Positions 1 to 64,000 of a stretch of DNA of 64,000 nucleotides are shown piece after piece. The stretch is from the NCBI RefSeq assembly GCF_034531395.1, contig NZ_JARVCO010000012.1, forward strand, positions 372,001 to 436,000, written 5' to 3'. How positions within the stretch are numbered: position 1 is the first letter of the stretch; the number at the start of each line of letters is the position of its first letter. This DNA comes from Pontiella agarivorans (GTDB taxonomy: Bacteria > Verrucomicrobiota > Kiritimatiellia > Kiritimatiellales > Pontiellaceae). Position numbers and translations under genes: made by a program. The notes beneath the pieces are model-generated. The model made no database searches and was not told the DNA's origin. It saw only the letters and a list, made by a program, of their open reading frames with translations.

Positions 1-3000
1 CCTTTTGCTCAGGGGGCCGAACCGGCCTATGTGAATGAACTGGGCAGCAAAAGTTTTGTGACGAACGGGGCTAATGTATACCTGCTCTATACGCAGCAAT
101 ATCTGGTATCCGGAAGCCCGGTAAAAAAGCCGAAAAATATGTACTGGACCGAGAAATCATTTTTGTCCAGGGGCAAGCCGGTCCAGATACCGGGGGGCTC
201 CGTAGGAGCAGTGAATATTGTTTACAATGAGGTGACATTCCCTCAAAGCGTGGCGGAGGAATATAAGGCTATCGGAGATACTTCACCGGCCACCAATGCG
301 CTGCCGGAACTGCGCACGCTCTGGTATAACCAGCAACAGGGTTACCTGTATGCCTATAACGTGGAAGGCCGCGTCTTTGTTGAGCTTCTCGGGGATCTGC
401 GTGATGACAATGTGACCCGGGAACAGCTCGGGTTTGAAATTGTGGATGTCTATCGGCAGGCCCAGCCGGTGGATGAATGGACTGAGCTCGGTGAGCGCAT
501 TCATCCGCCGTTTCCGGATACCGTCGATGAGGTGACGCCGGAACCGCTGAATCAGCTGAATGCATTAAATTTTGCTTATCGTCATGTCATAGAAGGCAGT
601 GCACAGGTTGAATACTATGCCGCCCGGAAAACCTTGAACCAGTCTGACCTTCAGATCTTCTGGATGGAGGAAGGGGTGGCATCGATCCGCTGGCCCAAAC
701 GGCTTGCCCGGTATGAACTGGACTGGCCGACGGATATCGGCAGCTACAGTCATTATGTCCGTCCGGATGCGCCGACGGATGAAGAAGCTCTGGCAACGGC
801 CGTTCAGTTGAATCCGGATAATGTTCCGTTCATTCAGTATCAGGATCCGTTTGATCGCCCGCGGGCCAAAATTTCGCCGACATCGGCCTTCTATACCATG
901 TTGGATTCAACGGTTCCGGCACACCGTACCCTGCTGCGTTTTTCATCTGGAGACAACATTGCGTTTCAACGCGTGTATTCCTGGCTCGACGATAATCTCA
1001 AAGGCACCAACTTTGCGGATACCATTGTGGAAGATCTGCAGGCCTGGCAGGATTATACGAATTATCCGGCAGTCTATGCGGAGTATCTGGAAGAGTATGC
1101 CGAATACCTCGTAAATTTCGGGAACTATACCAATTATATCAGTGATGTAACCCGAGGGGTTAACGGAGATTGGAGCCTGTTTGTCAGTGATGATGTTTCC
1201 GGTAGCGAAGGCGGGTCTATTTCAAACTGGAGTCTTGAGGTTATATCCTATCTTGAAAATGAGGATGTGTATTTAACGAACACTTTCAGTCAGGCCACCC
1301 CGATCCTGATACCGGCGCCGGAAGCAACGGCATCGCCATATCCTTCAGTGGTAGCGGTATCCGGACTGACCGGTGCTGTTGTGCAGATTAAGGTTCACCT
1401 TCAGGACATCAGTCATGCATGGTTGAATGATTGGGATATCTTTCTGGCATCTCCATCGGGACGGGGGTGTGCGCTGCTGTCCGATGCCGGTGGCGGCGGA
1501 GCGATAATAAGCGGGTTGAATTTGTCCTTTGAAGACCAGGCCATATCCGTGCCCGTATCGACTCCTGCCAGCGGGACTTATCGTCCCACGGATTATCAGG
1601 CCGGCGAAAGCCTTCCGCCCGGGGTGCCCGGACCGACAGTCAGCCGTCTGGATGAACTGCTTGATCCGGTATATGAAATGCCGGCTGTACCGGAAGCCCC
1701 GGCGAATGCATCGAGCCCATGGGTAAATACCCCGGGATCACCTAGAATTCTGTTTGAAACAGTATATGTCGGGCAGCGGATCGAGGCCCCAGTAGGAGAA
1801 GACGATCAGGCAGGATACCTGAATCCGGAGATCGGCACATCTTATCATCCGGAGGCCTATATTGATCCGTTCAGTGCCGGTTTTGAGGCCGCCGCGTTGG
1901 GTGCGATTATTCCGGTGAATGCGATACCGGGAGCAAATAAGCTGGAAGCCTGGTGGTTCCGGAAGAATACCGGGAATGCCGGTTACAATGCCGGTGACGG
2001 GGCGAAAGGCTTTTCTCCGATTTACTGGCCGTCAGCCATCGGGCGCTACACGATTGAGTGGCCGGATCAAGCCCCTGAAATTATTCTCGCGAGTAATGAA
2101 GGCGGCGGGGCGCTGTCTTCGCTTCAGGCAAAAGGCAGCATTTATACCCAGAATGATCCGGAACTGCATGGTTATAATCCGAACGAAGAGCATGCCATCA
2201 TGTCCGGCGGGACGCCGTTTGCGACCCGTGATGATCTGAATATTACAACCGGCCCGGACTATTCCTCGAAACCGTATGTGCTGCTCGATTATGTGGAGGG
2301 TGATTTAAGACCGGCGATGCTGGTCTTCAAAGTGCTCCGTGAAAAACCCGCCGAAGGGTTTGTCTTTGACTACATTGTTCCGGCCGGTCAGCTGCTGCAG
2401 GCCCCGATGCCGTTGCCGCTGCTGCCTAAACCGGTGGAAGGAACAGGTGAAACGGCCGTCAACTACAACACGGAGCCGGCCTCGGTCGGCGACCTCCCCG
2501 GAAACTGGGCGACGGCGGACAACACGAATACCTATGCGCATTACATTGGGTTTACCTACAGGGATCGCAAAGATGATTTCTGGGTTTACCGCGGACCGCA
2601 TGCCGGACGGCCTGAATTAGCGGCGGGGTCTTTCAATGAAGCAGGCGGCACATTTGATCCGCTGCCGGATGCCGTGGCTGTGATGAATGAACCGTTCCGG
2701 TATGTTGTTCACGCTTCAAGGCAGGATCAGTACCTGGACCTGTCGGTGGAGAATCTTCCAGGCTGGATGAGCATCGAAGGGCTGGCTTTGGTGGGTACAC
2801 CTTCAACCAATGAGGCGGGATACAGCGATACACTCTCGCTGCTGATCGAAGATCGATATGAAGGCGACATGGTGACGAATCAGCTTTCGCTTTCTGTTTC
2901 ATCCAATCTGAGCACGATGGCTCAAGGCGCGCTGGTACTCAACAGTACAAACGGATATACGGGTTCGGTCACGACCTTCTCCAATCGGCCTCCGTTCCTG

Positions 3001-6000
3001 GCGGCTTCTCCCTCGCCGACCAATAGTTTTACCATGCGTTACTATTATAAAACCATGGAGGGCTTTGCCTGGCCGGGCGTGGAGCATCCGCCGGAAACCG
3101 GCAGCATTGTGCCTTATCTGCGCCCCTACAATGAAGGAACGGGGCAATATGTCGGTGACGGTGCTTCTGCGGACACTGCCGCGCTGGAAATCGTCTATCG
3201 TCCGGTCTGGCCGGTGACGGATCCGAAAGACAGTGCCAAGCCGCTGCCGTTGCTTCCGTACGGGGCAACGCTGGCTAAGCCGGCGTATAACCTCCCCGGC
3301 GTCAGGGATTGGAGAACCGCGAAAATGCTGTATCAGCAGTCGATTGCCTCTGATCTGGTGTCCGAGCAGTACAGCGCCATTCTGCACGATCCGACCGTAT
3401 TCAAACTCTCTGATATTTCCGGGCAGGGGCTGGATAGTCTTCCGGGCGGAGTGAAAACGGAATACTATCTGGGCAAAATCTACTTCCCGAATCTGCCGCC
3501 TCATCTCGGACAGCGGCTGTTCTTCGATCCTGACCGGGGCGCGAACGGAAGCCTTGTGCTGAAAGGCGAATACAAGGAGGAAACACTTGGACGGGATTAT
3601 CTGCAACTGAACCTGCTGCGAGGCGGCGATCTTGACGCCGTGCTGGCACTTTGTCCGGATGCTGATCCGGATAAGGTTGCGTGGGATGCTGTTGTTATGG
3701 CGCTCAGTACCGTTGTGGAAACCTTCCATGAGGACCCGCTTCAGCCCGGTTCCTATATTCCGGACGAGTTGCTGACCTACTCCGCGGGGTACCGTGATAT
3801 TGTTGAAATTGTGGATGACAATATTCCGCGCGATTCCTATGCGGTCAGTGCCATTGGTCCGGGGAGCGGTTATGTGACGATGGTAGAATCCGGAGGGGAT
3901 GCCTTTACTGAGCCGGGCGATCCGGTCGCCCTGCACGTATTCAAAGTGGGGGGTGATGAACTGGATCCCGGAGAACTGAAAGTGATTGCGGCTGAGAATC
4001 CGCTCAGTGAACTGCTGACCTTCCAGCACACGGCTGATCTGGGCGGGCATTCCGACGAATTTGAATATGAATGGAAAATCGGAGCGCCGGTTGACGGCTT
4101 CCCGCCTGCGGATCCTTCAGGTTATCTTGATCTCGTGAGCGGCGATGATATTACCCGCTACACGTTGGGCGGAGCCGGGATTCAGGCGCTGGGCGATAAC
4201 TATGTCATTATGCGTTATCGAGCCAGGAAACCCGGTCATCCACTTTATAATCAATGGTCGGAGTGGACGGATCCGGCACTGGCTGAAGGTTGGATCAAAC
4301 GCGTTTTGGCGGGAATCAATCCCTTTAATCAGCGTGTGACGGATCTTTTTAACAATCGGGTGAATACGGATGTCAGTATCCTCACGCAGGCCGGCCCGCG
4401 CTGGGAAGGGGATATTGCCCTCAACCTTGAAACGATCAACGATTACGGCTTGATTGAAATCTACGAAACGGTGCTGCGTCGCGGCCGTTCACTGAGTATT
4501 GAATCGGGTTATAATTACGGTCCGGCCAATGATGCGCTGCTGCTGGCTGCGGGGTATCTGAGCGATCTGTATATGATGCTGGGCAACGAGGCCTGGGCGG
4601 ATGCCGCCAATCCGACGATCGGAATCGGAACTGCGGATAACACCTACGGGGATATCGCCACGGCGCTGTTCTCTTTCAAGGGGCAGCAGGCTTCGCTGCT
4701 TGATGAAGAACTTGCGCTGTTGCGCGGGCGGGATGATGTTTTCCAGCCGGGGGTTGAGGTGACGCCTGTGTATAACCGGTTGATTTGGAACTACACCCGG
4801 GGAATTGATGCCGGTGAGTCTATCTATGCCCTGAATTATAATATTCAGGAAAATCCGAATGATGATCCGGACGGAGTGATTGATGCCGAGGATGCGGCGT
4901 ATATGTACCCGCAGGGCCACGGCGATGCTTATGGCCATTATTTGACGGCGTTGAAGGGCTATTATTCGCTACTGATGAATTCGAAGTTTGACTGGGTGCC
5001 GCGAATCGAGGCGGTCAACATTCTCGGGAAGCCGGTTTCGGTCGATTATCAGGATGAACGCAAATTTGCTGCGGCCGCGGCCGCGGTGTCCCGTTCCGGT
5101 CAGCAGGTGTTTGATCTGACGTGGCGTCAGGATTATGCACCGGTGGATAAGGTCGGCTGGTCGCAGTTCTCCGACACTCGGGAAAATGAGCAACGGACCT
5201 ATACGGCCCCCGGGGCGGAGACGAATGCCGTGACGCGTCATTGGGGGATGGATCAATGGGCCAGCCGGGTTGGGCAGGGCAGTTACCTGAACTGGGTGGT
5301 GGGTAATGCGATTGTGCCCTATGAAGATCCGGATCCGTCTCACGAGGGGATTCAGAAGGTCGATCGTACGACGGTGGCGGAACTGAGTGAGCTTCCGGTA
5401 CTTGCTGATGATCTTCAAATTTCCATGGATAATGCGGAATCCGGTGTTTCACCGCTCGGTGTTCCGGAGGATTCCGTCGTCTTCGATATTGACCCGAATG
5501 TGGTCGGTGCTTCCGGGGAAACTCATTTTGAACAGGTCTATTCCCGGGCGACGGTTGCGCTGAAAAATGCTTTGGTGGCCTTTGATGATGCCAAGGATGT
5601 AACCCGTCTGATGCGTTCTGAGCAGGATTCGCTGGTAAACCTGCAGAACCGTATTGCAGAGCAGGAGCTGGCATATCGCAATGCCCTGATTGAGCTCTAC
5701 GGCACGCCGTATACCGACGATATGGGCCCGGGAAAAACCTGGAATCAGGAATATGACGGGCCTGACCTGGTGCACTATATGTATGTGGAAAATCCGGAGC
5801 AGGATTTTGAAAGCCTCTGGAATTATCCCGGCAACATTGCTGAAGCCTATACCTTCAGTCTGGGCGTGCAGGATCTTCCGGCAGATTTCCAGGACAATTA
5901 CGGATACGACGCGTTGAACATTTTTGACGGTGAAGATCCCACTACAGAGGTCATCGCGTATCACATCGGTTCGAACGGCTATCTGGAAAAACCGTCCGGA

Positions 6001-7893
6001 TGGACCGGGCAGCGGGCGTCGCCGGGTCAGGTCCAGCAGGTAATTTCGAAAGAGATCGCTGCGCGGAACCAGCTCTATGAAGCGCTTTACGGCCAGGATG
6101 GCACGAAGGCGGTCCTGAAGCGCCAGCTCACCGTATTGGAAGGTGAAATAAGCAAGCAGAAGGAGATTCGGGAATATAACGAGTCCCTCCTGATTGCGGA
6201 TGAGGTGCTGGAAAAAGCTCAAATCGCCAATGCCATCTTCCAGTCGCTGCAGGATAATCTTGAATTTGCGACCGAGGAAGCCGAAGAGACATCGCTCGAA
6301 CTGGTTCCGGACAGCTTCATCGCCGGGCTTGCGGCGGGCGGTGATGTCGGGTTTGCGGCTTCGGGAGCAATTAAAACGATCAGTGCTTCGATTAAAATCG
6401 GATTCCGGGTGGCGGCGGTCATTCGTGAATCGGTGATCCAATCTCTGGAAGGGGCAACGTCGTCGGCGCGCCGCTGGACAGAGTTTAATTCGATTCAGCC
6501 GCTGGAGCGGGATATCGCGATGCGCGATGCTGTGGCAAGTATCACGGACATCCTGATCGATATGCAGGACCAGCTATGGGGTATCAACAAGTCCGCACGT
6601 GAATATGAGGATGCGCAACAGGTCACCCGAGCGGTGATTGCATCGGGGGACCGGCTTCTGGAAGAGCGTGAAATTTTCCGCAAACGTTCGGCTGCCCTGG
6701 TGCAGGGGTATCGGACACGGGATGCTGCGTTCCGGATCTTCCGCAACGAAAAGCTTGAGCGCTATAAAACATTGTTCGATCTCGCAGCGCGTTACAGTTT
6801 GCTCGCTGCCAATGCCTATGACTACGAAACCGGTCTGCTGGGCAGTGATGAAGGACGCGATTTTGCTGCGCGGATCATTCAGTCGCGGGCGCTTGGTGTG
6901 GTGAGCTCAGACGGAACCCCTCAGTTTGCCGGAAGTAACACCGGGGATCCGGGGCTCTCCAGTGCATTGGCCGAAATGAAGGCCGACTGGGATGTTGTGA
7001 AAACGCGGCTGGGCTTCAATAATCCGGACAGCTACGGCACGACGGTTTCATTACGGCAGGAGCTGTTCCGTCTTAAAAAGGACGATGAAGGTGATGCGCG
7101 CTGGAAAGAAATCCTGCATCTGGCCCGAAAACGCGATCTGATGGAGGACGGGGATATCCGGCGACACTGCATGCAAATTGCCAATGATGACGGTTTGCCG
7201 GTTCCGGGTATTGTTCTGGAGTTCAGTACAACGATACAGGATGGATACAACCTGTTCGGAAAACCGCTGGCTGCCGGCGACCATGCCTTCAGCAGCAGCT
7301 CCTTTGCCACTAAGATCCATGCTGCCGGTCTCGCCCTGGAGGGCTATGTGGGCATGGATGATCCTGCTGCGAATGAGGGATCGGGGGAATCGCCGGATGA
7401 TCCGGACACCTCGTACCTGAATCCGGATGGATTGTCGGCCACGCCCTATGTTTATCTGATTCCCGTGGGGGCTGACAGCATGCGAAGTCCGCCGTTGGGT
7501 GATGCGGATGAAATCCGCTCGTGGATCGTCAATGATGTGGCGCTTCCTATGCCGTTTAATATCGGAAGCTCCGACTTTTCGGTTACGCCGATGTACCAGT
7601 CTGGAGATACGCTTTCTGAAACCATGTTTTCGGTGCGCAAACACCCGGCCTTCCGGCCCGTATCTGATGCGTCGCTGTTCAGTCCGGATATTTATGTCGG
7701 TAGCGGAGGGCTGGCCCGGTCGCAGTATACCAGCAACCGTCTGATTGCCCGTTCAGTCTGGAATACCCGCTGGAAAATTGTGATTCCTGGAAAAACCCTG
7801 CTCAATGATGAGGAAGAGGGCTTGAGTCGCTTAATCCGGGCGCTTGAAGATATTAAGATTCACTTCGTAACGTATTCGTATTCCGGAAACTAA
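1..7893 (+). CDS. Giant secreted/surface protein, 5' partial
   Basis: The frame is open to the left edge and the residues before the first GTG (31) read as ordinary protein, so the gene begins outside the window; at least 2,630 residues are present. About residues 386-415 resemble the C-terminal half of a proprotein-convertase P domain (GDWSLFVSDD, then GSISNWSLEV). About residues 444-527 resemble the N-terminal half (SPYPSVVAVSGL, LNDWDIFLASPSG, SGTYRPTDY), so the halves appear in reversed order. Near nt 2,690-2,910 there is an Ig/cadherin-like stretch. Tryptophan-rich segments near nt 660-760 and 1,940-2,080 look like repeats of one another. From about nt 5,560 the protein is helical and charged, probably coiled coil. 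The following genes encode exported proteins. A surface or envelope role is inferred; no enzyme motif was recognised. Confidence 0.8.
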   Translation, partial: PFAQGAEPAYVNELGSKSFVTNGANVYLLYTQQYLVSGSPVKKPKNMYWTEKSFLSRGKPVQIPGGSVGAVNIVYNEVTFPQSVAEEYKAIGDTSPATNALPELRTLWYNQQQGYLYAYNVEGRVFVELLGDLRDDNVTREQLGFEIVDVYRQAQPVDEWTELGERIHPPFPDTVDEVTPEPLNQLNALNFAYRHVIEGSAQVEYYAARKTLNQSDLQIFWMEEGVASIRWPKRLARYELDWPTDIGSYSHYVRPDAPTDEEALATAVQLNPDNVPFIQYQDPFDRPRAKISPTSAFYTMLDSTVPAHRTLLRFSSGDNIAFQRVYSWLDDNLKGTNFADTIVEDLQAWQDYTNYPAVYAEYLEEYAEYLVNFGNYTNYISDVTRGVNGDWSLFVSDDVSGSEGGSISNWSLEVISYLENEDVYLTNTFSQATPILIPAPEATASPYPSVVAVSGLTGAVVQIKVHLQDISHAWLNDWDIFLASPSGRGCALLSDAGGGGAIISGLNLSFEDQAISVPVSTPASGTYRPTDYQAGESLPPGVPGPTVSRLDELLDPVYEMPAVPEAPANASSPWVNTPGSPRILFETVYVGQRIEAPVGEDDQAGYLNPEIGTSYHPEAYIDPFSAGFEAAALGAIIPVNAIPGANKLEAWWFRKNTGNAGYNAGDGAKGFSPIYWPSAIGRYTIEWPDQAPEIILASNEGGGALSSLQAKGSIYTQNDPELHGYNPNEEHAIMSGGTPFATRDDLNITTGPDYSSKPYVLLDYVEGDLRPAMLVFKVLREKPAEGFVFDYIVPAGQLLQAPMPLPLLPKPVEGTGETAVNYNTEPASVGDLPGNWATADNTNTYAHYIGFTYRDRKDDFWVYRGPHAGRPELAAGSFNEAGGTFDPLPDAVAVMNEPFRYVVHASRQDQYLDLSVENLPGWMSIEGLALVGTPSTNEAGYSDTLSLLIEDRYEGDMVTNQLSLSVSSNLSTMAQGALVLNSTNGYTGSVTTFSNRPPFLAASPSPTNSFTMRYYYKTMEGFAWPGVEHPPETGSIVPYLRPYNEGTGQYVGDGASADTAALEIVYRPVWPVTDPKDSAKPLPLLPYGATLAKPAYNLPGVRDWRTAKMLYQQSIASDLVSEQYSAILHDPTVFKLSDISGQGLDSLPGGVKTEYYLGKIYFPNLPPHLGQRLFFDPDRGANGSLVLKGEYKEETLGRDYLQLNLLRGGDLDAVLALCPDADPDKVAWDAVVMALSTVVETFHEDPLQPGSYIPDELLTYSAGYRDIVEIVDDNIPRDSYAVSAIGPGSGYVTMVESGGDAFTEPGDPVALHVFKVGGDELDPGELKVIAAENPLSELLTFQHTADLGGHSDEFEYEWKIGAPVDGFPPADPSGYLDLVSGDDITRYTLGGAGIQALGDNYVIMRYRARKPGHPLYNQWSEWTDPALAEGWIKRVLAGINPFNQRVTDLFNNRVNTDVSILTQAGPRWEGDIALNLETINDYGLIEIYETVLRRGRSLSIESGYNYGPANDALLLAAGYLSDLYMMLGNEAWADAANPTIGIGTADNTYGDIATALFSFKGQQASLLDEELALLRGRDDVFQPGVEVTPVYNRLIWNYTRGIDAGESIYALNYNIQENPNDDPDGVIDAEDAAYMYPQGHGDAYGHYLTALKGYYSLLMNSKFDWVPRIEAVNILGKPVSVDYQDERKFAAAAAAVSRSGQQVFDLTWRQDYAPVDKVGWSQFSDTRENEQRTYTAPGAETNAVTRHWGMDQWASRVGQGSYLNWVVGNAIVPYEDPDPSHEGIQKVDRTTVAELSELPVLADDLQISMDNAESGVSPLGVPEDSVVFDIDPNVVGASGETHFEQVYSRATVALKNALVAFDDAKDVTRLMRSEQDSLVNLQNRIAEQELAYRNALIELYGTPYTDDMGPGKTWNQEYDGPDLVHYMYVENPEQDFESLWNYPGNIAEAYTFSLGVQDLPADFQDNYGYDALNIFDGEDPTTEVIAYHIGSNGYLEKPSGWTGQRASPGQVQQVISKEIAARNQLYEALYGQDGTKAVLKRQLTVLEGEISKQKEIREYNESLLIADEVLEKAQIANAIFQSLQDNLEFATEEAEETSLELVPDSFIAGLAAGGDVGFAASGAIKTISASIKIGFRVAAVIRESVIQSLEGATSSARRWTEFNSIQPLERDIAMRDAVASITDILIDMQDQLWGINKSAREYEDAQQVTRAVIASGDRLLEEREIFRKRSAALVQGYRTRDAAFRIFRNEKLERYKTLFDLAARYSLLAANAYDYETGLLGSDEGRDFAARIIQSRALGVVSSDGTPQFAGSNTGDPGLSSALAEMKADWDVVKTRLGFNNPDSYGTTVSLRQELFRLKKDDEGDARWKEILHLARKRDLMEDGDIRRHCMQIANDDGLPVPGIVLEFSTTIQDGYNLFGKPLAAGDHAFSSSSFATKIHAAGLALEGYVGMDDPAANEGSGESPDDPDTSYLNPDGLSATPYVYLIPVGADSMRSPPLGDADEIRSWIVNDVALPMPFNIGSSDFSVTPMYQSGDTLSETMFSVRKHPAFRPVSDASLFSPDIYVGSGGLARSQYTSNRLIARSVWNTRWKIVIPGKTLLNDEEEGLSRLIRALEDIKIHFVTYSYSGN

Positions 7894-7919
7894 GCGTACG
7901 TGCCCTGAGGTTGGTAATT

Positions 7920-8750
7920 ATGAAAACTGCAAAAAAAAATATCCTGCGAACGGCATGGGTTGGTCTGCTGCTCAGTGCCGGGGCGGCCATGGCATATCCT
8001 CCGGCCCCGCCGCATACCCTCTATGGCATGATCCGGGGCGAAGACGGTGAGCCGGTGAATGATTCTTCGTATATCGTCTTTGAAACGTCGGAAGGGCAGA
8101 CTTTCAGTGGGGCGGTATCGGAGAATCTTGAACCGGGGATCAACTATGAAATGATTGTGCCCATGGATGTGGATCCGTCGAATCCCTACCACGAAAATGC
8201 TCTAGCTCCCGAGGTGCCGTTCCGGATTTATGTGGTGATCGGTGCTTCCACCCATGTCCCGCTTCAAATGCAGGGCGACTATCTGCTGCTGGGAGATGAG
8301 GGGCGGAAAACGCGTCTGGACCTCACGCTCGGAGTGGACTCGGACGGAGACGGTCTGCCGGATGCGTGGGAGCAGTTCCTGATCGATATTTTAGGCGGCG
8401 GTTTAACGCTGAGCGATATTGAACCGGATGGAGATGATGACGGAGACGGAATGACTAACTTTGAAGAGTATATTGCCGGAACGTATGCCTTTGATCATTC
8501 CGATCTGTTTGAACTCCATCTGAAGGAACGCACGACGAATGCGACCGTTTTTCAGTTCCTGGCTATTGGAGGGAGAACCTATACCATCGAGGAAACTGAC
8601 GATCTTCAGGAATGGAACATCGCGGAATTTTCTGTGCCGTCGATCCGTACGAATCAGGTGATTGCCTATCCGGCATCCCGTGTGGGGACTGTTGAGATCG
8701 AGGTGAACTCAACCAATCCTGCAGTCTTTTACCGGGGTGTCGTACAATAG
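7920..8750 (+). CDS. Secreted protein with DGDG calcium-type motifs
   Basis: This 276-residue protein starts at the ATG at 7920, preceded by CTGAGG at suitable spacing; an in-frame TTG at 7911 is less likely. A Sec signal peptide (KTAKKN, a hydrophobic run, then AMA) is clear. The middle resembles a small carboxypeptidase-like or surface-protein beta domain. About residues 140-185 carry two thrombospondin type-3 or EF-hand-like motifs (DSDGDGLPDAWEQ and DDDGDGMTNFEEYIAG). The C-terminus (GRTYTIEETDDLQEW) is of a type common in secreted proteins of Verrucomicrobia and Kiritimatiellota. It lies 26 bp after the giant gene and is probably co-transcribed. Function unknown; calcium binding is inferred from the motifs. 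Confidence 0.8.
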   Translation: MKTAKKNILRTAWVGLLLSAGAAMAYPPAPPHTLYGMIRGEDGEPVNDSSYIVFETSEGQTFSGAVSENLEPGINYEMIVPMDVDPSNPYHENALAPEVPFRIYVVIGASTHVPLQMQGDYLLLGDEGRKTRLDLTLGVDSDGDGLPDAWEQFLIDILGGGLTLSDIEPDGDDDGDGMTNFEEYIAGTYAFDHSDLFELHLKERTTNATVFQFLAIGGRTYTIEETDDLQEWNIAEFSVPSIRTNQVIAYPASRVGTVEIEVNSTNPAVFYRGVVQ

Positions 8751-8771
8751 TGCCGGCCTGCGAAAAGAGAT

Positions 8772-9299
8772 ATGAGTGCACCTGAATTTTCATCTCGTAC
8801 CAGCAGAGCCCTTTTTTTTGCGGGGATTGGAGTCATCTTCATCGGCTTGGTCCTGTTCTGGACATTGATGCGTCCTCATTCGGCCGCCCCGGGAAAGCCG
8901 GTTGAGGAGCGCTATTATGCAAACGGCGAATTGCGAAGCCGTACGGAAATCGCGGACGGTGTTCCGGACGGTCTGTCTCAGGGCTGGTACACCAACGGGC
9001 AGTTACAGGTGACCGAATATTTCACTCATGGAATTTCACATGGGCTGCGAACCCAGTGGTACATCACCGGTGAAAAAAAGTCTGAAGCAGAAATCGTCAG
9101 CGGTCAGATTCATGGGCGATTTCGGCGCTGGCATAAAAACGGTCAGTTGGCTGAGGATGCCGGATTCAGTAACGGCACGCCCCATGGAATCTCCTATGCC
9201 TGGTATGAGGACAGCTCGAAAAAGGCCGAGGTGCTTATGGGAAACGGCAGCGTTGTTAAAAAGAAGTTCTGGGATGAGTCCGGCACGTTGATGAAATAG
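8772..9299 (+). CDS. Membrane-anchored MORN_2/YwqK-like repeat protein
   Basis: The 175-residue product has one N-terminal hydrophobic helix (about residues 14-35), then four to five tandem repeats of about 23 residues of the form G-x-x-x-x-W-Y-x-N-G-Q-L (YYANGELRSR, WYTNGQLQVT, WYITGEKKSE, WHKNGQLAED, WYEDSSKKAE). This is the MORN_2 or YwqK-type repeat, a beta-hairpin scaffold seen in bacterial antitoxin-like and envelope proteins. It lies 21 bp after the preceding secreted protein, which suggests one transcript with the giant surface protein. A structural or binding role at the periplasmic face is inferred; no toxin partner is adjacent. Confidence 0.75.
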   Translation: MSAPEFSSRTSRALFFAGIGVIFIGLVLFWTLMRPHSAAPGKPVEERYYANGELRSRTEIADGVPDGLSQGWYTNGQLQVTEYFTHGISHGLRTQWYITGEKKSEAEIVSGQIHGRFRRWHKNGQLAEDAGFSNGTPHGISYAWYEDSSKKAEVLMGNGSVVKKKFWDESGTLMK

Positions 9300-9441
9300 G
9301 GGCGATCAGGAGCGTCGGCGTCCGATCCCGGCAACGGGATGGAACTATTCTTTGCACGATTACCGCATTGCATGGATTTCTTTTTTATTTCCAATAGCTC
9401 GAAGTCCGGCTAAGATTTTTACTTTTATGATGGAGCGACCG

Positions 9442-10881
9442 ATGCGAAAACTGATTCTGATACTGGGTGCAGCTCTTCTTGCCTCAATTCTGAACGGCTG
9501 TGTCTCAAACTATGAAAAACGCGGGTTGGCCTATTCTGCGGAAACCCGTGCGTCTGAAGTTGAATTTCTGGTGGATGAAACGTGGGTGGACACGAATGGT
9601 GTGCGGTATGTGGATCAGGAAATTTTTGATGCGATCTATGAAATGATCGATGAGGCCGAGCAGTTTGTGCTGATCGATCTGTTCCTGATGAATGAGTTCG
9701 GTTTTGAGGTCGGTCCATGCATGCGGGCTTTGGGGCCGGAGTTGACGGAAAAACTGCTGGTGAAACGGAGCAACCGCCCGGATGTTGAAATTATCTTTAT
9801 TACCGATCCGGTGAATACGGTATATGGTTCAATTGAATCGCCGCAGTTCCAGGCCTTGGAAAAGGCCGGTGTGCAGGTGGTGGTGACGGATCTGAATAAA
9901 CTGCGCGACAGCAATCCGATTTATTCCAAACCCTGGAGGATTCTGGCGCAGCCGTGGGGGACCGGGCCGGGAAATATACTGCCGAATCCGATGGGTGAGG
10001 GGCGGATCTCGCTGCGCAGTATGTTTAAGATGCTGAATTTTAAAGCCAACCATCGGAAGGTGGTGGTGACGGATCAGGCGTTGCTGATGACCAGTGCCAA
10101 TCCGCACAGTGCGAGTTCGGCGCATCGCAATGTGGCGTTGAAAGTGAATGCCGGGATGGCCGAGGCCTGCGAAATGGAGTCGGCGGTTCTGGAGTTTTCG
10201 GGTGAAGAAAAGTTTGTTCCGGAGTTTGGAGGGCGAGGCTCCGTCCGAGCCGCAGCGTCCTCCATGGCTCGGACGGAGCCTCGCCCTTCAGAGGGATACA
10301 AGGTCGAGCTGCTATCTGAAATCCGGATTCGCGACAAGGTGCTTGAACTGCTGGAAAACGCACAGCCCGGGGCCCGAGTGGACCTGTGTATGTTTTATAT
10401 GTCGGAAAAAAAAGTGATTAAAGCCTTCGTCAACGCCAAAAAACGCGGGGTTGATGTACGCATTATCCTTGATCCGGCCAGAGATTCGTTCGGGCGGACA
10501 AAGAACGGCGTGCCGAACCGGCAGAGCGGTGCGAAACTGGTAAAAGCCGGGATTCCATTGCGTTGGGCCGATACGCACGGGGAACAGTGTCACGCGAAAA
10601 TGCTTTATGTGGAGAATCCGGATGGATCGGCCACGTTACTGCTGGGTTCGTGTAATTACACGCGGCGGAATATGAATAATTTCAACTGCGAGGCTGATCT
10701 GGCTTTTACCGCGCCGCGGGATGATCCGAATCTGGTAAAGGCGTGCAAGACGTTTGATCGGTGGTGGAGCAATGAGCCGAACCGGATTTATACCTGTGAC
10801 TATGAAAAATACCGCGATGGAAACTGGTGGCGCAAGTTCTGCGCCTGGTGGGGAGAAACGTCGGGTATGTCGATCTTCTGA
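9442..10881 (+). CDS. Phospholipase D-family lipoprotein (cardiolipin synthase-like)
   Basis: The 479-residue protein starts at 9442, giving a lipoprotein signal with lipobox LNGC; the longer frame from 9352 would bury this signal. Two HKD motifs mark the PLD superfamily: H204-x-K206 (NHRKVVVTD) and H384-x-K386 (CHAKMLYVE), each followed by the usual Ser/Asn-rich strand (TSANPHS, GSCNYTRRN). Members transfer or hydrolyse phosphodiesters, for example cardiolipin synthases and surface PLDs. The region between the two halves (about residues 263-282) is encoded by a perfect 21-bp inverted repeat that keeps the frame open. The exact substrate is not evident. A TTCCA-N5-TGGAA palindrome also lies inside the gene. 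Confidence 0.85.
   Translation: MRKLILILGAALLASILNGCVSNYEKRGLAYSAETRASEVEFLVDETWVDTNGVRYVDQEIFDAIYEMIDEAEQFVLIDLFLMNEFGFEVGPCMRALGPELTEKLLVKRSNRPDVEIIFITDPVNTVYGSIESPQFQALEKAGVQVVVTDLNKLRDSNPIYSKPWRILAQPWGTGPGNILPNPMGEGRISLRSMFKMLNFKANHRKVVVTDQALLMTSANPHSASSAHRNVALKVNAGMAEACEMESAVLEFSGEEKFVPEFGGRGSVRAAASSMARTEPRPSEGYKVELLSEIRIRDKVLELLENAQPGARVDLCMFYMSEKKVIKAFVNAKKRGVDVRIILDPARDSFGRTKNGVPNRQSGAKLVKAGIPLRWADTHGEQCHAKMLYVENPDGSATLLLGSCNYTRRNMNNFNCEADLAFTAPRDDPNLVKACKTFDRWWSNEPNRIYTCDYEKYRDGNWWRKFCAWWGETSGMSIF
9847..9861. repeat. 15-bp palindrome TTCCA-N5-TGGAA, site 1
   Basis: Perfect arms with centre GGCCT. It lies in the phospholipase D gene, read as FQxLE. Confidence 0.8.
10230..10287. repeat. 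In-frame palindromic element inside the PLD gene
   Basis: Positions 10230-10250 and 10267-10287 are perfect 21-base inverted copies separated by a 16-base loop. The element is read through in frame (GRGSVRAA, then SMARTEPRP), between the two catalytic halves of the phospholipase D-like protein. Its composition is G+C-rich and unlike a conserved enzyme segment. It resembles a mobile REP-like element that inserted without breaking the frame, comparable in concept with Rickettsia palindromic elements. No second copy was found in this window. Confidence 0.85.
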
Positions 10882-11005
10882 TTCATGCCCTTCGCTTTCG
10901 TTTGAGGGATTTGTATAGAGCGAACAATAAATCCGTATCGATAGTCAGGGGTATGGAACGGTGCGGGTTTTGCTGGAACGAGCGGTATTAGCGAGGCGGG
11001 TAGAT

Positions 11006-11836
11006 TCAATAGAGTTGGATGGAATGGGCCTTGTGCCATTTGGCGACGAGCTCGGTGCGGTGATGGACTTCCAAGGCTCGGAAAATGAGTTCCAGATGTT
11101 TTTGCACGGTGCGTTTCGAGATGTTCAATTCATCGGCGATCTGCTGGTTATCGAGGCCGGCGGCGACCTGCTCAATCACTTCCCGCTGGCGGGAGGGCAG
11201 GGCATCGATCGCTTTGCGTAATCGGGCGGCCACCGCTTCCTGCTCTTCCGACTGGAAAAGTGCATCTTTCAGCATGCCCAGCTTCATCTTTAGCGATCGG
11301 GTTTGTTTCCAGTGTTTCCAGGCCAGTTCAAGGTGGGGAAGGATTATGCCCATCATCGAACGGTGTTTTTCTGAATATTTCCGTTCACGGGAATAGACGC
11401 CGGTCAGCAGTTCATTGCCATCGCGCAGGCCAATCCATATTTGATTCTGAGCCTCAACTTTACTGTAGAATTCATTATAGAGAGCCGTTTTCAGTAATTC
11501 TTTCATGGAGGGTTCCAACTGCGTCATACTGAGTTCGGGAACGGTCTGGCTGACCATTTGTGATGCGTACGGATGGTCCAAGATGCATTTTTTAAAAATA
11601 GGGACTAAACGATCGTCCACGGTGGGCAGTTCCTGCTCAAGCAGGGTGAACGGCTCGAGCTGGTAGAGTTCCGATGAAAAGTGAACGTTGCTGAACATCT
11701 GCATAAGAACAGCATGCATATGTTTTGTGAAGGACCGGTTTTCATTGGCCTGGTGGAGGAGGTCACAGACTTTAACCGTCCGCTGGAGATCGGCTTCTGA
11801 CAGATTCCGGTAACCTGCATTCGTAAAATTTTCCAT
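11006..11836 (-). CDS. LuxR-type transcriptional regulator
   Basis: The 276-residue protein begins at 11836 behind a strong ribosome site (GGGAGG). About residues 1-190 form a helical N-terminal domain with no recognised ligand-binding signature. About residues 212-270 are a GerE/LuxR helix-turn-helix (LPSRQREVIEQVAAGLDNQQ, then IADELNISKRTVQKHLE), the DNA-binding output domain. No receiver domain with a phosphorylatable Asp is apparent, so it is probably not a classical response regulator. It is divergent from the secreted protein gene at 12121, with 284 bp between them, so control of that gene is plausible but unproven. Confidence 0.85.
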   Translation of the reverse strand: MENFTNAGYRNLSEADLQRTVKVCDLLHQANENRSFTKHMHAVLMQMFSNVHFSSELYQLEPFTLLEQELPTVDDRLVPIFKKCILDHPYASQMVSQTVPELSMTQLEPSMKELLKTALYNEFYSKVEAQNQIWIGLRDGNELLTGVYSRERKYSEKHRSMMGIILPHLELAWKHWKQTRSLKMKLGMLKDALFQSEEQEAVAARLRKAIDALPSRQREVIEQVAAGLDNQQIADELNISKRTVQKHLELIFRALEVHHRTELVAKWHKAHSIQLY

Positions 11837-12120
11837 CGTTTCCTCCCTTGTCTTGTGCAGCTAAGAGTGGAGATGCCCACGATAGTGCTTGTGAAATAAA
11901 AGAAGATTGTGCGGAATGCATAACACCTTCAGCAGTAAAAAATTACCTTGATAACAGGATAAATCAATAAAATATGAGTAATACGATAATTAAACTACGC
12001 AAAAGGACGTATGTGCCATTTTTCCCAGAGGTTTTATAGTCGTTGTCGAAAGAAAGGCCTGATGACGCCGCACGTTTAAATGCAGAAAACAGTACAGATT
12101 GATCAAGCAGGAGTTGGGAA

Positions 12121-13887
12121 ATGAAAAAGAAAACAGGAAATTCCGTAATCATTATTGCGATGGCTGCCATCCCGGCCATGGCCAACTTTTCCGGAGGGGA
12201 TGATTTTAATGGTAACTCGATGGATGGGGCTAAATGGGTTAACACAGAGACCCAAGTAGGATGCGCCTTGGAAGAGACAAATGGAAGATTGGAACTTGTT
12301 TCTTCAACCGGCCCGCAGGATTTCCGACCGGTCAGTCGTACATGGATTCTTAACAGTGGTAGCTATGCGCAGGACTGGTCCATGACCTATGAAACGATGA
12401 ATACGCTTGATGAGACATCGATTGTAAACAATGAGTGCTCGATCGGATTCTGGATTACCGGAAGCGAATCAAACGGAACGTTTGTCTCTTCAAAAAACTA
12501 TTTCAGCTTTTCGCGGGATAAATCAAATTATGGAATAGCGGAACATGATTTCAGTGTTGGAGCGGCTGTTGATGATGTGCAGGTGCTGGATGCCACCAAA
12601 AGACTAACCAATGACTTTTTGGCTGTTAAATTGACCTTCAGCTCCAAAACGAAGCACCTGCATCTTTTCTATGATGAAGGTAACGGCTTTTTCCCCTTCA
12701 CCTCCTTTAATACCACCGCATGGGGCATGACGGATGAGGACACCTTCACGCTGAATCTCGGTGGCGGTGACCGGGGGATGGCTATTCCGAGCGGAGCGGT
12801 CTATGGCGATAATCTGGAACTGTTTCCATACATTGGAACTGTGCCGCCGAATGAAGAAGCGCTGATTCCCTGTTCCTCCATTGTGGGCAGTTGGGTAACG
12901 GGCGATTCAACCACCGAGGACACGGTAATGATTACCTTCATGGCTGATGGAACCTATTTTCTTTCTCACGATAGTTCAGCCGGGTTTGCCGGGGGACTTG
13001 GGATGGAAAGAGGAACCTATACGTGGAATGGAAATACTGGAGCATTTGCTGCGACTGTAACTGTGGATACTAATGGTCAAGGGGGACTATCGCATCCTGG
13101 TGGAAGCGTTACCGTCACAGTGAACGGTGATGCCTTGAATTATTCGTCGTCCTCAGAAAGTACTACACCCTTCCAGCGCGTTTATAGCCCGTCCACTCCG
13201 CCATCCATCATAGGTGGTTGGTACCATTTGGATACCGTAAACAACCATGATAATGTGGTGTTCACTTTCCTGCCAAACGGCATCTACTTCTTTGCACAGG
13301 ATGGCGAATCGAGTTTCGATCCAAATGGATACGACGGCATGGAGCGCGGAGTCTATTCCTGGGATGGTGCTTCATTGTCGATGGAGGCATTCACCGACAC
13401 CTGTGGAGAATGGGGTATGGATGGCGAAAGCGGCGTGTCCAGTGTGGTCAGCGGCAACACGATGACATGGTTTGGTGATTTTGAGTTGTCCAGAGTAGTT
13501 GACCCGCAGTGTTCCGATCTCGACGGTGATGGTCTGCCCGATGTTTGGGAGCAGCAATACTACGGCAACCCCACCAACGCCCCTGCAAGCGGAAATGGTG
13601 ATGGCGACGAGCTGGACGACCGGGCTGAATTTGTTGCGGGCACCAACCCGACTAACGGGGCTTCCGTATTCGAAGTTTCTGATTCCGGCGCAAGTCCCGC
13701 CGGATATGTACTCAGCTGGAATGCCGTTGAAGGGCGCAGCTACGGGGTTAAATGGACCGATAGTCTGACGAATTCATTGATGGTGCTAACCAATGGCATC
13801 GCCTATCCGCAAAACAGCTTTACCGACACCGTCCACTCAACGGAAGGCGAAGGGTTCTACAGCATAAATGTGAAACTGGATGAATAA
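12121..13887 (+). CDS. Secreted protein with duplicated beta domain and DGDG motif
   Basis: The 588-residue product has a signal peptide ending near PAMA-N and a good ribosome site (CAGGAG) before ATG 12121. About residues 20-235 look like a concanavalin/LamG-type beta domain. Two homologous blocks of about 100 residues follow (about 255-355 and 360-455). Each begins S-I-[VI]-G-[SG]-W, continues through a phrase like F-x-x-[DN]-G-x-Y-F, and ends in a GMERG[TV]Y[TS]W phrase. About residues 460-500 contain the calcium-type motif DLDGDGLPDVWEQ and the phrase FVAGTNPTNGAS. The architecture fits an extracellular binding or surface protein. No catalytic signature was recognised. Confidence 0.8.
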   Translation: MKKKTGNSVIIIAMAAIPAMANFSGGDDFNGNSMDGAKWVNTETQVGCALEETNGRLELVSSTGPQDFRPVSRTWILNSGSYAQDWSMTYETMNTLDETSIVNNECSIGFWITGSESNGTFVSSKNYFSFSRDKSNYGIAEHDFSVGAAVDDVQVLDATKRLTNDFLAVKLTFSSKTKHLHLFYDEGNGFFPFTSFNTTAWGMTDEDTFTLNLGGGDRGMAIPSGAVYGDNLELFPYIGTVPPNEEALIPCSSIVGSWVTGDSTTEDTVMITFMADGTYFLSHDSSAGFAGGLGMERGTYTWNGNTGAFAATVTVDTNGQGGLSHPGGSVTVTVNGDALNYSSSSESTTPFQRVYSPSTPPSIIGGWYHLDTVNNHDNVVFTFLPNGIYFFAQDGESSFDPNGYDGMERGVYSWDGASLSMEAFTDTCGEWGMDGESGVSSVVSGNTMTWFGDFELSRVVDPQCSDLDGDGLPDVWEQQYYGNPTNAPASGNGDGDELDDRAEFVAGTNPTNGASVFEVSDSGASPAGYVLSWNAVEGRSYGVKWTDSLTNSLMVLTNGIAYPQNSFTDTVHSTEGEGFYSINVKLDE

Positions 13888-13890
13888 AAG

Positions 13891-13995
13891 GCCGGGCTCG
13901 TTCGCCCGAGTGAGGCGTGGTGGCGTGTCCAGCTCGGCTCACGTGGCGAACGTGCCGCAGTTTGTGGGACGTGCCTCCTCGCAAGAGGGCGCGCT
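13891..13995. repeat. Possible intergenic repeat element with imperfect inverted arms
   Basis: A G+C-rich block directly after the secreted-protein gene contains inverted arms CGTTCGCC (13899-13906) and GGCGAACG (13945-13952). Extension with one interruption adds GAGTGAG/CTCAC pairing. A second small hairpin (CCTC, then GAGG) lies near 13974-13987. No coding potential is convincing. It looks like a dispersed REP/MITE-type element rather than a simple terminator because no T-run follows. Only one copy was seen here, so its repetitive nature is an inference. Confidence 0.4.
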
Positions 13996-14119
13996 GAATG
14001 CAGCGAGACAAAAGTGCACACTAAAAAAATAAACCTTATTAATCATGATATTTTAGATTATCTCGATATCGGTTAATGCAACGGTAACCGTATCGAGCTT
14101 ATCGGTTGCCCAACGTGAA

Positions 14120-14890
14120 GGGACTACATCTATTATGATGCTTTCAGTGATGTGACGAATGAAGTTGCTGTGAATGCCGCAATCTCTAACCATTCTACAC
14201 AGCGCTCATGACCCTTACTCTTTCTGGAGATGTAGGCTCCGGCATTGTTAAGGGAGCTTTGAAGTAAGTGTTTGGGAATGCGGGCACGAACTGGGATGAT
14301 TCTTTAACAGAATGACACTTTGACTATTAATGATGGGGGTGCTGTTTTCAGTCTTGGTACAATAATCGCCCAGACCGGGCAAACGACAAGTTGTTATCTG
14401 GCAGATGATGGTGCTTTGTAAAAGGGAATGGTTTGGCCTAACCTTCGCTTCATGGATTCGGGAAGTGGCTACATCACAGATTTACTAACAGGTCTAGAAC
14501 TAACAGGTCTAGAGTGGATTAAGGATCCCGATTCCTAATCGGGGAGTGGGGCAACTACTTGGACAAATGCGATTAACTTCTGTTATGCTCTGTGCGATGC
14601 AGGGAATTCTGATTGGCGTTGTTCCTCCATTTCGGAACTTATGAGCCTTATTGATCACTCTTAGATTGGTGTAGTCCTGCCTCTTGGTCACCCATTCGTT
14701 GGCATAAAAAAACGGAAACTATTGGAGCCGCTCAACAGCGGTCATCGCCCAAGAAGATGGGGATGGTGACGGCAATCTAAACTGACAGGAATATATTCGG
14801 GGAAACAATCCTGCCAACGGCGGTTCCTGCTTTTATTTTCAATTCTCTGCCAATCAACCCAGCTGCTTTGCCGAGCTGTTTTTACTGCGT
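14120..14890 (+). pseudogene. Decayed secreted DUF1566 (Lcl_C) protein gene
   Basis: No long frame survives, but fragments in shifting + frames line up in the order expected for a secreted DUF1566 protein: YIYYDAFSDVTNEVAVNAAI (about 14125), TLTINDGGAVFSLGTI then QTGQTTSCYLADDG (about 14316-14415), MVWPNLRFMDSGSGYITD, and ATTWTNAINFCYAL then SDWRCSSISELMSLIDHS (about 14551-14663). The last fragments match the DUF1566 core, whose intact form reads approximately W-x-x-A-x-x-Y-C then DWRLP-x-x-x-EL-x-SL-x-D. Later come GHPFVG and, near 14758-14830, DGDGDGNLN then QEYIRGNNPANGGS, a decayed calcium-type C-terminus. Stops and frameshifts interrupt it repeatedly. A 15-bp tandem duplication (14485-14499 and 14500-14514) sits inside. 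Confidence 0.75.
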
Positions 14891-15285
14891 GAAGATCGAT
14901 TGGGTGGAATAAGATGCATTTATATTCCTAATTGATAGCTGGATAGAAGCAGAGATCATTGACGCCCTATTTTGCACCCTCGAACTCACCCCGAATGAGT
15001 AGTGCATGAATTATTGTATAGGATAAGATGTAAAAATTATAAAATACTTTATTGATCGTGCACCCGTCTATGGTCAGTCAGCGTGTGTAGGGGTGGGTTC
15101 GAAGATTGACGGACCGCCGAATTTATTATGGACCGAAAGTGCATTTCAGAGCGTCTGTAGTCACAGCTTGCTCATTTTTCTTCGGTAAGGACCTGTGGTA
15201 TACCCGTTCTTTATCCCGCATCAATTCCCCTTCCAATGTCCGTAAATGTGGTTTATCTATAGGCCACTTCTAAAGGGGTTTTTGA
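14891..15285. other. Gene-free stretch before the AI-2E transporter
   Basis: About 395 bases with stops in all frames. It probably holds the promoter of the transporter gene and remnants of the upstream pseudogene. I see no RNA gene, repeat or convincing terminator in it. Confidence 0.5.
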
Positions 15286-16347
15286 ATGAAACGTTCGAGT
15301 TTAATGGCGGGACTGCTGAGTGTGCTGGTTCTGTTTGCCGTGGCAACGGCATTCAAGGCGGCGCAAACGGTGGTGCTTCCGCTGATGATTGCCTGGTTGC
15401 TGTCCTATATCTGCGGACCGGTGGTTAACTGGCTGGTGCACAAGCGGGTACCGCTGGGTTTATCGGTTTTCGCGGTGCTGGTCCTGGTGTTGTTTGTCTG
15501 TTATCTGGGCGGCGTTTTTCTGGGGGGCCGCGTGCGTGATGTGCTGGCGGAATCGCCGAAATATCTGCAGCAGCTTAATGTGATTTATCAGGATCTGGTT
15601 TCCGGGCTGGATCTTCCTGAGGATTATTTGGCGGATATCAACTGGACACAGCAGGTGTATCCGAAGATTGCATCAGCCTCCGTGACGCTCGCCGGATTTA
15701 TGACCAACTTTCTGGGTAAGCTGATGCTGGTCCTGATCTTTCTGGTGTTTATGCTGCTGGGTAAACCGTATTTCAAATATAAAGTGGCGGCCGCTTTTCC
15801 GGCGGAACGGGCTACGGTTTTTACTGAAATGACGGCGTCGATCTCCAAGCAGATCGGGCAGTATCTTGTGGTGAAGGTGGCCATCAGCGGGACTACCGGC
15901 GTAATGGTCTGGGTGGTGCTTTCACTGTTGAAAGTGGAGTTTGCTCTGACCTGGGGGGCGTTGTCGTTTTTCCTTAATTTCATTCCGAGCATCGGCTCAA
16001 TCATTGCCTCGATTCCTCCGGTTCTGCTGGCGATTGTGCAGTATTACCCGTCGGTTTGGACACCCGTGTTTACGGCGTTGGCTTTGCTGGTGATCCAGAT
16101 GACGATGGGCAATGTGGTGGAGCCGAAAATTATGGGCGACAGCCTGAATCTGAGTCCGGTGGTTATTTTGCTTTCGCTGATTTTCTTCGGGTGGATGTGG
16201 GGAATCACCGGTGCGTTGCTTTCGGTGCCGATTGCCGCGGCGATTAAAATTGTGTGCGAAAATATCGACGCGCTTAAACCAATCAGTATCTTGATGGGTT
16301 CAGGCAAAAGCCTGTGGAAAGAAACCCACGAAACCCAGGGGAAATAG
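15286..16347 (+). CDS. AI-2E family transporter
   Basis: The 353-residue polytopic membrane protein starts at 15286 behind AAGGGG. It has N-terminal paired hydrophobic segments, a soluble loop (about residues 85-140), then further helices including the family phrases FFLNFIPSIGSIIASIPPV, EPKIMGDSLNLSPVVILLSL and GWMWGITGALLSVPIAAAIK. These are typical of the AI-2E/PerM/YhhT family, whose members export autoinducer-2, act as Na+/H+ antiporters or have unknown substrates. Length is normal. The stop lies only 4 bp before nadC, so the two are probably co-transcribed although functionally unrelated. Substrate cannot be read from the sequence. Confidence 0.9.
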   Translation: MKRSSLMAGLLSVLVLFAVATAFKAAQTVVLPLMIAWLLSYICGPVVNWLVHKRVPLGLSVFAVLVLVLFVCYLGGVFLGGRVRDVLAESPKYLQQLNVIYQDLVSGLDLPEDYLADINWTQQVYPKIASASVTLAGFMTNFLGKLMLVLIFLVFMLLGKPYFKYKVAAAFPAERATVFTEMTASISKQIGQYLVVKVAISGTTGVMVWVVLSLLKVEFALTWGALSFFLNFIPSIGSIIASIPPVLLAIVQYYPSVWTPVFTALALLVIQMTMGNVVEPKIMGDSLNLSPVVILLSLIFFGWMWGITGALLSVPIAAAIKIVCENIDALKPISILMGSGKSLWKETHETQGK

Positions 16348-16351
16348 AACA

Positions 16352-17221
16352 GTGGAACTACCGAATATATTTGAACGACCTGAAGTCAATCAGCTGATCG
16401 ATCTGGCACTTACGGAGGACCTCGGCCCGATCAATACCGATGTTACCTCCGATTCAACGGTGCCGCCCGAAGAGCAGGCTGTTGCGCACATGGTGGCGCG
16501 CGAAGCCTGTCGTCTGGCTGGTATTCATGTGGCGGCGGAAGTTTTTCGAAGGGTTAATCCGGAGCTTCAGTGCGACGTTTTGGTTGAAGATGGGCGTGCT
16601 GTCGAGGCGATGACTACGGTGCTGGAGATTAAAGGTGCCGCGCAGAGCATTCTGACCGCGGAACGTACCGCGTTGAATTTTATTCAGCGGATGAGCGGCG
16701 TCGCGACGATTACAGCAGAATACGTCAAAGCGGCCGGCAATCCTGACGTCATGCTCCTGGATACCCGGAAAACTACACCGGGACACCGTGCATTTGAAAA
16801 ATATGCGGTGCTCTGCGGCGGAGGGACGAATCATCGTATCGGGCTGTATGATGCGGTGTTGATTAAAGACAATCATCTTGTTTCGTGGGAAAAGAAACAC
16901 GGTACCGGTGTCGGCGAATGTGTTGCGGCTGCGCGGGCCAAATATCCGGGGCTTAAAATTGAAGTGGAAGTGGATACGGTGGAGCAGTTGAAGGAGTCCC
17001 TGACCACCCGGCCGGACTGGGTGCTGCTGGATAATATGCCGCCGCCGGTGCTGCGCGAATGTGTGGCGTTGTGCAAAGGCATCTGCAAGACGGAGGCTTC
17101 CGGCGGTATCAATCTTGAGACGATTTATGACATTGCCCAGACCGGCGTGGATGCCATTTCGGTGGGTGCTCTCACGCACTCGGCTCCATCGATCGATCTT
17201 GCGCTCGATTTTGTGGAGTAA
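16352..17221 (+). CDS. nadC: Nicotinate-nucleotide pyrophosphorylase (quinolinate phosphoribosyltransferase)
   Basis: NadC converts quinolinate and PRPP to nicotinate mononucleotide, CO2 and pyrophosphate in de novo NAD synthesis. The 289-residue protein uses a GTG start (16352) with AGGGGAA upstream. Family motifs are present: LTAERTALNFIQRMSGVAT, LDTRKTTPGHR (substrate-binding Arg/Lys/His cluster), HRIGLYDAVLIKDNH, EVEVDT, LLDNM, and EASGGI in the phosphate-binding barrel end. Length is normal. No nadA or nadB is in the window. It is followed after about 80 bp by coaX, giving a small cofactor-synthesis neighbourhood. Confidence 0.96.
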   Translation: MELPNIFERPEVNQLIDLALTEDLGPINTDVTSDSTVPPEEQAVAHMVAREACRLAGIHVAAEVFRRVNPELQCDVLVEDGRAVEAMTTVLEIKGAAQSILTAERTALNFIQRMSGVATITAEYVKAAGNPDVMLLDTRKTTPGHRAFEKYAVLCGGGTNHRIGLYDAVLIKDNHLVSWEKKHGTGVGECVAAARAKYPGLKIEVEVDTVEQLKESLTTRPDWVLLDNMPPPVLRECVALCKGICKTEASGGINLETIYDIAQTGVDAISVGALTHSAPSIDLALDFVE

Positions 17222-17303
17222 CATGATTCCGCAGTGTCACAGTGTGGTCAGGGGAACATCAGTTTAAGTTCTGTGAGTTCCGCGCTTCTGCGGGAAAAAT
17301 AAG

Positions 17304-18047
17304 ATGAGTGCGATACTGGTCATAGATATTGGGAATACCAGTTCTTCGGTGGGTTACTATCGGAACGGGAAGGTGACGTCGGTGGGGCGGTGTGCATCGC
17401 GGTTCCAATCCTTGGAAGACGTTGAGCCGATTCTTACGAAGAAACCGGTTGAGGCCGTGGTGATTGCTTCGGTGGTGCCGCCGGTGAATGCCCGGTGGAA
17501 AAAAGCCGTGAAATTACTCGGGCTGCCGAAGCCGCTGTTTGTTTCGAGTGAACTTGAGCTGGGTGTTCCGGTTGATTATCCGAAGCCGGAAAATATCGGA
17601 GCGGATCGTCTGGCGAATGCGGCGGCGGGGGCAAAGCTGATGGGGACGCCCTCGGTGGTGTGTGATTTCGGGACGGCACTGACCTTTGATATTCTCGATC
17701 CGGTAAAGGGGTACAAAGGCGGTATTATCTGCCCGGGTCTGCCGCTGATGTTTGATTATCTGGCCGAAAAAACCGCACTGCTTCCGCATGTGGAACCGGT
17801 CAAAACCAAAGCGGTCGTCGGCCGCAATACCAAGCAGGCGATGCAGATCGGTGCCCGTCTGGGCTATCGGGGCATGGTGCGTGAAATTCTCCAGTCGCTG
17901 AAAAACGATTTCGGTGTCACGGAGCTTCCGGTCTGCTGCACCGGAGGTTATGCCGGGTGGATTTTCAAAGACTGGGATATTGCGGCGGTCATTGATCCCA
18001 AACTCACACTGCGGGGAGTCGGAATTATCGGTGAGCTGAATCTCTGA
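17304..18047 (+). CDS. coaX: Type III pantothenate kinase
   Basis: CoaX phosphorylates pantothenate, the first step of coenzyme A synthesis; the type III enzymes belong to the acetate kinase/Hsp70/actin (ASKHA) fold. The 247-residue product shows the N-terminal phosphate loop (LVIDIGNTSSSVGYY), the PENIGADRLANAAAG motif, the catalytic and adenosine-side strand VVCDFGTALTFDIL, and GGIICPGLPLMFDYLAEKTA. Length fits the family. A TTCCA-N5-TGGAA palindrome falls at 17403-17417 in the codons for FQSLE. No gene partner in the CoA pathway is adjacent. Confidence 0.95.
   Translation: MSAILVIDIGNTSSSVGYYRNGKVTSVGRCASRFQSLEDVEPILTKKPVEAVVIASVVPPVNARWKKAVKLLGLPKPLFVSSELELGVPVDYPKPENIGADRLANAAAGAKLMGTPSVVCDFGTALTFDILDPVKGYKGGIICPGLPLMFDYLAEKTALLPHVEPVKTKAVVGRNTKQAMQIGARLGYRGMVREILQSLKNDFGVTELPVCCTGGYAGWIFKDWDIAAVIDPKLTLRGVGIIGELNL
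17403..17417. repeat. 15-bp palindrome TTCCA-N5-TGGAA, site 2
   Basis: Perfect arms with centre ATCCT. It lies inside coaX, read as FQSLE. Confidence 0.8.
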
Positions 18048-18140
18048 TTCTTTAGACGCGGTCCGATTTTCCAATAGGCCTTTTAAAGCGAGGCGTCACG
18101 CTCTACTCTGTTTTCCTACTGAATTCAGTGTGGGGATACT

Positions 18141-18620
18141 ATGAGCTGTAAGTGTGACATCAGGGAAAAAGTCGATGGGATGATTGACCGCATCGGCACA
18201 GCAAACGATCTGGCGATTCCGTTGCTGCAGGCGGTGCAGAGCGAATTCCGGTATATTCCGGTTGAGGCGATTGAGCAGATTGCCGCGCGGACGGAAATGA
18301 CCGAAACCCGGTTGTATGGCGTCGCCACGTTTTACTCGCAGTTCCGTTTGGAGCCGGTGGGTGAAAAAATCATCAAGGTGTGCCATGGCACCGCCTGTCA
18401 TGTGGCCGGTGCAGAAGGTGTGACGGAAGCGCTGGAAAGACGCTTGGGAATATCCGATGGCGAGACGACGGCGGATGGACGATATACGCTGGAATCGGTG
18501 GCTTGTCTGGGCTGCTGCTCGCTGGCGCCTGTGGTGGCGGTGGATGATGATATCAGTGCGAGGGTTGATCGCGGCGCCGTGGTGAAGCTGATCGACGAAT
18601 TGGAGGCACTCGATGGGTAA
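18141..18620 (+). CDS. NuoE/HydC/StnA-like [2Fe-2S] subunit
   Basis: The 159-residue protein is a thioredoxin-fold ferredoxin of the NuoE family. It has a helical N-terminus (IPLLQAVQSEFRYIPVEAIE, then ATFYSQFRLEP) and four cluster cysteines in C-x4-C (CHGTAC) and C-x3-C (CLGCC) arrangement near residues 81-86 and 118-123. Such subunits sit beside the NuoF-like flavoprotein in complex I, HydABC hydrogenases and StnABC transhydrogenases. It overlaps the next gene by 8 bp. Because the third gene is GltD/NfnB-like and no hydrogenase catalytic subunit is present, StnA of a Sporomusa-type Nfn complex is the best analogue, by context. Confidence 0.85.
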   Translation: MSCKCDIREKVDGMIDRIGTANDLAIPLLQAVQSEFRYIPVEAIEQIAARTEMTETRLYGVATFYSQFRLEPVGEKIIKVCHGTACHVAGAEGVTEALERRLGISDGETTADGRYTLESVACLGCCSLAPVVAVDDDISARVDRGAVVKLIDELEALDG

Positions 18621-20374
18621 TTCTTTCAACATTGCTGTCGGAATGTCGACCTGCAATATGGCGGCGGGATCACGCATTCTTTTCCAAACTCTGGAAAAAG
18701 AGGGGTTTGGCGATGATCTGAGCATTATGGGTTGTCTGGGCATGTGCCATGCGGAACCGCAGATTCAGATCACTGATTCCCGGAATAATACATTTCTTTA
18801 TCAGGATCTTAATCCGGAAAAACTTAACCGGATCATCCGTGATCACTTGCGCGGCGGTACCCCGATCGAAAAGTGGCTGTTTAAGTCCGATGAGGGAATC
18901 GGACCGGAACTGCTGGGTAAGCAGCGGCGCATCGTGCTGGGTAATTGCGGCCGTATTAATCCTGAAAATATCGATGAATATCTGGCTGCCGATGGCTATA
19001 AGGCATTGGAATCTGTGCTGAAGCAGAATGACCCGATGGCGATCTGTAAAACCGTTCTGGCTTCCGGGCTGCGGGGCCGGGGGGGGGGGCGGATTCCCGA
19101 CGGGGATGAAGTGGAAGTTTGCGTTGGCCGAAGAGCGGAATGAAAAATATGTGATCTGCAATGCCGATGAAGGCGACCCCGGGGCGTTCATGGACCGCAG
19201 TAAGCTGGAATCGGACCCGCACGAAGTGCTGGAAGGCATGGCAATTCAGGCCTTTGCAACCGGCGCGAACGAGGGTTATATCTATTGCCGTGCCGAATAC
19301 CCATTGGCGATTGCCCGCTTGAAAATTGCCATTACTCAGGCGGAAGAACGCGGATTTCTGGGGGACCATATTCTGGGCACCGGCTTTTCACTTAAGCTCC
19401 ATATCAAAGAGGGAGCGGGAGCTTTTGTCTGTGGCGAAGAGACCGCGTTGATGGCTTCGGTTGAGGGGGAGCGTGGAATGCCGAGGTTGCGTCCTCCCTT
19501 TCCGGCGCAGTCCGGACTGTTCGGGAAACCGACGACCATTAATAATGTGGAAACACTGTCGAGTGTGCCGTGGATTATCCGGAACGGGGCGGTTGCATAT
19601 AATTCCATCGGTACGGAAAAATCGAAAGGCACCAAGGTGTTTGCGCTGGCGGGAAAAATCAAACGCGGTGGCCTGGTGGAAGTGCCGATGGGTATCACCA
19701 TCCGTGAAGTGGTTGAGGAAATCGGCGGAGGAACAGGTACAAATCGTGCCGTGAAGGCGGTGCAGATGGGCGGTCCGTCCGGCGGCTGCATTCCGGAATC
19801 GCTGCTCGATACTCGGATCGATTACGATGAGGTCAACCGTACCGGAGCCATCATGGGTTCGGGCGGTATGATTGTGCTCGATGAAACGACCTGTATGGTG
19901 GATGTTGCTCGCTACTTTCTTGATTTTACGCAGCTGGAATCGTGCGGAAAATGCACCTTCTGTCGGATCGGTACGCGCCGTATGCTGGAAGTGCTTAGCC
20001 GTATCTGTGAAGGCCGAGGGGTGCCGGAAGATCTCCAGACGCTGGACGAGCTGGCGGTGCAGATCAAGGATACGAGCCTCTGTGGGCTGGGTCAGACGGC
20101 ACCGAATCCAGTGCTGACGACGCTGAAATATTTTCGGGAAGAGTACGAAGAGCACATCAATGATAAAAAATGCCGGGCGGGCAAATGCAGCAGTCTCTGT
20201 GATTATGTGATTGATGGGCGGGCCTGTACTGGCTGCACCGTCTGTGCGCGCAAGTGTCCGGTTGGTGCTATTTCCGGGGAGCGGAAAAAAGCGCATGTGA
20301 TCGATCTCGACATCTGTGTGCGCTGCGGAGTCTGTCGTGATGTCTGTAATTTCGATGCGGTGAAGGTGGTGTAG
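18613..20374 (+). CDS. NuoF/HydB/StnB-like flavoprotein, frameshifted at a poly-G run
   Basis: Two overlapping frames (18613-19143 and 19028-20374) together make one 586-residue NuoF-like protein if a single base is removed from the 11-G run at 19079-19089. The restored junction reads [16 protein letters not shown], the FMN-site glycine motif. Domains: an N-terminal thioredoxin-like [2Fe-2S] region ([10 protein letters not shown]), the FMN/NADH domain ([31 protein letters not shown]), the [4Fe-4S] site [15 protein letters not shown], and a C-terminal 2x[4Fe-4S] ferredoxin ([25 protein letters not shown]). It would oxidise or reduce NAD(H) and pass electrons to ferredoxin and the third subunit. 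The shift may be a sequencing error, real inactivation, or slippage-controlled expression. Confidence 0.85.
18682..18696. repeat. 15-bp palindrome TTCCA-N5-TGGAA, site 3
   Basis: Perfect arms with centre AACTC. It lies in the StnB-like gene, read as FQTLE. Confidence 0.8.
19079..19089 (+). other. 11-G homopolymer at the StnB-like frameshift
   Basis: Eleven consecutive G lie between C19078 and C19090 where the conserved FMN-binding motif requires ten. The single extra base moves translation from the upstream frame to one ending at 19143. Confidence 0.9.
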
Positions 20375-20376
20375 TC

Positions 20377-22470
20377 ATGGCGGAATTGAATTTTATCTTA
20401 AATGGAAAGCTCGCTGCAGCGAAAGCGGGGGACACCATCCTGAATGCGGCGAAGGCTGCGGGGCTGTTTATTCCGACCTTCTGTCACCGGGATGATCTCA
20501 AGCCGTTTGCTTCTTGCTTTGTCTGTGCGGTAGAGGTGGAGGGGCGGCGGACGCTGGTGCCATCGTGTTCCACCGAAGTGGCGGAGGGCATGGTGGTCAA
20601 TACTGAGAACGAGCGGGTGAAAAATGCGCGGAAGACGTGTCTGGATCTGCTGCTCTCTGACCACGTGGGGGATTGTCTCGGCCCATGCATGACGTCGTGT
20701 CCGGCGGGGATCGATATCCCGGGTTTTGTGAACCACATCGCGGAAGGGCGGGACCGCGAGGCGCTGGAGCTGATTGTAAACAACATGCCGCTGGCCGGCT
20801 GTCTGGGCCGTGTTTGCACGCGGCCGTGCGAAGAGGGTTGCCGGCGTCAACTTGTCGAACAGCCGGTGGCGATCTGTCAGCTGAAGCGTTTTCCGGCGGA
20901 TCAGGCTGTTTTAGGTGGGTGGAACATGACGCCGGAAAAATGTTCGGATATCGGGAAAACAGCGGCAATTGTCGGTGCGGGGCCGGCAGGGCTTTCGGCG
21001 GCGTATTTTCTGCAGCAATTCGGCGTCGACTGTACGGTGTTTGATGCGCATGAAGCTCCGGGGGGTATGATTCGCTACGGGATTCCCTCGTACCGGCTGC
21101 CGCGCGAAGTGATCGATGGTGAGGTGGCGGTGATTGAGGAACTGGGGGCGGAGTTCCGCTACAGCACGAGGCTGGGGACCGATATCACATTTGAAGAATT
21201 ACAGGAACAGTTCGATGCGGTTTTTCTCGGGCTCGGTGCGCAGCAGGCTTCGGGGATGCGGACGCCCGGCGAGGAACTCGCGCGCGTTCGAAGTGGCATT
21301 GAGTTTCTCGGTGCGGTTTCGCGCAATGAGTCGTTGCCGGTCGGGCGCCGGGTTGTGGTGGTCGGCGGAGGTAATACCGCCATTGATGCGGCCCGCACAG
21401 CGCTGCGGCTGGGTGCGGAGTCGGTGAGTATTCTGTATCGACGTGCACGGGAGCAGATGCCGGCGTGGGACGAGGAGATTGATGATGCTCTGGAGGAGGG
21501 AATTATGCTGGAAACACTGGCGGCTCCGGTGAGGATTGAGCAGAGCGGCGATGAATTGCTTCTGACCTGTATTAAAATGGAGCTGGGCGAGCCCGATGTA
21601 TCAGGGCGCCGCCGGCCGGTTCCGGTGGAGGGGTCGGAATACACGGTTGCGGCGGATGATGTCATTGCGGCAATTGGCCAGCATGTGGATGCATCGATGG
21701 TCTCCGGAATTGAGCAGACGCCGTGGGGTTCCTTGAAAGCGGATGAGCAGACGGGGCAGACACAGATTGAAAAGGTGTTTGCGGGAGGCGATTGTGTGAC
21801 GGGCGCAGATATTGCGGTGAATGCAGTGGCTGCCGGACGGCGAGCTGCATTTGCGATGAATCAGTATCTGCGCGGCGAAAACATTGTTGGCGATCCGAAA
21901 GGATATAATCACAGCATGGGAAAACTGGCTGAAATCCCGGCTGAGGTTGTTGCTCCGTTCGATACCGCGGATCGCGCGGTGATGCCGCGGCTCGAGCCGA
22001 AACGCCGGGCCCAGACTTTCCGGGAGGTGGAAATCGGGTTTACGGAAGAGCAGGCGAGGGCAGAGGCGGCGCGGTGCATGGCGTGCGGCTGCCGTGATGC
22101 GCATGAATGTGCACTGCGCGATTTTGCCACGCGATTTGATGCATCGCCTCAGCGTTTTGCGGGAGATAAACGGAGTTATCGCCGGGACGATTCCCATGAG
22201 GTATTGGTATATGAAGAGCATAAATGCATTCAGTGTGGAACCTGTGTGCGGGCCTGTGATGAACTGTTGAATGACCCCTGCGTTGGGTTTTCGGGACGCG
22301 GTTTTGATGCCCGTGTGAAACCGGCGTTGGATCGTAAACTGTGCCTCATTAACAGCGAGGAACTTCCGAAGTTGGCGGAATATTGTCCCGTCGGTGCTCT
22401 GACCCTGAAGAGCGATGCGGTGGCCACACTGAAGCCGGGTGCTTTTCTTGACGTGAAGGAGGATGAATGA
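20377..22470 (+). CDS. StnC-like NuoG-type ferredoxin / GltD-type FAD oxidoreductase fusion
   Basis: The 697-residue protein joins several modules. Residues about 1-75 are a NuoG-type [2Fe-2S] ferredoxin (CHRDDLKPFASCFVC, then a later Cys). About 95-170 are a GltD-type iron-sulfur segment (DCLGPCMTSCPAG, CLGRVCTRPCEEGC). FAD (AAIVGAGPAGLSAAY) and NAD(P)H (VVVVGGGNTAIDAARTALR) Rossmann motifs follow. The C-terminus has further clusters (CMACGCRDAHEC, CIQCGTCVRAC, and a late Cys). This architecture matches StnC/NfnB-type subunits of bifurcating transhydrogenases (NADH plus ferredoxin with NADP) better than glutamate synthase, since no GltB is adjacent. It lies 2 bp from the StnB-like gene and overlaps the next start (ATGA). 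Assignment is by architecture, not assay. Confidence 0.85.
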   Translation: MAELNFILNGKLAAAKAGDTILNAAKAAGLFIPTFCHRDDLKPFASCFVCAVEVEGRRTLVPSCSTEVAEGMVVNTENERVKNARKTCLDLLLSDHVGDCLGPCMTSCPAGIDIPGFVNHIAEGRDREALELIVNNMPLAGCLGRVCTRPCEEGCRRQLVEQPVAICQLKRFPADQAVLGGWNMTPEKCSDIGKTAAIVGAGPAGLSAAYFLQQFGVDCTVFDAHEAPGGMIRYGIPSYRLPREVIDGEVAVIEELGAEFRYSTRLGTDITFEELQEQFDAVFLGLGAQQASGMRTPGEELARVRSGIEFLGAVSRNESLPVGRRVVVVGGGNTAIDAARTALRLGAESVSILYRRAREQMPAWDEEIDDALEEGIMLETLAAPVRIEQSGDELLLTCIKMELGEPDVSGRRRPVPVEGSEYTVAADDVIAAIGQHVDASMVSGIEQTPWGSLKADEQTGQTQIEKVFAGGDCVTGADIAVNAVAAGRRAAFAMNQYLRGENIVGDPKGYNHSMGKLAEIPAEVVAPFDTADRAVMPRLEPKRRAQTFREVEIGFTEEQARAEAARCMACGCRDAHECALRDFATRFDASPQRFAGDKRSYRRDDSHEVLVYEEHKCIQCGTCVRACDELLNDPCVGFSGRGFDARVKPALDRKLCLINSEELPKLAEYCPVGALTLKSDAVATLKPGAFLDVKEDE

Positions 22471-22928
22471 TGGACACATTTGATACTGTCGAAGCGGTGC
22501 TTGATTTTGCGGTCCGGCGGGAGCAGGAAACGGTTGAGTTTTATGAAAACCTTGCCGGACGGACGGATAATCTTCAGCTGAAAAAGGCGCTGACGGCGTT
22601 TGCCGGTGTGGAGAAGGGGCATAAGAAAAAACTGCTGGCGGCGAAGGAGGCCGGATTGGCCGTGGGTGAACCGGGCGGTCGCGTGGTTGATCTCAAAATC
22701 GGGGATTATCTGGTGGAGGTTGATGCGGGGCCGGAGATGAGCTTTCAGGATGCGCTGGTGGTGGCCATGAAGCGGGAAAAAGCGGCGATGGAGCTCTATG
22801 CGGATATGGCCAGCCGGATTTCGAATGCGGAACTTAAGGCCATGTTTGAAAAGCTGGCCCGGGAAGAGGCCGGGCATAAACTCAGTTTTGAAACGGCGTA
22901 TGAGGAGCATTTTATGCAGGACAACTGA
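22467..22928 (+). CDS. Rubrerythrin-like ferritin-family protein
   Basis: This 153-residue four-helix protein has the ferritin-like di-iron ligand pattern: E-x-E-x-x-x-x-F-Y-E-N, E-K-G-H, a second E-K-A-A-M-E-L-Y and E-E-A-G-H. It lacks the C-terminal rubredoxin-like cysteine domain of full rubrerythrin. Such proteins reduce peroxide or handle iron in anaerobes. Its ATG overlaps the preceding stop and follows a strong AAGGAGG ribosome site, so it is translated with the StnABC-like genes. That suggests it receives electrons from, or protects, this redox complex. The partner relation is inferred from the overlap. Confidence 0.88.
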   Translation: MMDTFDTVEAVLDFAVRREQETVEFYENLAGRTDNLQLKKALTAFAGVEKGHKKKLLAAKEAGLAVGEPGGRVVDLKIGDYLVEVDAGPEMSFQDALVVAMKREKAAMELYADMASRISNAELKAMFEKLAREEAGHKLSFETAYEEHFMQDN

Positions 22929-23022
22929 CGGCGTTTACAGGCATCTGCAGGTTGAACCGGTTTTCGAGGGGATGAAGCCGGCTTATTTTGATATTCTTTT
23001 TGAACAATTGCGGGTGGAGGTT

Positions 23023-23037
23023 TTCCAATGTTTGGAA
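23023..23037. repeat. 15-bp palindrome TTCCA-N5-TGGAA, site 4 (intergenic)
   Basis: Perfect 7-bp arms TTTTCCA and TGGAAAA (23021-23039) with centre ATGTT. It lies between the rubrerythrin-like and EIIA-like genes. A T-rich stretch follows about 15 bases later, so it may aid termination, but it lacks an adjacent T-run. Confidence 0.8.
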
Positions 23038-23113
23038 AAGATGAGCTCCGGGCTTTTCTTTTGCGTTGGCCCTAGTAAAATTTGCCAGCTTTTGAACCCA
23101 TAGAGGAATTTAT

Positions 23114-23959
23114 ATGACAACGACGCATAGTTTGATTAATCAGCTGATTCAGCTTCAGGAGCTGATCGTTGCGAACATGCAGAAAAAGGTTTCGCAGCCG
23201 AATGCCCGTCTGGAGGAGCTGAACAAATCCATCCAGGCGCTGAGCGCTGATGTGCCTCAGCAGATTAAGTCGCATTTCAACCGGTTGCTGCAGAAGCATC
23301 CGGAAGCGATTGTTCCGGTTTCCGGGGAGCTGTGCGCAGGGTGCGGTATGTCGCTGACCAAGAGTTTGGTGCAGAGTGTGGCTAAATCGGAAGCGCTGAA
23401 CCGCTGCCCGAACTGTGCCCGCTTTTTGTATTATCCGGATCAGCTGGTGGAACGCGAGCGCGTAAGTCGTTCGTACGGCGAAGTTCAGAAAAAGGGAATC
23501 GCCCGCTTCACAGCACCTGAGCTGATGATGTTTCCGCTGAAGGGCGGAACCGGTGAGGAGGTGCTTGCGGAAATGTGTCAACGGATGCAGCAGGAGGGTT
23601 TTGTGAATGATGGCGATCATCTGCTTGATCTTGCACTGCAGCGTGAAGCCATCATCAGTACCGCGGTGGATAACGGCCTGGCTTTTCCGCACGTACGCGG
23701 TGTGGAGGGCGGGGGCCTTTCGATGGCGGTAGGGATCAGTAAAAAAGGGGTGAAGTTCGGCGGTCCCGGCCGTACGTTGTCGCGCATCTTCTTTTTTGTG
23801 GTTATTCCGACGGCAACGAGTGCGTTTTATCTGAAACTCATTGCCGGACTTTCTAAAACGTTCCGGGATAAAGATGCGCGTGAAATGCTGCTGAACTGTG
23901 CTGATGAAGCAGAGCTGTGGAAGGCGCTGAACAAGACGACGCGCAAAACCTTCAAATAG
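23114..23959 (+). CDS. Zinc ribbon-PTS EIIA fusion protein
   Basis: The 281-residue protein combines a helical N-terminus (about residues 1-70), a four-cysteine zinc ribbon (CAGC and CPNC, about residues 76-113), and a PTS EIIA/PtsN-type domain (about 130-275). That domain contains the phospho-accepting His in the phrase GLAFPHVRG. EIIA domains accept phosphate from HPr or EINtr to drive sugar uptake or regulate metabolism. The zinc ribbon resembles the CdsZ/YbgI-type module often preceded by a coiled coil and may bind nucleic acid or protein. No EIIB or EIIC is nearby, so a regulatory role is more likely. It precedes rlmN and another EIIA-like fusion. Confidence 0.82.
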   Translation: MTTTHSLINQLIQLQELIVANMQKKVSQPNARLEELNKSIQALSADVPQQIKSHFNRLLQKHPEAIVPVSGELCAGCGMSLTKSLVQSVAKSEALNRCPNCARFLYYPDQLVERERVSRSYGEVQKKGIARFTAPELMMFPLKGGTGEEVLAEMCQRMQQEGFVNDGDHLLDLALQREAIISTAVDNGLAFPHVRGVEGGGLSMAVGISKKGVKFGGPGRTLSRIFFFVVIPTATSAFYLKLIAGLSKTFRDKDAREMLLNCADEAELWKALNKTTRKTFK

Positions 23960-24045
23960 ACGGAATCAAAAACAGGCCGTCGGGGCGCACCGTTGAGCGT
24001 GGTTTGCTCTTCGTGATCGTTGTGCTCTTCTGCTGCACAGGTGTT

Positions 24046-25083
24046 ATGATCACGATTTACGATACTGATGCGATCGAGGACATCCGGAGCCGGAATGCGG
24101 TGCAGCCGCACCGGATGAAGCTGTTCCGCAATGCGTTGTTTAAAAATTCCGGAAGTTGGAATGACGCGTTGGCGGTGCTGCCGGAAGAGGCTCGGGGGGA
24201 TTTTGAGAAGAGCATTATTTTCCAGTGTCTGGAACTGGCGGAACGTCATGATTCGGAAGTGGACGGCGCGAGTAAGCTTATTTTTAAAACGCATGACGGT
24301 CATCTGATCGAGAGTGTGGTGCTGCGTCCGAAGACGGGCCGGACCTCGATCTGTATTTCATCGCAAGTCGGTTGCGCTTGCTATTGTTCATTCTGCGCGA
24401 CCGGAAAGATGGGGTTCACGCGGAATCTGACGATGGCTGAAATTCTGGATCAGGTCAGTCAGGCGAACCGGATGGTGAAGCCGGAGGGGCGGACGATCCG
24501 TAATGTGGTCTTTATGGGGATGGGCGAGCCGCTGCTGAATACAGAGCAGGTTTTACGGTCCCTGGATTTTATGATGGATCCGAAGCTGTTTGATCTGGCC
24601 GGTTCACGCATCACGGTCTCGACGGTGGGCATTCCGGAGGCGATGGAGCTGTTTACGCAGACTTATCCGAATGTTCATCTGGCGTTGAGTCTGCATTCGG
24701 CCGATCAGGAGGTGCGGCAGCGTATGATGCCGCAGGCGCGGGTTTTTCCGCTGGAACGGATTCGTGAAACACTGGTGGCGGCTTCTGCCCACGGTCGGGT
24801 GATGATTGAATATCTGATGCTTGCGGGAGTGAATGATCGTGATCAGGATTTTCAGGCTCTGACGGATTATCTGAAAGGCCTTCCGGTACATATCAATCTC
24901 ATTCCCTATAATGAATTTTCAGGCAGCAGTCTGCGCGGCACGCCGCAACCGGAACGTGAACAGTTTGCGAACCGCTTGAAGGCTGCGGGATTTGACGTTA
25001 CACTCCGATATTCCATGGGTTCCGATATTGCCGCGGCGTGCGGTCAGTTGGTTCAGCATAAACAAAAGGATGCGAGCGTATGA
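24046..25083 (+). CDS. rlmN: 23S rRNA (adenine-2503-C2)-methyltransferase
   Basis: RlmN is a radical-SAM enzyme that methylates A2503 of 23S rRNA and A37 of some tRNAs. Starting at 24046 the product is 345 residues, a normal length; the open frame extends upstream to 23917 but that part overlaps the EIIA gene and looks non-coding. The cluster motif is C110-x3-C114-x2-C117 within GCACYCSFCATGKMGFTRNLT's beginning, and the C-terminal catalytic Cys lies in DIAAACGQL. Other family phrases are VFMGMGEPLLN and LALSLHSAD. It overlaps the downstream permease start by ATGA. A palindrome site lies at 24220, read FQCLE. Confidence 0.93.
   Translation: MITIYDTDAIEDIRSRNAVQPHRMKLFRNALFKNSGSWNDALAVLPEEARGDFEKSIIFQCLELAERHDSEVDGASKLIFKTHDGHLIESVVLRPKTGRTSICISSQVGCACYCSFCATGKMGFTRNLTMAEILDQVSQANRMVKPEGRTIRNVVFMGMGEPLLNTEQVLRSLDFMMDPKLFDLAGSRITVSTVGIPEAMELFTQTYPNVHLALSLHSADQEVRQRMMPQARVFPLERIRETLVAASAHGRVMIEYLMLAGVNDRDQDFQALTDYLKGLPVHINLIPYNEFSGSSLRGTPQPEREQFANRLKAAGFDVTLRYSMGSDIAAACGQLVQHKQKDASV
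24220..24234. repeat. 15-bp palindrome TTCCA-N5-TGGAA, site 5
   Basis: Perfect arms with centre GTGTC. It lies in rlmN, read as FQCLE. Confidence 0.8.
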
Positions 25084-26912
25084 AAAAAGGCCTGGGCTTT
25101 ATCGACGTCTTTTGCATTGCCTCCGGGGCAATGATCAGTTCGGGGATTTTCGTTTTGCCGGGGTTGGCTTTTGCGCAGTCCGGACCGGCAATGATTATTG
25201 CGTATCTGATTGCCGGGCTGCTTGCGCTGATCGGGGTGCTGAGTGTGATCGAGCTGGCCACCGCCATGCCGAAAGCGGGTGGCGATTACTATTTTCTGAC
25301 CCGGAGTCTGGGGCCGTTGATCGGGACGGTTTCGGGGTTATTGAGCTGGTTTGCGCTTTCACTGAAAACCGCGTTTGCGATCTTCGGTCTGGCTGAGGTT
25401 ATCTATCTGCTGAGTGGCGAGCGGGTGCCGCTGTTTGCGACGGCGGTGCCGGTGACGGTGCTGTTTGCGCTGTTGAATATTCGGGGGGCTGAGGCTGCGG
25501 CAAAATTTGAAGTGGTGCTGGTGCTGGTGCTGTTTTTGTTGATGGGGGGCTATCTGGTGGCCGGTATGCCGAATCTGGAGGCCTCGCATTTTACTCCTTT
25601 TGTGAAAGAGGGCGGGGGTTTTTCGGGGATTCTTTCGACGGCGGGTTTTGTTTTTGTTTCGTTCGGCGGGCTTCTGAAAACGGCGACGATTGCAGAGGAG
25701 GTGCGTAATCCGCGGAGAAATATACCCTCAGGATTCATTGCAGCCACGTTGGCGATCACATTGCTTTATGCGCTGCTGCTGTTTGTGACTGTCGGGGTTC
25801 TTCCGGCGGAAGAGCTTTCCGGCTCTTACACGCCTATTGCCGACACGGCGCGGATGCTGGTGGGGCCGGTTGGTTATGGGGCCATTACCGTTGCGGCGGT
25901 TCTGGCTTTTGTGACGACGGCCAATGCGGGCATTATGTCGGCTTCGCGTTATCCGCTGGCGCTGGGACGCGATAATCTGCTTCCGCCGTTTTTTGCCAAG
26001 GTCAATAAGCGCGGCGAGCCGATGGTGGCGATCATTATGACGTCGACGATTATTCTGCTGTCGTTGCTGCTGGATATTGAAAAACTGGTGAAGGCGGCAT
26101 CGGCCGTGGTAATCAGTGCTTATGTGCTTTCCGCAGCGGCCGTATTGGTGATGCGCCACAGTAAGCTGACCAATTATCGCCCGACGTTCCGTGTGCCGTG
26201 GTGTCCGTGGCTTCCGCTCTTCGGAATTATCAGTTTCACGCTGCTGATTGTTGATATGGGGATGGCGGCCATTGAAGTGAGCCTTGGTTTTGTGGTCTTC
26301 GGTTTACTGATCTATTTTTTCTACGGTCGCAAACGCACGGATATGGAGTATGCGCTGCTGCATATTGTTGAGAGTCTGACCAATAAGGAACTGACCGCCG
26401 ATTCGCTGGAGAAGGAGCTCTACGATGTGCTGCAGAAGCGCGATGAAGTGGTACACGATGAATTTGATGAAATTCTGAAGAGTGCAGAGGCTCTCGATTT
26501 AGGGCCGGGAGCGGATCAGAATGAACTGCTTCGGGTGGTGTCGGAGACGTTGGAAAAGGATTTGGATCATTCGGCAGAAGAAATCAGACGCCGTTTTGTG
26601 GAGCGCGAACAGCAGGGCAGTTGTGTGCTTACTCCATTTGTCGCCATTCCGCACATCATCGTGGACGGCGAGGGGTTGTTCAATATCACGTTGATTCGAA
26701 GCCGCGAAGGGATTCCTTTTGAGGGGGATCTCTCGGTGAAGGCGTTTTTCGTGATTGCCGGCAGCAGGGATATGCGCAATATGCATCTCAAGGCGCTGGC
26801 GGCGATTGCCCATATTGTACAGCACCCGGAATTTGAAAAACGCTGGGCGCGAGCGAAAAACGAGGCGCAGCTTAAGGATATTCTTCTGCTGAGCGAACGC
26901 GTGCGGATGTGA
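25080..26912 (+). CDS. APC amino acid permease fused to PTS EIIA-like domain
   Basis: The 610-residue protein has an APC-superfamily transporter core (about residues 1-410, about 12 hydrophobic segments; GAMISSGIFVLPG near the N-terminus is the usual substrate-binding unwound helix, then MPKAGGDYYF). A cytoplasmic C-terminal domain of about 150 residues resembles PTS EIIA (VLTPFVAIPHIIVDGEG, with a candidate phospho-His in AIPH). Fusion of an amino-acid-type permease with a phosphorylatable EIIA domain suggests that uptake is regulated by phosphotransfer state. The substrate is not evident. Together with the zinc ribbon-EIIA gene at 23114 it makes two EIIA-bearing genes around rlmN. Confidence 0.85.
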   Translation: MKKGLGFIDVFCIASGAMISSGIFVLPGLAFAQSGPAMIIAYLIAGLLALIGVLSVIELATAMPKAGGDYYFLTRSLGPLIGTVSGLLSWFALSLKTAFAIFGLAEVIYLLSGERVPLFATAVPVTVLFALLNIRGAEAAAKFEVVLVLVLFLLMGGYLVAGMPNLEASHFTPFVKEGGGFSGILSTAGFVFVSFGGLLKTATIAEEVRNPRRNIPSGFIAATLAITLLYALLLFVTVGVLPAEELSGSYTPIADTARMLVGPVGYGAITVAAVLAFVTTANAGIMSASRYPLALGRDNLLPPFFAKVNKRGEPMVAIIMTSTIILLSLLLDIEKLVKAASAVVISAYVLSAAAVLVMRHSKLTNYRPTFRVPWCPWLPLFGIISFTLLIVDMGMAAIEVSLGFVVFGLLIYFFYGRKRTDMEYALLHIVESLTNKELTADSLEKELYDVLQKRDEVVHDEFDEILKSAEALDLGPGADQNELLRVVSETLEKDLDHSAEEIRRRFVEREQQGSCVLTPFVAIPHIIVDGEGLFNITLIRSREGIPFEGDLSVKAFFVIAGSRDMRNMHLKALAAIAHIVQHPEFEKRWARAKNEAQLKDILLLSERVRM

Positions 26913-26917
26913 AAAAC

Positions 26918-27181
26918 TCAGGCAGGGTCGGTGGTATGACCGCCCTTTTTTAAAGCATCGAAAATTTCCTGCCGCTCTTCTGCCAATGAGGAGTGGCATT
27001 CGGGGCGTCCGGCGCGTCGGTACCAATAAGCCGCGTTTCCGGAATCGCCCTCGACCCGATGCAAATAAGCATGAATCCATGCGGCTTCGGTTGTGTTGAT
27101 TTCCTGTATAATGCGGTGGGCGGCGTCCCAGTCGCCATCCCGTTCAATTTCCAGTGCCCGGATGTAAGCTTCCTTGTTCAT
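26918..27181 (-). CDS. Small conserved protein of unknown function
   Basis: The 87-residue protein is acidic and cytosolic. The core phrase EIERDGDWDAAHRIIQEI, then AAWIHAYLHRVEGDSGNAAYWYRRAG, resembles a family of small conserved bacterial proteins with no assigned role. No signal peptide or membrane helix is present. It is convergent with the permease gene (5 bp apart) and divergent from the outer-membrane protein gene at 27262. Confidence 0.75.
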   Translation of the reverse strand: MNKEAYIRALEIERDGDWDAAHRIIQEINTTEAAWIHAYLHRVEGDSGNAAYWYRRAGRPECHSSLAEERQEIFDALKKGGHTTDPA

Positions 27182-27261
27182 GGGGGAACTTTAATCGGGT
27201 TGAGATGTTCAATTCAGCAATTTTATGGTTTTCTTTTGCGCTTCCAAGGACTGGATAAAAT

Positions 27262-28161
27262 ATGAAATTCAGACTGATAATATATGGGGTGGTGCTGGCC
27301 TGTGCGGTTTGTGGCCAGACGAATGAGTCGCCGAAGTTTTCGTTTCCCCGGTGGGGACCGTCGCTGAAGGCCGGATCTGTATATGACTTTCCTGCGGATC
27401 TGGATGGCGGAGGGGCATTTTCGGTGAACCGCTATTTTGTGGAGGCGGGTATTGCCCGAATGTGGGGCTTTGACCGGATGGTTGCGGTGTCGGCCGGTTA
27501 TGGGCAGGATGATTATAATTTTGACGGATTAGGCACGCAGCTCTGGGACAATATTGATAATTACCGCCTCGGTTTGTTTGCGCGCTGGGCGCTGGATGAA
27601 AAATGGGCGCTGTTTGCCGGGCCTTCGGTTCGTTCGTATGGGGAAGCCGGAACGGATCTGGATGATGCCTTTGTTGGTACCTTTTTCGGCGGTGTGTCTT
27701 ATACATTCGGGGATCGGCTGACACTGGGTCCGGCTTTTTTGGTGTCTGGACAAATTGAGGATTCGACCCGTTATTTTCCGGTACTGCTGGTTAACTGGAA
27801 TATCACTGAAAAGCTCAGTCTGGAAACGGGCGGTGGGTTCGCGGCGACGGCCGGACCGGGGCTTTCGCTGGTTTATGATTATTCCAGACATTGGAAATAT
27901 GCAGTTACCGGCCGATATGAGGAAAAGCGGTTTCGGCTGAATGGTGATGGATTGGCACCAAATGGGGTGGGGGAAGATCGAAATATTCCAATAATTGGAA
28001 GTGTTGGTTACTTTTTTTATCCGGGAGGGTTTGTTAGTGCGATTATTGGGGTTAATTTTGATGGAAAAATAGAGTTGGATGATAGGAGCGGGGCGAATAT
28101 ATATTCTCGTGAGTATGATTCGGCCTTTGTTCTGGGCTTGGTGGCTTCATTTAGGCTTTAA
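27262..28161 (+). CDS. Putative outer-membrane beta-barrel protein
   Basis: The 299-residue product has a signal peptide (IIYGVVLACAVCG) and then alternating amphipathic strands rich in Tyr, Gly and aromatic ends, finishing in a terminal strand (SAFVLGLVASFRL) with C-terminal Leu, the pattern of an outer-membrane barrel. A DUF6268-type family is possible but not certain. A near palindrome (27242-27256) lies just before the start, and two perfect copies (27892, 27986) lie within the gene. The role is unknown. Confidence 0.7.
   Translation: MKFRLIIYGVVLACAVCGQTNESPKFSFPRWGPSLKAGSVYDFPADLDGGGAFSVNRYFVEAGIARMWGFDRMVAVSAGYGQDDYNFDGLGTQLWDNIDNYRLGLFARWALDEKWALFAGPSVRSYGEAGTDLDDAFVGTFFGGVSYTFGDRLTLGPAFLVSGQIEDSTRYFPVLLVNWNITEKLSLETGGGFAATAGPGLSLVYDYSRHWKYAVTGRYEEKRFRLNGDGLAPNGVGEDRNIPIIGSVGYFFYPGGFVSAIIGVNFDGKIELDDRSGANIYSREYDSAFVLGLVASFRL
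27892..27906. repeat. 15-bp palindrome TTCCA-N5-TGGAA, site 6
   Basis: Perfect arms with centre GACAT. It is read as SRHWK in the outer-membrane protein gene, a different frame from the FQxLE sites. Confidence 0.8.
27986..28000. repeat. 15-bp palindrome TTCCA-N5-TGGAA, site 7
   Basis: Perfect arms with centre ATAAT. It is read as IPIIGS in the outer-membrane protein gene, 94 bp after site 6. Confidence 0.8.
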
Positions 28162-28215
28162 ATTTGTAAAAATAAGATAATTTTTGGGGTGAAAGTCTGT
28201 TTTATTGGGCGAATA

Positions 28216-28243
28216 TTGGTTTTTTCATTTTGCACTCTATAAT
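28216..28243 (+). promoter_or_regulatory. Candidate sigma-70-type promoter of ilvBN
   Basis: A perfect TATAAT (28238-28243) is preceded by TTGGTT (28216-28221) with a 16-bp spacer. It lies about 54 bp upstream of the ilvB ATG. A TTGACA at 28245-28250 has no good -10 partner before the start. No attenuator-like leader peptide was found. Confidence 0.5.
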
Positions 28244-28296
28244 GTTGACAAAATAAACAGCTGTTTTATGGTTCTGGTGTTTCTGGAGGAAATATA

Positions 28297-30018
28297 ATGA
28301 CAAATGAGACGATGGAAGGTGGCCAGGCGCTTATCCGCTGCCTGGAGAGTGAGGGAGTTGAATATATTTTCGGCTACTCCGGCGGTGCTGCGATTCCGAT
28401 TTTCGATGCGCTGGTTACAACCAATACCAAAATTAAGTTTATTCTTGTGCGTCATGAGCAGGGTGCTGCTCATATGGCAGACGGTTATGCGCGTGCAACG
28501 GGAAAGCCGGCCGTGGTGCTGGTAACCAGCGGCCCGGGCGCCACCAATACGCTGACGGGTATCATGACGGCCCAAATGGATTCGGTTCCAATGATTGTTC
28601 TGACGGGGCAGTCGGTTTCGTGGATGCTGGGCAAGGATGCCTTTCAGGAAGCGGACATCTTCGGAATTACGATGCCGGTGGTTAAGCATTCCTATCTGGT
28701 TAAGGAAACCAACGACATTCCGCGCATTGTCCGTGAAGCGTTTCATATTTCGACAACGGGTCGGCCGGGCCCGGTTCTGATCGATATTCCCAAAGATATC
28801 AGCGCGGGCCCCTGTACGGCGGATCTGCACGCTGAAATGGACCTGCCCGGATACCATATCGATTATGCCGTTGATAACGATAAGGTTCTGGAGATTGCTG
28901 AGGCGCTTTCAAAATCTTCGCGTCCGCTAATTCTGGCGGGTCACGGGGCCATGATTTCCGGGGCTGATTCGGCTCTGCTGGCTCTGGCGGAAAAAGCACA
29001 GATTCCGGTGACGACAACGTTGTTGGGTAAGGGTGTTTTTCCGGAAACCCACGAACTTTCGCTGGGGATGCTGGGGATGCATGGAACGGCCTATGCCAAT
29101 AAGGCGATCTGTGAGTGCGACCTGCTGCTGAACATCGGCTCACGTTTTGATGACCGCATTCTGGGGAAGCCGGATGAATTCTGCAAAGATGCGACGATTA
29201 TTCATATTGATATTGATGCCGCTGAAATCGGTAAAATGATTCAGCCGCAGATAGCCTGTGTTGCCGATGCGAAGACGGCGCTGGATGAGCTGATTAAACA
29301 TGTTCCGGTGCTGGAGACGAACGCGTGGCGGAAAACTCTGGATGGATATAAAACAAAGCATCCGCTGAAATTCAAGCGTCAGGGCAGTCTGAAGATGCAG
29401 CATATCATCGATGAGTTCTACAAGCTGACCGATGGCAAGGCGGTGGTGGCTACGGATGTCGGGCAGCATCAGATGTGGGCCGCTCAGTTTTATAAAAATG
29501 ACAGCCGCTATAACTGGCTGAGTTCCGGCGGTGCGGGAACGATGGGGGTTGGTCTTCCATACACGATCGGTGCGGCATTCGGACGGCCGAATGATATCAA
29601 CGTCTGCTTTGTTGGAGACGGCGGATTTCAGATGACCTTCTTTGAGCTGGCCACAGCCGCGCTGCACAAGCTGCCGATTAAAATCGTCGTGCTGAATAAT
29701 CATTATCTCGGCATGGTCCGCCAGTGGCAGGAGCTGTTCTATGATGACCGCAAGAGCGGGGTGGATCTTGAGGGTAATCCGGATTTCGTCAAACTGGCAG
29801 AATCCTTCGGGATCAAAGGGTTCAACCTGCGCCGCCCGGGCGATGTTAAGCGCGTCCTGCAGAATGCGCTGAATTATAACGACGGCCCGTGTCTGATTAA
29901 CTGCGAAGTGGAAAAAGCAGATAACGTATTCCCGATGGTTCCGGCTGGAGCTGCGTTGGAAGACATGCTGATTGACCCGCCGACCATTAAACTGGATAAA
30001 CCGACAGGTTCCACTTAA
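28297..30018 (+). CDS. ilvB: Acetolactate synthase large subunit
   Basis: IlvB condenses two pyruvates to acetolactate (or pyruvate with 2-oxobutyrate) using thiamine diphosphate, the first common step of valine, leucine and isoleucine synthesis. The 573-residue protein starts behind GGAGG. Motifs: the N-terminal E in [20 protein letters not shown], the FAD-region GILTGQSV equivalent ([20 protein letters not shown]), and the ThDP/Mg site [15 protein letters not shown] then [12 protein letters not shown]. Length is normal. The regulatory subunit ilvN follows after 15 bp; no ilvC, ilvD or leu genes are adjacent. Confidence 0.96.
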
Positions 30019-30033
30019 TCGAGGAGAGAGATA

Positions 30034-30537
30034 ATGCTTCATCATGATAAAAACATGCACACACTGAGTGTTTACGTTTCAAATAAACCGGGTGCGCTGG
30101 CGCGTATTGCCCAGGTATTCTCCCGTCGCGGTTTTAACATTGAGTCGCTGGTTGTTTCTCCGGCTGTCGACGGTCAGTTTTCACGTATGACCATCAGTTG
30201 CAGTGGTGATCCGGAAGGTCTGGACCAGATCATTAAACAGCTCATGAAGCTGATTGATGTGCTTCATTGCATCGATCATACATACGATGAATCGGTTACC
30301 AAGGAAATGGGACTCATCAAGATTTCGGTGGATAGCGAAGGGCGTTCGGAAGCGCTTCAGATTGCCGAACACTACGGCTGTAAAACAGTTGACCTCACGC
30401 CAGAGTCGATGATTTTGCAGGTGGTCGGCAATCCCGACAAAATCGATGCGCTCGAGGAGATGATTGCCAAATTTAAAATTATTGAGCTTGTCCGCACCGG
30501 AAAAGTGGTGATGAGCCGCGGACAGGATTTAACCTGA
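30034..30537 (+). CDS. ilvN: Acetolactate synthase small (regulatory) subunit
   Basis: The 167-residue protein carries the N-terminal ACT domain (HTLSVYVSNKPGALARIAQVF, then RRGFNIESLVV) that binds valine for feedback inhibition, and the C-terminal ALS small-subunit domain (EIVGNPDKIDA equivalent: LQVVGNPDKIDALEEMI). It follows ilvB with a good GAGGAGAG ribosome site and ends 20 bp before a hairpin terminator, so ilvB and ilvN form a compact two-gene operon. Length is normal for the short IlvH/IlvN type. Confidence 0.95.
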   Translation: MLHHDKNMHTLSVYVSNKPGALARIAQVFSRRGFNIESLVVSPAVDGQFSRMTISCSGDPEGLDQIIKQLMKLIDVLHCIDHTYDESVTKEMGLIKISVDSEGRSEALQIAEHYGCKTVDLTPESMILQVVGNPDKIDALEEMIAKFKIIELVRTGKVVMSRGQDLT

Positions 30538-30543
30538 CCGGTT

Positions 30544-30558
30544 TTCCATAATTTGGAA
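30544..30558. repeat. 15-bp palindrome TTCCA-N5-TGGAA, site 8 (intergenic)
   Basis: Perfect arms with centre TAATT. It lies just after the ilvN stop and abuts the ilvBN terminator hairpin. It is the only perfect site whose first centre base is not a purine. Confidence 0.8.
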
Positions 30559-30594
30559 GCGTCGTCCTTTTTTTGGGGGCGACGCGTTTTTTTT
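30557..30594 (+). terminator. Rho-independent terminator after ilvBN
   Basis: GCGTCG (30559-30564) pairs with CGACGC (30580-30585) and is followed by an eight-T run. It ends just before the convergent minus-strand gene at 30600. Confidence 0.75.
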
Positions 30595-30599
30595 GTCGA

Positions 30600-32282
30600 T
30601 TATTGGAAATAACTGAGCGGGAGGTCTTCCTGGCCTTCTGCATCGCGCAGTTGAACGACTTCTTCGCTGGTGGTGTGGAAGCGTTGGTCGACGCCGGTAT
30701 TGGTGGGGCAGCCTACAATATCGATCAGCTCTTTCATGAGGAATTTAAGGTGGTCTCCGCTGTTTGCAGCGAGGTCGATCAGGTCGCGCTGATCGTGTGT
30801 GATTTCGCCGACAAAGCCGCCGAGCATCATTTCGAGTGATGCGGTGATTGCTGTGAGCGGCTGCATCAGTTCCTGCGCGACTTCAGAGAGAGCGGCCAGG
30901 AGTTCATCCTGGCTCATATGCCGGCCATGTCCGCCGATCGTACCGGCTTCGCCGTCCTTGAGCTGTCTGGAAAGGAGGTCGAGCTTTTCTTTTGTTGTGA
31001 AAATGGTGTCATCCAGATTTTCATTGGCCTGACCAAGCAGGTCTTTAACCGTGGTTCCGTCCGTGCTCTTGGATCTCATCATTTTTTCGAGGCGCTCGAA
31101 AACGGTGGCCAGTGTATTGAGACCGTCGGCAATCTGCGGGTGGGCCTGTCCGCTTTCCACCACAATGCGCCGCCATTCTGCTGAGGGAAAATTGGTATCG
31201 GCAAGCAGACCTTCCGCAGCGGCCGTACCGCGGCTGTGGATGAAATCCTGCAGTTCATGTTTCTGCTGCTCCACGGCCCGGCGGTGCTCCATATACTGCA
31301 TGGCGGCCATTTCAAAACTGAGCTCTTCATTCATATTCCGGATGGCCTGGATGATGTCTCGGTCGAGCGCAGGATTGCTTTCTCCTTTGAGGGCGCTTAT
31401 TTTATCGAGCAGGTTCTTTTCGAGGAGCAGCATGGCTTTCTGGAGGTCTGCTTTTCCGTTTTTATCCTTGAAGGGACTTTGGGTGCGCAGTCCTTCATAG
31501 GTTCTTCGCAGACTGCCCAGAATAATATCACTCAATGATTCTCCGGAGAGATCGGTAACTTTCTGACGTAATGCGACCGATTCAAGGATAATTTTTCCCA
31601 GTTTGGCGGGATCGGAGGCCAGTTCAGACAGACCTTCCCCAACATGCTGTTCGGTGTCGGGCCCGCTGTTTCCTTTGAGAAAAGCGATGATCTGATCAAC
31701 ATGTATGTCGGATGAGCTGCGTTCAGTTTCTTCGTCGAGAACGAATGTTCCATCGCGTTCGAGATCGTAGGCTTCTCCTGCAGCGGCATTGCCGATGTCG
31801 GTTTTAAGTGCGACGGCTTCGTTGTCGTGAACGGCTTTGTAGCGGGCCTGGTCGGAAGTGATGTGCGAAAGGTTTGCCCGGTTCAGGCCGGCCTGAAAAT
31901 CTCCGGCCTCTCTGCTGGATAGCAGTTGAATGAGATCAATCAGCTCATTTCTGGTGATGCCCTGACTGATTTTCAGGGCGGTTATATTTAGCCGGCAAAG
32001 CCTCTTTTCCAGTGATTTATGCAGTGTACTGACCGCCCTGACGGGGGTTTCATCAATAGTCAGCATGCCGTTGAATGACCCGAGCAGTACTTTTTTTCGA
32101 TCGGTAAAGAGACTGTTCATGGCCACTTCGGCGGTTACAACGGCGGCTTCAACAGCGGGGTGCTGCCGCCCGTATGTGGTGGCGATGTTGATAGAACGGC
32201 TCAGTTCATTAAGTGCGTTCACCAGAGTTTCGTCTTTAATGGGCTGGAACTGATGGCCCGGAAATTTGGATTCAGATGGCAT
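30600..32282 (-). CDS. Large helical protein with histidine-kinase-like dimerisation segment lacking the His
   Basis: The 560-residue product is mostly helical and cytosolic. About residues 20-170 look like a domain family with HD-like or regulatory helices. About residues 455-520 resemble the DHp dimerisation region of histidine kinases (VAQELMQPLTAITASLEMM). The usual phospho-accepting His of the H-box is missing here, and no downstream catalytic ATPase domain (N, G1, G2 boxes) exists. It could be a pseudo-kinase scaffold or dimeric regulator. It is convergent with ilvN and has a long AT-rich upstream region (32283-32488). No function can be stated with confidence. Confidence 0.75.
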   Translation of the reverse strand: MPSESKFPGHQFQPIKDETLVNALNELSRSINIATTYGRQHPAVEAAVVTAEVAMNSLFTDRKKVLLGSFNGMLTIDETPVRAVSTLHKSLEKRLCRLNITALKISQGITRNELIDLIQLLSSREAGDFQAGLNRANLSHITSDQARYKAVHDNEAVALKTDIGNAAAGEAYDLERDGTFVLDEETERSSSDIHVDQIIAFLKGNSGPDTEQHVGEGLSELASDPAKLGKIILESVALRQKVTDLSGESLSDIILGSLRRTYEGLRTQSPFKDKNGKADLQKAMLLLEKNLLDKISALKGESNPALDRDIIQAIRNMNEELSFEMAAMQYMEHRRAVEQQKHELQDFIHSRGTAAAEGLLADTNFPSAEWRRIVVESGQAHPQIADGLNTLATVFERLEKMMRSKSTDGTTVKDLLGQANENLDDTIFTTKEKLDLLSRQLKDGEAGTIGGHGRHMSQDELLAALSEVAQELMQPLTAITASLEMMLGGFVGEITHDQRDLIDLAANSGDHLKFLMKELIDIVGCPTNTGVDQRFHTTSEEVVQLRDAEGQEDLPLSYFQ

Positions 32283-32488
32283 GCTAAACTCACGTTGAAT
32301 TTCAGATAGGCAAGATTTAGCAGGATGCGTGCCTGTTTTAAGTAGGCCGTAATTTAAGTATGATTCACTGTGTTTTTCCGTGATTGAATACTGGGAAAAT
32401 ACAATTCCTTAATAAAAAACGAAAAATTATTAAATGGTATAAGAATTGCTAATCCTGTTTTGCAATAACGGTCTTAATTGCGGTTGAA

Positions 32489-34504
32489 TCAGTTGTTCAT
32501 ACGCTGGAGAATAAATGCGCAACGTGCGGGAATGTAGAGGTTGACCAGGTTGCGGTCATTTTCTCCGTCATTGAACGGAAAGGTTTGGTATTCCTGATCT
32601 GTCTGAACAAGATCATGACCGCCGAATTCCGGGGCATCAGAGTTGAGCGCCAGTTTATAGGTTCCCGGCGAGGCATCGACCGAGTAGTCGGTAAATGATT
32701 TTGTCGGGTTGAAATTAAGTACAAAAAGAAGGTCTTGTCGTTCAAACGCAATCATTTTGTCGGCTTCGTTGATGAGGCGGAAGGTGGGGTCACCAGAACC
32801 GATTACCTGATGGTCGCGGATGAGTTTCATTAGCGCCTGATCAAAATCAGCCAGAAAATGGAATTTCAAAGATGGGTCATCACGCAGGTTCCACTGCCGG
32901 CGTGCATACTGGTAGGACCAGCCGTTGCCTTCGCGCGGAAAATCGATCCATTCCGGGTGTCCAAATTCGTTGCCCATAAAGTTCAGGTAACCATGTCCGG
33001 CCGCGCCAGCTGTGGCCAGTCGGGCCATTTTATGGAGGGCAAGTCCACGGTCTACCACCAAATTCTGTGCATCGAGATGCATGTTGTAATACATCTCTTT
33101 GTCGATCAGTTCAAAAATAAAGGTTTTTCCGCCGACCAGCGCCTGGTCATGCGATTCCACATAGGAAATGACCTGTTCGTCGGCGCGGTGGCTGGTGAGT
33201 TCGTGATAGAGCCAGCTCATGTTCCACTCTTCATCCGGAATGTCATTGGAGAGCTTAAACCAGCAGTCGGGAGCGCCCATGGCCAGTCGATAGTCAAAAC
33301 CGCAGCCGCCTTCGGCAACCAAGGCGCCGAGCCCGGGCATGCCCGACACATCTTCTGCTACCGTAATTGCATCCGGTCGGACCTGATGAATCAGTTTATT
33401 CGAAAGTGCGAGATAGGCATAGGCATCGACATCGCATGAGCCATCAAAATAGTTGCCGTAGTCCCCGAACGAGGTGCCCAGTCCGCGGTGGTGGTAAAGC
33501 ATGCTGGTGACTCCGTCGAAGCGGTAGCCGTCAAAATTGAATTCGTCGAGCCAGTATCGGGCGTTGGAAAGCAGGAAGTGCAGTACCTCCGGTTTGCCGT
33601 AATCGAAGCAGCGTGAATCCCAGGCTTCGTGGTAGCCGCGGTCTCCATCATGGAAATACTGGTAGTGGGTTCCGTCGAGACGGGAGAGTCCCTCTTCTTC
33701 ATTTTTGACGGCGTGCGAGTGAACCAGATCCATAATGACCGCAAGGCCGGCTTCATGGCAGGCATCGACCAGTTCTTTCAGTTCTGCTGGAGTTCCGAAG
33801 CGGGAGGAGGAGGCGAAGAAATTGGAAACATGGTAGCCGAACGAACCGTAATACGGATGTTCCATGATCCCCATAAACTGGATGGTATTATAGCCCATTT
33901 CAACGATACGCGGCAGAATCTTTTCCTTGTATTCAAGGTAGGATCCGATTTTGGCCTCTTCCTGAGCCATACCCACATGGGATTCATAGATCAGAGGGGC
34001 ACCGACCGGTTTTGCCGGATTTTTAAATTTCCAGACATACTGTTTTTCCGGCTTCCAGACCTGTGCGCTGAAAATATGCGTTTCTTCATCCTGCACGGCG
34101 CGGCGGCAGTACGCCGGAAGCCGTTCGCCTTCGCCGCCGGGCCAGTAAATTTTCAGTTTATACAAATCGAGATGTTCGATGGTTTCCGCGGGAAGTTCAA
34201 TCTCCCAGACCCCATGGCCGTCGCCGTAGTGCAGGGCAAATTCATCCAGCTGTTGCCAGTTGGTGAAGTCACCGATCAGATACATGGCGGTGGCATTCGG
34301 GGCCCATTCTCGAAAAGACCACTTCCCGTCGCGAAAGTGGAGTCCGAAATACTCATGCCCGTTGGCAAACTCATCGAGCGACATTTTTCCGCCGGTCAGC
34401 CGCTCTTCGACAAATTGGATATGTTTCGCGCGCTGCTGAATCTGTCCCATATAGGGTTCCAGCCATGGATCGTCAGCAAGTCTGGCGAGTTTTGGGTCTC
34501 TCAT
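32489..34504 (-). CDS. glgB: 1,4-alpha-glucan branching enzyme, eukaryote-like
   Basis: GlgB makes alpha-1,6 branches in glycogen. The 671-residue protein has an N-terminal CBM48-like domain (REWAPNATAMYLIGDFTNW), then a GH13 (GH13_8) catalytic domain: the D nucleophile in FDGYRFDGVTSMLYHHRG, the E acid/base in TVAEDVSGMPGL and the stabilising D in YVESHDQALVGG. These motifs are those of eukaryotic-type branching enzymes rather than the classic bacterial GlgB. It is the third gene of a minus-strand operon, 8 bp after glgA. Confidence 0.93.
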   Translation of the reverse strand: MRDPKLARLADDPWLEPYMGQIQQRAKHIQFVEERLTGGKMSLDEFANGHEYFGLHFRDGKWSFREWAPNATAMYLIGDFTNWQQLDEFALHYGDGHGVWEIELPAETIEHLDLYKLKIYWPGGEGERLPAYCRRAVQDEETHIFSAQVWKPEKQYVWKFKNPAKPVGAPLIYESHVGMAQEEAKIGSYLEYKEKILPRIVEMGYNTIQFMGIMEHPYYGSFGYHVSNFFASSSRFGTPAELKELVDACHEAGLAVIMDLVHSHAVKNEEEGLSRLDGTHYQYFHDGDRGYHEAWDSRCFDYGKPEVLHFLLSNARYWLDEFNFDGYRFDGVTSMLYHHRGLGTSFGDYGNYFDGSCDVDAYAYLALSNKLIHQVRPDAITVAEDVSGMPGLGALVAEGGCGFDYRLAMGAPDCWFKLSNDIPDEEWNMSWLYHELTSHRADEQVISYVESHDQALVGGKTFIFELIDKEMYYNMHLDAQNLVVDRGLALHKMARLATAGAAGHGYLNFMGNEFGHPEWIDFPREGNGWSYQYARRQWNLRDDPSLKFHFLADFDQALMKLIRDHQVIGSGDPTFRLINEADKMIAFERQDLLFVLNFNPTKSFTDYSVDASPGTYKLALNSDAPEFGGHDLVQTDQEYQTFPFNDGENDRNLVNLYIPARCAFILQRMNN

Positions 34505-34512
34505 AAAAAATC

Positions 34513-36114
34513 CTATTTGGCGTTTTCAAACACTTCATCTACTAAAGGACGGTGCAACATTTCCTGATAAATATCGATGTAGGCCTGGGCTGTCACTTCG
34601 TGGTTAAAGCGTTCTTTGCTTTCTTTCATCACGCGGCCCACATGGGTTCCGCGCGTATGTTCATCGTGGGCGTGGAAGGCCATGGCCTGATCAATGGCCC
34701 ATTCCATGCCGCCGCCGTCGTAGGTTTGGAAAAGAAAGCCGTTACCGGTGCCGTTTTCGATATCCATTTGGCTGATCGAGTCATGCAGCCCGCCGGTGTC
34801 GCGGACAATTGGCAGGGAACCGTAGATCGCGCTGGTCATCTGCGGAAGGCCGCAGGGTTCGAACAGCGAGGGCATCAGCATAAAGTCAGAGGCTGCAAAG
34901 CCGATATGGGAAAGGCCTTCCTCGAAATCGCAAATCGCCACGCGCTTGTAAAGATCGTGCTGATCGACAATGTCGTGAAAGATCTGCTGATAGGCTCCAT
35001 TGGCCACAAAAGCCACCTGCAGGCCCTCTTTCCAGTACTTATCCACGATGCGGTAGAGAATGTCGGCCACTAGCTGGCAACCTTTCTGTACCGGGTCAAG
35101 ACGCGACGGCCAGAACAGCAGCGGGGCATCGGGATTCATTTCGAGTCCCAGCCGTTCCTGCAGCCAGACTTTATTGGCGCGTTTGGCCGTATAGTGGTCG
35201 AGCACACCGTATTGCTGGATCAGGTAATCATCAGTCTCCGGGTTGCAGGAGGCATCCGGGGAGTTGAGAATACCCCGGGCGCAGCCCGCATGGAATTTAC
35301 TGGCCACTTCCCACTGGATATTTCCCGGCACAAAATCGTGCTCATTATCGACGATCTCTTTCAGGAAGGTCGGGCTGACGGTATTGATAAAGTGCGAGGC
35401 GAAAATTCCGCTGCACAGGAAATCGACCGGATTGTTTTCCCGCGCTTCAAAATAGTTGGCCGACGGCCAGCCGAAAAACAGATTACTCCAGAATTCGGCG
35501 GCATCAATACCGCGGTCCTCAATGTGTGCCAGTGTGGTTTTCACGGTGTGGATGTTATGAAAGGTAAAGAGGCTCGGGATGCCGAGCATGCGCGCTTCCG
35601 CCGGAATCAGTCCGGTCATCCAGTCGTTGCAGTGGACGAGGTCGGGTTTGACCGTGGGAATGATGTTATTAATGACCTCGCGCTGAAAGGCGAGGGCAAT
35701 CTTCATATCCACCTCTTCGGAGTTACTGTACACGCGGTCCTGATAATAAAAAATCCGGTCCTCCGCGAGGTGGATGCGGTCGTCCGGAAGTTTACTTTTA
35801 TAGATCAGTAGCTCATCGTCGATGAATCCGCCGATGTCAACATGGAACATTTTGCGGTAGTGCGGCAGAGCCACATGCACATCGGCCCCCAGTTCATAAA
35901 GAGCGGACACGAGCGAAGCGGAGACATCCGCAAGACCGCCGGCCTTGGCCGAGAGCTTGTTCGTCATGTTGCCCATGCCCTCAGGGAGATAGGTGATCTC
36001 CGGGGTCACGATCAGAATTCGTGGACCTTTTTTTGTGTGAACTTTCTTGTTCGTATTTTTTCTGGGTTTTGCTGTCGCTTTCTTACTTGATTTTTTTTTC
36101 TTTTGGTCAGCCAT
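34513..36114 (-). CDS. glgA: Glycogen synthase (GT5-type)
   Basis: The 533-residue protein begins with a basic Lys/Ala/Pro-rich tail of about 30 residues before the enzyme. It continues with the GT5 start (GPRILIVTPEITYLPEGMG, then KAGGLADVSASLVSALYELG). The catalytic C-terminal GT-B half contains WPSRLDPVQKGCQLV and the phrase LMPSLFEPCGLPQMTSAIYG typical of the nucleotide-sugar binding side. It adds glucose from ADP- or UDP-glucose to glycogen. It lies between the debranching and branching enzymes in one operon. Donor specificity is not evident. The charged tail is unusual. Confidence 0.9.
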   Translation of the reverse strand: MADQKKKKSSKKATAKPRKNTNKKVHTKKGPRILIVTPEITYLPEGMGNMTNKLSAKAGGLADVSASLVSALYELGADVHVALPHYRKMFHVDIGGFIDDELLIYKSKLPDDRIHLAEDRIFYYQDRVYSNSEEVDMKIALAFQREVINNIIPTVKPDLVHCNDWMTGLIPAEARMLGIPSLFTFHNIHTVKTTLAHIEDRGIDAAEFWSNLFFGWPSANYFEARENNPVDFLCSGIFASHFINTVSPTFLKEIVDNEHDFVPGNIQWEVASKFHAGCARGILNSPDASCNPETDDYLIQQYGVLDHYTAKRANKVWLQERLGLEMNPDAPLLFWPSRLDPVQKGCQLVADILYRIVDKYWKEGLQVAFVANGAYQQIFHDIVDQHDLYKRVAICDFEEGLSHIGFAASDFMLMPSLFEPCGLPQMTSAIYGSLPIVRDTGGLHDSISQMDIENGTGNGFLFQTYDGGGMEWAIDQAMAFHAHDEHTRGTHVGRVMKESKERFNHEVTAQAYIDIYQEMLHRPLVDEVFENAK

Positions 36115-36176
36115 TGTTTCCCCTTAATCGCTAGCATGATCAAAACAATAGGTTGAGGGGTTTACAAGCTTATACA

Positions 36177-39100
36177 TCAGGTCTTTAACAGCTTGATGAC
36201 GCGATAGAGCTCTGTGACCCCCCAGGCTTGAGCGCCGCAGCCGCGTTGGGTATGCGGATGGTTTCCGTCGATCACCTCCGGGCTCTGGCGCAGGCAGCCG
36301 TGGTTCAGCACGTCGGAGGAGCTGCCCAGAATGGACTGGGCGGTCTTGCGGGCGTCGTCGCCATAGACCATCACCAGTGCTTCGGCATAGGACGGGAAGG
36401 GCCAGGTCCAGGCGGTGCCGTTGTGATAGGCCGGTTTTCGGCGGGTATCTTCGTCACCGGAATAATGTCCCCAGTACGGACGTTGCGGATCATTCAGTAG
36501 ATGACCGTCGTTATACACGGGGCAGGGATGTTGCACCGGCCGGTCCGCCAGACTGCGAATCGCGCCGGGGATCAGCAACTGTTCGCATGCTTCAATAATA
36601 TGTTTGCAGAGATCGGAATCCGTCACGGCCCCGAGGGTAACCGCCAGCAGCTGGTTGGAGCGCAGGGCATCATCCTGTTCTGCATCAAAGGCACTTTCGC
36701 CCGGTTCGGCGGAGAGGCAGTCGGCCAGATAGGTGAAATCATCGGCTTCGATCAAAAACAGTTCCGAAATGGATTTTTCCACCAGCAGGGCCAGATTGTT
36801 CCAATTCTTGGATTTTTCCAGTTTTGCCAGCATATTCAGGGCATATTTCCACATGGCTTGAATTTCGATCGGATAGCCCGTGCGCGGGGTGCCGGCCGGG
36901 TAGTTGGTATCCATCCAGGTATAGTGCGACGGACTGAAAATCAGGCCCGATCGGGCATCAAACTGAATGCCGTTTTCGGTGCCTTTCATCAGGCCGTTCG
37001 CCAGCGCAATCAGCACCTCTTTCACCGAGCGGCCGTCCCCGCAGTCGGTCTTCAGCAGTTTTTTATTCCCCTGCGCCTGCATCAGTTCATCGCAGGCGAC
37101 AAAGAGCCAGAGCGGGGCATCGGAGGTTTCGCGGTTGTTGTCGTCGTTGCCGCGGATCATGTTCGGGATGGTACCGCCCTTTTCATACTTGGCGAACTGC
37201 AGCAGGATATTCTGCGCCTCTTCCAGGAAGCCGGCGGCAATGATGCCGCGCAGGCAGATCAGCGTATCGCGGCCCCAGTCGAGGAACCAGGGATAGCCGG
37301 CAATCACGGTCTGGAAGTCATCCCGCTTCACAATAAACTGTTTCATAGCGAGCTTCATCGAATCCTCGATGGAGATCGTTTCCTGTTTCACCGCCAGCGT
37401 CGGTTTTCCAAAGGTTGGAACCTTGTTGATCGATGCGGTCAGTTCTGCCGTCTGTTTGCCTTTGAGGTCGATCCGGAAATAGCCCGGGCTCCAGAGATCA
37501 CCCTCGCCGTCAATGCCGCGCTCGCGGTCGACGGGATGCTGAATCATGTAATACCACTCCTCCTCGGGATGGAATTCGCCCTTTTTCAGTTCCAGTTTCA
37601 GGCGGCGGTCGTGGGCCGGAGCAAATTCAAAACCGTTTTCCAGCGGCTGGACGGCACCGGGCCAGTTTTTTTCCGGGCCGTACATGGCCTTGGTGACTTC
37701 GTGGTTGTTGCGGTCTTCAATATCCGGCCGCAGGATCAGGGTGACCGGCAGCCGGTCCGCGAGGTGTTCCGGATCGCCGCCGGCGGGTTCGCGCACGAAG
37801 CTCAGTTTGACGGCATTGGTATCCGGATGCAGTTGCAGGGCGGCCTTGAGCGGGATCAGTTTCCCTTCCCCGACCGGGACTGCAAAGTCCCAGATCACCG
37901 TGCCGTCGTCGGCCACGGAAAAGCGTTTCTGACAGTCGAGAGTCAGTTCGTTGGAATAATCGCGGAAGACCACCCACGCACGGCAGCGTGAGAACATGGT
38001 ATGCCGGTCCACCGGCACTTCCGGGTCGAGGTTAGCGATGAGCAGACCGTCGTATTTGCTGCGCAGTTCGCCCCAGGCGACGCGCACCTGCGACAGCGCG
38101 CCGTGCTCGTTGGTACAGACGGCATAGCGGTCTTTATCGTGAATCGTCCCCGCTTTACAGGTCGTGATCACTTTTGCATTTTTTTCAGCGCAGAGTTGCA
38201 AGAGGGGTGCATGGATCTTCTGAATCTGATCTTCAAAGACGGTCAGCTTCAGCTTCAAGGCGGTATGCTGCTCCGGCATTTCCAGGGCTTGGAAAAGGGC
38301 AAAAGTTCCGCCGTCCGGCTGCGTCAGCGATTTTTCATGCGCCAGCGTTTTCCCATTTTTATCTTTGATCTCGGCAATGAAACCGACCGGCGCTTTGACC
38401 AGCAGAAAATGATCCGGCGGCAGCATGACGGTGCGATGCTGGTCGCGCGGCCACTGCCAGGTGGTGACAATCGGTTTCCCGCCCGCCAGCTCTTCGCAGA
38501 ATGTTTTGGGGTTTTCAATGAACTCAGCGGAGTTCGGCGGGAAGGAAGCCTGCGGCACATAAGTGGTGCCGCCCGATTTCAGCGAACTTTCTGTTAATAG
38601 AACGAATACATCCATAATTTTGGCTTTCAGCAATTGCTGTTCCGCCGCCCTGGTTCCTGTATAGGGGAGGTGGAGTATTTGGGAAACATCGTCCATCCAG
38701 GTTGGATTATCCGTCAGGCAGAGCACCTGGCCGGGTTGTAGCACAAAAGAGGATCCGTTGTGGGTCACCGCAGCGGCAGACATCAGGTCGGCTTTAAATG
38801 CGCTTAAATCATGCTGCCATTCCACGAAACCGTTACCTTCATGATTCAGATTGGCCAGAACCAGCAGACGGTGTTCGCCGGTGACGTCGGTGCGCAGAAC
38901 GGCTGCGGAGTTGTGATAGTTTTTGGTGATCATTTCCACCTTTCCGCCGGAATGGAATGACGGGTGGGTTTCCATGATGGCGTGGATGCGGCGTATCCAG
39001 TCGATCATGTTCGGTTCCGCACCCCAGTTCAGCGAATGGGCGTTGTGCACATTGATCTGCGTATCCGCGTACCATTCAACCCCGTTGGCAAAACCGAACG

Positions 39101-40424
39101 CGCCGTTGTGGGCAGTCAGCGCGCAGAAAGCCGCACGAAGCCGTGCAAAGGTATGCGAGACGGCGGCGAGGCGGGCATTGTCGTGTGTTTCCGCAAAGTG
39201 GATCAGGTTGCCTTTGCTCTCCGACACGCGGATCGATTCCGGCAGATAGCCGTCGACCTGCCCCTGGTCATAGTTCTGAAAGATTTCAGAATAGGCCCAG
39301 TTCATGCCGGAGTCGGCCAGCAGATGTTCGGTCACATGTTTATGGCCGCCGAGTCCTTCGAGCATGAAGATGGTGTCGGGATACTCCATGCGGACCTTGG
39401 CAATGATGTACTGCCAGGCTTCGAATGGAACCATATAGCCCGCGTCGCAGCGGTAGCCGTCAACGCCCTTGCGGCACCAGAAAAGAAAAACCTCGGCGAG
39501 CTCTTTCCAAAGTGCGCGGTGTTCGTGGTTGAGCTCTACCAGGTCGGCCCAGACATCGCCCCAGGCACCGGGCGATTTAAATTTGCCGTTTTCCTTCCGC
39601 TCAAACCAGTCGGGATGGTTGATCTGCAGCCATGAGCCCCAGCCGGTGTGGTTGATCGGCATGTCCATATAGAGCCGAGCCTTGCGTTTGTGCACTTCGT
39701 CGACAAGTTCTTCAAACTGCTCAAGCGGGGTGGTTTGTTTGTCAAATTCGGCGTGGACCGGATCGACGTCAAACAGGTCGAGCGGTGCAAAGGCACTGCC
39801 GAATCGGCCCATGCGGCCATACGTTGTCGGGGTGGGGTGAACGGGGAGCAACTGCACAATTTTGCAGCGCAGCGTACCGACAATAAAATCGAGTTCGTGG
39901 ATCAGATCGCGGAACTTTCCAGCCTTTGGAATAACCGTATAGCCCGCCTGATCCAGCTGGTGGATGGCATGTTCATCGCGCGAGTCGATGGCCCCTTTAT
40001 ATTTGGCTTCGCCGAACTGGCGGACAAAGGCGGTGTACATTGTGTTGCCGGCGCAGGTTTCGGCGGGTTCCACTTTCAGCACCGAGTTGCCGCCGTCGGG
40101 CCAGCAGATCTTTTTGGTTCCGGTTTCAATAAAGTAGGCCTTGGCTTCAAACCGTCCGACGCCGAGCAGGGGCAGGGTGAGAGTGAACCGGTTTTCGCCT
40201 TCGGCCTTCATCGGGAAATCATGCCAGTCGCGCGAGAGCGGCGGAAGCCCCTGCTCGGCGTGCATGATGATCTCGGTGTGGCGAGTGTGAGCATGGCCGA
40301 TGTTGGCACGCAGCCAGGCTTTGCCTTTTCTGCCCGTGTGGTTGGTGAGGGTGAACGTGACGGTGTCGCCGCGGAAGTGGATCGTGTGTTCACCCGGCGC
40401 GGGGTGTTGAATCAGATGGTCCAT
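36177..40424 (-). CDS. Glycogen debranching enzyme (GH13 plus GH133)
   Basis: The protein is 1,415 residues from the ATG at 40424, which has AGGGA five bases upstream; the open frame begins slightly earlier at 40442. The N-terminal GH13-type half holds a nucleophile-bearing VDGYRCDAGYMVP and an acid/base FMLEGLGG, as in 4-alpha-glucanotransferases. The C-terminal half has the GH133 amylo-1,6-glucosidase signature WFLDWGRDTLICLRGI, with later DNNRETSDAPLWLFVA and AWTWPFPSYAEALV. This resembles eukaryotic GDE, which does both activities in one chain. It is first in the glgA-glgB operon, transcribed leftward. Palindrome sites 9, 10 and 11 fall inside it. Confidence 0.9.
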   Translation of the reverse strand: MDHLIQHPAPGEHTIHFRGDTVTFTLTNHTGRKGKAWLRANIGHAHTRHTEIIMHAEQGLPPLSRDWHDFPMKAEGENRFTLTLPLLGVGRFEAKAYFIETGTKKICWPDGGNSVLKVEPAETCAGNTMYTAFVRQFGEAKYKGAIDSRDEHAIHQLDQAGYTVIPKAGKFRDLIHELDFIVGTLRCKIVQLLPVHPTPTTYGRMGRFGSAFAPLDLFDVDPVHAEFDKQTTPLEQFEELVDEVHKRKARLYMDMPINHTGWGSWLQINHPDWFERKENGKFKSPGAWGDVWADLVELNHEHRALWKELAEVFLFWCRKGVDGYRCDAGYMVPFEAWQYIIAKVRMEYPDTIFMLEGLGGHKHVTEHLLADSGMNWAYSEIFQNYDQGQVDGYLPESIRVSESKGNLIHFAETHDNARLAAVSHTFARLRAAFCALTAHNGAFGFANGVEWYADTQINVHNAHSLNWGAEPNMIDWIRRIHAIMETHPSFHSGGKVEMITKNYHNSAAVLRTDVTGEHRLLVLANLNHEGNGFVEWQHDLSAFKADLMSAAAVTHNGSSFVLQPGQVLCLTDNPTWMDDVSQILHLPYTGTRAAEQQLLKAKIMDVFVLLTESSLKSGGTTYVPQASFPPNSAEFIENPKTFCEELAGGKPIVTTWQWPRDQHRTVMLPPDHFLLVKAPVGFIAEIKDKNGKTLAHEKSLTQPDGGTFALFQALEMPEQHTALKLKLTVFEDQIQKIHAPLLQLCAEKNAKVITTCKAGTIHDKDRYAVCTNEHGALSQVRVAWGELRSKYDGLLIANLDPEVPVDRHTMFSRCRAWVVFRDYSNELTLDCQKRFSVADDGTVIWDFAVPVGEGKLIPLKAALQLHPDTNAVKLSFVREPAGGDPEHLADRLPVTLILRPDIEDRNNHEVTKAMYGPEKNWPGAVQPLENGFEFAPAHDRRLKLELKKGEFHPEEEWYYMIQHPVDRERGIDGEGDLWSPGYFRIDLKGKQTAELTASINKVPTFGKPTLAVKQETISIEDSMKLAMKQFIVKRDDFQTVIAGYPWFLDWGRDTLICLRGIIAAGFLEEAQNILLQFAKYEKGGTIPNMIRGNDDNNRETSDAPLWLFVACDELMQAQGNKKLLKTDCGDGRSVKEVLIALANGLMKGTENGIQFDARSGLIFSPSHYTWMDTNYPAGTPRTGYPIEIQAMWKYALNMLAKLEKSKNWNNLALLVEKSISELFLIEADDFTYLADCLSAEPGESAFDAEQDDALRSNQLLAVTLGAVTDSDLCKHIIEACEQLLIPGAIRSLADRPVQHPCPVYNDGHLLNDPQRPYWGHYSGDEDTRRKPAYHNGTAWTWPFPSYAEALVMVYGDDARKTAQSILGSSSDVLNHGCLRQSPEVIDGNHPHTQRGCGAQAWGVTELYRVIKLLKT
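37406..37420. repeat. 15-bp palindrome TTCCA-N5-TGGAA, site 9
   Basis: Perfect arms with centre AAGGT. It lies in the debranching enzyme, read on the minus strand as VPTFGK. Confidence 0.8.
38280..38294. repeat. 15-bp palindrome TTCCA-N5-TGGAA, site 10
   Basis: Perfect arms with centre GGGCT. It lies in the debranching enzyme, read on the minus strand as FQALE. Confidence 0.8.
39917..39931. repeat. 15-bp palindrome TTCCA-N5-TGGAA, site 11
   Basis: Perfect arms with centre GCCTT. It lies in the debranching enzyme, read on the minus strand as IPKAGK. Confidence 0.8.
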
Positions 40425-40519
40425 AAAAATCCCTGTTTTCAATTCGTTCCCGTCATTGGAAAAACTGAAGGTCTTATAGGCGGGAATGTATCCAATGTCT
40501 GGAAAAAAGGACGGGAGTT

Positions 40520-41524
40520 TTAGAGGGAATCGAGCTGGGCCCGGAATTCCGAATAGTGGAAAAGGCGGCGAAAGTTGCAGAGGCCGGAGAGGGCGCGGGA
40601 GTGAATGCGCAACCCGGTTTCTTCAAAAATGGACATGGGATTGAGTCCCCCGATGATAACGGCACCGGCCCGCTGCGGTCCGACGGGAACCCCGAAAATG
40701 GGCTGTCCGGGATGGCCGAGGCACAGCAGGCTGCCGAGTCCGGTTTCCTCCAGCCGGGCGGCAACGGCGTGCACGGTTTCTATACTTTCGGCCGGAAATT
40801 CGCGGAAACTTGCGCCGATGCGGCCGTTGCCGGTGGTTACTGCGCCGATGTAGTCGGCCATGCCGCTGCGGATGAACACTTCCAGGGGGTCGATGCTGGT
40901 GCCGTCGTAACTGATGATTTCCACAAAGCGGGTCGGATGGCTGTTTCTGAGTTCAAGCAGTCCGCCGAAACGTGAAACTGTGGGTACGCCGTGGCGCAGC
41001 AATACGCCGTTGAGGGTGATGGAGCAAACGGTTCCGATCCCGATCATCTCTTCGGGGATAACGGTGGTTCCGAATGTTTCGCCGGGTTCGAAAAGGGCCA
41101 TCATTTTTCCCATGGCATACCCTTTGGCAAATACTCTGCCGATGAGGCGGCGGTGTTCGCGGGTGATGTCGGCCGGTCGCACCAGTGAAAGATTCAGCAC
41201 TACATTGCCGGTGTATGTCGATGGATCAAAATCGGCGCGATAGGCCATGGTATCGATTTTTCCGGATAAAAAACCGATGTGTTCGAGTACCCGGGCTTCG
41301 TCGGCTTCGCGCATTCCGGCGGCGGTGATCCGGCGGCCGCGGCGACCGAGGTTTTCGGTCAGGCCGCGACGGTCGAGTTCCTGAAGGTAAAGACGGACGG
41401 TGCGATCGCTGATTTCCATCCCCCGGGCCACCAGAATATCGGTGATTCTCGCGCTGCCGAGCGGGCGTTCGCCGGCGCTGAGAACATCAAGAATAGCCAG
41501 TCGTTTGCGTTCACGTTTTTCCAT
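40520..41524 (-). CDS. nrpR: NrpR-type nitrogen regulator
   Basis: The 334-residue protein has an N-terminal winged helix-turn-helix (about residues 5-75; ILDVLSAGERPLGSARITDI, then SDRTVRLYLQELDRRGL) followed by one DUF128/NrpR domain (about 85-330; phrases VSRFGGLLELRN, VEIISYDGTSIDPLE, ASFREFPAES, GVPVGPQRAGAVIIGGLNP). NrpR represses nitrogen-assimilation genes in methanogens and releases DNA on binding 2-oxoglutarate. It is divergent from a glutamate-synthase-like gene 150 bp away, supporting a nitrogen role here. A single DUF128 domain is the shorter form of the family. A good AGGA ribosome site precedes ATG 41524. Confidence 0.88.
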   Translation of the reverse strand: MEKRERKRLAILDVLSAGERPLGSARITDILVARGMEISDRTVRLYLQELDRRGLTENLGRRGRRITAAGMREADEARVLEHIGFLSGKIDTMAYRADFDPSTYTGNVVLNLSLVRPADITREHRRLIGRVFAKGYAMGKMMALFEPGETFGTTVIPEEMIGIGTVCSITLNGVLLRHGVPTVSRFGGLLELRNSHPTRFVEIISYDGTSIDPLEVFIRSGMADYIGAVTTGNGRIGASFREFPAESIETVHAVAARLEETGLGSLLCLGHPGQPIFGVPVGPQRAGAVIIGGLNPMSIFEETGLRIHSRALSGLCNFRRLFHYSEFRAQLDSL

Positions 41525-41544
41525 AGGAGTCCTTTTGCGTTATG

Positions 41545-41584
41545 CGGCAAAAATGCCGAAAAAGTTTAATTAGATGAAGTCTAA
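41545..41584. promoter_or_regulatory. Two inverted repeats in the nrpR/glutamate-synthase divergent region
   Basis: CGGCA-N4-TGCCG (41545-41558) and TTAGA-N5-TCTAA (41570-41584) lie between the divergent starts. Both are good candidates for binding a dimeric regulator such as NrpR. The archaeal NrpR operator (GGAA-N6-TTCC) is not matched exactly, so the assignment is by position only. Confidence 0.45.
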
Positions 41585-41679
41585 ATCGTAAAAATGGCGC
41601 TAATTATAAGATGCTGTGTATCTTGTCCGGTATTCATTTGCCGGGAAAGGATCATATTAACCAATGGAGAATGGATGTC

Positions 41680-43326
41680 ATGATACACTGGCTCAAGAAC
41701 AACGATGCACTGGGAACAACAAACCGGGGGGTACCGTGTGAATCGGGCCTCTGCACCCTCTGCCGGGCGGACTGTAAGGGGCGATGCGAAACCTGGAGTT
41801 CGTGTCTGGTCGGGCGCAAACTGCTTTATCCGCGGGATTATCCGTTGACGACGGCCGGATCGGCCCATGTGACTTCGGTGGGAGTCGGTTATCAGTCGCT
41901 TCGCATTCAGGGATATGCGTACGGTGCAAACGGACTTTCCGAAGGCCTGAGCCACGATCCCGACGATTGCGTGTTTCCGAATGTGAATGTCGAGACTGAG
42001 TTCGGCGGTGAAATTAAAACCCGATGTCGCGTTCCGATTATGACGGGAGCGCTGGGATCCACCTTTATTGCGGCGCATTACTGGGATTCGTTTGCGGTTG
42101 GCGCGGCCATTTGCGGTTTCCCGATTGTGGTGGGCGAAAACGTCGTGGGAGTGGACCGGGCTGCGACTCTGGAGAACGGGCGGATTACGTCGGCACCGGA
42201 GCTGGACCATCGGATCAAAATGTTCATGCGCTACTATGACGGCTTCGGTGCGATCATTGTTCAGATGAATGTGGAGGATACCCGCAACGGGGTTGCAGAA
42301 TATCTGGCCGAGAAATACGGCGACAAGATTATTCTCGAATTGAAATGGGGACAGGGGGCGAAAAATATCGGTGGTGAAATCCAAGTGAAGTCGCTGGAAT
42401 ATGCGCAGTTCCTGAAAAACCGCGGGTATGTGGTGGATCCTGACCCGAATGACCCGACGGTGCAGGAAGCCTTCAAAAACCATGCCGTAACCGCCTTCGC
42501 CCGGCACAGCCGGCTCGGCAGCACCGATCTGGACACGCCGGCACAGGTGCAGGAAGACTTTATGAATTCGGTGGCCTATCTGCGCAAACTCGGCTTTAAG
42601 CGGATCTCGCTCAAAACCGGCGCATACGGCATGGAAGGGCTGGCCATGGCGATTCGTCTGGCGGCCGACTGTAATCTGGATCTGCTGACCATCGATGGTG
42701 CCGGCGGCGGAACCGGGATGAGTCCGTGGAATATGATGGACCATTGGGGGATTCCTTCACTGCCGCTACATGCCAAAGCCTATGAATACTGCCGTATGCT
42801 GGAGGAGCAGGGAGTGCACGTGCCGGATCTCTCCTTTGCCGGCGGTTTTGCGCGGGAAGATCATGTTTTTAAAGCACTGGCCCTCGGAGCTCCCTATGCA
42901 AAACTGGTCTGTATGGGGCGTGCACCGATGATTCCCGGTTTTCTGGGCAGCAATATTCAGGGGGTGTTCCAGCCGGAAAATCGTGAAAAACTGCATGGTC
43001 ACTGGGAGGATCTGCCGGCCACCGTCAAAGCGGTTGGCACCTATCCGGAAGAGATCTTTGCCGGTTGGGAAGAGGTGAAGAAAAAGGTGGGAGCTGATGA
43101 AATGAAGCATATCCCGTTCGGAGCAGTGGCCATGTATGGTTATGCCGATAAACTGGCCTGCGGACTTCAGCAGTTTATGGCGGGATCCCGAAAATTTTCG
43201 CTTTCGGAAGTCGCCCGCGAAGATCTGATGGCCGCCAACCGGGAGACGGAGGCCGAAACCGGCATTCCTTATATGACCGATGCCCAGGCCCCGAAAGCGG
43301 AGCAGATTATTAAGGGGAATTTCTGA
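41680..43326 (+). CDS. Glutamate synthase-type FMN-binding protein
   Basis: Using ATG 41680 (GGAGA 9 bases upstream; an ATG at 41671 is also possible) the product is about 548 residues. The N-terminus holds a cysteine-rich segment (GVPCESGLCTLCRADC, then KGRC). The rest is a glutamate-synthase central FMN-barrel domain (ELKWGQGAKNIGGEI, LDLLTIDGAGGGTGMSPW). It lacks the glutamine amidotransferase and the GXGXG domain of full GltB. Such archaeal-type stand-alone proteins couple to other subunits to make glutamate from 2-oxoglutarate and ammonia or glutamine. Control by the divergent NrpR is inferred from position. Confidence 0.82.
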   Translation: MIHWLKNNDALGTTNRGVPCESGLCTLCRADCKGRCETWSSCLVGRKLLYPRDYPLTTAGSAHVTSVGVGYQSLRIQGYAYGANGLSEGLSHDPDDCVFPNVNVETEFGGEIKTRCRVPIMTGALGSTFIAAHYWDSFAVGAAICGFPIVVGENVVGVDRAATLENGRITSAPELDHRIKMFMRYYDGFGAIIVQMNVEDTRNGVAEYLAEKYGDKIILELKWGQGAKNIGGEIQVKSLEYAQFLKNRGYVVDPDPNDPTVQEAFKNHAVTAFARHSRLGSTDLDTPAQVQEDFMNSVAYLRKLGFKRISLKTGAYGMEGLAMAIRLAADCNLDLLTIDGAGGGTGMSPWNMMDHWGIPSLPLHAKAYEYCRMLEEQGVHVPDLSFAGGFAREDHVFKALALGAPYAKLVCMGRAPMIPGFLGSNIQGVFQPENREKLHGHWEDLPATVKAVGTYPEEIFAGWEEVKKKVGADEMKHIPFGAVAMYGYADKLACGLQQFMAGSRKFSLSEVAREDLMAANRETEAETGIPYMTDAQAPKAEQIIKGNF

Positions 43327-43352
43327 GGCGCTGTTGCGCTTAATCGGCGTTC

Positions 43353-43389
43353 AGGACTGTGGGGTTTATGCCTTGCAGTCCTTTTTTTA
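43353..43389 (+). terminator. Rho-independent terminator after the glutamate-synthase-like gene
   Basis: AGGACTG (43353-43359) pairs with CAGTCCT (43376-43382) and a T-rich run follows directly. It separates this gene from trkA. Confidence 0.7.
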
Positions 43390-43479
43390 TCCGGAATCTG
43401 TCGATTGTTCTTATGTTTTTTTGTTGATAAGCTGGCCGTCTTTAAGCATATACGACCGCTTTTCGGCAGGGGAAAATAA

Positions 43480-44823
43480 ATGCGTATTGTGATTATCGGA
43501 GCAGGAAACGCAGGGCGTCAGCTGGCAAAACGGTTGTGCGACGAGAAGCATAGTGTCGTTATGATTGATCAGGATGCACGTGCGCTGGCCTCGGCCGAGG
43601 CGGGGCTGGATATCCTCACAGTCTGCGGGCCGGGCTCCAACCCGCGGGTGCTGGAAGAGGCGCAGGTGGGGAAATCGGATCTGCTGATTGCCGTGACGGA
43701 TAACGACGAAATCAATATTCTCTCCTGCCTGTTCGGCCATGCCGCCGGGGTGCAGGGAAAAATTGCGCGGGTCACGAATCCCGATTTTCTCGATACCTCC
43801 TCCGGATATGACCTCAAAAAAATGGGCATCGACCTGGTGATCAACCAGAAACAGGAATGTGCGCGGGAAGTGTTCAATATGCTGCAGATGCCCGGCGCCC
43901 TCGAAGCCTTTGATCTGTTTGCCGGGAAAGTGATGGTCGCCGGTTTTGCCATTAATGCCATGAGCCCGCTGCTCGACCGTACGCCCGCTGAATGCGATCG
44001 GCTGGATCTGATCCAAAGCGTGCGCGTGATTGCGATTCGCCGCAATAATCAACTGGTGGTGCCGCATGGAAATACGGTTTTCATGCAGAATGACGTGGTC
44101 TATCTGGTGGGAAAACGTGCGGATATTGCCAATTTCTTCCAATGGGTGCAGCCCGATATCGAGCCCTTCGAAAAGGTCATTATCGCCGGTGGCGGAGATC
44201 TGGGCCTCATGCTTGCAAAATGTATTGAAAACGAGGTCGATACCGTGTTGCTGGAGCAGGATGAAGAGCGCGCCCGGTTCTGTTCAACGGAGTTGAATAA
44301 AACGCTGATTCTACGCGCTGATGCTTTGACTGAAAGTGCACTGGAAGAATCGGGGCTTCATGATAAAACCGCTTTTGTGGCGCTGACCGGTGACGACGAG
44401 GGCAACATCATGAACTGCCTCATGGCGCAGAAGCAGGGGGCTTCTTTTACCGCCACACAGATTACCCGCACCGATTTTATTCCGGTGGTGGAATCGCTCT
44501 ATCTGGTGAACCGGGTGGTCAGTCCCTACATTTCCACGGCCAATGCGATCCTGCATTGGCTGCGCTCCAAAAAGGTCCGCGCCGCCTCGCTGTTGCACAA
44601 TCTGCCCGGCGAATTGCTTGATGTGGTTGTTGCGGCAAACCATAAAGTCGACGGTATGCAGATCAAGGATATCAAAATTCCGTCGACGGCCATTATCGCC
44701 ACCGTAATGCGCGAAGGCGAAGTGGTTACTGCAACCGGCGATCTGCAGTTGCAGGCGGAAGACCGGGTGCTGATTTTCTGCCATCCCGATGCCGTGAAGA
44801 AGATTCAGTCGATTTTCCTTTAA
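43480..44823 (+). CDS. trkA: Trk potassium uptake peripheral protein
   Basis: TrkA is the cytoplasmic NAD-binding regulatory ring of the Trk K+ channel. The 447-residue protein has two tandem RCK units. The first begins VIIGAGNAGRQLAKRLCDEK and contains VVMIDQDARAL; the second begins VIIAGGGDLGLMLAKCIENE. Each is followed by a TrkA-C domain. Length and repeat order match E. coli-type TrkA. It lies 3 bp before trkH and is almost certainly co-transcribed with it. Confidence 0.94.
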   Translation: MRIVIIGAGNAGRQLAKRLCDEKHSVVMIDQDARALASAEAGLDILTVCGPGSNPRVLEEAQVGKSDLLIAVTDNDEINILSCLFGHAAGVQGKIARVTNPDFLDTSSGYDLKKMGIDLVINQKQECAREVFNMLQMPGALEAFDLFAGKVMVAGFAINAMSPLLDRTPAECDRLDLIQSVRVIAIRRNNQLVVPHGNTVFMQNDVVYLVGKRADIANFFQWVQPDIEPFEKVIIAGGGDLGLMLAKCIENEVDTVLLEQDEERARFCSTELNKTLILRADALTESALEESGLHDKTAFVALTGDDEGNIMNCLMAQKQGASFTATQITRTDFIPVVESLYLVNRVVSPYISTANAILHWLRSKKVRAASLLHNLPGELLDVVVAANHKVDGMQIKDIKIPSTAIIATVMREGEVVTATGDLQLQAEDRVLIFCHPDAVKKIQSIFL

Positions 44824-44826
44824 GCT

Positions 44827-46284
44827 ATGAATAAGCGCGCAGTATTTCATCTGGTTTCGTACATGACGCTGGTCATCGGTGTGGCGATGATCCTGTGTGC
44901 AGGAATTTCGTTGGCCTATCAGGAACCGCTGGACGTCCAGCTTGACCTGATCTATTCCGGTGTCATCGCCATTGTCTGTGCCTCTGTTGTGGGATTTTTC
45001 ACCCGCGGCGAAATCAATTTATCGCGGCGCGACGGCTTCGGCATTGTGACCTTCGGCTGGATTTCCGCCACGATTTTCGGATCGCTGCCCTACATCTTTT
45101 CCGATGTGATTCATCATCCGGTTGCGGCCATGTTTGAAACGATGTCCGGCTTCACCACCACCGGAGCCTCGGTGCTGAGCAATCTGGAGGAGATTCCGCG
45201 CGGCATCCATTTCTGGCGTGCGCTGACGCACTGGTTCGGCGGCATGGGGGTACTGGTGCTCTGCGTGGCGATTCTGCCGTTCCTCGGTGTCGGCGGCATG
45301 CAGATCTACCGTGCCGAAATGCCGGGCCCCTCGAAAGACCGCCTCACGCCGCGCATCGCCACCACCGCCAAACTGCTCTGGGGTGTTTATGCCCTGATGA
45401 CGGTCGTGGAAGCTGCACTGCTCAAATTTGCCGGCGGAATGGACTGGTTCGATGCCTTCTGCCACGCCTTCGGCACCATGGCCACCGGCGGTTTCTCCAC
45501 GCGTTCGGCCAGTGTCGGGGCCTATGATTCGGCAGTCATCGACACCATTATTACGATTTTCATGTTTCTGGCCGGGGTCAACTTTTCGCTGCACTACCAC
45601 GCGCTTACCGGCAAACCGAAACGCTATTTCCAGGATCCGGAATTTCGCTTCTACACGTTTTTCCTGCTCGGATCGGTGCTGTTTCTGACCTTTAATATCT
45701 GGTCGCACGGCTGGGCGGATGGATCGTTCACGCGCTGCTTCCGCGATTCCGCCTTCACGGCCACGTCCGTCATCACAACAACCGGTTTCGGCACGGCTGA
45801 TTTTGACCTCTGGCCGAATGCCAGCCGGCTGCTGCTGGTGGTGATGATGTTTATGGGCGGTTGCGCCGGATCGACCGGCGGCGGTATGAAAATTGTCCGC
45901 GTTTTCATCATGTTCAAAAAAATGCTGCGCGAATTGAAACTGTTCATGCGGCCTTCGGCGGTCATTCAGATGAAGCTGGGCGGAAAACCGGTAGAGCAGG
46001 AAATTATCTCCCACATTGCGGCCTTCTTCGCGATTTTTGTTTTTATCTTTGCTCTCGGATCCATTGTTATGACCTTTTTTACGCCGGACCTCGTGACGGC
46101 CTGTACTTCGGTGGTGGCCACGCTGGGCAATATCGGCCCCGGTCTGAATGCCGTCGGTGTCACGCAGAACTTTGCTGACATTCCGCCGCTCGGTCAGGCC
46201 ATCCTGACCTTCTTCATGCTGCTCGGCCGTCTCGAGTTCTACACGGTGCTCATTCTGTTTCTGCCCAGCTACTGGAAAAAGTAA
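44827..46284 (+). CDS. trkH: Trk potassium transporter membrane subunit
   Basis: The 485-residue membrane protein has the pore-loop signatures of TrkH/TrkG channels: METMSGFTTTGASVL-like selectivity filter (FETMSGFTTTGAS), FGTMATGGFSTRSAS, ATSVITTTGFGTADF and VVATLGNIGPGLNAVG, that is four filter-like loops ending in G. With TrkA it forms a K+ uptake system energised by proton motive force or gated by nucleotide. Spacing is 3 bp from trkA, and a weak terminator follows. Confidence 0.94.
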   Translation: MNKRAVFHLVSYMTLVIGVAMILCAGISLAYQEPLDVQLDLIYSGVIAIVCASVVGFFTRGEINLSRRDGFGIVTFGWISATIFGSLPYIFSDVIHHPVAAMFETMSGFTTTGASVLSNLEEIPRGIHFWRALTHWFGGMGVLVLCVAILPFLGVGGMQIYRAEMPGPSKDRLTPRIATTAKLLWGVYALMTVVEAALLKFAGGMDWFDAFCHAFGTMATGGFSTRSASVGAYDSAVIDTIITIFMFLAGVNFSLHYHALTGKPKRYFQDPEFRFYTFFLLGSVLFLTFNIWSHGWADGSFTRCFRDSAFTATSVITTTGFGTADFDLWPNASRLLLVVMMFMGGCAGSTGGGMKIVRVFIMFKKMLRELKLFMRPSAVIQMKLGGKPVEQEIISHIAAFFAIFVFIFALGSIVMTFFTPDLVTACTSVVATLGNIGPGLNAVGVTQNFADIPPLGQAILTFFMLLGRLEFYTVLILFLPSYWKK

Positions 46285-46310
46285 GCCGGCTTTTTGGGGA
46301 TCAGCAAGTC

Positions 46311-46358
46311 GCCCGCCTGTAAGGGAATATTGCGGAACGACAGGCGGTTCGGGCCTTT
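46311..46358 (+). terminator. Possible terminator after trkAH
   Basis: CGCCTGT (46314-46320) pairs with ACAGGCG (46340-46346), and outer GCCC/GGGC may pair as well. A short T-rich tail follows. A perfect TTGACA begins at 46360, but no good -10 was found at standard spacing. Confidence 0.45.
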
Positions 46359-46436
46359 CTTGACAATTCCTGAATACTTTATTACTTCACTCCTGTATTT
46401 GGATGGATAGATAAAGTCAGTCAAAGAAAGCAGGCG

Positions 46437-47663
46437 ATGAAGATTCCTGAAATTATTTTCTGTAGTGCCGTATTCACGCTTGTTGCCACAGCGGGGTTCG
46501 CCGACGCTCCGGATTGGCAGAACAACTTTGACAACGTCGGATCATTTTATAACGGGGTTGCGGCCGCTGAAAAAGACGGCCGGTACGGGTTTGTCGACGA
46601 AAAGGGCCGCGAAATCATTCCGGTGGTCTATGAAAACCCGATGATGTTTTTCACCGACTTCATGCCGGCTCAAAAAGATGGAAAGTTCGGGCTCATTAAT
46701 AAACGCAACGATGCGATGCTGCCTTTTGAATTCGATGAACTGGATATGCGGAACGTCCGGGCCATCCGCGTGAAAAAGGAAAATCGATGGGGCGTATTTG
46801 CAGGCGACGGTTCCGAGATTCTTCCGGTGGAATACGAAGCGGTCAAACCCGGCGCATTTGTCGGGGAGAATGACCGATATGCCGTCGTGGCCCGTGATTT
46901 TTATTGGGGCGTGGTCGACCGTTCCGGCGCATTTGTTGTTCCGCCGGAGTATGAAGAAATCGAGGCGTTCGATGCCAACGGGCTGGCGAGGGTGAAAAAG
47001 AACGGACGCTGGGGCATGGTCGATGAGCGGGGCCATGAAAAACTGCCGATGATTTATGCATCCATCAGCGGCTGGACCGGAAAATTCAATGTGGACGATC
47101 CGTTAAACACGGTACGAACGTTTTATCGGGTTTCACTGGGCCGCGGTCAGGCCGGTGCGGTCGATACGCAATTGAATAAAATCATTCCCGAAATCTATGC
47201 CGGCGTCGAACCGCTGAACGATCAGTATCTGCTGGTCTGCCTGCCGGTAACCGAACGCTTGGGATTGCTGCGCAACGAGGAGTTTAAATACGGCGTCTTT
47301 TCCTTTGCCGCAGGAAAGGTTTTTCTGGAGCCGCAGTTTCCGCGCGACAGTTTCGAAGTACAGGGTTCCTTCCTTTTTGTGCATGCGCCGGGTACGGCGG
47401 TTTACAGCGAAGCGGGTGAAATGATTATTCCGCCGCGGAAATACAGTCATATTAAGCTGGTGAAAAATCGTTTTTTCGAGGCCCGTGTTCCTCCGACCGA
47501 CGGCGGCTGGGGCATGATTAATCTCTCCAATCCCGACCTGAGTGAAAAGATCGAAGAGGTGGTGCTGGATTCGAGGGGAACGGTTATCCATTCAACGAAG
47601 TCGGGGGTGAAAAACGCGGCGGAATATGAAGCCTATCTGGCACTGAAAAAGGAAGCGCGATGA
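46437..47663 (+). CDS. Exported WG-repeat protein
   Basis: The 408-residue protein has a signal peptide (IIFCSAVFTLVATAGFA). It then carries at least five WG-type repeats of about 45 residues (GRYGFVDEKGREIIPVVYEN, GKFGLINKRNDAMLPFEFDE, NRWGVFAGDGSEILPVEYEA, then FYWGVVDRSGAFVVPPEYEE and GRWGMVDERGHEKLPMIYAS). WG repeats make beta-hairpin solenoids with binding roles. Its stop overlaps the start of the next exported protein by 4 bases, so the two are co-translated. Role unknown. Confidence 0.82.
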   Translation: MKIPEIIFCSAVFTLVATAGFADAPDWQNNFDNVGSFYNGVAAAEKDGRYGFVDEKGREIIPVVYENPMMFFTDFMPAQKDGKFGLINKRNDAMLPFEFDELDMRNVRAIRVKKENRWGVFAGDGSEILPVEYEAVKPGAFVGENDRYAVVARDFYWGVVDRSGAFVVPPEYEEIEAFDANGLARVKKNGRWGMVDERGHEKLPMIYASISGWTGKFNVDDPLNTVRTFYRVSLGRGQAGAVDTQLNKIIPEIYAGVEPLNDQYLLVCLPVTERLGLLRNEEFKYGVFSFAAGKVFLEPQFPRDSFEVQGSFLFVHAPGTAVYSEAGEMIIPPRKYSHIKLVKNRFFEARVPPTDGGWGMINLSNPDLSEKIEEVVLDSRGTVIHSTKSGVKNAAEYEAYLALKKEAR

Positions 47664-50098
47664 GATGGTTAACCCATGTTGTGGTGATCCTTCCCCTGAT
47701 GGCTCATGCGCAGACGACGGAGCAGCTGGTTTCGGATCTGATTGCAGATGCCCCGAACGGGTTTAACGCCGTAGCCGAAACTGATGTTTTCCAGGGGTTG
47801 GAAAACGGCGGCGAAATTCTGGGGTTTGACGGATGGGTCCGTAACGGTGAGGCGCGCTACATGGCGTCGGTCAAACTGGCGGAAATCGATGAGGCGGGCC
47901 GCCGGACGCTGCATGAAAAATTTCAGGCTTACCGCAACCGGTTTTCGAACCGGCTGGCCGGATGGGAAAGGGAATCGGCCAATACATTTTTCTATGGCTC
48001 GGATACCTTCACCAAAAAAGAGTCCGGCTCACAGACCCGGGTAATTCTTGCGCTCGAAAATGTGGATGGAACCGACATGGTGTGGTTGCGGGTTGAATAC
48101 ATCGGACCCGGTTCCGCGCCCATTGCCCGGCTGTCGCAGAAAACAGAAGAAACACCGAACCTGATTCAGGATGAAGCACCGGAAATTCCCGTGCTGAAAA
48201 CAGAAAAAGGACAGCAGGCCCTGCTGGCGCTGCTGGATGAGGCCGATACGGAATTTCGGGATGTTCGTATTGCGACGGACGATCCGGAAATTTTCCATTT
48301 GCCGGAAACCGTGCTCAATCCGCCGGAGGAGGAACCCCGTCAGCTGCTGCGATCGACCGGGCCGATGCGGTATGAGCTGGAACTGTGGCTTGTTCCGAAA
48401 TACGGCTTCGATTCCTATAATCTGCCGCAGGAGGAACTTGAAGACCTGCTCACTGAAAACGGGTGGGTGGTTGAACATAAAAACAGGCGCTGGACAGCCC
48501 GACCGGAAAACAGCCGGGCAAAACGGCTGGTGAAAAAAGCGTTTCGCGGGCGGGAATATCTGGTGCTCGAAATGGTGAAGGAAGCCTATCGTCCGCTGGT
48601 GGAAAAATATCCGCACCTGACCGATGTGGACTGCCTGTCGGGCGACTGCATCAACGGATACGCAAGCATTCGCTATCTCACTGACGATCCGGAATACCGC
48701 TACGAAGGATTTTTTAAAGAGGCCCGGCCGGACGGATTGGGCATGCAGTTTATGAGTTACAGTGATCCGACGGAAGATCCGCTGCCGGCGTATATCGGAA
48801 ACTTCAAAAACGGAGAGCGCCACGGTCCGGGTATTTCCTATCAGTTTTCCGGCGGTGATGATCTGGCGATGATCCGCAAAGACGACCACTATTTTACTGC
48901 AAAGGATGAAGTGTTGCTACTGCCGCATCTGTATCAGGAATATGAAAACGGCGAACTGCTGATGGAATCCGAAAAATACTGGCTGCATCACCAGCCGCAG
49001 GACCGCGAAGCCGGCTTCCTGATCAAAACGCCGTTTGCCGTGTATTTCGGCAAACCGGTTTCCGGCGACTGCCAAAACGGGGAGGGGATGCTGGAACTTC
49101 CAGGCCTTGGAACCTTTTCCGGTTCCTTTGAAAACGGACGGGCGCAGGGCTACGGCGAGCTGACGCTGCCGAACGGCGAAATCAAGGCCTTTGTGCTCCA
49201 TGACGGCGTGCCGGAATATATCCGCACACTGGCACTGCCGGAGGGTGTCTCGCGCATTGCCGCCGCAAAGCGCGGTGCATTCCAGCTGGCTGTTAATGAC
49301 TGCCTGGAGGGCAACTGCCTGAACGGGGAGGGGGTGGCGCTGATGGGCTCGGCCGACCTGTTCAGTGTCGGACAATATGATTATGAAGGGATTTACCGCG
49401 GCGGATTTAAAAACGGTAAATTCCATGGGCAGGGAACCATGCTGCCGTTTGTGACGGATGAACAGACCACGCTGACGATTGCCGGCACGTTTGAAGACGG
49501 CATGCGGCAGGGACGTTTTGTGAAAACGCGCAACGGCGAGGAGGAAATTCAGTATTTCAAAGACGATGTGCGTTACACGGAAAGCGGGCAGCTTTTCAGT
49601 GACTATCTGGCCGAGGATCTGGAGCGGCGGCGGGCGGAATATAAAAAACTGCTGGCCGAAAAAATCGAGCAGGAAAAACGGCGGCTCGCTGCGGTGGCCC
49701 GGCGCAATGAGGAAATCCGGAAACGCAACGAAGCGCGCAAACGGGCGGCGAAGCGACGGAGGGCGCCGCGGCGGAATGTGCTCTATTCACAGACGTTTTC
49801 CGGCCGTTCACACCGTATTCCCGCCTACGGAAGTTTCGGGATTCTTGTAGAGGACCTGAGGGGGAAGGGCAGTCAGGAAATTGTGGTGGAATATATCGGC
49901 GGCTACGGCGGCGGTTTTGCGCATCAACGTTACCGCATGAGCGGAGGGGTACTTTCCGTATACATCGGCGATGAAAATCCGGATCCGGATAAACCCCGTT
50001 TGACCGATCCTGAACTGCTGAATAAATTCACCCCGTCCAACTACTACATCATCCACTGCTCAAAAGCGTCGCATTACCAGATCACGGCCTACAATTAA
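47660..50098 (+). CDS. Exported MORN-repeat protein
   Basis: The 812-residue protein has a signal peptide (VVVILPLMAHA). About residues 340-660 contain several MORN-like repeats (YEGFFKEARPDGLGMQF, GDCQNGEGMLELPGLG then FSGSFENGRAQGYGELT, YRGGFKNGKFHGQGTML). A charged Arg/Glu/Lys coiled-coil tail follows (about 660-710). The final 100 residues form a separate domain (GSQEIVVEYIGGYGGGFAHQ). It is co-translated with the WG-repeat protein upstream. Both may build a surface or periplasmic assembly. Palindrome sites 12 and 13 lie in this gene. Confidence 0.8.
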   Translation: MRWLTHVVVILPLMAHAQTTEQLVSDLIADAPNGFNAVAETDVFQGLENGGEILGFDGWVRNGEARYMASVKLAEIDEAGRRTLHEKFQAYRNRFSNRLAGWERESANTFFYGSDTFTKKESGSQTRVILALENVDGTDMVWLRVEYIGPGSAPIARLSQKTEETPNLIQDEAPEIPVLKTEKGQQALLALLDEADTEFRDVRIATDDPEIFHLPETVLNPPEEEPRQLLRSTGPMRYELELWLVPKYGFDSYNLPQEELEDLLTENGWVVEHKNRRWTARPENSRAKRLVKKAFRGREYLVLEMVKEAYRPLVEKYPHLTDVDCLSGDCINGYASIRYLTDDPEYRYEGFFKEARPDGLGMQFMSYSDPTEDPLPAYIGNFKNGERHGPGISYQFSGGDDLAMIRKDDHYFTAKDEVLLLPHLYQEYENGELLMESEKYWLHHQPQDREAGFLIKTPFAVYFGKPVSGDCQNGEGMLELPGLGTFSGSFENGRAQGYGELTLPNGEIKAFVLHDGVPEYIRTLALPEGVSRIAAAKRGAFQLAVNDCLEGNCLNGEGVALMGSADLFSVGQYDYEGIYRGGFKNGKFHGQGTMLPFVTDEQTTLTIAGTFEDGMRQGRFVKTRNGEEEIQYFKDDVRYTESGQLFSDYLAEDLERRRAEYKKLLAEKIEQEKRRLAAVARRNEEIRKRNEARKRAAKRRRAPRRNVLYSQTFSGRSHRIPAYGSFGILVEDLRGKGSQEIVVEYIGGYGGGFAHQRYRMSGGVLSVYIGDENPDPDKPRLTDPELLNKFTPSNYYIIHCSKASHYQITAYN
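47789..47803. repeat. 15-bp palindrome TTCCA-N5-TGGAA, site 12
   Basis: Perfect arms with centre GGGGT. It lies in the MORN-protein gene, read as FQGLE. Confidence 0.8.
49098..49112. repeat. 15-bp palindrome TTCCA-N5-TGGAA, site 13
   Basis: Perfect arms with centre GGCCT. It lies in the MORN-protein gene, read as LPGLGT. This is the last perfect copy in the window. Confidence 0.8.
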
Positions 50099-50164
50099 CG
50101 GGCATCCGGTGGAATAGACTGAAGTCGCTTGAAACTTAATACGTAAAACCTGACACTGCTTTTT

Positions 50165-50896
50165 ATGGAACCACAACGATTATCCAAAATTATGGCGCAG
50201 CGCGGGATGTGTTCCCGGCGCGAGGCGGACCGGTTTATTGAACGTGCACTTGTTATCGTGGACGGGGAGCGCGTTTCCGAGCTGGGCACAAAGGTGTCGC
50301 CGGACGCGGACATTCAGTTGGTGGAAGCCGCGGAAAAACATCAGGCGGCGCAGGCGACGTTTCTGATCAATAAGCCGATCGGCTATGTTTCGGCCCAGCC
50401 GGAAGACGGGCACCGCCCGGCTTCCGATCTGCTGGACCGGCCGAATCAGTGGAGCGAGGACCGCTCGCCGCGCAAATTTCATCACGGCCAGCTTCGCGGA
50501 CTGGCCCCGGCCGGTCGGCTCGATATCGATTCTCAGGGATTGCTGGTGCTGACGCAGGACGGACGGATCGCGCGGCAGCTCATCGGCGAAGATTCATCGG
50601 TCGATAAAGAATACCTCGTGCGCGTTACCGGGCATCTTTCTGAAAAAGGGCTTCAACTGCTGAATCACGGGCTCAGCCTCGACGGTAAAAAACTGAAACC
50701 CGCCCAGGTCAGCTGGCAGAATAAAGACCAGCTCCGCTTTATTCTGCGTGAAGGTAAAAAACGGCAGATCCGCCGGATGTGCGAACTGGTCGACCTCAAA
50801 GTCGTCGGCCTCAAACGCATCCGTATCGGAAAAGTCGTGCTCGGAAATCTCCCCGAAGGCCAGTGGCGCTACCTCGGCGACCGTGAGCGCTTTTAA
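50165..50896 (+). CDS. RsuA/RluB/RluF-family pseudouridine synthase
   Basis: The 243-residue protein has an N-terminal S4 RNA-binding domain (about residues 1-50, [20 protein letters not shown]) and the RsuA-family catalytic domain. The catalytic Asp lies in the motif [14 protein letters not shown], with KPIGYVSA upstream and [14 protein letters not shown] downstream. It isomerises specific uridines in 23S or 16S rRNA, or tRNA; RluF fits best by the sequence around the catalytic motif, but the target is not certain. A hairpin with 7-bp arms (GCCGCCA, TGGCGGC) follows at 50956-50972. Confidence 0.87.
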
Positions 50897-50955
50897 AAAC
50901 AGACCGCGGAATACACGCTTTCATCATTTAACTGCTAAAGCAGACGATACCTTGT

Positions 50956-50972
50956 GCCGCCATCCTGGCGGC
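50956..50972. repeat. Perfect 7-bp hairpin after the pseudouridine synthase gene
   Basis: GCCGCCA and TGGCGGC flank TCC. No T-run follows, so it is more like a small REP-type hairpin than a terminator. The rest of 50897-51120 shows no gene. Confidence 0.5.
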
Positions 50973-51121
50973 TCTGCCCTGAAAGCAAAACGAACGTGGA
51001 AAATACTGTGGAATTTTGCTGTCCGGACAGCGTGATATCTACTGATTTCTTGATTGTTGTTTCTTTCTTTAGAATAATCTCATTCTAAAAACTAGACTGA
51101 ACAATATCTTGCGGATGAGAT

Positions 51122-51210
51122 AAAGAAAAACCCCGCCGAGGCGGGGTAATAGGTCAAAGACCTTCGGCATATAGCCTTATTGTGAAAAGACAGTTCTAAT
51201 TTCTTTTCTG
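51122..51210 (-). ncRNA. tracrRNA, divergent from cas9
   Basis: On the plus strand 51180-51197 matches repeat nucleotides 2-19 in register: TTGTG, then a differing four bases (AAAA for GATT), then GACAGTTCT, 14 of 18 identical. Transcribed from the minus strand this becomes an anti-repeat pairing with crRNA through a 5-bp lower stem, a short internal mismatch and a 9-bp upper stem. Downstream in transcription order come hairpins GGC/GCC (51166-51176), AGGTC/GACCT (51151-51163) and a terminator. A promoter-like pair lies upstream. The predicted RNA is about 85 nt. Ends are approximate. Confidence 0.85.
51126..51146 (-). terminator. Rho-independent terminator of the tracrRNA
   Basis: On the minus strand CCCCGC and GCGGGG form a stem closed by a four-base loop (51131-51146), followed by a five-T run (51130-51126). 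The plus-strand side lacks a T-run, so the signal is directional. Confidence 0.85.
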
Positions 51211-51216
51211 AGTCAG

Positions 51217-51245
51217 TTTTTATGTATTTTTTGAAGAAGGGTCAA
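51217..51245 (-). promoter_or_regulatory. Predicted tracrRNA promoter
   Basis: On the minus strand TTGACC (51245-51240) and TAAAAA (51222-51217) are separated by exactly 17 bases. Predicted start is near 51204-51210, just before the anti-repeat. It lies within the 59 bp between tracrRNA and cas9. Confidence 0.6.
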
Positions 51246-51268
51246 TACGAAGCTGAAAGGAAATAATC

Positions 51269-54200
51269 ATGGGAAAGCGTATTCTGGGTTTGGATCTGGG
51301 CACCAACAGCATCGGCTGGGCCGTGGTGGATGATTTGGGAAATGGGCAGTTTGATCTTGTTAAACGGGGGGTTCACATATTTCAAGAGGGTGTGAAGATC
51401 GAGAAAGGGAACGAATCCTCAAAGGCCTCTGAGCGGACGGGGTATCGCTCTGCGCGTCGTTTGAAATTTCGTCGCAAATTGCGCAAAATCGAAACGCTGA
51501 AGGTTTTGTCTGAAGCAGGTTTTTGTCCGTCGCTAACCGAGGATGAGCTGAAAGCATGGCAGTCGAAGAAGGTTTATCCTGAAAACCCGGCGTTCCGGAA
51601 ATGGTGCAAGACGTCTGAACCGAAAACTACGGAATCGGGAGAATATAAGAATCCGTACTACTACCGTTGGCTGGCGGCGACTACGAAGCTTGATCTAGAT
51701 AATGAATCAGATCGCTTTAAATTGGGCCGTGCTTTTTACCACATTGCGCAACGACGAGGATTCAAGAGCAATCGTCTGGACACGACGCAGGAATCAGATG
51801 GGGTAGTTAAAAAAGAAATTTCCGAGCTTTCTGGAAAAATGGATGGCAGGACATTGGGGCAGTATTTCTGGGAGGATTGTTATCAAGAAAGTTCACCAAT
51901 CCGTAGAGTGCATACTTCCCGAGATGAACATTATTTGGCCGAATTTGAGTTCATCTGCAAGAAACAGGACATTCCCAGCACCCTGAAAGACGAACTTCAT
52001 CGGGCGGTCTTTTTTCAACGGCCACTCAAATCGCAAAAGGGTTTGGTGGCAAACTGCCCGTTTGAACCGAAGAAAAAGCGTGCGCCAGTCTCGCATCCGT
52101 TGTTCGAGGAGTTCCGGGTTTGGCAAACGCTGAACAACATCAAAATCCAGACACTCGATGATGACCGATTGCGTTCATTGACGATGGAGGAGAAATGGAA
52201 GGTCATGCCGCTGTTTTACCGGGTGAGTAAAGCGCATTTCGATTTCAAGGATATTGCGAAAAAGTTGACGCCGCGAAACCAGACGCATGCCTATTATAAG
52301 GGGCGTGACTCTGGTGAAGCTCACGTGAAATTCAACTTCAGGGACAGCCAATCACTTGCCGGGTGCCCTTTTATAGCGAAATTGAAAAACCTTTTGGGTG
52401 AAGAGTATGCCCAAACCCTGTTCGATTCGTATACGTGCGCAAAGACACGGAAAAACGGTGATGCCAAATCGGTGGAAGATATTTTACATGAAGTTTGGCA
52501 TGTACTGTTTTCTTTCGACGATGTGGAGAAGGTCAAGGAATATGCCAAAACTAGGTTGGGGCTGGACGACGAACAGGCGGAAAAGTTTGCGAAAATCAAT
52601 CCACCCCAAGGCTATGGTGCATTGAGCCTCAAGGCGATTCGCAAAATTCTCCCGTTTCTGCGGCAGGGGCTGATTTATTCGCACGCAGTATTCTTTGCCA
52701 ACCTGGACCAGGTGATAGGCATTTCCGCTGCGGACAATGAACGGGTGAAAGAGGATATTGTGAGATTGGTTGATGAGCACAACCAATATATTACCGAATC
52801 GCGGTGTATTAATGAGTTCGTGAGGGAGTACAAGGAAAGTCCGCGAACCTTTGAGGCAAAGTATGAATTGCGCAGACCACAGGATTTGAAGCTACCGGAA
52901 CAATTACATGGGCGTGAGGAGAGCATCTGTAAAACGATCTCAACTCAGATCGGTAGAAACAACGGAAACGGAGAGTATTTACCGATAAGGCGGTTGGAAG
53001 AACGGGTCGGCGACTATCTGAAAGAGCAATTCAATGCCAGTTCAGATGCGGTCAAAAGGCTGTACCATCCGTCCAAGGAGGAGACGTATAAGGCTGCTGA
53101 GCGCGCAGAAGATAACAAATTCTATCTTGGAGACCCGCGAATATCTTCAATCCGCAACCCGGTTTTCATGCGGGCGATGCATCGGGTTAAGGCCGTAGTT
53201 AACGAATTGCTCAAACAGGGCGTTATTACAGATCAAACGCAAGTCCATTTGGAAATGGCGCGCGAACTGAACGACGCAAACAAACGGGCAGCAATTCGAA
53301 GATGGCAGCGAAATAATGAAACGACCCGTAAAACGTATAAAGAAGCGATCGAAGAAGACTTAAAAGCACAGGGGATAGACCGAGCGGCTACGGATGACGA
53401 AATTCTTAAATACCAGTTGTGGGAGGAACAAAAGCATATCTGCCCATATACGGGGAAAACCATAGGCTTGCGCGATTTCATCGGTGAAAACCCTGTTTTC
53501 GACATTGAACATACCATTCCCCGAAGTCTCTCCTGCGACAACTCACAGGAAAACAAGACGCTGTGTGATCGAGAGTATAATCGGACGGTTAAAAAGAAAC
53601 GCATACCGTTCGAATGTCCCCGGCACGATGAGATCCTTCAACGAATCGCGCATTGGGAGGATCGGATCGATGACCTGAACAAACTAATTGAAAAACAAAA
53701 GCCGAAGAGTCGGTATGCAACCACCAAGGAAGCAAAGGACGCTGCAATCCAGAAGCGTCTTCTGTTGGAGTTTGAGCGAAACTACTTGCGAGAGAAATGC
53801 CGCCGTTTCACGATGGAAGAAGTGACGGGAGGATTCAAGAATAGTCAATTGGTCGATACGAGAATCATCACCAAGTATGCCCGGTTATACCTGAAAACCG
53901 TCTTTGCCACAGTGCATACCGTCAATGGTAAAACGACCGATGATTTTCGCCGGTGCTGGGGGGTGGATAAAAGCCGGGACAACCATGCGCACCACACCGT
54001 AGATGCAATTGTGGCGGCTTGTGTTACGCGGGAGCAATACGATGCTCTTGCTAGCTACTACCACGACTACGAAAGCTACGAACTCGGCGATTCTGCTACC
54101 CCGCAAAAACCTCGTTTTGGGAAGCCATGGCCAACCTTTACCGAAGATATGAAAGACCTGAAAAACCAGATGCTCGTATCCTATTACGCGCCCAACAATC

Positions 54201-55174
54201 TGCTTAAGCAAACGAAGAAACGGGTAAAGGTAGGAGGTAAGCGTGTATTACAGCAAGGCAAGAGCGCAAGGGGGTCTTTGCATAGGGATACGTTTTATGG
54301 ACGTATTAGTGAGCATGGTGATTTGAGGTATGTGGTCAGGGTTCCTCTGGTGCACAATCCGGGTGGCGGGGTTTTTGGGTTTGATTCGAAAGCATACGAC
54401 AAGAAGGATGAGCTGTATGACGAACGCCAAGACTGGAAAACGAAGGATTTTGAGCGGATTGTTGACCCGATAGTTAGAGATAAAGTTATTAAGTCCGTGC
54501 AGCAACGCATGGTTTCGGGATTGTCATTTAAGGATGCCTTATTAGAGCCCATATGGATGAACAAAGAGAAGGGGATTGCTATTAAGCGTGTGCGTTGTAT
54601 AGCAAAGCCCAAGGGGGCGTTTCCTCTCAAGAAGCATCGGGATGTGTCTAAGCGAGACGGGGCTAGATGGAAGAAAGAGTACTATGTTGAAAATGACGAG
54701 AATTACATGATTGCCTTGTACAACGGCAAATCTGCCAAAGGCAGGGCATTGGCTGGCTTTAGGGTTCTTAATAATTACACCGCCACTAATTATGCAGGTG
54801 AGGGTGGCTGTCCCGATTCCATTGACGTGCGGGATGTCGAGTGCGAGCTACAGCAGGTGATTCAGATAGGAGATGCTGTTTTGGTTTATGCTGAATCTCC
54901 AGAAGAGCTGAAGGTGCTTACGTCGGCTGAATTAAGTTGTCGATTATACGAAGCATTTGGGATCAATGGACTGGATGGCCGTGTACAATTCAGGCATCAT
55001 ATGGAGGCAAGAGATGACAAGGAACAGGACAAAGCTACTGCAAGTTTCTCTGTCGATCTCCCCGTAAGTAAGATCAAAGTAAGCCCATCGAATATGAAGG
55101 TGTTAGTTGAAGGTGTTGATTTCCGGCTAAGTGTTCTTGGTGAAGTCGAATTCACGGAGCAGCAATCATGTTAA
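51269..55174 (+). CDS. cas9: CRISPR-associated endonuclease Cas9 (type II-C locus)
   Basis: Cas9 cuts target DNA guided by crRNA and tracrRNA. The 1,301-residue protein has RuvC-I at its start (LGLDLGTNSIGWAVV, D9), an arginine-rich bridge helix (about residues 58-75), RuvC-II E662 (HLEMARELN), HNH with D745-I-E-H748 and the asparagines N762 and N771, and RuvC-III with H909 and D912 (HAHHTVDAI). All nuclease residues are intact. The C-terminal roughly 300 residues should hold the PAM-interacting domain. It has AAAGGA before ATG 51269 and overlaps cas1 by 7 bp. It is large for subtype II-C, but the absence of csn2 and cas4 supports II-C. Hand-counted lines suggest lower G+C than cas1. Confidence 0.96.
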   Translation: MGKRILGLDLGTNSIGWAVVDDLGNGQFDLVKRGVHIFQEGVKIEKGNESSKASERTGYRSARRLKFRRKLRKIETLKVLSEAGFCPSLTEDELKAWQSKKVYPENPAFRKWCKTSEPKTTESGEYKNPYYYRWLAATTKLDLDNESDRFKLGRAFYHIAQRRGFKSNRLDTTQESDGVVKKEISELSGKMDGRTLGQYFWEDCYQESSPIRRVHTSRDEHYLAEFEFICKKQDIPSTLKDELHRAVFFQRPLKSQKGLVANCPFEPKKKRAPVSHPLFEEFRVWQTLNNIKIQTLDDDRLRSLTMEEKWKVMPLFYRVSKAHFDFKDIAKKLTPRNQTHAYYKGRDSGEAHVKFNFRDSQSLAGCPFIAKLKNLLGEEYAQTLFDSYTCAKTRKNGDAKSVEDILHEVWHVLFSFDDVEKVKEYAKTRLGLDDEQAEKFAKINPPQGYGALSLKAIRKILPFLRQGLIYSHAVFFANLDQVIGISAADNERVKEDIVRLVDEHNQYITESRCINEFVREYKESPRTFEAKYELRRPQDLKLPEQLHGREESICKTISTQIGRNNGNGEYLPIRRLEERVGDYLKEQFNASSDAVKRLYHPSKEETYKAAERAEDNKFYLGDPRISSIRNPVFMRAMHRVKAVVNELLKQGVITDQTQVHLEMARELNDANKRAAIRRWQRNNETTRKTYKEAIEEDLKAQGIDRAATDDEILKYQLWEEQKHICPYTGKTIGLRDFIGENPVFDIEHTIPRSLSCDNSQENKTLCDREYNRTVKKKRIPFECPRHDEILQRIAHWEDRIDDLNKLIEKQKPKSRYATTKEAKDAAIQKRLLLEFERNYLREKCRRFTMEEVTGGFKNSQLVDTRIITKYARLYLKTVFATVHTVNGKTTDDFRRCWGVDKSRDNHAHHTVDAIVAACVTREQYDALASYYHDYESYELGDSATPQKPRFGKPWPTFTEDMKDLKNQMLVSYYAPNNLLKQTKKRVKVGGKRVLQQGKSARGSLHRDTFYGRISEHGDLRYVVRVPLVHNPGGGVFGFDSKAYDKKDELYDERQDWKTKDFERIVDPIVRDKVIKSVQQRMVSGLSFKDALLEPIWMNKEKGIAIKRVRCIAKPKGAFPLKKHRDVSKRDGARWKKEYYVENDENYMIALYNGKSAKGRALAGFRVLNNYTATNYAGEGGCPDSIDVRDVECELQQVIQIGDAVLVYAESPEELKVLTSAELSCRLYEAFGINGLDGRVQFRHHMEARDDKEQDKATASFSVDLPVSKIKVSPSNMKVLVEGVDFRLSVLGEVEFTEQQSC

Positions 55175-56091
55175 AGCGAACGGTCTATTTCGAGTCGGCG
55201 GCGCATCTTTCCTTTAAGAACGGACAGTTGGTGTATACGCCGAAGCCGGAGGGTGAGGTGCGGACGGTGCCGGTGGAGGATATCGGTTTTGTGGTGCTGG
55301 ATAATCACAGCATTACACTGTCGCTTCGCTTGATCGAAGAGCTGACGGCGAATAATGCGGCCGTTGTGTTCTGCGATAAGCTGCATCATCCTACAGCGAT
55401 GTCGGTCCCGTTCGATGGCAATACCACGCATGCCGAAACGCTGTCTGCGCAACTGGACATGTCGGAGCCGCTGAAAAAGCAGCTGTGGAAACAGACGGTC
55501 GAGGCAAAGATTAAAAACCAGGCGGCTATGCTGGAACGCACAGGATCCGGCGGGGCGGAGGCCTTGCGCCGTCATGCGGCGAGTGTGAAAAGCGGCGATA
55601 CCGATAACCGGGAAGGGGCCGCCGCACGGATCTACTGGCAAAACCTGTTTGGTGAAGATTTTCGGCGCGAACGGTTCGGCGGTTCGCCGAATCATCTGCT
55701 CAATTATGCTTATGCCATTTTACGTGCAGCGGTTGCGCGGTCGCTGGTGGGGTCCGGTCTTTATCCGGCCATCGGCATTCACCATCACAATAAATACAAT
55801 GCGTTTGCGTTGGCGGACGATGTGATGGAGCCCTATCGGCCGTATGCCGATGACGTGGTGTATGGAATATGGAGTGCGGCCGACGAACCCATTGAAGAAC
55901 TTTCCCGGGAACACAAACAGCAGCTGCTCAAGCTGCTCGCTGCGGATGTTCACATGACGAATACCCTGCGGCCGTTGATGGTGGGTTTGTCGTACACAAC
56001 GGCCTCGCTGGCGCGTTGTATTCGCGGTGAACAAAAGAAGATGGATTATCCTTTAATGAAGGCGGTGGAAAATGTCGGAGGTGCGGCTTAA
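55168..56091 (+). CDS. cas1: CRISPR integrase Cas1
   Basis: Cas1 inserts new spacers with Cas2. The 307-residue protein has a beta N-terminal domain and the metal-binding helical domain: E149 (NREGAAARIYW), a His in GIHHHNKYN (205-207), and an acidic residue in LADDVMEPYRP (E221, or D217). Length and motifs are typical of type II Cas1. The start overlaps the end of cas9, and it overlaps cas2 by 20 bp, so the three genes are translationally coupled. Confidence 0.96.
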   Translation: MLKRTVYFESAAHLSFKNGQLVYTPKPEGEVRTVPVEDIGFVVLDNHSITLSLRLIEELTANNAAVVFCDKLHHPTAMSVPFDGNTTHAETLSAQLDMSEPLKKQLWKQTVEAKIKNQAAMLERTGSGGAEALRRHAASVKSGDTDNREGAAARIYWQNLFGEDFRRERFGGSPNHLLNYAYAILRAAVARSLVGSGLYPAIGIHHHNKYNAFALADDVMEPYRPYADDVVYGIWSAADEPIEELSREHKQQLLKLLAADVHMTNTLRPLMVGLSYTTASLARCIRGEQKKMDYPLMKAVENVGGAA

Positions 56092-56410
56092 CGCGTATAA
56101 GATCATGTGGCTGTTTGTATTCTTTGATCTGCCGACGAACACGAAAAAGGAGCGCCATGACGCGGCTGTGTTCCGCAAGCGGTTGTTGGGTGACGGCTTT
56201 ACCATGATGCAGTATTCCGTGTATACGCGGCACTGCGGAAGTTCTGAAAGTGCTGATGTGCATACAAAACGGGTGAAGAAACTCGTTCCCTCCAAAGGGC
56301 AGGTCAGTATTCTGCGGATTACCGACAAACAGTATGGGAGCATTATCAATTTCTGGGGGAAGGCGGCAACGCCGGTTCCCCCGAAACCCAGCCAATTGGA
56401 ATTTTTCTGA
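56072..56410 (+). CDS. cas2: CRISPR adaptation protein Cas2
   Basis: The 112-residue protein shows the Cas2 ferredoxin-like fold start (KIMWLFVFFDLPTNTKKERHDAA) with the conserved Asp in FFDLP, and the later strand MMQYSVYTRHC. It is the structural partner of the Cas1 dimer. It ends 133 bp before the first CRISPR repeat. No csn2 or cas4 follows, which defines the locus as II-C. Confidence 0.95.
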   Translation: MSEVRLNAYKIMWLFVFFDLPTNTKKERHDAAVFRKRLLGDGFTMMQYSVYTRHCGSSESADVHTKRVKKLVPSKGQVSILRITDKQYGSIINFWGKAATPVPPKPSQLEFF

Positions 56411-56543
56411 CTGGCGGGTATCGCAGAGATAGGTAGAATGAAAAAAATGAACGGTAAATCTACTTCATGGTTGGAGCCATTCCATTTTTCCTTCGGCACC
56501 TTAGTTGGTAGTTCCTTGGAAAATAGAGAGTTATGGCGGCTAT
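56411..56543 (+). promoter_or_regulatory. CRISPR leader
   Basis: This 133-bp segment lies between cas2 and the first perfect repeat. The opposite end of the array holds a degenerate repeat, so the leader is on this side. It has AT-rich patches but no clear -35/-10 pair; a TATGTT overlaps the first repeat boundary. Confidence 0.65.
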
Positions 56544-57700
56544 GTTGTGGATTGACAGTTCTTTGAAATCAGAAGCAACTCCGATCAGCGATTATCTCTT
56601 CGGCACGCTGTTGTGGATTGACAGTTCTTTGAAATCAGAAGCAACGAAGATATCCAGTTCCTCAGGTGTTCATGTGTTGTGGATTGACAGTTCTTTGAAA
56701 TCAGAAGCAACATTTTACCGCAACAGCCCACGGGTTGCTTAGTTGTGGATTGACAGTTCTTTGAAATCAGAAGCAACACAAATCATGTTCGTATATATCT
56801 TCGCGGGGTTGTGGATTGACAGTTCTTTGAAATCAGAAGCAACAGGGCCTAGGGGGTTGAGGGCGCGTGGTGAGTTGTGGATTGACAGTTCTTTGAAATC
56901 AGAAGCAACTTATTGGCAGAAATTACCGCGCCGCATCCGGTTGTGGATTGACAGTTCTTTGAAATCAGAAGCAACGTGCTCCGTAATTTGGATTGTTTTT
57001 GCCAGGTTGTGGATTGACAGTTCTTTGAAATCAGAAGCAACACAGGGTTTACTTTTCTCCCTCCCCCCATAGTTGTGGATTGACAGTTCTTTGAAATCAG
57101 AAGCAACTTTGCCGAATTCAAACTTTTGCCCATCGAGTTGTGGATTGACAGTTCTTTGAAATCAGAAGCAACAGCAAAGATTGCGGCCAGCGATAAGCCT
57201 TAGTTGTGGATTGACAGTTCTTTGAAATCAGAAGCAACTGGTACATGTCGCACTTTTGCGCGCCGGCGGTTGTGGATTGACAGTTCTTTGAAATCAGAAG
57301 CAACTAGAGGTAAAGAAACATGGATCGATAGAATGTTGTGGATTGACAGTTCTTTGAAATCAGAAGCAACCAAGATAACTTGCAGATAGACCCGGAAAGG
57401 GTTGTGGATTGACAGTTCTTTGAAATCAGAAGCAACGAAGACGACCGCGAAACACTGATCCGTGAAGTTGTGGATTGACAGTTCTTTGAAATCAGAAGCA
57501 ACTACGCTCTAACAGAGGCGCGTTCGGTGTCTGTTGTGGATTGACAGTTCTTTGAAATCAGAAGCAACAGATTCAGACGCAAAAACCGATCACCCAAAGT
57601 TGTGGATTGACAGTTCTTTGAAATCAGAAGCAACTGTTTTCCTGGAAAACAAGCATATCACGCCGTTGTGGATTGACAGTTCTTTGAAATCAGAAGCAAC
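56544..57700 (+). CRISPR. Type II-C CRISPR array, 18 perfect repeats
   Basis: Eighteen identical 36-bp repeats (GTTGTGGATTGACAGTTC, then TTTGAAATCAGAAGCAAC) begin at 56544 and recur every 66 bp to 57006 and 57072. After one 29-nt spacer (57108-57136) they restart at 57137 and continue to 57665. There are 17 spacers inside plus an eighteenth (57701-57730) before a broken nineteenth repeat. All spacers differ and none was noticed matching other parts of this window. Perfect repeats suggest an active or recently maintained array. Transcription is taken as + from the leader side and repeat orientation. Confidence 0.98.
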
Positions 57701-57730
57701 AAAGTCCCGGTTCATTAATTGACTGGTCAA

Positions 57731-57793
57731 GTTGTGGGTTCTCGTTCGCACAGCTCCGAGTCGCTTCGCGTGACTGTTTTTGAAATCAAAAGC
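57731..57793 (+). repeat. Degenerate terminal CRISPR repeat split by a 31-bp insertion
   Basis: GTTGTGGGTT (57731-57740) matches the first 10 repeat bases at 9. After 31 foreign bases (57741-57771), 57772-57793 matches the rest of the repeat at about 20 of 23 with one deletion (GACTGTTTTTGAAATCAAAA, then GC). It lies exactly one 30-nt spacer after the last perfect repeat, marking the leader-distal end. Confidence 0.75.
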
Positions 57794-57831
57794 CGTTTCA
57801 GCTTTTTGTGAGCTGAAACGGCTTTTGTTTT
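57788..57831. terminator. Bidirectional terminator between the CRISPR array and the fucosidase operon
   Basis: A perfect 16-bp stem (57788-57803 with 57811-57826, 7-base loop) is followed by a T-rich tail on the plus side and weaker T-rich sequence on the minus side. It ends the plus-strand array and can also stop the convergent minus-strand operon. The stem's left arm overlaps the broken repeat. Confidence 0.85.
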
Positions 57832-57849
57832 TTATGATCTGTATTCGCT

Positions 57850-59421
57850 TTAAATTTTTTCAGCGAACGTAATACGGAATGCGATGCTTTCCCGGGTGGG
57901 CAGGACTGAAGGTTTGGTGATTTTTAATCCGTCCGGGGTTTGTTCCCACTTTAGTTTTTCATCGCTGCCGAGCAGTTTCACGGTTTTTACGGTATGGGGT
58001 TTACTGCGTGCGCCGGTGGCGAGTGATTTGATCAGAAGATCCGTTTCCGGGGTGGCGAGGCAGAAGGCGTAGAGGGTTTGGCCTTTTTTTGTGAAGCGGA
58101 AGTCGGCCTGCGTGTAGGCGGTCATTTTGGTTTCCATATTGTGGTCGGCCGCATCGATGAATACGCCTTCGCCATAGACCTCCCAGGGGCGGGTGCCGTA
58201 AATGCCTTCGCCGTGGATGTTCATCCATTCCGCCATGCCTTCGAGGAAGGTGATTTCCTGGGGTTCAATGGTGCCGTCGGGTTTCATGGGAATGTTCAGC
58301 AGCAGATTGCCGTTTTTGCTGACGGCATCGAGCAGCATGTGAATGACTTTGCCCGGGGTTTTGTAGGTGACGTCGCGGCGGTAGGTCCAGTAGCCGATGC
58401 AGGTGTCGATCTGCCAGGGATTGGGATCAATTTCATTTTTTGACCCGCGTTCGACATCGTCCACCAGTGCCCGGCCGGTGATTTTATCATTCATTTTGGT
58501 ATTCAACACCACATCCACTTTACCGTGCCGCTCCATAGAGCGGTTGTAATAGTGTGCTGCAATCCTGAGACCGACATTCTCCAGCGGCGCCTGCTTATCA
58601 TCGAAATACAGCAGCGAAGGGTCGTACTTATCGATCAGCTCCCGGGTGCGCAGGAAAAACGTATCCAGATAAGTCTGATTCGGCGGGGTATTCCACTGGC
58701 GCGGCGGGCCGTAAAGATCGCGTGGATCATAGCCGTCCCACCATTTTCCTTTTCCGTCTTCTTTGGTCATGTGGCCGTCATAGGGGATGCCTTTTTTCGG
58801 ACCTTCACGATCCGCTCCGAAGGCCGGGGTCATCCAGCTCCACGAACGGGCGGCATGCACCGACACCCCGAAGGGGAGGTTGTGTTTTTTTGCGGCGGTT
58901 TTCCAGCCCGCAATCAGATCCCGTTTTGCACCGATGTTGACGGAGTTCCACGGCTGGTACGTGGAGTCCCAGTTGTCGAAGTTGTCATGGTGATTGGCCA
59001 GCGCGACGAAATAGCGTGCGCCGGCTTTTACATAAAGATCCATCAAATAATCCGGGTCCCATTTCGCGGCGGTAAAATCCTTGCAGTAATCCTTCGCTCC
59101 GACTTCCGAGGGGTGGCCATAGTGTTTCACGTGATAATCATAACACGCATTGCCGCGCTCTTCCCACCAGCTGTTTTTCGGTTCGGGCCTGTAGAGGAAC
59201 ATGGAACACCAGTCGCCGGTTCCCGGCACGCACTGCACACTCCAGGTGGCCCAGATGCCGAATTTGGCATCGCGGAACCATTCGGGGCATTCATAGTTTT
59301 CCGCCAGCGAATCCCAGTTCGGTTTAAAGGGGCCTTCGGCATAGGGAAGCGCGGTGTCGAGCATTCCCGGACTCATACGGGCGATCCCGCAGATCAGTAG
59401 CACTGGAAACGTGATTTTCAT
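57850..59421 (-). CDS. Secreted alpha-L-fucosidase (GH29), copy 1
   Basis: The 523-residue protein has a signal peptide (ITFPVLLICGIA) and a GH29 catalytic barrel: CPEWFRDAKFGIWATWSVQC, GARYFVALANHHDNFDNWDS, and the candidate nucleophile Asp274 in PSLLYFDDKQAP. GH29 enzymes remove alpha-linked L-fucose from algal fucoidans or glycans with retention. It is the last of three GH29 genes in one minus-strand operon, 18 bp from the second copy. Its sequence is very close to that of copy 2, including long near-identical DNA blocks. Confidence 0.9.
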   Translation of the reverse strand: MKITFPVLLICGIARMSPGMLDTALPYAEGPFKPNWDSLAENYECPEWFRDAKFGIWATWSVQCVPGTGDWCSMFLYRPEPKNSWWEERGNACYDYHVKHYGHPSEVGAKDYCKDFTAAKWDPDYLMDLYVKAGARYFVALANHHDNFDNWDSTYQPWNSVNIGAKRDLIAGWKTAAKKHNLPFGVSVHAARSWSWMTPAFGADREGPKKGIPYDGHMTKEDGKGKWWDGYDPRDLYGPPRQWNTPPNQTYLDTFFLRTRELIDKYDPSLLYFDDKQAPLENVGLRIAAHYYNRSMERHGKVDVVLNTKMNDKITGRALVDDVERGSKNEIDPNPWQIDTCIGYWTYRRDVTYKTPGKVIHMLLDAVSKNGNLLLNIPMKPDGTIEPQEITFLEGMAEWMNIHGEGIYGTRPWEVYGEGVFIDAADHNMETKMTAYTQADFRFTKKGQTLYAFCLATPETDLLIKSLATGARSKPHTVKTVKLLGSDEKLKWEQTPDGLKITKPSVLPTRESIAFRITFAEKI

Positions 59422-59439
59422 GTATATATCCTTTTGCGA

Positions 59440-61017
59440 TTAAATTTTGTCTTTAAATGTAAGTCGGAAACAGAGGCTGTAATCCGTTGGTATAAATTCA
59501 GGTTTGCTGATCTTAAGACCGTTTCCGGTTTGCTCCCACTCCAGCGGTTCGTCACTGCCGAGCAGCTCTACGGTTTTCACGGTGTGGGGTTTACTGCGTG
59601 CGCCGGTGGCGAGCGATTTGATCAGAAGATCCGTTTTCGGTGTGGCGAGGCAGAAGGCGTAGAGGGTTTGGTCTTTTTTTGTGAAGCGGAAGTCGGTCTG
59701 CGTGTAGGCATTCATTTTGGTTTCGAGGTTGTGACCGGCGGCATCAATGAATACGCCTTCGCCGTAGACCTCCCAGGGCCGGGTGCCGTAAATGCCTTCG
59801 CCGTGGATGTCCATCCATGCAGCCATGCCTTTGAGGAAGGTGATTTCCTGCGGTTCAAGGGTGCCGTCGGGTTTCATGGGAATGTTCAGCAGCAGGCTGC
59901 CGTTTTTGCTGACGGCATCGAGCAGCATGTGAATGACTTTGCCCGGGGTTTTGTAGGTGACGTCTGTGCGGTAATGCCAATATCCGATGCAGGTATCGAT
60001 CTGCCAGGGGTTGGGATCAATATCATTTTTCGAACCGCGTTCGACATCGTCCACGAGGGCGGGTTTGGTTGTTTCATCGTTGAGCTTCGTGTTCAGCACG
60101 ACATCCACTTTGCCGTGCCGCTCCAAGGCGCGGTTGTAATAGTGCGCCGCGATTTTCAGTCCGACGTTTTGGAGGGGTGCCTGTTTGTCATCGAAATAAA
60201 GCAGATCCGGATTATAGCGGTCAATCAGCTCCCGGGTCCGTAAATAAAAGGTATCGAGATATTTTTGAGAGGGAGGTGTCCGGGCGGTGCGCGGCGGGCC
60301 GTAAAGATCACACGGATCGCAGCCTTCCCACCATTTTCCTTTTCCGTCTTCTTTGGTCATGTGGCCGTCATAGGGGATGCCTTTTTTCGGACCCTCACGA
60401 TCCGCTCCGAAGGCCGGGGTCATCCAGCTCCACTGACGCGCGGCATGGACGGAGACTCCGAATTTAAGCCCGCGTTTCCGGGCCGCTTTTCTCCAGCCCG
60501 CAATCAGATCCTGTTTCGGGCCCATATTTACCGCATTCCACGGCTGATATGTTGAATCCCAGTTATCGAAGTTGTCGTGATGGTTGGCCATCGCTACAAA
60601 ATAACGGGCACCGGCTTTCTGATACAAATCGAGAAGATGGTCCGGATTCCATTTGGAAGCGGTGAAATGGGGAATGTAATCTTTCAAGCCGATTTCGGAC
60701 GGATGGCCGTAGTGCTCAATATGATAGTCGTAGCACTGCTTACCGCGTTCTTCCCACCACGCATTTCTGGGCGGTGTGGGTTTGTATAAAAACTTTGCGC
60801 ACCAGTCGCCGGTTCCCGGCACGCACTGTACGCCCCAGTGTGCCCAGATCCCGAATTTGGCATCGCGGAACCATTCGGGGCATTCGTAGTTTTCCGCCAG
60901 CGATTCCCACGTGGGTTCGCATGGACCATCGGCATAGGGAAGTGCGGTGTCGAGCTGGGCCCGTGCAGATCCCAAGGTCAGCAGGGCGGGGAGGATCCAT
61001 TTTTTGTTTGTGATCAT
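59440..61017 (-). CDS. Secreted alpha-L-fucosidase (GH29), copy 2
   Basis: The 525-residue paralogue has the same order of features as copy 1: signal peptide, CPEWFRDAKFGIWAHWGVQC, NHHDNFDNWDSTYQPWN, and PDLLYFDDKQAP with the corresponding nucleophile Asp. It lies 3 bp from the third GH29 gene (its ATG at 61017 follows the upstream stop) and 18 bp from copy 1. A stretch of over 110 bases (about 60326-60440) is nearly identical to about 58736-58850, so the pair arose by recent tandem duplication or gene conversion. Substrate differences cannot be read. Confidence 0.9.
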   Translation of the reverse strand: MITNKKWILPALLTLGSARAQLDTALPYADGPCEPTWESLAENYECPEWFRDAKFGIWAHWGVQCVPGTGDWCAKFLYKPTPPRNAWWEERGKQCYDYHIEHYGHPSEIGLKDYIPHFTASKWNPDHLLDLYQKAGARYFVAMANHHDNFDNWDSTYQPWNAVNMGPKQDLIAGWRKAARKRGLKFGVSVHAARQWSWMTPAFGADREGPKKGIPYDGHMTKEDGKGKWWEGCDPCDLYGPPRTARTPPSQKYLDTFYLRTRELIDRYNPDLLYFDDKQAPLQNVGLKIAAHYYNRALERHGKVDVVLNTKLNDETTKPALVDDVERGSKNDIDPNPWQIDTCIGYWHYRTDVTYKTPGKVIHMLLDAVSKNGSLLLNIPMKPDGTLEPQEITFLKGMAAWMDIHGEGIYGTRPWEVYGEGVFIDAAGHNLETKMNAYTQTDFRFTKKDQTLYAFCLATPKTDLLIKSLATGARSKPHTVKTVELLGSDEPLEWEQTGNGLKISKPEFIPTDYSLCFRLTFKDKI

Positions 61018-61020
61018 GTT

Positions 61021-63123
61021 CTACTCCATAATAGAGATATTCAGATTGTCAATAAGGTTGTCTAAAACGCTGCCGGGGTTGGCTGAAACGCCGGTGTTCC
61101 ATTCGATGATGTCGATCGGTTTTGAGAGATCGCCCGTTGTTGCTTCGGTGTATGTATGGAATTTCCGATCGGTTTCCGGGTGGATAGTCCATTGTGTTTT
61201 CCCGTTTCGTTTCCCGGTCAGCGACGGAATGAACTCTCCCTTGGAACGGTTGGCCGCAATATCGACGGCATTCACTTTAAAGGTTTTCTTTTCCCCGCCG
61301 GATTCGATTTCAAAGGTTCCGGCTTCGGAGTCGGCTTCATAGGCTGCTTTGATGGCATGGCCGACACCGCCGGTTCCGTCGGTGCCGCCATGGGCGGCGG
61401 TGCGCCCTCCGGTAATCAGGGTGATGTTATTGTCCGTTTCCCGGTATCCATAGGCGTTCCACCATTCGCCGGAAGAGGCTTCCGACCAATCAAATTGCGC
61501 GGTGCCTTTAGGATAGGAATATTTTGGAGCCAGGGTCAGCTTGTAGCACCACGCATGTTTGCCGTTGGCATCAGCCGGGAAGTCGAGGTGCAGGCCTTTG
61601 TTGTCGCGGATCCAGTCAACCGCGCCGGTTCCGATGAGTTCCGCTTTTTTAATGCCGCGGTCCAAATAGGGATAGATGTCGGCCAGTTGGGTTGCGGTCA
61701 CGCTGCTCCGCGTCGGACGGTCGAGGACTATCACGTAAAGCGTGTCGCCATTCTTGCTGCGTGTATAGCGGATATCCTCTTCGGTGTAGATGGCTTCCCA
61801 GTTTTCGTTGAAATGACCGTCTTTGGCCAGTTTCGTGGGTCCTTCCTCGGCAATAATCCAGGGCCGTGTGTCATAAACCGCTTCGCCATTCATTTTAAGC
61901 CATTCCCCGATGTCGAGCAGGGTGGCCTGCTGATCGTCCGGAATGGTGCCGTCGGGTTTCGGGCTGACGCAGAGCAGCATGCAGCCGTTTTTACTGACAA
62001 TATCCACAAGAATTTCAATGACGGCTTCCGGGGAGCGCGATTTTCGGCCGTTGTAAAACCAGCCGCCCAGCGGTGTATCCGTCAGCCATGGATCTTCGCG
62101 AATAACGGTGGAGCGCCCTTTTTCATAGTCCAGAATTCCGGCCTTCGGCGGAATGCAGACATCAAATTTAATCTTGTAGCACAGTCCGATGTCCTGATTG
62201 TTCTCTTCGGCATTATTCAGCAGTCGGGCAAAGGCTTTCTTGCGGATATTGTCGCTCAGCAGTTCCAGTCCCATATCGAACCAGATCAGGTCGGGATCAT
62301 ACTTCACACAGGCCTCCTCCAGTTTTTTAAACCACAGCTCCTCATATTCCGCATCGGGATATTCTGCAAAACTGTCGTTGTCCGATGAAAATTCGTGCGG
62401 TCGGCAGTAAAGATCCTCATTGCCGGGCTGTCCACCGTCGAAGGCGTAGGAATGATAGAAAAACCACCAGGTGAAGGCATGGTGGAAGGTCATGACATAT
62501 TTCATATCCCGCTTTCGGATTTCCTTTTCCAGCTCAGCGCACATATCGAATCCGACGGTGTCCATAATATCCCAGCGGGTGTATTCGGAATCCCAGAGAT
62601 AGTAGTTGTCGTGATGCACTCCCATCGGACCGCTGAATTTAGCGCCGGATTTTTCAAACAGATCCGCCCAGGCTGCTGCGTTAAAGTTGGTTGGCTGGAA
62701 CAGCTGGATAAAATCCTTATAGCCGAATTCATGCTGATCACCGAATTTTTCACGATGCAGATTAAACACCTGTGCGGGATCCCATTTGAAATTATGATTC
62801 GGCGCATTATTCCAATAGATCGCATTGGTGTTATACATCGCCCAGCCATACCATTCCGTGGTGCCGTACTGCGTAGCGACCGTGGCAGGTGCCAGGCAGG
62901 TGTAAATGCCGAATTTGGCATCACGGAACCATTCAGGGGTCCGGTGCTGCGCAATGGAAGGCCACTCCTCTTTGAAAATGCGGCGGTTTGCGGCGGGTTT
63001 CGCAGAGGATGTTGTGACGCTGATGCCCCCATCCTGCACGTTGTTATCCGCATGGGTCTGTGCTGAAGAGCCCAGGCCTGCAATCATCAGAGCGGCTGAA
63101 AGTCGGTATGTTACTTTTTTCAT
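61021..63123 (-). CDS. Secreted GH29 fucosidase with C-terminal accessory domain, copy 3
   Basis: The 700-residue protein has a signal peptide (SAALMIAGLGSSAQTHA) and a divergent GH29 domain (TPEWFRDAKFGIYTCLAPAT, HHDNYYLWDSEYTRWDIMDT, and candidate nucleophile in DPDLIWFDMGLELL). After the barrel it has about 170 extra residues (FDWSEASSGEWWNAYGYRET onward) that resemble a beta-rich carbohydrate-binding or accessory domain. It is the first gene of the operon and faces the divergent AraC-type regulator. Probably acts on a fucose-containing polysaccharide with the two smaller enzymes. Confidence 0.87.
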   Translation of the reverse strand: MKKVTYRLSAALMIAGLGSSAQTHADNNVQDGGISVTTSSAKPAANRRIFKEEWPSIAQHRTPEWFRDAKFGIYTCLAPATVATQYGTTEWYGWAMYNTNAIYWNNAPNHNFKWDPAQVFNLHREKFGDQHEFGYKDFIQLFQPTNFNAAAWADLFEKSGAKFSGPMGVHHDNYYLWDSEYTRWDIMDTVGFDMCAELEKEIRKRDMKYVMTFHHAFTWWFFYHSYAFDGGQPGNEDLYCRPHEFSSDNDSFAEYPDAEYEELWFKKLEEACVKYDPDLIWFDMGLELLSDNIRKKAFARLLNNAEENNQDIGLCYKIKFDVCIPPKAGILDYEKGRSTVIREDPWLTDTPLGGWFYNGRKSRSPEAVIEILVDIVSKNGCMLLCVSPKPDGTIPDDQQATLLDIGEWLKMNGEAVYDTRPWIIAEEGPTKLAKDGHFNENWEAIYTEEDIRYTRSKNGDTLYVIVLDRPTRSSVTATQLADIYPYLDRGIKKAELIGTGAVDWIRDNKGLHLDFPADANGKHAWCYKLTLAPKYSYPKGTAQFDWSEASSGEWWNAYGYRETDNNITLITGGRTAAHGGTDGTGGVGHAIKAAYEADSEAGTFEIESGGEKKTFKVNAVDIAANRSKGEFIPSLTGKRNGKTQWTIHPETDRKFHTYTEATTGDLSKPIDIIEWNTGVSANPGSVLDNLIDNLNISIME

Positions 63124-63192
63124 CGGTCACCTCCGGTAGATGGATGCGAAACAGTGAACGGAATTTCGCCGAAAAACGCCATGGACATATTT

Positions 63193-63204
63193 CAGATAAA
63201 TCTG
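63193..63204. promoter_or_regulatory. Palindrome CAGAT-AA-ATCTG upstream of the fucosidase operon
   Basis: A perfect 12-bp palindrome lies between the divergent fucosidase operon (start 63123) and the AraC-type regulator gene. It could be a regulator or catabolite-type site. AraC proteins usually bind asymmetric direct repeats, so a different protein is equally possible. Confidence 0.3.
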
Positions 63205-63220
63205 GACTATATTACGGTAT

Positions 63221-64000
63221 ATGAATTCCGTACGGTTAAGATCTGAGGCTGCTGTATTAGAATTTCTTCATGATAGGGGAATTCATGCTGGACAATTATC
63301 CGATCTAAGTACGGCCGAGATCCGGTATGCGCAGCGCGGGGCGGTTCCCGGTATGCGGGTGACTCATCTCTCAGATGAACTGAAGGCTGAATACCTGAAA
63401 CGGCCGATTACTGAAGGGTTGCTGTGTCTGCGCGCAGGACACCACCAGGCGCCGCCCACGCATTATCTCCCGCGGCCGGAGGGCAGCGAGGATACCATCT
63501 TTATTTTCTGCACAGACGGGCGGGGCTGGCTCGAGGTTTCCGGAAAAACACATGTCATTGAGAAACATACCGGTTTTCTCATTCCAGCCCATATTCCGCA
63601 TGCCTATGGAGCGGATCCGGATTGTCCCTGGAGCACCTACTGGACGCATTTTCAGGGAAGGCAGGCTGCGGATTATATGCGGATGATTACACCGGACCCC
63701 GAAAATCCGGTCTTGCATCTTCCGGAACCGCAAGCGGTTCGAAATGGATTTGAACAGCTGTATCAGCAGATGAATGATGTTCACACCTATACGGCAGTCA
63801 TTGCGGCAAGCGGGGTGCTGAGTCACCTGCTGGTCACTGTAATGCAGAACAGGCAGGCGGTGGAGGTCCGGTTGCGCGGTGCCGAAGAAGGTCTTTCCAA
63901 AACCGTTGAATTCATGCAGCGCAATCTCGGTCGCCGGCTCACACTGAAGGATTTGTCGGCTGTAGCAGGCATCAGTCCGAACCATTATGCAACGATGTTT
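63221..64000 (+). CDS. AraC-type regulator, 3' partial
   Basis: The frame is open from ATG 63221 to the window edge. The N-terminal cupin-like sensor domain includes CLRAGHHQAPPTHYLPRPEG, DTIFIFCTDGRGWLEVSGK, FLIPAHIPHAYGADP and STYWTHFQG. The first helix-turn-helix of an AraC domain begins near the edge (LGRRLTLKDLSAVAGISPNH). The true start may be the ATG at 63353 (MRVTHLSDELK), since no Shine-Dalgarno precedes either. It is divergent from the GH29 operon and is likely its sugar-responsive activator. Confidence 0.85.
   Translation, partial: MNSVRLRSEAAVLEFLHDRGIHAGQLSDLSTAEIRYAQRGAVPGMRVTHLSDELKAEYLKRPITEGLLCLRAGHHQAPPTHYLPRPEGSEDTIFIFCTDGRGWLEVSGKTHVIEKHTGFLIPAHIPHAYGADPDCPWSTYWTHFQGRQAADYMRMITPDPENPVLHLPEPQAVRNGFEQLYQQMNDVHTYTAVIAASGVLSHLLVTVMQNRQAVEVRLRGAEEGLSKTVEFMQRNLGRRLTLKDLSAVAGISPNHYATMF

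Follow-up and report, generated by a model that had tools for sequence, protein, structure and literature searches.

REPs that flank the genes of REP-associated tyrosine transposases (RAYTs, HUH/Y1 type), and REPINs, have already been described (Nunvar 2010, PMC2817692; Bertels and Rainey 2011, PMC3116915). Dimers of GTAG/CGTC REPs that are inserted in frame into genes add 20-30 residues to the encoded proteins; most of them were found in Opitutus terrae (Verrucomicrobia) and in R. conorii, flexible linkers were suggested as REP-tolerant sites, and in one case, recB of two Xanthomonas, different REPs were present at about the same site (BMC Genomics 2013, PMC3733652). Rickettsia palindromic elements (RPEs) have a length of about 150 bp and encode a peptide that is conserved within each family (PMC10969869). 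No earlier report of REPs in Kiritimatiellota was found in the searchable literature. Since in-frame REP dimers have been described, also from Verrucomicrobia, the kind of event reported here is already known; what is new is the phylum of the host, the combination of a GGAG head with a RAYT partner, and the fact that the same linkers are used repeatedly. The locus is a palindrome within a PLD-family gene of Pontiella agarivorans, located in a 64-kb stretch of DNA that was analysed as a whole (the window). We assume, with a probability of roughly 0.9, that this palindrome is a REPIN composed of two inverted GGAG-headed REPs, that it was copied by a RAYT, and that it is carried in frame in a tolerant linker with nearly neutral effect. 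The features of the locus, in window coordinates, are as follows.

9442..10881, + strand: PLD-family lipoprotein gene (479 aa) that bears the insertion; open frame, PF13091, orthologues, PLD fold in PDB search
10051..10074, + strand: first HKD motif HRKVVVTD, residues 204-211; H204 and K206 invariant in alignments
10227..10290, no strand: probable REPIN made up of a spacer between two inverted REPs, inserted in frame and encoding residues 263-283; inverted repeat, dispersed copies
10228..10251, + strand: 5' REP arm GGAGGGCGAGGCTCCGTCCGAGCC; copies with 0-3 mismatches in other genomes, stem co-variation
10252..10265, no strand: 14-nt spacer separating the two REPs; varies from copy to copy
10266..10289, - strand: inversely oriented 3' REP arm with the head GAAG, which differs from GGAG at one position; C12:382266-382289, 1 mismatch
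10591..10614, + strand: second HKD-type motif HAKMLYVE, residues 384-391; H384 and K386 invariant, E replaces D

The reading frame starts with an ATG at 9442, stays open through the palindrome and encodes a protein of 479 residues with a lipobox-like N-terminus and a match to Pfam PF13091 (PLDc_2, E=3.9e-24). Orthologues (34-85% identity) are present in Kiritimatiellota and beyond, and an AlphaFold model of the protein (mean pLDDT 89, pTM 0.90) matched PLD-superfamily structures in a PDB search. The palindrome encodes GGRGSVRAAASSMARTEPRPS, a stretch of 21 residues (263-283) that lies between the HKD motifs, in agreement with the initial annotation of this DNA, which had postulated an in-frame insert of about 20 residues between the HKD halves of a PLD-like gene and had proposed structural modelling of the loop. 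Residues 265-278 are the only segment of the model with pLDDT values below 50; the preceding helix ends at residue 252 and the next strand starts at residue 286. The insert-bearing linker is probably flexible or disordered and tolerant to differences in length; the comparison of orthologues revealed a variable linker length across the family. The protein is presumably made and still active, and the insert probably has little effect on it.

The inverted repeat covers positions 10227-10290 (64 bp; TGGAGGGCGAGGCTCCGTCCGAGCC / 14 nt / GGCTCGGACGGAGCCTCGCCCTTCA), and its arms of 25 nt each are 96% complementary (24/25 paired). A perfect 21-bp repeat with a 16-bp loop had been annotated at 10230-10287; these outer positions are correct for the inner perfect part, but arms and loop have to be revised to 22+14+22 (10230-10251 / 10266-10287). 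Among all short-spaced inverted repeats of the window, this one is the strongest, and its ungapped inverted-repeat score of 22 compares with maxima of 6-12 in about 100 orthologous genes. The stable mRNA hairpin that had been considered possible is also predicted in silico: a 104-nt stretch with the palindrome folds as RNA at -64 kcal/mol (z = -7.1), and none of 200 shuffles was equally stable. A generic scan of the window for a head plus hairpin detected no element and missed the known REPIN too, probably because of the G-A mismatches in its stem. A second inverted repeat at 57783-57831 (21-nt arms, 95% complementary, 7-nt loop) is located outside large ORFs and is possibly a terminator.

Each arm of the PLD-gene palindrome is built from a GGAG-type head followed by a short, GC-rich imperfect palindrome (hairpin). 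When 28 genomes were searched with the 24-bp REP unit (≤3 mismatches), matches were found in 13 of them, namely the own genome of the locus and 12 relatives, and the reversed pattern used as control gave zero matches. The own genome has seven arms at five places; the highest counts were determined for G005 (54 arms) and G014 (47 arms). This genome-wide search confirms that the inserted peptide is translated repeat DNA, as the initial annotation had supposed. Numerous copies occur as pairs in inverted orientation, with spacers that vary and the bounds TGGAGGG...CCCTCCA, and many have no gene-like ORF across them. An alignment of 17 variants yielded the consensus GGNNNNG-CTYYGT-CNNNNCC after GGAG, with a 7-bp stem; in the PLD-gene copy, G-A mismatches occupy two positions in the middle of the stem. 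In the stem, 90.8% of the cells are paired and the covariation score is 0.547, compared with 0.145 in shuffles (0/500 reach 0.547) and at most 0.194 when the stem is slid. The variants, which come from the family itself and from the flanks of RAYT genes, were chosen by hand for likeness to the PLD-gene REP; the co-variation is therefore supportive, not independent evidence.

A search that started from the REPs, and not from RAYT loci, led to the cognate RAYT; the first 30 RAYT loci examined had no flanking REP of the PLD-gene family. In the congener G001, a Y1-type ORF (RAYT) is flanked by a REP identical to the PLD-gene unit and by two close variants, and in G009 an ORF with 69% identity to this RAYT has variant GGAG REPs on both sides. 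RAYT homologues in G017, G030, G035 and the own genome (C6:141283) adjoin GGAG REPs with other stems. The proteins of G001 and of the own genome score above the NCBIfam cut-off for the REP-associated tyrosine transposase (NF047646, REP_Tyr_transpos). Several points count against our main reading: the own genome has very few copies of this REP, the RAYT on C6 has a related GGAG REP, another RAYT of this genome (C12:920216) has GTAG REPs at its flanks, and none of its RAYTs was seen with exactly the PLD-gene REP at the flanks.

The PLD-gene element shares with the described REPs and REPINs the head tetranucleotide, the GC-rich short hairpin, the inverted doublet that forms a long hairpin, the dispersed repetition in the genome, RAYT genes that are flanked by the same units (in G001 and G009) and the co-variation of the stem. 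It differs from them in its head, GGAG with GAAG in the 3' arm in place of GT(A/G)G, in its low copy number in the own genome, and in its position within a gene and not between genes. GTAG-headed REPs are also present in the own genome. We treat GGAG as a head variant because RAYT flanking is present; under a strict reading of the head criterion we would call the element REP-like. Like the intragenic REPs of O. terrae, it is a REP dimer within an ORF of a PVC bacterium; linkers were suggested as tolerant sites for those REPs, too. In contrast to the intragenic GTAG/CGTC REPs, however, several different REPs were found in one linker, in at least four lineages, and there is a clean empty site for a second gene (pabB). 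We view the REPIN as a miniature, non-autonomous element formed by a pair of inverted REP units with GGAG heads. Most likely, a RAYT once copied it into the PLD gene, presumably with single-stranded hairpin DNA as the substrate. As the frame used has no stop codon and the net length keeps the frame, the REPIN would have become 21 extra residues; these could be accommodated in the disordered, length-tolerant linker between the HKD halves, and the element would persist there as a near-neutral linker extension.

Alignment of the orthologues, as the initial annotation had advised, showed that the palindrome is absent from them, including the nearest one (G025, 85% identity), which the tree places as the fully supported sister and the linker of which is unrelated in sequence. 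An insertion on the branch of the own genome (G000) is the most economical reading. A clean pair of empty and filled sites was not found at the PLD gene, the linker minus the insert being shorter than that of any orthologue; together with the unrelated sister linker, this indicates that other change came after the insertion or went along with it. The same linker carries GGAGGGGCGCTCGCTGAGCGCC in G005, where the genome has one more exact copy and 22 additional matches (≤3 mismatches; control 1). In G022 (by its coordinates a contig of the Pontiella sulfatireligans type strain) and in G027 it carries GTAGGGCTCGA(C/T)CGCCGGGCGAGC(C/G), of which exact copies are found at other places in G022, G027 and G019, and in G019 it carries GTAGGGACGGCTGTCCCAGCCGTCC, with two further exact copies; G017 is a weaker case. 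Other dispersed REPs are hence located in this linker in three other lineages, possibly four if G017 is counted, and at least four different REPs occur in one linker across species, at slightly different positions. Independent insertions are the simplest reading, and one REP may have been swapped for another; a single insertion common to G005 and G026 is not supported by the tree. Because different palindromes of the same kind occupy this linker in several related species, we regard the insertion as real, tolerated and recurrent. The linker of G001 had also been flagged by the inverted-repeat scan and was rejected as a REP, its palindromes being similar to TTCCAA-N3-TTGGAA. Sites of this type are enriched in the window (15 versus 0.34 expected), with exact sites at 17403, 23023, 27986 and 37406 and 11 sites with one mismatch.

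In the own genome, the REP family of the PLD gene is also present in frame in a pabB-pabC fusion (chorismate-binding and aminotransferase IV domains). The same family occupies this site in G005, G014 and G007, a different, GTAG-headed palindrome (read by eye) is found there in G006, and the site is short and empty in G017, G010, G001, G009, G013 and G004. In relatives, REPs are inserted in frame in rapA (between SNF2 and Helicase_C), hsdM and thrC. The frames used differ from gene to gene, as do the encoded peptides (GGRGSVRA, LEGDALSEP, GSDGASPS). The pabB-pabC fusion of the own genome (G000:C10:1275572-1277395) has a second variable linker at codons ~281-310 with a different palindrome (CACGGAG.../...CTCCGTG); the inserts at this place differ in other species, and one of them, GRLGQPSLP, matches the translation of a GTAG REP.

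These insertions bear on the parallel to Rickettsia that the initial annotation had drawn. In-frame entry into unrelated genes (PLD and pabB here, rapA, hsdM and thrC in relatives), in frames without stop codons, would be in agreement with a selfish element of the RPE type that is adapted to spread in coding sequence by way of a tolerated peptide, and both are palindromic mobile DNA in frame in protein genes. The RPE description itself nevertheless sets the PLD-gene element apart, which has 64 bp and is RAYT-linked; no peptide is conserved since frame and peptide change between PLD, pabB, rapA and hsdM, the many copies without a gene-like ORF argue against such an adaptation, and architecture and transposase are those of REP/RAYT systems. 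We consider an RPE-like element very unlikely: the apparently mobile palindrome that provides an in-frame peptide was correctly recognised, but the element fits the REP/REPIN class with its RAYTs, and RPEs are a looser parallel of effect. A drive of REPs to enter genes is possible but unsupported.

The strong predicted RNA fold and its position between two domains could also point to a hairpin that is retained for regulation and slows translation between the domains to aid folding. The sister and most orthologues, however, lack it, and the linker palindromes of other species are of unequal strength and several have decayed, a pattern that does not point to strong hairpins being selected; such a retained function is very unlikely, and a translational role of the hairpin is likewise possible but unsupported. 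Native PLD-family coding sequence or a chance palindrome, for which the variable linker length of the family might speak, has practically no probability left: it was already refuted by the dispersed copies with zero control matches, and the score exceeds that of each of the about 100 orthologous genes. The initial annotation had named identical residues in orthologues from other phyla together with a lack of dispersed copies as evidence against an insertion; the encoded residues proved to be unconserved and the copies dispersed.

With the REPIN reading, RAYT-linked REPs that have GGAG heads and copies within genes are extended to Kiritimatiellota. The same gene and linker with different REPs per species, and the empty sites in a second gene, provide a clean natural system in which to ask if protein linkers are built by miniature mobile elements. 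It is conceivable, although we regard it as rather doubtful, that some interdomain linkers (PLD-like lipoprotein, pabB) are repeated landing sites of unrelated REPINs in the genus; a domesticated transposase system would thus contribute recurrently to the length and composition of linkers, by target preference or selection and beyond mere tolerance.

GGAG REPs were also observed in a further arrangement. In G005 (C1:1464500-1469000, positions 1356-2922), units of about 500 bp with a GGAG REP are repeated in tandem with ~89-91% identity and adjoin an integron-integrase-like ORF; in G014, a REP is located near an integron integrase, too.
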